This document shows positions 1-64,000 of a stretch of DNA of 64,000 nt, in pieces. The position numbers and the translations under genes were made by a program. The notes beneath the pieces are model-generated. The model made no database searches. It saw only the letters and a program-made list of their open reading frames with translations, and was not told the DNA's origin. Source of the DNA: Cliona cf. orientalis (lineage: Eukaryota; Porifera; Demospongiae; Clionaida; Clionaidae); contig OZ005696.1 of NCBI GenBank assembly GCA_963930775.1, positions 930,001 to 994,000 on the forward strand, read 5' to 3'. Numbering within the stretch: position 1 is the stretch's first letter; each line of letters opens with the position of its first letter.

Positions 1-32
1 AAATGCTCTATGGAGGACATCACCTTCTCTAG

Positions 33-713
33 GCTCGCAGCACGGTTCTACTACAGTATGGCCAGCAGCCAGCACAACCTCAGCAAGTGGCTGGAGCCAG
101 GGGAGTAGGAGGGGGAGGAGGAGGAGGGTTCATGACACCCCAAGGGTTACCCAGTCGTTCATCCATTGTGACATCCACCCCCTTCCCTGGACAAAATGTC
201 TCCTCTCTCCCCTTCACACCCGCCCGACCACAGCCTCTCTTCACACAACCTACAGCTCTCAGGCAGCTCCCATCAAGACCCTTGGCATCAGGCACAGCGG
301 CAAGCCACCTCTCAAACATAAGAAATGAACCATTACTGGAATCAGATGAAGATGATTATGAAACGTCTTCGCATGATAGTGAAAGGAAGTCGCCAAGACA
401 CAGTACCACGAAAGATGATGAGGTAGCCAAAACTAAAACAGTTGCAGCTGCATCTACTGGACAGCCTGTGACCACACCCCCTCAGTCTAGGGGAGGTGAG
501 GAGACGCCAATATCTAGACCTCCTTCACTGGCTGTGAGGAAGAAGAGAGGATCGGCTTCAGTACGTCAGTCAGCAGAGAAGGCAGCTGCTGAGTCCGGCA
601 TCCAGTTCTTCATGTTATTATTATCTGGCAATAGAGTAGAGTATGATTCTATAGTATGGGATCGTCCAGTAGTGGATCAGAGTTCAAGTGAGGGAGAGAA
701 GGAACTATGTTAA
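33..713 (+). CDS. Last exon of an unrecognised gene (C-terminal part)
   Basis: The reading frame is open from a good 3' splice site (pyrimidine tract ending in AG at 31-32) to a TAA at 711-713, giving about 226 residues. The product is low in complexity: a Gly run, then a Ser/Pro/Thr-rich stretch, an acidic patch (ESDEDDYE) next to Ser-rich sequence, a basic KKR patch, and a more hydrophobic end containing SGNRVEYDSIVWDRP. Base use looks coding. I do not recognise the family. It is probably a disordered regulatory tail of a protein whose other exons lie left of the window. The reading phase at the splice junction is inferred from the open frame alone. Confidence 0.55.
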   Translation, partial: ARSTVLLQYGQQPAQPQQVAGARGVGGGGGGGFMTPQGLPSRSSIVTSTPFPGQNVSSLPFTPARPQPLFTQPTALRQLPSRPLASGTAASHLSNIRNEPLLESDEDDYETSSHDSERKSPRHSTTKDDEVAKTKTVAAASTGQPVTTPPQSRGGEETPISRPPSLAVRKKRGSASVRQSAEKAAAESGIQFFMLLLSGNRVEYDSIVWDRPVVDQSSSEGEKELC

Positions 714-914
714 AAATTAACTCACGGCATTAAATTACTATAAACATTATTCTTAAGTATAAGTTAATTGCACCCAAAATTAAAAAAAATCACATGAATT
801 GGTATCCTCGGTCGCAATCTTTCTGAGGTGCATGCAATATCATGTACCTCAAATGTTTTCAAAAGCTATAGCTAGTGATCTCTTTGTCTACCTTCCATTG
901 ATTACTCACTGGTT

Positions 915-1510
915 ATTATTATAGCTTTAATTTATGGCAATCCAAAATTATCAAATGTGCAAAATGCAAAATCAAGGGTGCAAAAGGTCAAAACTGCAAA
1001 TTCAAGGGTGCAAAAGTGCAGAGGTCATGAATCCTGCAAAATTTCAATATTTTATTGCTGTGTTCCACCAGTCCATTCCAGAACTTAGAGGTACCCTGCA
1101 TGAGAATGTGGGTGACGTGGAACTGGAGCGGCTACTGGTCCAGGAGTGGATGCCCTGGACTGGACTGGACTGGAGTGCCAAATCTAAACTAGCACAATGT
1201 TATAATAATGATCGCATTAGATGTGTAGATAGAACAGCTTTGGGCTATTTTATGGGCATGGTACTCCACTTCAGTTAAGTGCTCTCTATATTATACTGTT
1301 CCAATCACGTAATTACAGCAAATTCATATTTCAGGGCATGATACCGGTATCTCTGAATTCTGGTATGGACTAGTGGAATACTATTGCAAATATTAAATTG
1401 CAAGATCCATGACTTCTGTACTTTTGCACCCTTGAGTTTGCATTTTGCACATTTGAGTTTGAATTTGGTAATTTTGTCATGTTTGGATTGCCATATTAAT
1501 TTGCCATCCT
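915..1510. mobile_element. Small inverted-repeat (MITE-like) element
   Basis: The outer sequence GGCAATCCAAA near 935 is mirrored by TTTGGATTGCC near 1483. Further in, repeats of CAAGGGTGCAAAA on the left (about 960-1020) are matched in reverse complement (TTTTGCACCCTTG) near 1424. The left arm also carries internal short tandem copies of the same motif. There is no transposase frame; a 114-codon frame inside is accidental. It fills most of the gap between the left-edge gene and the death-domain gene. Confidence 0.5.
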
Positions 1511-1731
1511 TTGAATTCGAACATCACTTACTACATGCATACATAATGCATGATGCATGATAATATGATAACAATTATTATTTTAATACATTAAGAGATG
1601 GAGCTAGGATATTATGATGTGGCAATTGTACAAAAAAGATCAATCATCACCGATTAATGTAGTGATATTCCCTGGAAATTCAATTTAATTATTGCTATAG
1701 GAGTATAATAATAACAAAAGGAGAAATAAAT

Positions 1732-4563
1732 TTAGTAGTGAAGTTCTGCTGCCGTTTTTTCCAGTCCAGCCTTGTCCACTGCTTTCTTTAAACTCTCGAG
1801 TGAGGCACGTTCTTTGCTTCCCCTCTTGTCCCCAGGCTCCCACTGCAGCCACGCCTCCAGCATCGCACTAAGCCAGGTGACCGGAGCTCCCGTTAAGTGA
1901 TCAGGGCTATTCTCAATGAGCCTCAGTTCTGGCTGATGAAACCCCAAGTACGTGCCAATCTCGTTCCACTCTTGTGCGTGAATACCCAGCTGTTCAATTA
2001 ATCTTTCGTGAGAGAGCACACCAGCTATATAATATTATTATTAAAGATTGATTACATCAGCATTACAGCATACACAGTGTACTAGTTAACATATTCATAA
2101 GTTCAGAGTACATAATCAGTTAGAGTTTACATAATATTATTATTATAGATAATCAACACTGCTACAGTATGATCACTCAACTGTTGCATAACTAAATTAC
2201 ATACCATTATGTTGCACTTGAGTGGAGAAAGGTGATGCAGTGTTGAGTGCACTGTGGGGTATGCATGCACTCACAAAATTTGCATAGTTAAAAGAGAGCT
2301 CCATTGCAGCTGACCACGGTGTCACATGCTCAGACAGCCAGCACTCCCACTAGCTGCCCACATTGGTATGTTCCCTGGTGTGTATATGCACATGTAACTG
2401 AACTATAATCATGTAATCATCATCGGTATTGATGAGTCTATAGCTCACTGGGTAAGGCAGGAGCATGGAGCTAATTATGCTGATGGTATTGAAAAGCTTT
2501 GCAGTAAGTAAAAATATTATATTGGAGCTCTCAGTTGGATTCCTGGAGGAGATAGCTGGGCAGGTATGTATGCATGTAGCATAGTATACAAAAGGTCACT
2601 CTTTTCAAATAATTTTCAAATTGAAGGGACCTGCCACTGCCGGAGTGACACCTCCAACTGGCGGCAACGGTGCAGCTAGTCTGCCTCCCATTCACACACC
2701 ACCTTTCTCCACTCAAGTACACCATACTAATAGTATGATATTATTGTAATTAAAACTATAGTTGAATGAACATAATATTAAAGTCATATTACAATGATAT
2801 AGTCACCGGACACAGAACACATGAATGTACAGTTTTAATCACATTATGATAATGCAATATGGTGCTTACCAGTGTTATTCTTAAACAGATCACAGACAAA
2901 CTCAGCATAGTCCACTTTACCGGCTTGGAGGAAGATTTGGATCAGAGCTCTGTACGTGGCTGCTTTTCCAAGACCTGATTTCCATCTGTTCAATGCCTCT
3001 CTCCTTCGTTTAATACACGCATATTAAGCTACAAACTATCTCCACATAATAATAGGTTTATAGCAAAAAATACCTTTGTAGTTTCGGATTATGGTGATAT
3101 CTCCCGAGAATATCGTTCCTGTCAGTGTCACTCAAGCCAAGATGGTCCGCGACATCTTGCCAATCCAATATTACGTCAGCGATCCTACCTAGGTGCTTAG
3201 GTATTATTAGACCTCTGCCATCCCTGTGCTCAAAGTCGATCTCTTGATCCAGCTTCCATCGAACAGCTGCAGGGACGGAGCCTAGTATGATTTCGGATAA
3301 AGTGTGAGTGCGAGACATCTGAGCTTTTAGTTTTCTTTCTGGTCGAGCAAACGGCACTGACACTGCAGCTACTGTTGATGATGGTTGTTTGGAAGCAACC
3401 CCACTACTCTGCTTTAGCTGCATATTAAAATTATCATGAGATTATCTGATAGAAAGCATTGCCATAGACTAGATTAGAGACAGCCAGTGAACTTGCACCT
3501 CTTTTGCCTTTTTCTCAACACTTTAACTAAGCCTAATGGGAGGTTCAATAAGGGCTGAGAACCAGAGTCACCGTGGGCAAAGCCACAAAGTTTTACTTAG
3601 CCCCCTGAATCTTGAAACATATTTTTTTTAATTTGGTAGGGAACAAAGAATGATTTTGGACAATTTCCCACACCTAACCTACCATATGCAATGTAGAGAT
3701 TTCGGCATGTAAATACCTACCTTCTGTTGGACTTTTGAAGAATTGTCAGGAGTAGATGCAGCCTCTGTATTCTTGACATCTGCATTATATTCACAGTTTA
3801 ATGAATCAATAATATTATGCCATGCCAAGCTATAAGAAGCTTACATACCTGGGTCAGAATAAACAACTTTACCCTCAATAGATATTGAAGCAACCTTATT
3901 CTCTTTAAGGAAACAAACATCGACTTTCTTGATTTCCTCTACTAGTTGGTCCACTATATCTGTCGGAATTAGCCATGTCAACACATATGAAGCTAGCTCT
4001 TCTATGCCCATCACCCAGGAGAGCAAGCGATGAAGTTGAATTCGGCTCATAAATCGTCTCCGATATTTGATGATATCAATCAAACGGTCCTTGTCAGGAT
4101 CCTTTAAAATATGCTGTTTGACCTTTGAGAAATTTGTAGGTATTGTATCTTCATGATCAATTGGAAACAGTCCCCTTCTTACAGCTTGTTTTACAGTTAC
4201 TCCACCAAGTAAACACAAATAGTCATAACGATAGAGTTTCGCGTCTTCCTTCAGTTCATCATCACCATGTTTACGAATGAGATAGTCAAGTATGCCATTG
4301 AAATCAAGATAATGGGCATGCTTTGGGAGGTTATCAAAAAAACCCTGTACAGTGGTTGGACTGGTTAAACAACCGAGTGCTTTCTTGAATTGAGGACTTT
4401 GTTGCACCGAGAAATTGATACTATCCTGTATACCCTTCAGCACATCTTCTTGATTTACAAGTTTCTTACGAAGTCGCTTATACAGATTTTCATATTGCAC
4501 TGCCATCTTGGTATGTATCTCCCATGCTTTTTGATCGTCTATCTGATCTGTTAGATTATGCAT
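1732..4563 (-). CDS. Two-death-domain protein with an orphan helical N-terminal region
   Basis: Five exons join in frame: 4563-3849, 3779-3721, 3417-3074, 3003-2870 and 2024-1732, giving about 514 residues. The intron after 3074 is only about 70 bp. Residues 1-238 form a helical region with a YLDFNGILDYLI stretch and a later TWLIP motif. I associate this pattern with lineage-specific sponge and cnidarian proteins, from memory. A Ser/Thr linker follows. Residues about 341-418 make a death domain that is split by the short intron, and about 423-512 make a second one. Death domains pair with each other in apoptosis and innate-immune signalling, so a cytoplasmic adaptor is likely. Uncertain: the ATG at 4563 overlaps a possible 3' splice site (CTAACAG), so exons further upstream are possible. 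Confidence 0.75.
2205..2730. repeat. Short inverted repeat inside the last intron of the death-domain gene
   Basis: CACTTGAGTGGAGAAAGGTG-like sequence at about 2215-2236 recurs in reverse complement at about 2690-2715 (CACCTTTCTCCACTCAAGT). About 450 bp separate the two. The repeat lies in the intron between 2870 and 2025. It could be a degraded foldback element or a duplicated exon fragment. Confidence 0.35.
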
Positions 4564-4629
4564 GGATTAGTATAGGTTACATCACGAGGTGCAGGTCTCT
4601 TCGAGATTTACACACCAAGAGCAGGTGTC

Positions 4630-4800
4630 ACGTAGAGATGGGGACCCCCCGTCTTAGGGACCCTGGATCCCCATAATAATATGAATTCAAAGATGGGGAC
4701 CCAGGGCCCCATTTTCATAAGATTCTAGGGATCCCGGATCCCTAAAATTCTATGAATATGGGGACCCCGTCATAAAAATAGGGCCCCCTCCAACAACACT
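4630..4800. repeat. GGGGACC/GGGATCC palindrome-rich repeat
   Basis: Short units such as GGGGACCC, GGATCC and AGGGATCC repeat in both orientations around A/T-rich spacers (AATTCAAAGATGGGG, AAAATTCTATGAATATGGGG). The stretch can fold into several small hairpins. Related GGGGTCCCTATAG sequence occurs near 6440-6480, so this looks like a dispersed small element. There is no coding potential. Confidence 0.45.
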
Positions 4801-4891
4801 GCATTTTGGCTTCTTGTCAAAAACTATCATAATGATTAATATTATGGTGTGCAATGCATACAATTGAAATGAGTTATGGTCATGAAATTAT

Positions 4892-5221
4892 TTAAGGATT
4901 GCTACATTTTCTGCATGTCCAAAAGAGATCAATACTTGAATCCTTCTCCCACGAGTAGGAATCACCATTGATGCAGGACTGGTGGAACCACTCGCCGCAC
5001 TCGTCACAAGAGATCATATTATTGCCATACTCGAACTGCCTGCAAATATAAAATACCTCCAGTTCCTCCACCCTTCTGGTTCTGTTCTTGCTGATCCTCT
5101 TTAAATTTTTGCATGGGAAATGCCTCATCTGCCCATCTAAAAGATAAGCTTTCAAGTGAGGCCTCGTATGCTTTTCATTAAAAAAGTAGCTCCTCTGGCC
5201 GCATTTCCTCAAAAAGGCCAT
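4892..5221 (-). pseudogene. PHD-finger fragment of a transposon-type (Ulp1/PHD) protein
   Basis: The 109-codon frame ends in a PHD-like zinc finger: ICR, then CDECGEWFHQSC, then WTCRKC. The usual first Cys of the opening Cys-x-Cys-Arg pair is replaced (FYICR). The preceding part (RPHLKAYLLDGQMRHFP) resembles the linker before C-terminal PHD fingers in Ulp1-protease-bearing transposon proteins; that comparison is from memory. No protease domain or transposase core is visible next to it. It is best read as a remnant of a mobile element. The lost zinc ligand and the missing upstream domains argue against a working protein. Confidence 0.45.
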
Positions 5222-6104
5222 AGCAAATGCTATGGCGTAGAGCCCACAATCAGAGAAATTGGACTGCTTCTAAAGAATGTTAAAAGATTACTATTAAATT
5301 CCATATTTTATAGATTATGTATTTATTCACCAGATTGTTGGCATATTCAATAGTAATTTTTTTTCTCTTCTGTCATTAAGGTTACGGGATAGTGTTCAGC
5401 CCATGCATGGTCAAAGTTCACATGAATAATAAATGAGACAGTTATATTCCAGTTTTAGTTTACATTCTTTGCACAGTCAAGGCACAGGTAAGTAGCTCTC
5501 CTGATGCCTGCCCCATGGTCCACAAAAACGCGGCCCTCCAGGACAAAACCTTGTCTGACGACTCACCATCTTAGAATTTTAAAAAAAGCGCTATACCTGG
5601 CCCTGCTCTGATCAATGGACTATCGTCAACGACAGCAAAGTCAGTTCGTTCGAGTCTCTGGTCTTCAAAAGTTGACGCAAGAAAGTTGGACTTTGTTTAC
5701 ACCTGGAAATGGTCGACGTTCGTTCGCGTTTCTGACTAAACCGCATTAAAATATACGTGAATTGTGTTCATGCGCAATCATTTATAAATTGCGCGTCGAA
5801 TACTATCCCGTACCCTTAATAAGGAAGCAATTTGCTTCTTTGCATCGGCTGGTAGTGTACCCAGGAGGCTGTCGTACACTCGGATGTGTGCACGATCCAT
5901 TCCCACGGTGGAAACTGTTATCCAGTAGTTTCCACCGGAAGGGAGAATCTTAACAGTAAAGAATTTAGCTCTCTTTCTTAGAGCTTGCTTATCGGCCTTG
6001 GTAAAACTGCTGGGGTATCTTCCATCTTTGATGTAAGTGTAAATTTCGGTGAACGAAATCTGGCATCCTGCTGGTCCTCTTCTTTCGACGACGTCATCTG
6101 CTCG

Positions 6105-6262
6105 GCTGTAGTAGTAGTAGTCTCCTTCACTGTAGTAGTAGTAGTAGTAGTAGTAGTATCCTCCGCTGTAGTAGTAGTAGTAGTAGTCTCCTCGGCTGTA
6201 GTAGTAGTCTCCTCCGCTGTAGTAGTAGTAGTAGTAGTATCCTCCGCTGTAGGAGTAGTATC
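6105..6262. repeat. Interrupted (GTA)n trinucleotide repeat
   Basis: Runs of GTA are interrupted by TCTCCT and TCCTCCGCT blocks at regular spacing, giving a higher-order repeat of roughly 20-35 bp. On the minus strand one frame reads as poly-Thr with acidic TAEE/TAED spacers. It could be part of a degraded or unannotated low-complexity exon, but no splice-supported gene model was found. Confidence 0.6.
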
Positions 6263-6445
6263 TATCTCAAATCGATTCTTGAATAATATTGAACTGCAGC
6301 TTCGAGGCCGAATCTCCCCCTTTTATTGACTCACATTGACAGCACTTGAGTAGCGCCATCCTCAGAGATAGCAAAGTTTAATTTCATCAAAGAAAGATGG
6401 GTCCAAGTACAACCGTGCAGGCACATGCGTGCGCAGAATCGGGGG

Positions 6446-6471
6446 TCCCTATAGTAATATTACTATAGGGA
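6446..6471. repeat. Perfect 26-bp palindrome
   Basis: The sequence from TCCCTATAG to CTATAGGGA reads the same on both strands with no spacer (centre AATATT). It is flanked by GGGG and CCTGGGGTCCCC, which extends the dyad imperfectly. It could be a small foldback element or the centre of a short MITE. Confidence 0.8.
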
Positions 6472-7383
6472 CCTGGGGTCCCCAAAATTTTATGACACCG
6501 GAGGTTCGAGGCTGTGTAAATCGCGAAGAGATCGAAGAGTGATATAACTGACTTGTATACCAGGGGCTATAATACGTGGCCCCAGCAACTACAGCACCGG
6601 CCATAAAAGACTCGAGCGTGTACCTAGCAACAGTTCAAACCATCGTATCGTAGCCCGGCTAAGACCGTCACCGTGTCGATGCCTGGCATCGCGTCGAATA
6701 CACTTGCTGTTAGCGTTCAGAACCTGACTTTCTTGGGTCAAGTGGCATTAACGCCCCCCAAATTTTCGCGTGCTATTGTGACAGGGTTTTAGGTCACCGG
6801 TATCTTCTATTGGTAGAAAATTTTCACGGGGCCATTCTTGCCACTTGATCCACTTTCTTTTTATTATTCAGCGATGTTGCTGTTCTACTGTGTGCAGCGA
6901 GGTATGTTAGCTTGACAGGTTCAATTATTGTTGACCACGACTTCTACAAGTTGCTGACTCGGCTAAACAAGTTCAATCGCTCTGCCCATTCAACAAAATT
7001 ATAGACCTGCCCACTTTTCTTTCATGTAGCAGTATGGTAGTACTATGCGCATAGCTAGCACTTGCAATAATAATATAGCAGTTACACGTTACTCATTGCA
7101 GTGTGCATCCAGTGCACACTGTAATTATCCTGACAGGCATAGAATATTATGGTCATGTAAAATTATGTAGCCTCAGAGAAGAGTGTCTTATAAAGAAACC
7201 TCCTAGGAAGTGAATAAGATACTTCCTATGCAGCAGTCTGATTGCTACAAACAATGGTACAATGTGTGCCCATCTTACCTTTTTTGAACATTTCCAAGTC
7301 TTCATCAGCTGGCTCAAACATTATCTTCATTGAAGGTGTTTGTTGCTTGCTGCCCTCTAGTACACATAAACATAATATTAAGA

Positions 7384-10332
7384 TTAATCTTCTGTATGCC
7401 TGTCACACATTGAAATATCAGTACCATATACTTCTTTGAGAAGCATAAGATCCTTTTTAGATGGCATAGTCACAAATGGATGGGAAATATCACGACGTAT
7501 AACTCCCAGTAATGCCTCCATTTCTGAGATTGAAATGGCAAGGTCATCTCTCTGTTCTCTAATTCCATTTTCACTGTTATAGTTTTCAACCAACCATTCC
7601 TTATTAAACCTAAGAAAATTTATGCTTCTTTATACAATAATAAAATTAATATTATTTAAACTTACCAATAATGCATGACGCTATCTGGATCATACACCGA
7701 CTTTCGTGATAGTGTTGTTGCTTTTGATTTATAATCTTTATATTTTCCACCTAATTTTTCTATATCCTCCTTCATCTGCTCAATATTTAAATAAGGTCCA
7801 ACTTTCTCCCAGAAATCAGACCTCTGGTGCTCGTGCTCAAGCCCTAGAGTATGGCCGAACTCATGGACAACCACATGCTCCTGATAGGCACCACCTTCAG
7901 ACAAATCAAGCCACATTCTTGGCTGTTCTTCAGGCTTAGAACAGCCAATCTTCGATTCGATTCTCTTTGAATCTATAGTGATGCAGATCATAGTCACTGT
8001 GATAAATTAGATCTATAATAGGAGCACACAAACTATGTCCCATAGAGAATGTACACATCCAATTAGACGAATTATGAAACATTTCGCTATTCCAACTATG
8101 GGATGGCCGTGCATTTCTGGCAACGCAACTGTAACAGACTTGTACCACGGGCTATCATGATGTGGCCCTGACAACGCAGCCTCATGGTAGCAACAACAGC
8201 CATGCAATCACGGTAGAGATCTTGTGTATAGCAACAGCAAGTATAAAAATTAATACACTAAGTCTTGGAAACAACTCAGCAGTTGAACTTGACCAATTAA
8301 TGGACCATATGCAGAAAACAGTCTAAATAATGCACACCATGTTCTGGGGGTATACCAGTATACCGCCTGTGCTTGAGCTGCACACGGAATTTTACAAGAA
8401 CTGCATGAATTTCAGAGAAGCATAGCTAACAAACGAGACAAATAATATTATATGGCTTTGTTGAGCATTCAGCTGAAAGAGCCACTCAAGAAGAGGCCCG
8501 GTTACTTCATTTCAACTTTCAAATTCCTGAATGCGTAACCTTGACGATCAGTAGTAAAATTATACCGTATAGCTAGCGGGAAATTTTCGTTGGTGCTAAT
8601 TTTCGTATGATCGGCCAAAACACCCTTAGAATAAACTTTCGTATTTTTAAATTTTGTATGCTTGCTGCGGGAGATTGCGCGCATGCGCAGCTGGTAGCGC
8701 TCTCACTTACTGCAGTATACGGTAACGCTAGCATCACTGATCGTAATCGATGCCGATAGCGGTCCACTGGAATCAGAAAGGTCACTTCCTTTCAACGCCT
8801 TGGCAAAGAATCAATAAAGAGACATTCAGTGAGCTAGCCTTGCATTTAGCACCCCCAGCTAGCGACCGCGTGTGGCGCGTATAGGTCAAAGGTCACACGC
8901 GAAAGGAAAAAATTTCGTACATTCAAATTTTCGCAGTTTTTATTTTCGTACAAGGGATGGAGCATACGAAATATACGAAAATTAGCACCATACGAAAATT
9001 TCCCGCTATACGGTATTAGTGATTCACTGGTTGCCAAGCAATTATGGCAGTTAATCAAGTTAATCATGATTTACACTAAATTTGTATGGTCACGGTACAG
9101 ATTGCCAGTGGCGGACCTAGTTGGGATCTGTGAGGTGCATAAACATGAAAACTTTGACTATATTCAAGGCCCCTACTCGGAGTCTACCCAACGCTGATGG
9201 CTGAACTAAGTGGATAATATTAAGAATGTGTTCTAATACTCTTCAGTAAAACCAACCCCATGCTCCAATTCACTATAATTTTGAGTGATGGTCTACTTCG
9301 TACAACAGAGATTTACAGAATATTGAACATACATGGTGAAGGTAAGCGGCAGCCAATCTTCAAAAACACCAGTGTAGATACAGTAGTTACACATAATGTT
9401 ATAGCTGAATCTTGATTGTTTCTGTTTGTAAGAGATTTTTTGGTATCAAATCCTGATTTTTGCAATAATATGGTGCACTTAGCTCCTTTGACCCCTGCTT
9501 GGCCCGCTGATCTTTTGGCAGGTAGTGGTGCTAATATTAGTCGTAAAAACGTATACAATCACCTTCACACAACATGTGTGCAATATATTTTCAATGATGT
9601 GCATACGTTTGGTGCTTGCGCAATGCGGTAGCCCTAGGTGCTAGCGTCATCTGTATGTCCCCCAAAAATTGTGGTCCCCCTGGACTGTCCACTGCGCTGT
9701 ATTTGGTCCCCCCAGGACAAACCCTGGAGACTAACTCTGTACGTCATACAGCCACCAGAAATCCAGCCACTGACCCCTCTCATGAATGGCAGGGCGATCA
9801 TACATAGTTGCTATGGACAGTCTTGGGGGGGGGGGGGGGGGGGGGGACCACTTACAGTATGCAGGAGGGCTGGCCGGTGTAAGGGATTTTGCACAAATTC
9901 TTTTGTAATCATGCTAATGCACTATTTCGGCCAAACCATACAGATTGTAAATTCATCATTGTTTATACCATTTAGCTCCACAATAATGTCTGGTTCTTCA
10001 ACAAACTTGTCCCCATGATGTACAAAAACGGGAGCTGGGCTATCTTGCTCTGGTTTCCACCGATTTGCCCATTTTAAGATAGTCGTTTCATTGATGCCCC
10101 ATTTCTCAAGGAGTTGTTTCTCTTGAAAGGCTACTGTCAATTGAGCTTTCTTCCATATATCGGTAGTCGACTTCACAGCAGCTCGCGCAGTGTCATCAGC
10201 TTGTTCCGAAATGGGGGGCGGGGGTGATGGACGGTGAGCTGTACACCATAGGATAGGCTGCACATATGAGATAAGTTTCAATATATTATTATAGCGATGG
10301 TGTATTAGTGTTAAACTTACTGGAATAGGCAT
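7384..10332 (-). CDS. Astacin-like zinc metalloprotease (M12A-type)
   Basis: Four exons keep frame: 10332-10321 (only four codons, MPIP), 10257-9969, 7996-7666 and 7609-7384, giving about 285 residues. The zinc-binding motif HEFGHTLGLEHEHQR is followed about 60 residues later by a Met-turn (SVMHYW), the astacin/metzincin layout. The N-terminal exon carries LTVAF and a DIIVELN strand, typical of the start of the catalytic domain. No signal peptide or propeptide is visible, which is unusual for astacins, so an upstream exon may be missing or the enzyme may be cytosolic. The intron at 9968-7997 is about 2 kb and holds a MITE. All catalytic zinc ligands are present, so activity is expected. Confidence 0.75.
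8125..8225 (-). other. Exon-like duplicate segment inside the metalloprotease intron
   Basis: On the minus strand this stretch can encode SPWYKSVTVALPEMHG, and the segment at about 6550-6620 can encode the related TYYSPWYTS. DNA similarity between the two is moderate (shared GACTTGTA, GGGCTAT and GTGGCCC blocks). The metalloprotease model keeps frame without this piece, so it may be a repeat or a dead exon copy. Confidence 0.3.
8562..9017. mobile_element. TACCGTATAG-ended MITE, about 455 bp
   Basis: The left end reads ATACCGTATAGCTAGCGGGA followed by AATTTTCGT and GGTGCTAATTTTCG. The right end is the reverse complement of ATACCGTATAGCGGGAAATT with the same continuation. A TA target duplication is plausible. 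No coding frame is present. It lies in the second intron of the metalloprotease gene and belongs to the same end-sequence group as the elements at 26575, 31068 and 35794. Confidence 0.75.
9824..9846. repeat. Poly-G tract
   Basis: About 23 consecutive G. Similar long G or C runs lie at 10389-10408, 13564-13598, 20191-20212, 32981-33000, 37771-37780, 44090-44132, 44222-44234 and 55320-55349. Such tracts can form G-quadruplexes and are prone to sequencing length error. Confidence 0.9.
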
Positions 10333-10702
10333 GTTCGCGGCACAAGTATATCACTCTGTAGCTATCAACAGCATCAAGTCATAGATAAAGGGGGGGGGGG
10401 GGGGGGGGCGGCGGATTCAATATTACATCTATGGTACTTGGCGCGCGCCTACGTGATACGTCATGTAATGGACACGTTACACGGAGCGGGATATGCAAAT
10501 TTGTGTTGAGAATCATTAACTTTTTGTCCCTTGTCTTTTCTTTCGGTATACTAGCCTTACCATAATAATAATGCATACTAACAATAATTATCTAATGTTC
10601 TTTCAAACTAGAGCCTTTAGTTCATCCAGGAGATTTGAGATGAGCTGGGAGTCAGTTCCCTTAGCACTCACACTCAGTGTGTTGTTACCCTGTGAGGGAT
10701 GG

Positions 10703-10704
10703 GT

Positions 10705-10760
<56 letters not shown>

Positions 10761-10775
10761 GAGAGAGAGAGAGAG
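10703..10775. repeat. (GT)n followed by (GA)n microsatellite
   Basis: A run of GT dinucleotides is followed directly by a GA run with one or two interruptions. Confidence 0.9.
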
Positions 10776-10828
10776 GTGGGTGGGTGAGTATTCGAACTGC
10801 ACAATAATAATATTATCTTCATCTTAAT

Positions 10829-10953
10829 TGGGGATGTGGTAAAGTTTTTCATGTGTAATACAATCGCAGCACCCGAATAGCGGACAACCTCCAGTGCATG
10901 CAAAAAGTGTTCCGACTAATAGACGGTGGGTGGGACTATGAATTACCACATCC
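10829..10953. mobile_element. Short MITE with GGGATGTGGTAA ends
   Basis: The left end GGGGATGTGGTAAAG is mirrored by AATTACCACATCCC at the right, about 120 bp apart. There is no coding content. Flanking target duplication is unclear. Confidence 0.5.
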
Positions 10954-11139
10954 CTTTCAGGTTACATACAGTATAATTATATTACCATAGTGTTAGTCTA
11001 GCAGCATGATCTCGTTCTTAAAAATAATATTATTTGAGTAAGACTGCATGTGCATGATAATACTAAACTAGACTATACTAGATTATATTATATGAATGGT
11101 GACAATTATGGCATTCTAACAATGATAAAATTGGCAAGC

Positions 11140-11345
11140 TCAAATACATGGTCAAACTTGAGTCAGATATATGGTCAAACTCAAATATGTGGTCAAAATT
11201 GTTGCCGATATATTATGTTCAAAGTCAAATATATGGTCAAATTTTATATGATCAAACTCAAATACATGGTCAAACGTAAGTTATGGTCATTTTGCACTTC
11301 ACCATGTATTTGAGCTACTGAATGCCCATATATGGTCAAACATAC
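11140..11345. repeat. Degenerate minisatellite of ATGGTCAAAC-type units
   Basis: Units resembling ATATGGTCAAACTCAAATA recur at about 20-30 bp spacing, with slight variation (ACATGGTCAAAC, ATGTGGTCAAAA, ATATGGTCAAA). A nearby reverse-orientation unit (CATGTATTTGAGCT) is also present. Confidence 0.65.
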
Positions 11346-12228
11346 AGCAAATATAATATTATCTCCCCAGTAGCAATTTACTTTTCTGTGGTTATGAGGT
11401 AATTATAGTGTAATTATGATGAAACCTATGGTGTAATCTCTTAGGTAATCTATGAGGTAATTATGAGAAAATTCAGGGCCTCGCTGGAGCCTTTCTGGGA
11501 CTTGAAAATCAGTAAATATGTAGAGTATCTTACGCGTGTATCCAGCGAATAGATTACAAGCTGAGCGCTACTTTCTCTGAGAAGTACTGTTGGTTGAACT
11601 TCACGTGTTTTCTTGGCTTACGTAATGCCATGGATAAATAAAGCTAGCCTTGCGCTATATATAGCACGCATCACTGCCACAAGGGGCTGGCCCGCGCGCG
11701 ACTGCAGCAGCGTGACCAACCTGAACTTCGGAAGGAATACTGTGTTGTCGAGTTCGTCTCTATGATTGAAGAATCGAAACTTGTCGCTATCAAGGTTGAC
11801 AGTCGATCTTAGACGCCATCTCCATGATTTCTGGGGCCAGCATCGATCGATGTGTACGCATTCTATTGACGACCTTTTACCACATGCACCATTACACTGT
11901 GCAGCTACTGGGGAGATGGTCAAGTGTTCATTATTATGGTCAAGAAGATCCCCTTACATAATAGTCATGGATATGACGTATATATTAGTTAATTGGACCG
12001 ACGTGACATCAACAGAATCATAGCCAGAATCCGCGTTCGCAAATAAAATTCACAATCGTGCGCATTCTGTGCACAAACATGTACCCACGATCCCACCTTA
12101 TGTAGTCTCGTTCACGGATCTGCCCCCTTTAGGGCGGAGTCTGGGAACTTAACCATCTCGCTCCTACATGAGAGGGCTGGCGCGCGAGGCTAGGTACAAC
12201 CGGACATTGTATAATTTTATGGCAAGCA

Positions 12229-12581
12229 TGCAGGGTATATATTTCAAGGGGGGGCAAGGGGGGGCTTTTGCCCCCCCCTGGAAACTTGGTTGCCCCCCCT
12301 AGAAATTTGTTGGTCATCAAAGAGAGAGAGATGTAGCTGCATAATATAACATAAAAGCTTGTTGTCATCATCATCATAATTATATGCTCTCAGAAGCTAC
12401 CAGGAGCAATCTCAGGAGTTGTAAAATTAAAAATTTTCCTGGGGGAGCATGCCCCCAGACCCCACTAGATGGGCGTGCTTATGCACGCACTGTGCTGATT
12501 CTTTCCATTTGCCCCCCCTAATATTTGGGAGCTAAGCATTTGCCCCCCCTGGAGCAAAATCCTGAAATAAACCCTGAGCAT
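12229..12581. mobile_element. hAT-like MITE with CAGGG...CCCTG ends
   Basis: The left terminus CAGGGTATATATTTCAAGGG and the right terminus (reverse complement CAGGGTTTATTTCAGG) are inverted repeats, both followed inside by G/C-rich blocks (GGGGGGCAAGGGGGG and TTTGCCCCCCC). Directly outside each end is AGCATG, a likely 6-bp target duplication, where canonical hAT duplications are 8 bp. There is no transposase frame. The CAGGG end is the basis for the hAT suggestion. Confidence 0.6.
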
Positions 12582-12650
12582 GAATGAAACTACTAGCTAT
12601 TCACGTACTATAAATATTGTATCCTACTGCACCTGGTGTGTCTTATCTGG

Positions 12651-12738
12651 GCTAGCCTTATCCCCCCAGGCCCTCTTTTGATCTCCCAGCATTTATTACG
12701 GAAGATAGAGAGAGGGCCTGGGGACACGGCTAGCTCAG
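12651..12738. repeat. Imperfect hairpin repeat (GCTAGCC...CCAGGCCCTC)
   Basis: The left arm GCTAGCC..CCCCCAGGCCCTCT is mirrored by AGAGGGCCTGGGG..GGCTAGC on the right with a short loop. It is probably a dispersed short element. A hairpin at 29999-30045 is built in a similar way with GCCTCGTG arms. Confidence 0.55.
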
Positions 12739-13156
12739 CTAATTTCATTCATTAGACGAGGTGGGAGGTGACTAAACAAAAATCCCATAAAGGATACATA
12801 CCCCGAATAACTGACAGAGGCCTGTGTACCCAAGTATCAATTATTCGGAGAGTCCACTGTAGATAGGTCAACAAATCACCCAAAATCTAGAAATGCCTAT
12901 TATACTCCAACTATACAATGGGTAAATCCCTGCTACTGCATAGACACTATAGCTATGGGGTGCCGTTTGTGTCAAAATTCATTGTTGGTAGGCATTTAGA
13001 AAAGTCAGAGGATTTACGAAAGTAGTGGACATTTACGTAAATCACATTATTCACTGACCTGTTTACATGGACACATCAGAATGTACATGTACCACCCCCC
13101 AGCTGCCCCTCAAGGCAAACACACCATGATCAATTATTGCTGCCTCTATTGTACTG

Positions 13157-13162
13157 TTTATT
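13157..13162 (-). terminator. AP3D1 polyadenylation signal
   Basis: AATAAA on the minus strand, about 20 bases past the predicted AP3D1 stop codon. Confidence 0.6.
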
Positions 13163-13179
13163 ATGTTATCATTATAATA

Positions 13180-13564
13180 TTATGGCTTGAGCAGGTACTG
13201 TGGGATTGGTCACAGAAGGTATCAAATAGAGGTCCCATATCAAATTAATTACCTCAGCCAAGTATGTAACTACAAAAGAAAGCTAAGCTCACCAAGCTCT
13301 TGACAAGGAGGCAGATGTGATGGTTGGATATGGAGGAGCCATAGAGAGAGGCACTCTCCTCAATGTGCTCCACGATGCCAAGATGGAGGCCAGCTGCAAT
13401 GGCCGACAGGGCACTGCCAAAGTCACCTGTGTTGGACAGCTGCACCTTGATGGTCTGTTTGTCAGTGAGGGTACCACCACCCAGCAGGGAGGCAAACTGC
13501 TGCCTGGAAAGACACACAAAAATAATACCAAGGGTTTATAGACTCCTTGACAGGGCTTCATTGT

Positions 13565-13599
<35 letters not shown>

Positions 13600-16500
13600 A
13601 CTTATGAAACTACATGACATTATAGTATTATCACACACATAAAAGCAAAGACTTTTGTTATTATGGTATATACCCTAGCAAGGTTCATGTCACAAAATGG
13701 CAAAACCAGGAATCATATAATTATATGTATATACGTGGGGGTGATCGCCACTGATGGGGGACTAATCCTCTCCCTTTCCAAGAAATGAAACATGCACCTC
13801 ATACTACACCTGTAGGCGTAACAATGGTCTATGAAAAGAATGTGGTGTTATGTTTCTTGGTCTCACATGGATAGCTATATGTACAATATACATGTGTGTA
13901 CACATCCCACTCCCACTACACAAACAATAAATCCCTAATAATAGCACACTGCAAAGTGACTTACTGTGCACAGGGCACTGGGCAGATGAAGGCAGAGCAT
14001 GGCAGCTGGACCTTGAAGTCAATCTTCTCCCCACTGGTCCCCTGCTCTGACTTGACCATGTAGGTGAGCGTCCCTCTCAGCTTCTGGGGCATCAAGAAGC
14101 TCTGGACATAGAAGGTGAACTGACACTCATTGGCCTGGCCTGGGGGTAGCTGGAAGGGAACCTTGATACCTTCATGAGCTGAGGTGCCCATCTAGAGGGG
14201 AGTAAAACGAGACAATGAAAGAGTCTTATTGAGTAATTAAAAGATGGGCATTGTAAAAACTACAAATAATATTATTATTATACTTGGTACAACAAATAAT
14301 TATACAATGCATATGATCATAAACAGATGTCTACTCCTACTAGGCAAGATCTTATCAAGTGATGTTACTTCTCAAGAAAATAGACAATTTTGGTATGGAA
14401 AGTAGGAAAGTGTATTTAGCATAATTTATAGCAAGACATACTGGTCTGTCCAGTTTTGTGTTGAGGGAGTCTAGGACATTGAAGTCAAGGGACACCAGCT
14501 GGTTGGCAGTTTGGTTACTGGAGAGAAAGAGAACAATCGTTAACATAGCTCTAAAGATAAAAAGTGGAGACTCACTGAAAGATGACAGCAACAGTCACTT
14601 GTTGACTGAACAGTGGGTTGGCCCTCACTTCATAAGTCTGAAAGAGAGGGGAGAGAGAGAGAGAGAGAGGTCACATCAAACACGAAACTTAAAAATCATA
14701 TACACAAACAATCTACATGTATGCTTGTGTCAACTTGCACAGTTGCTAGGGGCACAGTGGGGAACCAGCAGGTGGCAGTTGTACACATGTACATTTCCCC
14801 ACAACTTACATTCTTGGCTCCCACAAAAATTAACGATAGTACACACTGAGGTACTAGTATACTGTGTGTAGTTATGTACCTACAATGGCTTATCGACAAC
14901 CCCTGGGTACCTACCATCTTTAGGTTTTCGTCCTCTGCCAGCACCTGGAACCGTGATACTGGCTCCTGCTTCTGCTGTGAGCCCATGTCAAGGTCAAAGA
15001 GTTCAGCTGCTCCTCCCCCTCCCCCTCCTCCGCTGGCCCCGCCCCCTGTCCCTGTCTCACTCGGCTGGTCATCCTCTACTGCGGCAGCTGCTGCCTTCTT
15101 TGACTTCTTACTGCTCTTCTTCTCTCTCTTGCCCTGAGCAGAAAAATTAATAATGATGTACATGCATACTGGAAATAGGCAAACTTGGGACAAATATTAA
15201 AATTTAGATATTAATCCATGGTAAAAAGCTAATAGTGCCCTCTTTCCTTAAGTTTCAAGAGGGTGCATTTGAAATTCATTTAGCACAGATAGTACAAAAA
15301 TTAATGACAAATCTCATGATTTACTTTCTCTCCCTTTTTCTTTCTCCTCTTTCCCTCCTCCTCCTCCCTAGCCTCCCCACCCTCTTCACCCTCAGGCTCA
15401 TCCATCACTGTACTAATGACAGGGGCAACCTCCGGTGTAGGCTCCACCTTAGCTCTGCCCTTTTTCTTTGATCTCTTCTTTGAAGATGTCTTGGTGGGTG
15501 TGTCCTCAGTAGTTGTGGCAGCTGCTGGTTCAGTGGATGTGGTCTGCTTCGCTGGAGTGGCATCCGTCGATAACCAAAACTCCAAGTCATCAATATCACC
15601 TGATACATGTAGCACAAAGGCACGAAAAAATGTAAAGTTAATTAGACATTCTCCATATAAGGTAATCCATATAAAAATATTGTGATTATGTTCACCAGCT
15701 ATATATACTTGATCAAAATTTGAGGGGTCCAATAAAAATTTCCTATCCATAAAATTGAGCCCCTCAAAAATTTCCAGCTATATTATGGTATGTAAGCTCA
15801 CCTTCTTTCTTTACTTCCCTGGCAGGGCTCTTCTTCCTCGGTGACTCAGTCTTTGCGGCGAGGGCAGCTGCAGGTGCTGGTGATGTCTCCCTCGAGCCAA
15901 TGTCAATCAGCGATGGCCCCTCATCCTCCTTCCCTCCACCCTGCTCCTCATCTTCAATGGCAGCTGCTGTCTTCTTGCTTCTCTTCTTTTTCTTTCTCTT
16001 ACCCTCTCCTTTCTCCTCGCTGCCTGCTTCCTCCACATCTTCTCCCTGTAAAGGGTTAAAATTGAGGCAGAAAGGGGTTAAACTAATCGGTACCATACAT
16101 GTACAAATAGTGAATATGATCTTATTTTGCTACTTATCTCAAGCCACTCGGAATAGCTAAAGTACTAATCTACCTTCTTTTTCTTCTTTCTCTTATCTTT
16201 CTTCTTGGGCTGATAAAAGGAAAATGAAGAAAATGATAAAGTTGTCGATAGGTTCAATTGTTCACTCACTTCCTCTTCCTCCGTTGCCATGGCAGCAGAG
16301 GGGACGATCCTGTGCTGACGAACTGGCAGTACCTCATCATCTCTCAGCGGCCTACAAACAACGATAAAATTTCAGCACCAACTCATAGCAGCAAAATGCA
16401 TTCTATACGCATTGACAGTAAATTTCTATGCATACTCGATGCATTACAGATATTTTTTGTTCCTCAAAATATCTACTGACATAATTACACATGTACACTC

Positions 16501-18584
16501 GATCCACTCACATGTCGAGGTTTTGGTCGAGTGCCTTGGAAAGGTCGTCGACCTTTGCGTCGTTGGCCTTGCTCTCTTCGTCCGAGGCCAACGCCCCCTC
16601 CGGCATCTCCCCCATGCTCGTGTCGACAACTGGGCGGGGCACATGCTCCTCCTCATCGCTGCTATTGCCACGGCGACCCTTCTTCCCACGCCTCTTCTTT
16701 TTCTTCTTCTTAGTCGCTGGAGACATCTTGGGCTCCTCTGAAAGACGAAAAATTGTACAATGTCAAATTTTTAAAAAGCTCATCTTTTTAATCTATAAAT
16801 CTTAGGGAAATCAACTCAGTACCAAGGTGCCGTATCAACACTGCATTTTATTTCAACCCCACTATTCTATTTGGTTACATAGGTAAAGGTCGTCGAGTGA
16901 AAAAGTGTCCAGACAATGGGTAAAAGAGCATGTGTGCACATAAAGAGACCTACCAATAATCAGTCCAATTCCCAGTTCCAGTTTCTGGACAGGTATCTTG
17001 CTTGTGTCGATGGCGGTGAGGCCCGAGGACTCCGTCAGACCAGTGGACTCCCCTGCCCTCCCTCCTCCTCCCCCTCCACTAGCCCTGGAGGAGGAGGCGG
17101 CCGACGGCTTCAGGTAGTGGGGATTGCTAAGCTGGTCCTGGAGACGCTGCTCACGACGCTGAGTCAGCAAAAATAGACACAGCAATCATAATTTGCTTCA
17201 AAAATAGAATTGGAAATATTAACTTCGGCGGCCAATTCAGTCCCCAAATTCCCATCGCAAAAGTATTGGTGGATTTATATTTTGGTGGTCAGGCTGCCAA
17301 ATTTCTAACTACACGATATGATCATATGACTTACTTTCTTCATCTCTTCCTCTTCCTCCTGCTCCTGCTTGCTCCTCTTCTTTCGCTTCTTCTTACCCTT
17401 CGGAGAGCCAGTGGGGGAGTGGCTAGTGTCACCATAGGCCCCGCCCCCAGACACTCCGCCCAACCCTCCGCCCCCTGACGGGAGGAGGAAGGAGAGGTTG
17501 TCGTCCTTGTTGTCTTCTTCACTCTCAGAGGGAGGCTCATAGATCCACTTGTCCAGGTCAAGCCTAAGATAGAGATAATCCATTTCGTTCGATGACGACC
17601 CTTACCTAGTCGAACTCTGAGTGTAGGTAAAGGTCGTCGAACAACAAGGCTTGCAATCATGGGTAAATGTCTCCCTCTCCCCACCCTAACCCCTTCTCTC
17701 TTCCTCTCTCTGACTCACCCTTCTGGCACTGGGACCTTCTTCTGAGCCTTTGCAGCCACTGGGTTTAGGTCTCCCTCAAAGAGAGCCATCAGCTCATCTC
17801 CAATGGCCGCTCCCTTACTCTGTAGCTTCACAATGTACTTCATCAGCTAAAGAAAGAAGATAACCACGATAAATCACACGCTAGGAAGCAATGAAACTAT
17901 CACATGGCGCTCTAGTAGAGTTAGGCTAATATCAATACAGATATAAATGATGTGAAGGCCTCCATCTACATGTATATGAACCAGCACGCACACATTATGG
18001 TATATATAGCTCATAATTTAATTTTCTTTACCTGCAGTATGCAGCAGGCTCTCTCCTGGACCTCGAGGTCTCCACTCTGGATGAAGACAGGCAGTTTCTC
18101 CACCAGCATACCACCAACCTCTTCAAGAGCCTCTGAGGTACCCTGGGAAGGAGAGAGAAGAGAGAAAGCACTCATTATGACAACACTTTGCGCAAAACAA
18201 ATTAACAATGAAAATTTTACGAAATACGGTACTTTAAAGCATACACACATAACACTTACTTCAGCCTCTGCCTTTACGAGGATGCTGGCATAGAGCTTGA
18301 CGATGTTCTGGACAAACACGGCCTGGATGTGCGGAGGGAGGGCTACCACCTTGGGGTTGAGGAGGCTGTCCAGAGTCGATCGAGGGTCGGTCAGGTGCTC
18401 GGAGAACTCGCCAACGATCCAGGAAGCTGCATAGAGCACCTCACAGATGCCATGGTTCTGGGTGGTGCCAGTGAACAGGTGGGTGTTCTCCAAAATGGTC
18501 GACTAAAAGAGAAATGAAAAGAATTATACAGTACATCACTATTATAATTTTTGAGTATCTAATCAAGAGAGAGAGAGAGAGAGA

Positions 18585-18673
<89 letters not shown>

Positions 18674-21118
18674 AGGGAGAAAGGGATGAAGGCGAAGGAG
18701 AAAGAGGAAGACGCACCATCTGCCTGATAGCGAAAGGTCGGACATCTTTGACCCTGATGGACACGTCGAGCATCTGAGAGGCAATGAGCTTTCCATGACG
18801 AGTCCCCTCAAACTTGGTCATCTCAACCAGCACAGTGATATACCTGGACAGACAGAGAGGGTGTGGCCAGTAAATCATGTGACTTAATATAAACCAAGGA
18901 ATCACTAGCGAATGGTCAAAAAGACCTTAAGAATACAATTATAGCAGCTCAAAAATAACATTTTTTGCAATTCAAAACAATTCTAAGTTCCTCTATATTC
19001 ACACTCGTGTTATTTCTTGGCTTTGACTTACCACTCAAAGTTAGTGATGTACTGGTAGTTGTTCTGTGAGCAGATGAGGATTATCTTCGAGAGCACCTCA
19101 TCTCTGTAGCTGGCGCTCTCCGAGTCGTCCATGTGAGTCATCAGCTTCTTGGTGATCTCCATGAGGTTCTTCTTGCTCACCATGCCAGCGATCAGGTCCA
19201 GCGCTCGGAGACGGATGGAGTCGTCGCGATCATCAAGGCACTCCACGACAAGGTCCCTGCAGAGGGTAAGAGGAAAGAGCAGATGAAATCAAATATACAT
19301 GTATTATCATAATTTCGTTTGTAAAAGTTTGTGCTAAAAATTTCGCATACCATACTTAATCTAATACAACACATGGAAAAAAGTAACTTCAATTTTGAAA
19401 AAACGCGCATTTTTCTGGTAATGGTCATCAATCGCTCTATACAAAAACATTATGAGAATTCGTAAAATGCTAATTTCTTGCATTAAATTGGATCATGCAT
19501 CATATTCGATTATTAACTATGGTATTAATATTTCTATCAACATCAAATGCTGAGCACTGTCAAAGACTTACTTGTGTTGCTGAATGACCTTAGGCTGGTG
19601 TTCAAGTATCTTAGCCATGGCCAGCAATCCGAGGTACTTCAGGTTCTGATCGGCATCCTCTATGAACAGCCTCAGCTTAGAGACGCAGAGCTGGATGGAG
19701 GCGGTGTGGTGGGGAATCCCCACGATCACCGTGGAAACGCACTCGTAGAGCAGTGACATCGCCGTGGTGCTGTGGATGAGGTTGGTGAGCGGCTCGATCA
19801 GCTTCTTGCCAAGACGGGGCTCAAGAGGGGTCAGAGATCCAAACTGAGGGAGAAAAGAAAAAAAAATCACATTTGACTGTCGTACAAGATCATAGAAGTA
19901 ATCATGCATCTAATTTTCACTAAATCTTTGGGGCACAATGTATAGCTATATTCCTGAAGCCTAAAGAAACTATACATATAGCTGACCAGTGTTAATACAA
20001 TGGTTTTTGGCAGTTTGAGAATGTCATGGTAACTAACCAGTTTGATGATCTTGATGAGCATCCAGTTGTTGGTAGAGTTGGTCATCAGTTTGAAGAAGAT
20101 TGGAGCCAGTGAGAGGTAGTTCCGAGGATTCTTGCGAGCCAACTCACAGATCACACTCACTGAGGCACTCTGAACTCCTGCACAGAGTTTGGGGGGGGGG
20201 GGGGGGGGGGGGGATATAGTCACGTTCATGTATTTTATCATTATTGGTTGATACAAAAATTATTACACTCCATGGCATGCATGATTGGTAAGGATCGTCA
20301 TCACATGATACACAATGGGTATGTAATTCGGTAATGGTCGTCAATGCCTGCACGAGTTCGGTAATGGTCATCATAAAAATTGGTGCACACTACTAACCAG
20401 GGTCAGGGTCCTCGAGCCTCTCCTTGAGACGAGGGAACGCCGGGCGGAGGGCATCAGGAAACTTGACGAAGACCTTGTACATGGTGAGGATACCCTTCTT
20501 CCTCAGGTAGGGCCTGCTGGATGACATCAGCGTCAGAACGTCATTGGCCAGATCCCTAGCAAAGCAGGAGACAGGGAGAGGGAGAGAAAAAATGACACAA
20601 AAGTACTAAACATGTAATAAAGTTAGCCGATATTATATAAATTTAATGGCAAGATATTCGTTGAAAACGGTACCTGCTGGAATGCTTAGACGCCACTTAA
20701 AAAATTTGTACATGTAACATTTAATACAATTAGGCCTATTAAGAGTTATCCGCTGACAGCAATTAACCAGCACTTCATATACAGCACCTACACCATGTAT
20801 GCTTACACTAAATTTGCTAAGTTATGCATATTGTACATGTACATCCACAAAAATATGGCAACTAAAGTAAAGGAGAGTCATACAAGGGCATACGTAACAA
20901 TATACATGCACATGTACATGTAGTCTCGTATTTGTACATGTACCTTGCCAAGTCAGGAGTCATGAAGCAGGCCAGGCCATTGAGGGCAAGGCTCGAGTCG
21001 TACTGGTTGTGGCTGGAGATATCCTTACGAATCATGTTTGTGGTCAGCATCACTACATCCAAACTATCATGGAAACACTGAGTGGCAGCCAGGTAGCCAA
21101 TACGCTGAGGGAGAGAGG

Positions 21119-21160
<42 letters not shown>

Positions 21161-22114
21161 AAAAAAGGAGGGTGGGGGGAGAAAGAGGGAGGAGAGGTGA
21201 GAGAGAACACAATCATGACCAACTTCAGAAGCTGGATAGAAAACTTTACCTTGCAAGTGAACTTTGTGGAGCTCATGACCTCGATGATGTTGAAGGCAGC
21301 CCAGGTGATGTCATAGCCCAACATTTGTAGCTGCGTTGGGAGGTCAATAAAATGCAAAAAGGAAACGTTAGGTTCAGCCACTGAAGGTGCAAGCCAAAAT
21401 GTATGATAAAATTCTGCTACTATGAAGCTCAAAGCTGGCCAAAAATGAATTAGTGAATGTACAATGGCTATAGCACAGCTGTGTTGAAGTGCAGTGAGCC
21501 AATCATTGAAGAAAGAAAGAAAGAAAGGGGTTAAACATGAAATCCATGAGGGGTTAAGTGTGAAATACGTAGCCAAGACGTGTGCACCACTATTGTACAA
21601 GAGACAATGGAGTGTGTAGAGAACAATGATCACATGACACTGTGCAGAATAGAAATGTGGGTGGAGCTTAGACACAATAAATTGTCCATGAATGAGAGAA
21701 AATTGATTAGCTTACAATAAATTATGGACTTTGAACTTACATAAGTGAGCTTGGAGACAGCATTTGCCTTGGTGGAGAGGTTCTCCTGTTTCAGCTCTTT
21801 CTTGATCTCCGTCATACACTGAGAGATGTACTGGTGCTAAAAAAAAAGAAAGGAGAGAGAGAAAAAATAGAGAATTATTGTTTTTTTTATAGAGTGGCTA
21901 AGGTAGGGGACGATTCATCAAAAATTGCGGTCCAAAAAGATTTTACTGATGCAAAGACAAAAATATACTTCAATCAGCTTATAGGCCAAATTAGTAAAAA
22001 AAAAAATTTTTTTGAACAGCTGCATGGGTTGTAATTAAATTTCGATCATCATACCTCATTTGCTTTGTGAGCCCTTATACCTCTCACGAGGTCGCTCAGC
22101 GTCTTCTCGAACAT
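13180..22114 (-). CDS. AP3D1: AP-3 complex subunit delta-1
   Basis: This is the large delta subunit of the AP-3 adaptor, which sorts cargo from endosomes to lysosomes and related organelles. Twenty-five exons join in frame to 1303 residues: 22114-22055, 21836-21741, 21330-21250, 21104-20944, 20555-20398, 20177-20038, 19843-19572, 19256-19032, 18843-18717, 18502-18260, 18142-18032, 17846-17719, 17563-17335, 17158-16954, 16737-16512, 16351-16270, 16209-16174, 16045-15802, 15599-15325, 15133-14915, 14637-14576, 14517-14442, 14191-13965, 13503-13293 and 13197-13180. The N-terminal half is a HEAT-like trunk with near-identical blocks such as KKLIEPLTNLIHSTTAMSLL and MVSKKNLMEI. A long Lys/Glu/Gly-rich hinge follows, then a C-terminal ear ending HHICLLVK. 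The last exon adds only YLLKP. The hinge is longer than in vertebrates, where total length is about 1150. Confidence 0.95.
13564..13598. repeat. Poly-G tract in an AP3D1 intron
   Basis: About 35 consecutive G, within the intron between AP3D1 exons 23 and 24. On the transcribed strand it is a poly-C run. Confidence 0.9.
18566..18680. repeat. (GA)n microsatellite in an AP3D1 intron
   Basis: A GA run of about 110 bp with AAA interruptions. On the AP3D1 transcript it is a CT-rich stretch upstream of the exon 10 acceptor. Confidence 0.9.
20191..20212. repeat. Poly-G tract in an AP3D1 intron
   Basis: About 21 G, just upstream (in transcript direction) of the exon 6 acceptor, so it reads as poly-C in the pyrimidine tract. 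Confidence 0.85.
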
Positions 22115-22414
22115 CTATCCTCTCCTTCGACTGCAGTGGGTCTAGACAAAGACGATCAGCAACAGAGACAGCAATCACAAATCAGCCACGTAGCTAGCTG
22201 TACACGTAGGTTGAAGGACCCTCCTTCCTTTTCGTCAAGAACCATGTGACCACAAATAGGTCATGTGAAAATCACAAGGGCTCGTGTTGGCGGCGCGCGC
22301 GTCCAATTAAAAATTATTCATGACCGTCACGTCGACCTCGCGCTAGCGCTGAACACTCAGAAGTTGCTGTAGCCATACTGTGGAGAGAGATCGAGCCGTA
22401 ATACACGCTCCAAG
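22115..22414. promoter_or_regulatory. Bidirectional promoter between AP3D1 and the ACSBG-type gene
   Basis: The start codons of the two divergent genes are 300 bp apart, so both promoters must lie here or in 5' UTRs that extend across it. The stretch holds a GC-rich core (GGCGGCGCGCGCGTCC) and no clear TATA box, which fits housekeeping initiation. Confidence 0.6.
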
Positions 22415-24865
22415 ATGCCTACGACGAAGCACTGGACCACCGAGCCGGACGCAGAGGTCAACATCAAGGTAAGAAAGGGGAGAGAGAGAGAGTACGGTAG
22501 TATTAAACTTGTTGACTTCCTGCAAATTCAATTATAAACGATCTTGTACACGAACGAGGTGAAAGAGGAGCTACTTTGTAAACGATCCACCGATCGCGTG
22601 TTAGTTTTAAGTGCTATAGTGATTCACTAAAGTAGGCGTGCAGTGGACTTTTTGTGCACCACGTGTATGAGTTAGGATAATTTTCTCCATCGCATGCTGC
22701 TAGCAAGAGCTCGGCTCGGGGCATGGGGAGATCTACAGATCTACAAAGCTTTGGCGTGGCTACCTAGGCATGCGGATTGAAACCATTGAGGGTACTTTAC
22801 TCTATCAATACTCGAAATCTCAAGCACTGCATATTTTAATATGGTCACATGCTATGTACATGACATTGTGCATAATTTTGCACCATGCAGAAGACTACCT
22901 TCATAAATCTGCTAACTTTAGGTATCTGTATGTGATCAAAAATGTAATTATAGTGCAATTGATACTGCACCTGCACTTAATTAAAGTACAGTTACCACAA
23001 GCAGCACCCTTAAAAATGCATTCTTTTTCCTGCGATAGATGACCCTGACTGGACCCGCCTCTGTACCACCCACCAATGTCTGTGAAGTCTTCAAGAAGGT
23101 CGTGAAGAAGTACCCCTCCAAGCCGGCGCTGAGAGTGAAGAGAAACGGGGAGTGGGTGACGTGGACTTTCAGACAGTATTACTTGGACGTGGCTCGAGGT
23201 GCAAAGTCCATGATTCGACTCGGACTGGAGCAACACAATGGAGTGTGTGTGCTCGGGTTCAATTCACCAGAGTGGTTTATTGGCTATCTCTGTGGAATAA
23301 TGGTAAGGCTCTCTCTCTCTCTCCCCCTCTCTCTCCCTCTGTCTCTCTCTCTCTCTCTCTCCCCCTCTCTCTCCCTCTCCCTCTCTCTCTCTCTCCCTCT
23401 CTCTCTCTGCATATTCACTATCTGTTGATGAGTTGTGTACGCCTAGCGCCTGCCTATCCTTGTGGCTGTTTCATTCAATGAATAACGGAGTGATAACTAT
23501 TGTATCTATTCATATCATTGTGGGACACCTTTCATGCTGTGTGCATGTGTTGGGTATTCATTGCATAACGTACATGTACGTGTGTGTATGTGAAATGTGC
23601 ACTGCATTAGTTGATCCATTAGTTGAAATTAATTATGCGTCACGTATTTACAGGCATGATTTGTGAACTTACAACAAACTATGTCAATTAAAAACAGCCG
23701 TTCCCCTCCCAATTCAACTGCATCATGCACCAGACTGTGCTATATGCAATAGTATGCATCGTAATAATGTCTTATATTATCGTCATACATAGGTAATGCT
23801 GATCCTCAAGCATACTCACATACTCTCTCACACCCTCACACATGCACACATCCACAACCCTCACCCCTCCCCCTTCCCTCCTTCCCAGGCTGGTGGTGTT
23901 GGCTGTGGTATCTACTCGACCAACAACCCGGAGGCGTGTCACTTCATCGCCGACAACTGCTCAGCGAACGTCATCTTTGCTGAGAACAAGAGGCAGCTGG
24001 CTAAGATACTCCAGGTAGGTCGATCGGTCAGTCAGTGTGGGGTGGGAGGTTAGCTTGAAATTACAGTGGACATTTTAGACCCAAAATATTATCCACAATT
24101 GAGTTCTTATGATTCTTTAGCGAAGTTTTATCTGACATTGTAGCAGGTCCTTCTGTATGTTTGTATTGGTAGCCATTTATTTGGTCGGCCACTGCATGCA
24201 CTAGTATCGTAGAGCTGGAGTAATTATTTGAACATGACATATTTCTCTAATCACACAATTTGTAGGCACTCTTCGGTCAATGATGTGTTAATTAACACAC
24301 TGTAACGATTATTAATGGGCATAACAGTTTTGTTATAAGCTTATATTGTCATCAGAGATTGTAAATTTGTCATAATGTACTGGTGTCACTAAGATTAGGT
24401 AGATAGGTATGTAAAATGCATGCACCTGACCTGAATTTAGCCTACGTAGTGCGTATACTCTTGGTATAATGACGAATTTGTACGGAAAAATCTTTAAGTA
24501 TAATCTTTGTAGGTGAGAGACCGTCTTCCTCAGCTGAAGGCCATTGTCCAGTATCTCCCCGGAGAGGTTGACCCAGAGCAGAGGGATCAGGGGGTACTCT
24601 CATGGGAAGAGTTTATGGACATTGGAAAGGTGAGCAAGCCGATGTACTTGTACCTTTATCTGATACTAGGCAGCTGCAGCTTTGTACTTCGCAGACGTGA
24701 TGTGTGTATGTGCCATAGTTGTGTGTGCATGTGCGGCATGTAATTATTAGTAACATTGTTGTATATGTACATGTTTTTTTTTGGAGGAACGGGTACAGCT
24801 GTGCAAGTTTGAATAACTATTGATAACTGAAGCTATTGTTATCGCTCATTCTCACTCTCCCTCCT

Positions 24866-24896
<31 letters not shown>

Positions 24897-27831
24897 CTCC
24901 CTCCCTTCCCCTCTCAGGATGTTCCAGACTACGAGGTTCAGTGGCGTATCGAGCGTCAGAAGCCTGGCAACTGTGCCGCCCTGATCTACACCTCAGGAAC
25001 CACAGGCCCCCCCAAGGGGGTCATGATCAGCCAGGACAACATCACATGGACAGCTGCCATCTGTGCTGCCCTCTATGACCTCAGTGAGGTAACAAACCCA
25101 GAAATAAAAAAAAATTTTAAACTTATAACTTGTACTATTGTGCATTTTTACATCACTCATTACTTAATTTAGGAAAGAAAATGTGTAATTATGACTTGCT
25201 CCACCCATTTTCAGGCGGATCACATGATCAGCTACCTTCCGCTGAGTCACATCGCTGCGCAGATGATGGACATCCACGCCCAGCTCAGCACGGGGCTAAC
25301 CATACACTTCGCCCAGCCAGACGCCCTCAAGGGAAGCCTCAAGGACACACTCAAGGCATGTGACTCAATCTAGTCTACATGTATATGCAGTGCATGGATG
25401 GTAGTGGTATCATTTTGGACACTTATGGCATTTGGCTATCATGTGATGCAATCTAGCCTATGTTATTTTGTTTTTCTTTGTAATGTTTTGAGTGGGCTGA
25501 AAACATGCGGAGATACAATCATGACTAGATAAGTGTGGTGGTAGATTGTTGTTGGTAAGCTTTGATTGATTGATGAATTGTTGAAAGGAAAACGATCAAT
25601 CGTTTGAGAATCGGTTAATCTGATGTCGATCATTACCGTTACTCTAATCAGCTACAATTATTATTGCTACATGTATGTATATCTACAACGGGTAACATTG
25701 CTAAAACAACACATCTTAGCGAGATGAGAATTGATGGTAAAATTTTCTCATTTTTTTTTCGTTCAGGAGGTGAGGCCGACCGTGTTTGTGGGAGTGCCTC
25801 GGGTCTGGGAGAAATTCAAGGAAGCCATGGAGAAGCAGCTGAGGGAGGCTACGGGAATCAAGGAGGTGGTCCTCGACAAGGCCAGGGTAGGTCATGTGAC
25901 AGTCATGTGATACTGTAGACACAAGTATTTAAGCCCATGAGCCTATTATGCACTAGCTGACTAGTGTGTGGCTTCAATTCTGCATGACATTGTGTATATT
26001 TGTTTGTGCTGTATTGAAGTGAAATGTTCCCTCCCCCCCTCTCTCTCTCTCTCTCGCTCTTTTCAGAGTATTGGTCGCCAGTCTAGCCTGAATCGTCAGA
26101 GCAGCAAGCCAGTGGTGTGGGGATACTGGCTCGCCAACAAGTTAGTCATCATCAAAATATTAAACAACCAAATTTAGTGCTTAAATAATTTATTTTCTCT
26201 ATCTGCAGTTTCATCTTCAAGAGCCTGAGAGAGAAGATGGGGCTCGACAGGTGCAGGATAACCGTAAGTGTATTCATTGATCTGACACTCTCTATGTGTC
26301 GCTGTATCTACATATATACCTCTTCTGTGAACAAATTCACGTCTATATTTTGAAACAAAACTCTGACCAGCTGCACTTTATATATATTTTTTTCCTTTTG
26401 CCTCCCTCAGGGATCTGCAGCTGCCCCCATTGCTCACTCTGTCCTCGAGTTCTTCCTTGACTTTGATATTCCCCTCTATGAGCTCTACGGGATGTCAGAG
26501 TGCACTGGCCCCCAGACCCTCTCCCTCCCTCAAGGTAACTGGTTCAAATAGTATTATCAGATTTTTTTCTGTGATACCGTAAATCGCTAATATTTCGTGT
26601 CTAAAATATTTCATGCGATAAAATTTCGCGTTAAATAATTTTCGGACAAACGACGCTGTACTGCATTATCGTTAATATTGTGCATGTATTTTCGTGCGTT
26701 TAATTTTTGCACAAGCCAGGCTGTCGGAAAATATTTTAACAACGAAATATTCGCGATTTATGGTATGTGGGAATGTATAGAGGGCTAGCTGTTGTGTGAA
26801 CGGCCTAGTTACGTGGTTTGGGCTATTGTTGAATCTCTCTTTGTGTTGGTGACAATGATTGTTTGGTTAGCCATTGTGGAAAGATGACTGTAATTGTTAG
26901 TCATCGAAAAGGTGAGCTACATGAGCTATGCATGTGCTCACGCGGCAAGGGTGTCAGAGCATGAAGAGATCGGAAAATATTAGCTCATATTATGTGTTGT
27001 AGATCTTCAATGACTTCTCTCTCTCCTTCCCCCCTCTCTTTTTGTCTCTCTCTCTCCAGTTGGTAACTACCGCACTGGAGCCACTGGTAAAGTAATGGCG
27101 GGTGTGGAGTTGAAGATAGACAACCCAGGGCCTAATGGCGACGGGGAGCTCTGCTTCAGAGGGAGACATGTCTTCATGGGTTACCTGAGAGAGGAGAGAA
27201 AGACCAGAGAGGCCATTGATGAAGACGGGTGGCTACACTCGGGGGACATTGGAAGGCTGGACAAGGATGGTAAGAAGGGTGCACAAATATAATACTATTG
27301 TCTGCTTGAACTCAAACTGCATATTAATAATCAAGTAAAATTTACAGCCTATATAATTTTTGATTTTGATGGGTCTTTGTACTTGCATAATTTTTCATTC
27401 AACTTGGGTTGGCAGACACATGCATGTAATTATGTGCACTTGCTCATAATAATTATACCTCTAAGACATTGTTCAACTGCTGTTCAGTAGTGCATTATTT
27501 GCTGCACTTGATTACACACAGGATACCTGTACATCACTGGTCGTATCAAGGAGATCCTGATCACGAGGGGAGGGGAGAACATCGCCCCCGTACCCATCGA
27601 GGAGAAGATGATGGATCAAATTAAATTGCTCAGCTACTGTATGGTCATCGGAGACAACCAGAAGTACCTCACCATGTTTGTCACGCTCAGATGTGAGGTA
27701 GGCGTGGCTCTGTGGTAGATTAGGTCATGTGACGTGCATGTGACGTGGTGGTTGCCAGGTGATGATCAACCATAGGGGTTTAAATGAACACTGCTGTGTG
27801 TTATGATCGCTTAATTGTTCCTACTGATGGC

Positions 27832-27891
<60 letters not shown>

Positions 27892-28639
27892 GGGAGGGAG
27901 TGAGGGAGAGGGAGAGAGAAGAAGAGAAAATTGATCATTCCATTCATATTATCCCCCTCTCTCCCTATACAGATGGATGCTGACAATGTGCCTACTGATA
28001 ACCTTGACCCTCTAGCCCTCTCCATTATGCAAGAGATAGGCTCAGCCGCTAGAACTGTGTCCGAGGCTCGTGAAGATCCTCTCGTGAAGCAGTACATCAC
28101 CAGCGGTATGAACAAAGCAAACGAGGACAGCGTCTCCCGTGCAGCCAAAGTACAGGTAGGAGGTCATGTGACCAATCATTGCTACAAATTATCATACAAA
28201 TTGTAGGATTTTTTGATTTCGATGCATGTTTTTTGAGTTGCCATGTGATGAGTCAGCACGTCAGTCTGAGGCCCAAAGCCTCTGAAGCTGTAAACTTCAT
28301 TTCACTCTAATTTTTTACTGATGGCAATTCTTGTAGATCAACCATGAACCACGATAAAATTAACTTAATATCCTGTGAACTGTGACAAATAAAAAATTAA
28401 TGATTCTAGCTTGCCTTAATATACCTAATCTACATTGTCCATACAGAAATCTGTTAGCAATTGGAATATCAATGCTTGTATAATCTAATGACTTGATATA
28501 TCTTTTGCTGCAGAAATTTATCATCTTGCCTGTGGACTTCAGCATATCTGGTGGAGAGCTGACTCCAACCGTGAAACTGAAGAGAAAGACTGTGACAGAG
28601 AAATACTCAAACTTTATTGAAGAACTCTACCAGGAGTGA
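22415..28639 (+). CDS. ACSBG2: Long-chain acyl-CoA synthetase, bubblegum type
   Basis: The enzyme activates long-chain fatty acids to acyl-CoA via an acyl-adenylate. Fourteen exons join in frame to 646 residues (vertebrate members about 670-720): 22415-22468, 23039-23302, 23889-24014, 24513-24629, 24918-25088, 25215-25355, 25767-25886, 26067-26140, 26209-26263, 26411-26534, 27060-27269, 27522-27697, 27973-28155 and 28514-28639. The AMP-binding loop YTSGTTGPPKGVM is near residue 211, YELYGMSECTG near 397, WLHSGDIG near 472, and GRIKEILITRGGENIAP near 490, with the C-terminal domain after it. All core motifs are intact. The intron after exon 6 starts with GC instead of GT. ACSBG1 and ACSBG2 cannot be told apart here; the symbol marks the subfamily. 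Confidence 0.93.
23303..23410. repeat. (CT)n-rich tract at the start of an intron
   Basis: CTCTCTCC-type repeats begin right after the exon 2 donor of the acyl-CoA synthetase gene. Confidence 0.85.
26575..26765. mobile_element. TACCGTAAATCGC-ended MITE in an ACSBG intron
   Basis: The left end TACCGTAAATCGCTAATATT is mirrored by AATATTCGCGATTTATGGTA at the right, about 190 bp apart. The inside is rich in TTTCG and AAATATTT. It shares the TACCGTA terminus and TTTTCG-rich body with the elements at 8562, 31068 and 35794. Confidence 0.7.
27837..27890. repeat. (GA)n microsatellite
   Basis: A GA run in ACSBG intron 12, about 80 bp before exon 13. Here the sense strand is purine-rich. Confidence 0.9.
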
Positions 28640-30297
28640 CGTTTTTAAAATTAAGTGCTATTATTACTATATTATTATTATACTGGTAATGCTATTAATT
28701 TTTTATTATGCTTGTGTTAATATTGACTATAACCAAGAGTATACTTGGTATTAACAGCATGATTGCTGTGCTGAATCTGCTGATAGACTTGTCTTTGAAG
28801 AAGGATGGGAATTCCTATGCTATAGCATAGTCTAAATATAACATAGCATGTTCAGCACCGTGGTAGCTGCTTTCATCTGTTCAAGAGCTACATTTTGGTT
28901 TTTGTTCCAGCTCCATAGCTCTTTCCGTTGCCGAGATACACTTCGGCGCGCGCCGCGGTGTGAAGTTAATGATATTCATAGCTCTTAATTACGTCATACA
29001 TTCCAACGTGAAAACCATACGCGTTTTGCTACCCCCTGTCCCAGCTCAATAAATAGCATTTTCTGGGAGGTACTATCGATAACGGGGCTAGACGGTGTCA
29101 GGGGTACCCCCTCTGGCACCTGCAGCTGAAAACTGCACATGGTCCTGGGCATATATGGCTTAGGGGTCGCCCAGGTTCCTCCCTTGAATACCCCCCATCC
29201 CTGGAAGTATGGCCAATTGCGGTAATGTCCGCAGTGTCACTCCCAAACGGATCACCGGAGCTGCGGCACCCCGGCCCGGGGGGAGGGATGATTGGGACTT
29301 ATTTTTTTTCACAAGTATAATAATTTTTAACAAAAATGAATTATTCATTCACCTCTTTCTTTATTATTACCTGTTATGTTGTGCGTCCTACTGCGCATGC
29401 GTTAATATAAATATGAATAATTCCGAGCGAAGCGAGGTTCCCACTCGGGTCCTGGTGACACTTGCATGGTTTCCCGAATTTCGAAAATCTCGCTCTCGGC
29501 CTCTAGAGCATCACAGGCCAGCCTTTGCAGTTTATCAACTGTTGATCAGATTGCTAACCTGCTACCGAGTGTCACAAAGCCGTGCAATGCTTCGTCTTGC
29601 CCAAGTGTATGTACCCCATTTGAAAAATTGTGCGCCTCCCTTAAAGCTCGCACTCCACTGTCACAGTTCTGATCCCAACTTCATTACTACTCACACATTG
29701 ACTGACAATCGGCCCACTCTTTGAACATGTCAAACTGACAACCTAGCTAAAAATTGGACTTACTGTGTGGGCGTAATGTTGCGTCCGTGGACTTTTTTGC
29801 ACATATCCTGTAGTCCCTTTGTCAGCTCCTTCACAAACATAGGAGGTGTCTAAAGCCGGTACCTATCCAATACTAAACTTTCAGACTCCTAGTCTTAACT
29901 AGCGCCTCGCCAGAGACGGTCAAATAGATCTACAGAATGCAAGGATTTTAGCACCGTACCGTCTGGCTCGTATTGAGGTAACCTTGCCCCACCCTGGCCT
30001 AGCTAGAGCCTCGTGCCTTGACACGTGCCAAGCACGAGGCTAGCCCCACCCGGTACACCCAGCTCTGTGGCCTACCAGAGTGGTGGCCTACTTGCCTTGG
30101 GGGGTGTGGTGCAACGCTAAATCCGCGATCCTGTAAGCTTACCGCGTACCGCATCCTAACCAATAATTATTGACTTGTGCGCGTGCGCTGAGCGAGGAAA
30201 TTCCTGCACTCACGTGTGTCCCTAGTAGTTGTTGGTATGGGGTCGGCATTGTACCGGTTGCAGAGGGGTCGAGTTGAATACCGTTGATGTCGAAACA
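28640..30297. other. Intergenic stretch, no confident gene
   Basis: It runs from the ACSBG stop to the DPP4-like start. It holds a CG-rich GGCGCGCGCCGCGG motif near 28944 and a hairpin at about 29999-30045 with GCCTCGTG arms. An open frame at 29209-29724 lacks recognisable domains. Confidence 0.5.
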
Positions 30298-36134
<5,837 letters not shown>

Positions 36135-36606
36135 CTGTGCAGCTGCTAAGTTTAGAGTGTACCTTTATTGTTTTTCAATCCCTGTTGATAATTTTTTAAT
36201 GTGTTTGATAGTTCAATGTACGTGTTTCCGCATGCAAAGAAAGCCTTTTTATGCATACATAGAAGATAATCATAATAATCATAATAATAATATTTCACAC
36301 AATTAATAATTAGATACATGATCCAAATTGTTGACACATTATACAGCAGGCCAGGCAAAGTGAAAGTGCAGGCATAGACAATTGAAATCTAAACTAAGGT
36401 GCAGGGTTTAATGGTGTGGTTGACCATGCACCTATAGCTAGATACTTCAGCTGTGCACTGATGATACCACCCACCATCATAGATGGCAAGCAAGCAGGCC
36501 GGGAAATCGTATATAGGGTAGTAATAGTAACCTACACTACAGTACAATGTCATGTAATTCAAAAAATTTTTGGATGATTTATACAGGGTATTAATATTGT
36601 GGGTAT

Positions 36607-37627
36607 TATGGAGCTTATTTTGTGTCAAAAATCAGAATTTCGATTTAGAATGTGAAATATAATGTGATTGGGCAATATCAACTGTGAAATGAAGTTTTCA
36701 GTTTGTTTGTAGTTTAAATTTTGACTTTTCATTTGATTTTCAATTTGATTTTCAATTCGATATTTGATTTGATTTTCAATTTGATTTTCCATTTGATTTT
36801 CCATTTGATTTTCGATTTGATTTTCACAATGACATCTTCAATTTGATTTTCCACTTTATTTCTGTTCAATTTTTGTTTCGATTTTCAATCGTTTCATATT
36901 CCATTATTCTATAACCCAGAACAGGTCCATTGGTCATTTTCATTAGAGTGCATGCAATCCTCTCTCAACAATAATTATTACGTTTAACTTGTATGGCGAC
37001 CTTTATTACATTCAATGCAGCACAAACCGAAGTCAAATGTCACTCACAAGTCGAATGATGGGAATCTCACAGCAGTGGTTAATTCTTGCTATATTATAAT
37101 AAAAAACTAATAAAGGTCACCAGGCAAGTAAAATAATATTATAATTATTATTGTTGAGAGACAGCGTTGCACTCATGAAAATGAGCATTGGAACCTGATC
37201 TGGGTTATAGAATAATGGAATGTGAACAATTGAAAATAAAAGTGAAAATTGAACGGAAAGTCAACTAGAAAATCAAATTGAAGATCGTATTGAAATCAAA
37301 TTGAAAATCGAACAGAAAATCAAATTGAATATCAAATTTAAAGAGAATTAAACTATAGAACGAACTGAAGACTTTATTTCAAAGTTGATATTGCCTGATC
37401 ACATTGTATTTCACCCTAAACATTGAAGATCACATTGTGAAAATCAAATCGAAAATCAAATGGAAAATCAAATTGAAAATCAAATCAAACATCAAATTGA
37501 AAATCAAATTGAAAATCGAATGAAAAGTCAAACTGAAAACTTCATTTCACAGTTGATATTGCCCGATCACATTATATTTCACATTCTAAATCAAAATTCT
37601 GAATTTTGACACAAAATAAGCTCCATA
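36607..37627. mobile_element. 1-kb foldback element with long inverted arms
   Basis: The two ends are inverted copies starting TATGGAGCTTATTTTGTGTC. The arms run for roughly 370-490 bp each and contain many tandem 12-bp-like units of TTTGATTTTCAA (or its complement), with unit numbers differing between arms. Inner unique blocks (ACCCAGA, TCATTTTCATTAGAG, TCTCTCAACAATAATTATT) are also mirrored. A middle of about 130 bp is unpaired. GGGTAT lies directly outside both ends (36601-36606 and 37628-37633), a likely 6-bp target duplication. There is no coding frame. This layout matches foldback (FB)-type DNA elements. Confidence 0.85.
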
Positions 37628-37844
37628 GGGTATCACATCAAGTCAAGATAAATTTAATAATTATGATTCGGCTATGTATGCATGCCAATTTCCAAATGTC
37701 ATAATTATTGTCGTATACCAGCAGCATTGATACTACAAATAATAGCAAGGGCTTATTATTCCACAACAAGGGGGGGGGGGTGCCAGCCCCTGGAGTCTCC
37801 TCGTTTCCTACGCCACTGCTCTACATTAATTACTTAATCTTACA

Positions 37845-37961
37845 TTACCTGCTTTACCTTAGATTACTCTATATCCCTTACTTTAATAATTATTATTAAT
37901 AGGGTAATATTAATGTAGGGTAAAGTAAGGGATGTAGAGTAATCTAAGGTAAAGCAGGTAA
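37845..37961. repeat. 41-bp-arm hairpin of the TTACC...GGTAA family
   Basis: The left arm at 37845-37885 (starts TTACCTGCTTTACCTTAGAT) pairs with the right arm at 37921-37961, with about one mismatch and a 35-bp A/T-rich loop. It resembles the TACCTACTTTACC hairpins in the NUP210 introns. Confidence 0.8.
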
Positions 37962-38187
37962 CCCTGTGGTCACTTCAGGAATATTGTAGTCATCAATAAT
38001 TATTACTATTACCATAATAATTATGTTAATTTCTGCTCCCATGGCATAATAACGCTATTATCATGCTATCAATAATAATTATTTTAGTGCAGCAAAATTA
38101 GTTTTTAATGCATTTATGATCTTGGCAATTAAGCAAAAAAACTAATGGTCCCTTGCAATTGGTTAATACAACAATAATTATTGTCTT

Positions 38188-38710
38188 AAATTGACTGTAA
38201 ATCAGCTGTGTATTCACGTTCAATTCTTTGAGTCCAGGTACATCCTGATCCCCACCATCCATAGCTATAGCAACCACGACATTCATAAGCATTGAAGTCC
38301 CTTGAACTGTAATTGCGATTAATTTCATTTCTCAGTCGAGTGAAGCAGCCTGAATCGGTTACAGTGACGCAGCCTTCACTGACACTTCCAGAGTGGAGAC
38401 CAAATCCACCACGACAACCCAACTCTGGAACTCGAGTATAATAGTCCCAATATCCTCCACTGCTTCGTCGTCTATACAAGTTGAACCAAGGTGTACCTCT
38501 ACGAGAGTAATAGGTTCCAATGCGGTAGTTACCAGCAGGCAGTTCATCAGCACCAGCATTGACGGTATTGCATGTCACAGAGCCACATCTTACTCTGTTG
38601 CTGCTCCTGTAGTAAGTGCAGAAAGCTGCCTGGGACGAGGGAAGCACTCCAGTTATAATGGTGGTTGCCAGCAACAAGCTGATCGTGAGTAGGGAGAAAT
38701 TTGTGGACAT
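38188..38710 (-). CDS. Secreted L,D-transpeptidase-like (DUF2778/Tlde1-like) cysteine-rich protein
   Basis: One uninterrupted frame of 174 residues. Residues 1-28 look like a signal peptide (hydrophobic LLTISLLLATTIIT, then SSQA). The body has LPAGNYRIG (about 57-65), PWFNLY, then GFGLHSGSVSEGCVTV with His106 and the SxGC motif ending in Cys114. That His...SxGC(I/V) layout is the active-site pattern of the DUF2778 branch of L,D-transpeptidases, known from bacterial type VI secretion effectors that act on peptidoglycan. Eight further Cys (31, 42, 47, 99, 122, 144, 147, 157) suggest four disulfides, as expected for an extracellular animal protein. A TATA box lies about 100 bp upstream. The family call rests on motif recall, not a search. 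A transferred bacterial gene turned antibacterial secretion product is an inference. Confidence 0.65.
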
Positions 38711-38811
38711 GCTGATAATATTGATGATGCTTCAATTCTTCTCTTCTTTGAATTGTAAATGCATAAGGCTAGGGTAGCTACTGAGCTACTCTTTTAGCTC
38801 CCTATTTATAT

Positions 38812-38822
38812 ACTAGCTTGTT
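38812..38822 (-). promoter_or_regulatory. TATA box of the L,D-transpeptidase-like gene
   Basis: On the minus strand the sequence reads TATATAAATAG, about 100 bp before the start codon. It is the clearest TATA box in the window. It fits a strongly induced or cell-type-specific eukaryotic promoter. Confidence 0.6.
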
Positions 38823-39001
38823 GCAGCCACTCATGGACGTCATTAATCTTGGGGGAAACATCCCTGCAGGTCCAAGGTTAATGCATGTTTATCAAAGAGT
38901 TCATAGTGCACTCGAGAATATAGCCTAGGCTACAGACTTAATGTACACATTACCAAGGGCTTACAGACCTGGGTCTATAAGCCACAGAATTTTGATCCTT
39001 A

Positions 39002-39037
39002 GGACAGATAATTAAGACCAGTCTTAATTATCTGTCC
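39002..39037. repeat. Perfect 17-bp-arm hairpin
   Basis: GGACAGATAATTAAGAC, two spacer bases, then its exact reverse complement. No coding context; it lies between the L,D-transpeptidase-like gene and the TSSC4-like gene. Confidence 0.85.
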
Positions 39038-39852
39038 CAGATGTGTAGAATAATATTATTATTATAGTAATATATAGCCATAGTGAAAGTGCAGGGTTTA
39101 ATGCATGGTATCACTGTTTACCCCCATCTACTAAAATCAAATTCAAGGACAGATGCCCATTAATACTGTCCACAGCTGTTTAGTATCAGATAATAATTAT
39201 CAGGAGTACACACGTAATAGTATAATTATAGTATAATATTATTATACTGTTTCTGGATTTGACGTCACAGCCACTCTACATGATAGATAGATGTTGGTTT
39301 TGCATATTCTAGGAAGCAGCGAAGCCGCGAGTAGAATTGCGAAACCAACATCTATTTTGGTAGCAGTCACTACTGACCAGTTAACATACTAATGACCCTC
39401 AATCTATCACCTCTAACTATCCCACAATTTGGGTTGAAGATTATGTTGCTATGGTAACTGCTACCAAATGTATAATACACGGGCATCAATAGTATTATTA
39501 TTATTGTTAACATGCAACGACCATAATCATAAATGTTGAGTCTGCACTGTACTGTCATAGCCATGTTTTGATAAGTAACCAAGAGTCAATAAGTACAGTA
39601 CATGTAACTAAGAGCAGCTGCACAAGAACGTGATACCGTGGCTGCAACTTAAGTACCTTTTAATAATTTTCAGGCCCATGTACAAGAGTGGCTGTGGCAT
39701 CAAATCCAGAAAGATGTTTGTACTACATGTACTATCATGTGCATTGCATACTCCTAATGTACTCCTGATGTAATACATAAGCTGTGTGTACATGTATGTC
39801 AATTTCAAAAATGCTGAGAAAAATTCACTCAATGCTGCATAGCAAGAAAATT

Positions 39853-41013
39853 TCAAGTATTTTCCTCTTCCTCTAGGTGACTAAGATTAATGGTAGCAGA
39901 TGTCCTCTTTTTCACAGCCTTGGTTCCACCACCACCAATTTCTGCTATGTCCCCACTGTCCATATCCCCTGCACCTTCCTCCTCCTCTAGCTCCTCCTCA
40001 CTGTGAAGGCTAACCAGCTGTGTGACCTTTCTTTGTCTTCTCCTCTCTCTGTGTAGTTGAGCAGCTGCCTTACTCCCCACCACATACTCCGCCATCTTGA
40101 TACCTCCTCCACTACCATCACTAGCACTGTGAACTTCTTGACCTTTCGTCTTCAAATCTCCATCCTCTTTTCTCAGACTATCTCCAAGACCTGTTCTGCT
40201 CTGCTTGCCACTTTTATTTACACTCCTTGATGGTCGTTTGAACACAACTTTAGTCATTTCTGCAGGATTATCTGATTCTGTGGTATTATCAGTTCCGTCA
40301 CTATCTTGCATGGTAAGACTTGATGAAGATTTTCTTTTCTTTATCTCGTCCAGAAACTGAAACGCTGCGTATTTATTGACCTGATCCTGGCTCATTCCTC
40401 TCAGTACCTGACTGCCATCATCCTTCAAATCATACTTGGTCCACTTTGATGGATTTCTGAGATAATCCGGATCCCTGTGCGCTCTGCTATGTCTACCACC
40501 ACGGCCACCGTGATCGTGTCGTCTCCGTTGCTCTCTCCCTGAGTCTCTCCCATCGTGTTCCCTCAGTCTCCTCTCTCTACGGTGGTCTGAGCGATCGCCC
40601 AAATGGGAATCAGATGCTGATCGAGTGTCTCTTCTCTTGGCTGGGGGGATGTAGATGTTCTGGCTCTCTCGGTGAGAGGTAGATGCCCCCTCCTCTCGAT
40701 CATGGCTGTTTTGAAAAGGAAATGAAATATTACTTGATGCAAGCTACATGAAATCATTTGACATTAAATTTTAGCAGAATTTCAAATTATAGCCTATACA
40801 AAAATTATGTCAACTCTGTGAACTCACTGATATGGACCATACATGCCATAGACTCCTAGTCCCCATATCTATCATTTTCCATTTTGTCATAGCATACCTA
40901 AGCTATATAGCTCACTCTGGGACCGTAGACTGTCCATCTCCATCAGTCTTCGAGGCCAGGCTGGGCTCCAGAGCTCCAAATACAGCAGCTACTCTGTCAT
41001 TGTATCCATCCAT
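39853..41013 (-). CDS. TSSC4: TSSC4-like U5 snRNP assembly factor
   Basis: Two exons join in frame: 41013-40916 (32 codons and two bases) and 40705-39853, giving 316 residues (human TSSC4 is 329). The key similarity is PDYLRNPSKWTKYDLKD followed by AAFQFLDEIKKRK, matching the conserved PDYxxxPxxWTxYxLxD...AFxFL block, and later KVVFKRPSRS. The rest is Arg/His/Asp-rich and acidic, mostly disordered, with a conserved-looking NIYIPPAKRR motif. TSSC4 helps assemble U5 and tri-snRNP in the nucleus. The ATG at 41013 faces NUP210 across 256 bp. The family call depends on one conserved block. Confidence 0.65.
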
Positions 41014-41269
41014 TGCTGCAGCAGGTGGACTTTGACCTTTATGTGTCACTGGAACGGAACAGAATAATTTTGTCCTAAACACATTCCAATGTCAAATGAT
41101 GGAGCAAGCATAGGTATGGGCTTCTGACAATCATCATTACCCCGGGTATTAATTTTCAGTTATTCCGTTCCAGAGTCCAAGACTTGGTATAAATAATTTA
41201 ACTCCTTTGTGACGGCATTTCGACACATGTTTGGCGCGCTCCTGTTCTGCAGAGAGCTTCTCCTTCAGA
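41014..41269. promoter_or_regulatory. Bidirectional promoter between TSSC4-like and NUP210
   Basis: Only 256 bp separate the two divergent start codons. No TATA box is evident. A near-palindromic TTCCGTTCCAG / CTGGAACGGAAC pair (about 41048-41058 and 41161-41172) lies in it and may be a binding site for a shared factor. Confidence 0.55.
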
Positions 41270-53644
<12,375 letters not shown>

Positions 53645-53821
53645 TTGCTAGGATTTTAGGTAATAATTGTTGTTCTTGTAAAGCTCTACATGTGAATATG
53701 CATGTAGTGTGTATACGTGAAAATTTTGTCACCCAAAATCATTATTCCTCTAGATTCACTCTTGAAAAGAAATCTATTATTTTACTATAATTCTAAAATT
53801 AATATTGCTCAAAATTAATAC

Positions 53822-53827
53822 AATAAA
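53822..53827 (+). terminator. NUP210 polyadenylation signal
   Basis: AATAAA 178 bp after the NUP210 stop. It lies only 16 bp before the AATF stop codon on the other strand, so the two mRNAs should overlap at their 3' ends. Confidence 0.6.
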
Positions 53828-53842
53828 TATTTCGATTGATAT

Positions 53843-55317
53843 TTATGACATGGTTGAGTACCTCCCTCCAAAGAGAGAGCTAAACAGGTCATTCCTGGAG
53901 ATGTCCGACATTGATCCTTTCTCAATGGGCGTCATAAAACTAGATAGCTTGGGATGAACATCATACCTGAAAATAAAAAAAAAATATTATTTTAAAGCTT
54001 GACCCCAAAAGATTTGCAAGCGCTTCTGTGTAGCTCGATAGTGCATGAGATAATTAGAATTTTTTAAATTTGGCTATTTTTTTGTGGAAAAGAGCCACTT
54101 CACCAAAGAGTTGCCCACTATACAGTAATTATTGGCAGCTGCCACTGACCGTATCTTTCTCCCCTTGCTGGCTTTGGTGTCCACCTTTTTCTTGGCCTTG
54201 TTTCTCAGTTTCTGCAGCTCCAGCCACTGTCTCCCCATGGCTGTCGGATCAGACCCCTCTGTGTAGCTCATCTTCCGCTCTATCAGCTCTCGAAGCAGCT
54301 GCAATGGAAAGAGAAATAGCCAAGCATAAATATAATTTATCAAATTCAAATAGTAGATCACAATAAATATAGATACCTGGTGGTAGAAATCATCATCATC
54401 AAAGATCTCGGGGTCATAGTCTTGAAGGTGTGTGTCAGCTTGCCCATTTCTCTCTTCCTCTTTAGTGCTGGAGCTCTCACTGACTCCATTGCTGTTAGCT
54501 GCACTGTCTTCCTCACTCGTTCCTAGTATCCTGTACACCGAGCGTTTGAGTTGAGTTCTCTTGACCAGCCTTTCCTTGTCCTTCAACACCTGTATTATAT
54601 AGGAGGGAAGCAGAAAGGGAGATTCCTATAGAACAGCTATTATAGCTCAGCTTTCAAACTTACATGCTCAATTTGTGATAAGACTGAATGGTCCACTTGC
54701 ATGAAGGCCTATAGAAACAAAAACAATGATTGCTTCAAGAGGTTCAAAACGGAGAAGGTTCCTCACTTTGCTTGTGATTTTCCCACTGGCTAACTTGGTT
54801 CTTTTGCTCCACTTATCAACAGTGCTGTTGCGAAACGACTTCAAACACTCGTGTGTCCTGGCAATGTAGCCCTCGTAGTCTCTTTTTCCAGAAACAGTTA
54901 CCTTCAGAGAACAAAAACACTTCGTAGGAGTGGGGTGGGGAGGAATCGTGCTACTCAAAAAAAATTTACTTACCCAATCCGGTCGCTTTCTTTTCCTCTT
55001 GAGCCGTTTTCTTATGACGGTAGACTCTTCTTCCTCTTCCGATTGGTCACTGGTTACATTGTTGACATCTTGATCTGGCATCTCCTCTTCGGAATCACTA
55101 GGGATCTCCTCATCGCTAGCGCTACCCTCCACACCACCGTTGCCATGACTACCCTCTTTGGCTCCACCAACAATCGAGCAAGTTTCTTTATTCTTCGTCA
55201 AAATCATTCTCTGAAGCCAAAGTAAGTTGTCGAGCAAACCTCTCAGTCTGGCTTGTGCTACAAAAATGATATCAAAACAGGTAAATAAACTGTATAATAT
55301 TATAATAATTATAATTT

Positions 55318-55349
<32 letters not shown>

Positions 55350-56433
55350 GGTTCCTCCAAGATCTGCTACCAAGTGGGTCTTCAAGGTAGTGTAAGTGAA
55401 TACGTACATTATTAGGATTAGTAATTTTACTTTCTTTTAGAGTTTGTTCCAGCTGTTGCCCACCAGCCTGCTGAAACTGTGACATGGTGGTTGGATGTGG
55501 TAGTCTGTTACAAAGGCTCAGCAACTTCTGTAGGCGAATCCGCGCCTCCAAAGCTCCGTCAAATAGTGCTAAAATAAATAAAAGAAAAATTCTCCTTCCT
55601 AACTACAGAAGCGTGACAAGTACATGTACTTACACATTATTATACTTTAGGGAAAAAGGTAGGCGCTAGTTACCTAGTGTTTTTTCTGCTATAATGTGCA
55701 TGCGGTCACGCAATCACGTGCATGCTTATTTTGAGATGCTTACAAACTTGTTCTTTTGCGGCCTTTCCCTTCTCAAGATCTTCCTGTAGGCTTGCCAATG
55801 ACATCATAGTGATGTCATCTCCCTCTTGAGCCAGCGAAGTAGATTTCTCATCCCTGTCACTAAATTCTGACCCAGACTGGCCAGAGGACATATCCTCATC
55901 TGATTGGTCCAAAGTGTCGTCCTTCTTTGCAACAGCAGATGATCTCAATGAGTCATCAGCTGTAAGATTTTCCTCTCCTTCTGATTCTTCAAGAGATTCA
56001 CCTAGTTCTACCTCGCTGGAATTTTCACTTTCATCTGGTTCTGTGAATGACCTAGGAACTGAAACATTAAATTTTCTCAAAAACCAATACGGCTACACCA
56101 AAGCAGCTATCAAAAGAATTCACACCCTCTTTCAAACCACTCACCTTCATGCTCTGCTTCAAGCTCTTTCCTGCTGACGGTCTTTCCAGCGTACTTGGTG
56201 TCATCTTCGTCCAAATACTTGACCCTCCTTGGCCTTTGCCTGCCACCACCTCGCACAGCGCCGCCAATGCCCCCCTCGCTGCTTTCTTCTTCCCCGCCAA
56301 AGCTACACACCTTGGCGGCTGTTACATCTTCGAGGTCTTCTTGGTCCGGGTGGAATGTTATTGGCGTCGGATTGCTCAACTCTGCCAGCTGATCCGCTAG
56401 GCTTGGTTTCTTCTTCACTTTGCTAGTAGTCAT
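53843..56433 (-). CDS. AATF: Apoptosis-antagonizing transcription factor / Bfr2-like ribosome biogenesis factor
   Basis: AATF (Che-1, yeast Bfr2) acts in the nucleolus in small-subunit assembly and, in vertebrates, in stress transcription. Nine exons join in frame to 563 residues (human 560): 56433-56145, 56058-55744, 55568-55431, 55257-54974, 54901-54767, 54708-54664, 54589-54377, 54298-54150 and 53966-53843. Recognisable blocks are [11 protein letters not shown] at the start, a long acidic Ser/Glu stretch, then [10 protein letters not shown]...[69 protein letters not shown] and [20 protein letters not shown]. The order matches the human protein throughout. The start chosen is the ATG opening MTTSK; an in-frame ATG further up would add a few residues. 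Confidence 0.95.
55320..55349. repeat. Poly-C tract in an AATF intron
   Basis: About 29 consecutive C in the intron between AATF exons 3 and 4 (poly-G on the transcript). Confidence 0.9.
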
Positions 56434-56589
56434 TTTAGTCTGGCACGTGGTTTGGTAAAGATCGTCAAAGGCCACCCTCGCTGAGGGTGAAAGGTCAACT
56501 GTTCTAGGTAAACAAAGACGCTGGTGAGTCAGGGCTCATTTCAGCGGCTGTTTGGAGGCGAAAACCCAAAAGCTAGCGGTTAAATCAGA
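56434..56589. promoter_or_regulatory. Bidirectional promoter between AATF and the SH3 gene
   Basis: The start codons are 156 bp apart on opposite strands, the tightest pair in the window. No TATA box is seen. Confidence 0.6.
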
Positions 56590-57305
56590 ATGGGAGGTAA
56601 GGATTGGCAGATAGGGGAACGGTATAAACGTGAAATTTGACCTATTTTTATCAATTACTAGACGAGGAAGGCGGCAGCAATCTGTACAGCAAGTTCGGTG
56701 CTAAGCTGAGCTCCGGAGCCATGTCGATGGGGAAGAAGGCGGCCCAGTCCGAATCGGGGAGAAAAGCCGGCAGAGCGGCCATGAAGGGAGCCTGTGACAG
56801 TGCTCGTGACGACATGATGAACAAGTACTTTCCGGGAGAAGAGCCAACCTCCCCTTCTGCCAAAACCCCCACAAAATCCGAGGCACCGGCGGCAGGCAGC
56901 CCTAGCAAGCCGAAACAGGACAACTCTCATTACTCAGCACCCTCGACAACCAGTGTTGCTGGGGGGCAAGAGTGGAGTGGTGCTCGACCACCCAAACCAT
57001 CCCTTCTCGGTAGATTCAAGATCTCAAAAGGATCGTCATCGGCAAAACCACGCCCACGTCCCATTCGTGACCCGAAAAAGAAGATCTACAAGCATCGCTT
57101 GGCACAGTCGGCCGACTGGGATCGCCTGCCAATGGCTCAGGCGCAGTACAACTTTAAAGGAGAGATGAGATGCGATTTGGAGTTCCGTAAGGGACAGGTT
57201 ATCTACGTGATGACACGGACTGACACCCAGCAGGACTGGTGGGAGGGGAGGATTGAGGACAGGGTAGGGATCTTCCCTGCTAATTATGTCAAGATGATGT
57301 CATAA
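56590..57305 (+). CDS. Small SH3-domain protein
   Basis: Two exons: 56590-56596 (ATGGGAG, two codons and one base) and 56662-57305, giving 216 residues. The N-terminal part (about 10-50) is a small Ala/Gly/Lys helix-prone region (KFGAKLSSGAMSMGKKA). The middle is Ser/Pro/Lys-rich and likely disordered. The last 55 residues form an SH3 domain: QAQYNFKGEMRCDLEFRKGQ, then DWWEGRI and GIFPANYV, with the aromatic ligand-binding residues in place. SH3 domains bind proline-rich peptides, so an adaptor role in actin or trafficking is likely. The domain order recalls small fungal and animal SH3 adaptors, but I do not recognise an ortholog. AATAAA lies at 57354-57359. Confidence 0.8.
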
Positions 57306-57353
57306 TAATGTTCGGTTATATTAATTTTCGGCTGTTGCATTTTTATATCATCA

Positions 57354-57359
57354 AATAAA
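57354..57359 (+). terminator. SH3 gene polyadenylation signal
   Basis: AATAAA about 50 bp after the stop codon. Confidence 0.6.
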
Positions 57360-57557
57360 TAGGTGTTGTGTTATAACTATACATGTATATACAGCAATAT
57401 TATTTTTATTCTAAAGACAATGAATAGGTTAAAATATGCATGAGCAAAACTACTGCACACAAACAAAATAACATACTATCTTCTATCAAGAATAATGGAG
57501 TCACTTATAGTACATAATTATTATAATATATCATGGTGCTGTTCTTTTTTTTCAACT

Positions 57558-60500
57558 TCAAAGCTCCTCAACAGTTACGGTTTCCAACTTTTGGTGCTTG
57601 AAGGAATTGATGGAGTTGGAACCAGTACCAGGTCGGCTAGAGGGGCGGATTCCTGTTCCAAGTTGGCTTGAGGGGCGGATTCCAGTTCCAGGTCGGCTAG
57701 AGGAGAGACTTCCGGATTGGCTTGAAGGACGAAGTCCAGTTCTGGGTCGGCTGGTGGAGGCAGATTCGATTTCAGGATCAGGGACCATGTTAGGAAGAGA
57801 AAAACCAGCCTCAAGATCAACAGCTGTAAAAAGAAAAAAGAATAGTATTACTGTATGATGTCAGATTCTATATTATGATTATTATGGTAGGTACTCAATT
57901 GTAGTTATTGGAATACATCATCATCTTCTGAACTTACCATTGTTGTTGTTTGAATTATCAGAGGCCTTGTTCCACATCTCATCAATACTTCCTTCCATGT
58001 CAGAAATCCGATCGATTTTGTCCCCTTTGTGGAACATTGGATTGGGAATGACTGTCCCAGGCACGGATATCTCTGTCATCGAGGTGACAAGATCTATCTT
58101 TCTCTGGCTTGCTGGTGTAGATGCAGTGGAGTTGAATTCATCGAGCTCGTGGGACTCAAACGATTTCGTGTCAATGTCATCCTTTTTGTGCTGGGGCAAA
58201 AGGTAGAACTCGTCAATGCTGCTGCGATCGGACAGGCTATCGTCATAACCGCCCTTCTTATGCTGGACGTAGCGCTCCTCCACTCCTGCCATAGTGGCTG
58301 GCTTCACCTATGAAGTAGCATAGTAAATATCATTAAAATTAAGCTTCTAATACTAAACATAATTCATGCTCTCTTTAGAATGTAAATTCTCAAAAGCTTA
58401 CCTTGATGGTGAAAGATTTGGTATTTTTCCTTTTTCGGAAACAGCAGTAGGCAATGATAATCAGCAGCACTCCAGCGATGAGTATAGTGCCGGCAGGTAT
58501 GGTGGTGGCAAGAATCAGAACAAGATGGTCCTCGTCTTCTTCGGCTGGAGGCAGTACCACGATGAAGTTTGGGTCCTGGGTCACGTTGGAAGGTACGAAC
58601 ACAACATTGTTGAAGGTGAAGGTAAGGGTACTTTCTCCGGTGTCGGCTATGAGTCGTGAGGCGAGGGAGATCAGAGTCTGAGGGGTTTGGGCGACGACGT
58701 CAATTATGATGATGATGCTTCCCTCCCTGAGTGTGATGGAACTGATACGAGTTCCTGGGAAGGCTTCTTCAAAGACCCCAATGAAAAACTGTTCAAATTC
58801 TGTCTCGTTTCCACCGATAGTGCTGGTGTAATTGACGTCGTATATGATTGTGAATCTTGTGATTGGGAGTTTGGTGATTGTGAACTGCTCAGATGTGACC
58901 ACAGCTGGAATGTGTTCCAATGGAGCACTGGGCATCGTGTAGGCTTCAAATCTCATTCTATATGTTCCGGCAGTTCCTACGGAGATATTTGTGAATACAG
59001 CCTCTCCATTGGTCAGCTCAACTTGCCACTGATAGGACGTATCTGCAACGTAAGCTATGATGAACCAAGTCAGATTTCTCCAGTCGTGCTCCTGGATTAT
59101 CTGTTGTGTGTCTCCATCTCTGAGCTGTACGGCAGGCTGAGGGTACAGTGGGAAGGAGGTGTTGCCATCCTGTGGCTGCTGGGTGATCTGGAGCTGCAGT
59201 CTTCGAGGCATTACCATGATAGTGATAGACGTGCTGAAGTCGACATTTAGAGGGAAAGTGACTTGAACGGTGAGCTGGTATTCTCCGGGATGGCTGAAAG
59301 TGAGGGAAGCAAATTGAGCCACACCTTGAGAAAAGTTTGCTATTTCGTTGCTGAGAAATCCTCCTGAGGGTCCTGTGCTAATAGATATTGTCACCTGCCA
59401 TGGTCTCTCCAATCCCAGATTCATCACTTGTTGATCTTGGGCATCGTACATTGCAAATCGAGGTCCTATATGGCTAGGTATCACTACACCTTCGAGCACT
59501 GTGTATGGGCTGACAATCTCCTGAAGAGTGACCAACCTGGTTGGAACTGAGAGCACAACTGGTACATTTGCAGCTGTTTCGTTATTTTCTCTCTCCTCCA
59601 CCAACTCATTGTATGTCATCGGTGTATCAGTTCTGTTCTGCAGCTCAAAGAAATTGAGGAAGGTGCCATTATCATCAGCAATCGGCTGTGGACCTCCTGT
59701 TTCAGGTGTAGCCCTTACTCCTCCCGTAGGGTCCACTGGAGGTGGTTCAGGCTCTTCTATGGTGGCAGAGACGACGGTGGCGGTGCTGTTGAGGGACTGT
59801 GTGATCTCTCCAGTCTGCACAATCTCTGCTGTCCTCTCTGCAGCTTCCTGGAGGTCTTCGAACGAAAGAATCACATTCTCTGGAGCAGCTGTTGTAGTTG
59901 TTTCGTTATCAGAATCAGTCATATTGCCCATTCCTTCTCCTCCTGTTGCTGGTGCAGTTTCTTCACCTGGCTGATTGCCAATTTCAAAGTTGATTGTTTG
60001 CATTTCCGTAGTCTGGCGCTTACGTCGCTTTTGTGTCTCACGCACCACAGTCACGATCCTGATTTTGTTGTTGGGGATACCCAGGAGCAGAGCAATGTTT
60101 CGCACAAGGTTATCTTCATCAAAGAACTCATCAACGGTCACTGAGAGTGTGAGAGAGAGCATAATGACGGGGCGTGTCCTTATTTTGAAAGATTTCACTG
60201 TTTGATTGCCCCTTATGACAATGTACAGCTGCTGTGTGTCCCTGTCGTAGAAATTAGCACCAGTTTCACTCATCAACGTAGGTATATACTGGTCCCTTGG
60301 AAGAGCAGGATCTCTGTCAAGGTATTGAAGATTGCCATCACTGTCTATCATGGTGTTTGTGGGACGAATGAAGATATCCTCTCCGGTTTCATCGTTGACG
60401 GCAAACACATCAAGTCCTTGGGGATTGGTGTAAATGATTCCTACTCGAATGCCTTGGTTGCTGTCAGCGTTCACGAGGTGGAGAGCAAACTGCTGTGGAT

Positions 60501-63500
60501 TAGTGCTTGTCAGAGCAATGGTGTAGTCGAAGCCAGCAGCCACGATGGTGTAGAAGGTTGATACTCTCTCCTGACAGGTGTAGCCACCACACCATCCATT
60601 GTCCATGGGACCGTTGACTAGATTGATGAATCCATTGGCTCCGAGTCCGATTGGTGAGAGCCTTCTCACTTCTGTATCGCCGTCCAAGCTCTCCAACACA
60701 AGCATGAGGTGGTCTAGGTTGGAGCACAGGTACATATTCCATGGCGACATGAATTCACAGTCCGAGCCACTTCCAAACTGGCGTCCTCTGACAATTCCCT
60801 GATTAGGATAGATGCTATCTATTGGAATGCGAGATCCATTATTGGGATACGTTAGCATTGTTCTGGGAATACGGAAGTCACCGAGTCCTCGCCTTTCGTC
60901 TCCATTCCATTCAAACTCGGCCTCGGTGATGATTGTACGCTGAGCACCTGGCATTTGAGTAAAACTTCCATCCAAATCCTTCATGACAATTTGCTTGTGC
61001 CCATCACAGTCCATGTCTACACAATCTGATGGGTTCACACGATTCAAGTTAGGCCTTTGTACAAACACTCTCGAATAAGAATTGGTTTCACCCTCGTAGG
61101 AAATGGCACTGAAGTGTACAGGGTGGTTAGCATCTTCAGACAGAGGATTGGTGGTGATGACTGTGTCATTTTGCACTCTACCACAATTACGAGACTGGAA
61201 GTTAGCAAAAGTGACATCACTGATTCGAGTGATTCCAGTGATTGCAGGGTAAGTGATAATACTGAACCAAGGTTGAGGTGGGAAGTGACCCGGTCCGGAA
61301 ACAAAGCTTGGAACGACAATTCCAATATGGCCACCAGTTGGACTCTGGATGCCTCTATTGGAAAGCTCGTGAGAAGCAACTGGTGGTACCTTATTGTCGT
61401 CAGTACAGTCAAAGTCCGTACTTGCGGATACAATTAGTGTGTCATCGATATCTACTGACTTGGTGCCCCTTACGTGAGAGAGTGCAGGTGGGCCCATTAC
61501 ACTGACGTAGACTGCTGCCTTGTTGTTGATGAAGTCAGACTTTGTGATATGAATTCCAGCCCGACCATAGCTGAAGAAACCGTAGTGGTAGCAGCTGAAG
61601 AGAGTGTAGGCTTGGAATCTTGAGCACTGGGCATAGCCATCGCCATAACCCAAGTGGATGCAGTGCAGAGATGAGTGGGCAATGTTATCCCTCATCTTAA
61701 CTGGGCTGTCGTCATTACACTCCTCGCCGTGTGTGTGGATACCGGCTCTTGCGCCACCTGCTGCTGCATTGTTTGTGAAAGTAAATCCTGTAGCCCCGCT
61801 CAGTTCAAAGTTAGCCGTCCAGAGTTCATTAAAAGGCTCATTCCTCTCCCTGTAGGTGCCTATGAACTGAGCTAAGGAGGCCAGGTTGTGATTAAGCACG
61901 TGATTTGCTCCTGTAATGATAACAGAGTCTCCAACTGTTCCGTGAATAACAGTGTCATTGATTGCAAGATTGGTGGCAAGGAACACTCCAATAGCAGTGT
62001 TGTAGCCATCATGGAAACTGCAAGACCTAACAAATGAGGCATACTCTCCACTCTGTCTTCCGATGTTCAGGAATGCAAGGGCAAATCTGGGGTCAAAGGA
62101 CTCTGTGTGGCCAAGCTGACCGCAACCGATAAACTGCACCCCCTGCAGCTGTGCTGAACCACGATAGTTGGCATTGCTACTGACAAGAACACGGCAACCA
62201 AATGCTTCTCGATCGGCATAATCTGGTGCTCCATTCTTAATAGTGATCCTTTTGGTCAGAAGACCAACTTCGGCTCGATAGTGGAAAGTTCTTGACGATC
62301 CAATGCTTTCACTAACACCGGCATGTCTATACTGGAGTGGGCTGGTCAAGGTGATGGTACTACCACTCACAGATTGAATTTCATGAACTTCTGATTCAAA
62401 CGGATCATATGAGGTGGAGGTGATTACGATAGAATCACCCGGTTGCCAATCGTCGACTGAATTTTCTACTTGAATTGTTGAGCTTCCTGCTTCTCCTGTT
62501 TGTGAGAGGAAAGTCCATGAGACTTCTGGAACTCTGGCAATGAGAACCAGTTGGCCAAACACTCCAATTGCTTTGGCTCCAACTGGGGGACTGGCACCGT
62601 CTCGGAAATCAAATTCTGCAGTGGAGGTGTTACCATTAAGAGTGATTGCCAGTTTGTTTGAGAAAGGGTTATCCTCTGATCCTGCAATGAATGATCCTCC
62701 ATCTATGATGATTAGGTCAGCTTGTATATCGTGATCCATCGAATCTTCAATCTCAAGATCTCCTTGAATGTGGATCATACCAAGACGGGGAATTGGAGTA
62801 TCAACGAGGATGCACCGAGAACTGTTGATGAATAAATTGTCCCCCTCTGCTGGGAATACACCGTTTGGCCAGGTGCTTGCTTCAGACCAACGCTGCACAT
62901 TTTCACATCTAGGTCCCGGAGGTGGAAGAGTGGGGGGAGGAGGTGGCACGCAGCCATCATAGAAACATCGGAACGTTGCGTAAGTTATCTGTTGCTCAAT
63001 ATTGTTTGGATCTCCTTTCAGGATATAGGAGAGAGTGTTGTTGTCTCCTAGAAACGTGTCGCCCGACTGAAGAGAACCTGGGGTAAGAAAATCGGACTCA
63101 TTCACAATATTGGCCATGCTGTTGACGAGTGTTGAGTCAAGCGCTCTTGGGTACCGCTGACTGAAGATGACATAGTTGTCAGCATCAAAACCAGAAGTGA
63201 TAAGTGAGTAGCTAATGTTGGTAAACTGACGGCCTTCAATGAAATCAAGCTGATAGGTGTCGTTGAATTGCAGTTGTGCCATGAAGCCAGAGCCACCCCT
63301 TAGTCGTTTATCACGATAAATGAGTGTGTCATTTCCATTGTCATTGATAACGGAAATATCGGTAAATTCCAAGCTGCTTGGTCGGGCATCAAAGAGGGCA
63401 ATTCGACCAAATTGAACATTTCCATTACAGATAGACCCTCCACTTGGTTGTCCGTTCATGAATGAGCCTGGATGAACCTGACAAGAGGAAGGATCGAGAA

Positions 63501-64000
63501 GACCATTGGTTGGGATGAGAAGCATAGGTGAGCCAGGTACTCCATTGTTAGTAAGAGTACCATCCATATCTCTGTGAATGTGTTCATGCTTCCAGTTCCA
63601 CCGTGTAAGCTGATTATTGCCAGCATTGATGAACTTAATTTGCTCATATCTGCTCTCAAATCCACCTTGTAGTTCCCTGCAGTGAGAGCAAGCTTGAATG
63701 GGATAGCAGCCAGGTCTATCAAAGTTTGCAAATGTTACTCCAGATATGGTGAGGAAGTAGCTGTGTGGTGTCTTGACACCTGCTTCTGTGCAGCTGAAAG
63801 TGGCATCTCCTTGGGTTATGTCACTCCGACCGACTATTAGTGTGTTTGTAATGAGGGGTCCTTGTTCACCCCACTCAGTGTTCGATAAATCAGTGTACTC
63901 CACACCTGCCAGTCGGTTATCCATCATGATGCTGTCTCGAAGCTGAAGTGATCCGACATCGGAAAATTCCACTCCTCTGTCATTTCTCCAAGACAGGAAC
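57558..64000 (-). CDS. PKHD1L1: Fibrocystin-L (PKHD1L1)-like receptor, C-terminal part
   Basis: Partial: the frame is open to the right edge. Visible exons are 64000-58402 (one 5.6-kb exon), 58307-57938 and 57823-57558, all in frame, about 2080 residues. A G8 domain starts near 62905 (NVQRWSEASTWPNGVFPAEGD). It is followed by a long parallel beta-helix region, with HIHLGYGDGYAQC-type turns and repeated KDLDGSFTQMPG / HRDMDGTLTNNGVPG motifs, as in fibrocystin-L and TMEM2/CEMIP relatives. A KRRKRQ site near 60015-60030 suits furin-type cleavage. One membrane segment lies at about 58445-58530. The cytosolic tail is Ser/Asp-rich and ends in tandem RPGTGIRPSS-like repeats. It is probably a large cell-surface or ciliary protein. 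The exact PKHD1 or PKHD1L1 orthology is open. Confidence 0.85.
57600..57745 (-). repeat. Coding tandem repeat in the fibrocystin-L-like tail
   Basis: Units of about 36 bp encode SRPGTGIRPSS-like blocks (variants RPRTGLRPSS, QLGTGIRPSS, RPGTGSNS). They sit near the C-terminus and are a likely source of length variation between alleles. Confidence 0.7.

Follow-up and report, generated by a model that had tools for sequence, protein, structure and literature searches.

Two diverged copies of a gene related to bacterial Tlde1 in the genome of the sponge Cliona cf. orientalis

Features of the locus

The window, meaning the whole 64 kb stretch of DNA analysed here, is positions 930,001 to 994,000 of contig OZ005696.1 from Cliona cf. 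orientalis, and the gene of interest, referred to as the window copy, lies on its minus strand (Table 1). The frame, His106, the SxGC motif with Cys114, the nine cysteines (residues 31, 42, 47, 99, 114, 122, 144, 147 and 157) and the TATA box that were reported in a sequence-only reading of this DNA are all present; the interval given there, 38188..38822, does locate the gene, but it starts inside the stop codon and ends beyond the TATA box. The gene had also been called intronless, which is upheld on the basis of the single open frame and of a single-frame second copy rather than of RNA. Hydropathy agrees with the signal peptide proposed in the same reading, as the first 30 residues contain a run of 12 with a mean of 2.31, a value reached by 21 of 5,000 shuffles of the protein. 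R100, H106, S111, G113 and C114 are present in the window copy, and the full motif RGxFxLHxGxxSxGC was produced by 0 of 200,000 shuffles of the protein, as against 823 of 200,000 for the loose H..SxGC pattern.

Table 1. Features of the gene and its surroundings in the 64 kb window.
Feature	Position	Strand	Basis or remark
Coding sequence, single exon, 174 aa and stop	38186..38710	minus	ATG to TAA, no internal stop
Signal-peptide-like start, about residues 1-28 (putative cleavage site)	38627..38710	minus	hydropathy against shuffles
Match to Pfam PF10908 Tlde1_dom (profile positions 27-112 of 120)	38312..38542	minus	about 27.1-27.6 bits, cut-off 30.1
Catalytic block R100-C114, R-G-x-F-x-L-H-x-G-x-x-S-x-G-C	38369..38413	minus	invariant residues in alignment; also in second copy
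C-terminal tail, residues 138-174, with C144, C147 and C157	38189..38299	minus	little likeness to bacterial relatives
TATA box (TATATA), 102 bases upstream of ATG	38807..38812	minus	
ATTAAA, possible polyadenylation signal, 76 bases after stop	38104..38109	minus	weak, six-base match
Foldback repeat, 1 kb	36607-37627		3' of gene
Short palindrome	37845-37961		3' of gene
Frame with weak GIY-YIG match	44577-45620	minus	E 7.8e-4, under curated cut-off
Frame with long tyrosine and glycine runs	5778-6266	minus	simple repeat open in several frames

The gene resides in an animal chromosome. TSSC4 adjoins it and NUP210, spread over several frames, lies further on, and ten matches to Wnt were found in the genome at three loci, with none in 14 control genomes (the named ones bacteria).

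The second copy and selection on both genes

A search of the organism's own 216.8 Mb assembly with the window copy protein returned a second copy on contig C7 (E 3.8e-47, 53% identity) and two further matches, both at E >1; the PF10908 model run on the whole assembly found these two copies and nothing else. They occupy separate contigs, each of about 10 Mb. The second copy is a single frame with its own hydrophobic start (equalled by 14 of 5,000 shuffles), keeps the catalytic residues, and has a TATA box 117 bases upstream as well as an AATAAA. GC and GC3 are 0.46 and 0.40 for one copy and 0.45 and 0.38 for the other, where the window ranges from 0.32 to 0.48.

Across 162 codon pairs the copies are identical at 59% of first, 70% of second and 36% of third positions, giving pS of 0.84 (beyond correction), pN of 0.33 and pN/pS of 0.40 (bootstrap 0.31-0.49). 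Randomised third positions together with this ratio indicate that the copies split long ago and that both proteins were maintained, so both appear to have been kept by selection since an old duplication.

Eight of the nine cysteines align between the copies, seven of them non-catalytic and one catalytic, and the ninth occurs in both but out of register. Among 57 bacterial relatives four cysteines were counted in 36, three in 14, five in 4, two in 2 and six in 1. The animal copies thus have more cysteines than the relatives counted, in keeping with the disulfides proposed earlier; eight non-catalytic cysteines per copy would suit four such bonds.

About 0.8 kb from the second copy there is also a frame (L007:3476-3829, plus strand) that matches NPP1 (PF05630) at 22.2 bits, with a cut-off of 21. 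NPP1 is, we presume, a mainly microbial family, and this frame is possibly another transferred gene.

Relationship to Tlde1

Both animal proteins are homologous to Tlde1. In a Pfam search Tlde1_dom (PF10908) was the sole family returned, with E 6.2e-6 for the window copy and 2.7e-5 for the second copy. The scores of 27.1 and 25.0 bits lie under the curated cut-off of 30.1, and the window copy is for this reason called a relative and is not filed as a member. Of the DUF2778/YkuD similarity that had been predicted, the DUF2778 part is thus significant, with a score below the cut-off, and the YkuD part has fallen away: PF03734 did not match the window copy at E 10, or anything genome-wide at 0.01. 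No match was obtained for the window copy in NCBIfam, or for either copy in PADLOC. The window copy protein matched no solved structure in the PDB by phmmer, a six-row profile gave three chance-level matches there, Tlde1a not among them, and viral contigs, scanned three times by protein and once by pattern, returned no relative.

A motif scan of 84,980 species yielded 73 stretches, mostly from Enterobacterales, of which two (L029 and L070) were discarded as short chance frames and one (L047) is apparently frame-broken; a motif scan of L135 found no frame. Sixty of the 73 have a full domain, or 59 without L047, and an HMM was built from 56 of the 73, filtered by length only and including L047. 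Its E values for the animal copies were 1e-9 and 4.2e-11, where the best of 4,000 shuffles reached 0.18, but the motif used to pick these loci came from the animal copies themselves, and the invariance of the block and part of the scores follow from that choice. A control profile was therefore run with 15 relatives gathered without the motif, through tblastn, Pfam or profile searches, and it detected the window copy at E 5e-9 (34.9 bits) and the second copy at 1.7e-11 (43.0 bits). The relationship first proposed from the motif is borne out by these values and by the Pfam match.

When the 14-residue block was masked the scores dropped to 1.6-5.6 bits. For the window copy these were equalled by 11 of 2,000 masked shuffles with either profile, and for the second copy by 25 of 2,000 with the motif-chosen profile and by 0 of 2,000 with the 15-relative profile. 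When the block was left intact and only the rest of the sequence was shuffled, the real score was matched by 0 of 2,000 in each of four tests, and under the 15-relative profile the best such shuffles remained 12 and 17 bits below it. The flanks therefore contribute a genuine, if limited, likeness, and most of the score, and with it the argument for relationship, depends on the catalytic block.

Searches in other directions gave a similar set of relatives. With a reverse profile of the two animal copies, all 59 full pattern loci, all 6 further relatives and 3 of the 28 rows sampled through PF10908 came out above every one of 2,790 decoys, scores which for the motif-chosen loci partly reflect that choice; most of the PF10908-sampled rows are of another, distant kind. 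When 72,556 plasmid records were searched with the second copy by tblastn, 19 were obtained at E <=10, five of them annotated DUF2778. Pfam confirmed Tlde1 in the plasmid record H6 and the cyanobacterial record H24 and found no Tlde1 match in H14, and the Vibrio locus L012, another tblastn match, was likewise set aside with no Tlde1 match in Pfam. Four relatives from plasmids and a phage, found by tblastn and not by motif, were aligned with the animal copies, and all six share P-x-G-x-Y-x-I, W-F-x-L-Y and R-G-x-F-x-L-H ... S-x-G-C-x-T as invariant residues. Ten of the scanned relatives exceed the PF10908 cut-off (P0003-P0006 and six more). The published motif H-X(14-17)-(S/T)HGC, read literally, is absent from the animal copies, which have H-x4-S-[EL]-G-C, and is likewise absent from P0004-P0006, all over the Pfam cut-off.

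The Tlde1/DUF2778 proteins of Enterobacterales and Pseudomonas that carry HPGxxSxGC (among L013-L085) have in common with the animal copies the H-x4-S-x-G-C spacing, which the choice of pattern set, and the upstream WF-LY. They include the top profile score among the relatives compared (41 bits, L028) and, when aligned with the window copy, show 22-33% identity to it. Most differ in having a MALxGKFxxN start and a conserved FSGxGxYRN, which the animal copies lack or have lost.

Origin and candidate donors

PF10908 was found in 53 of 398 sampled Pseudomonadota genomes, on two cyanobacterial plasmids and in phage JC1, and in 0 of 296 genomes of Bacteroidota, where controls in the same scan were equally silent. 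A straightforward interpretation is that the gene passed from bacteria to the animal, and an old transfer of this kind, as had been suggested from the window alone, is the best explanation of the two copies. Tae4, another effector that could have been captured, had no match in this genome.

In a tree of 56 rows the animal pair joins L019, an Rhs-type toxin from a Janthinobacterium bin, at 94/89, on long branches. In a tree of 38 rows, from which 24 distant rows had been removed and to which six relatives had been added, the midpoint root separates the pair from every other row, with long-branch warnings. The 24 rows, which we take to be alphaproteobacterial, are not close to the animal copies (HH probability 0.05). 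A start hairpin, C-x-Y-x6-[LIV]-x-C, is present in both animal copies and in the Rhs-type toxin ends L019 and L130, and in 0 of 29 PF10908 loci and 0 of 58 other pattern loci. L019 and L130 score over the PF10908 cut-off, and L019 has RGGF, but they are fused to Rhs repeats and have low overall identity to the animal copies. The donor candidates are split, with the hairpin pointing to Rhs types while the best profile scores belong to Enterobacterales.

Terminal Tlde1 domains were seen on three Rhs-type proteins (L038, L019 and L130), and L019 has two such ends on a 3.4 kb contig. Large proteins with Tlde1-domain ends over the Pfam cut-off also occur on the cyanobacterial plasmids L132, where an 8.6 kb gene includes FG-GAP repeats, and L133, where the frame is at least 387 aa.

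Predicted function and alternative readings

Tlde1a is a type VI effector with an altered L,D-transpeptidase fold. In its published description (PMC9638812), the residues that act on the terminal D-alanine are the catalytic cysteine C131, H121 and H129, and R115 and G130 are regarded as common to all Tlde1 subfamilies and as serving D-amino acid exchange. R115, H121, G130 and C131 of Tlde1a match R100, H106, G113 and C114 in order; in our motif-chosen alignment the last three were fixed by the choice of loci and R100 was free. The R, H, S, G, C order of the active site is thus the same, R and H are six residues apart in both, and both are small single domains, Tlde1a having conserved disulfides of its own (C37-C111 and C66-C86; PMC9638812). 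In contrast to Tlde1a, the animal proteins are encoded by an animal, have a secretion-type start and nine cysteines, and lack type VI delivery; they have 8 residues from H to C where Tlde1a has 10, and no histidine before GC, the position of H129 being E or L. W75 of the window copy aligns with the W of bacterial WFALY and may correspond to W93 of Tlde1a. Structure models, made from one alignment with 23 bacterial rows and another with 58 of 59 (L055 left out), were weak; they did not place His106 relative to Cys114, and the second was without an L,D-transpeptidase fold.

The catalytic core is kept, and the protein most likely works on bacterial stem peptides as a putative secreted L,D-carboxypeptidase/transpeptidase; it is likely to be released as an antibacterial enzyme that modifies peptidoglycan. 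On this account the ancestor was a bacterial gene for a Tlde1-type L,D-transpeptidase/carboxypeptidase with the RGxFxLHPGxxSxGC pattern, of the sort that type VI and Rhs-type systems deploy against rival bacteria. It would have entered the animal lineage long ago, acquired a signal peptide and non-catalytic cysteines in even number, and then been duplicated, with both copies held by selection. The Cys114 thiol, activated by His106, would attack stem peptides of bacterial peptidoglycan while Arg100 would hold a D-amino acid, and the animal would thereby limit or digest bacteria outside its cells. We consider this account, taken as a whole, to be probable on balance. Animals have no peptidoglycan of their own to protect, and we know of no animal immune effector for which stem-peptide trimming with D-amino-acid swapping has been demonstrated. 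The more specific proposal, that a Tlde1 toxic tip, possibly from an Rhs-type polymorphic toxin, now serves as a secreted, disulfide-braced immune enzyme that trims stem peptides and swaps D-amino acids, is offered tentatively, with slightly less than even confidence.

Three alternatives accept less of this account. The same ancestry could have led to a digestive enzyme that trims fragments, processing the peptidoglycan of filtered bacteria in food vacuoles with no role in defence. The anatomy would be the same and the sequence does not separate the two, but exchange and trimming of stem peptides by Tlde1a kills cells (PMC9638812) and Dae2 of ticks, also a transferred peptidoglycan enzyme, is described as an antimicrobial effector (PMC7962413), and we regard digestion as unlikely. 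Slightly less probable still is that the protein now acts on a substrate of the host or serves in binding, for example by cross-linking or recognising a component of the matrix or of a symbiont. The long branch, extra cysteines and altered C-terminal tail do speak of heavy change since the transfer, but R100, H106, S111, G113 and C114 have been kept in both copies in spite of randomised synonymous sites. Very improbable is a cysteine-rich secreted animal protein unrelated to Tlde1, in which the H..SxGC block arose by convergence. The sub-threshold Pfam score, the absence of NCBIfam and phmmer structure matches, the second structure model without the fold and the little similarity left outside the block would fit this, but it is opposed by the E values of the profile chosen without the motif, by the deficit of the motif-kept shuffles, by the upstream P-x-G-x-Y-x-I and W-F-x-L-Y common to four relatives, and by the DUF2778 annotation already carried by five of the 19 tblastn records. 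Bacterial contamination or an assembly chimera, which a single-exon gene of a bacterial family might suggest, can practically be dismissed, since the two copies have diverged and sit on different contigs, each is preceded by a TATA box, GC and GC3 fall inside the window range and animal genes are present on the same contig.

Comparison with other captured effectors

To our knowledge Tlde1-like proteins have been known only from bacteria and phages, and the finding carries them into an animal chromosome. Full-text searches for DUF2778 returned Paraburkholderia and phage JC1 only. Papers on Tlde1 concerned bacteria or phage throughout, judged by title and the start of the abstract, with no animal gene; nor was an animal gene apparent from the titles on Tlde1 in relation to eukaryotes and horizontal transfer, or such a gene from the titles listed for sponge horizontal gene transfer and transpeptidase. 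The main text of an animal gene-transfer compendium has neither 'transpeptidase' nor 'peptidoglycan', and that of an Amphimedon study has neither DUF2778 nor transpeptidase.

Dae2 is, we take it, a Tae amidase and so of a different enzyme family, and the bivalve phage-type lysozyme is presumably a different enzyme again, which cuts the wall instead of trimming stem peptides. The nearest precedent is Dae2 of ticks (PMC7962413), a transferred bacterial enzyme gene that likewise moved to an animal and became a secreted antibacterial protein, with activity described for Dae2, and another is given by the bivalve lysozymes of phage origin (PMC5303276), also a bacterial-wall enzyme acquired by an animal. 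The sponge copies have in common with Dae2 a bacterial family, a kept active site, a host genomic setting and a signal peptide (by hydropathy only). If an enzyme of another class was taken up by an animal other than ticks, and both its copies have been kept since an old duplication, effector capture would seem to be a recurrent event, and the protein would offer a concrete means of studying how sponges and other bacteria-rich animals keep their microbes in check.

Other features of the window

The foldback repeat 3' of the gene has long inverted arms made of short units. It had been suggested that it helped the gene to arrive or to be copied, an idea that is not borne out: the repeat is genome-wide, with at least 153 matches (40 of 137 candidate places scored), and no match longer than 27 bases occurs within 9.9 kb around the second copy, from which the nearest foldback among the matches listed is more than 0.9 Mb away. 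Its many copies, one of them on contig C5 at 99% identity, suggest that it was perhaps recently active. The frame with the GIY-YIG match follows an apparent reverse transcriptase stretch and presumably belongs to a Penelope-like element, and the tyrosine- and glycine-rich frame is a simple repeat.
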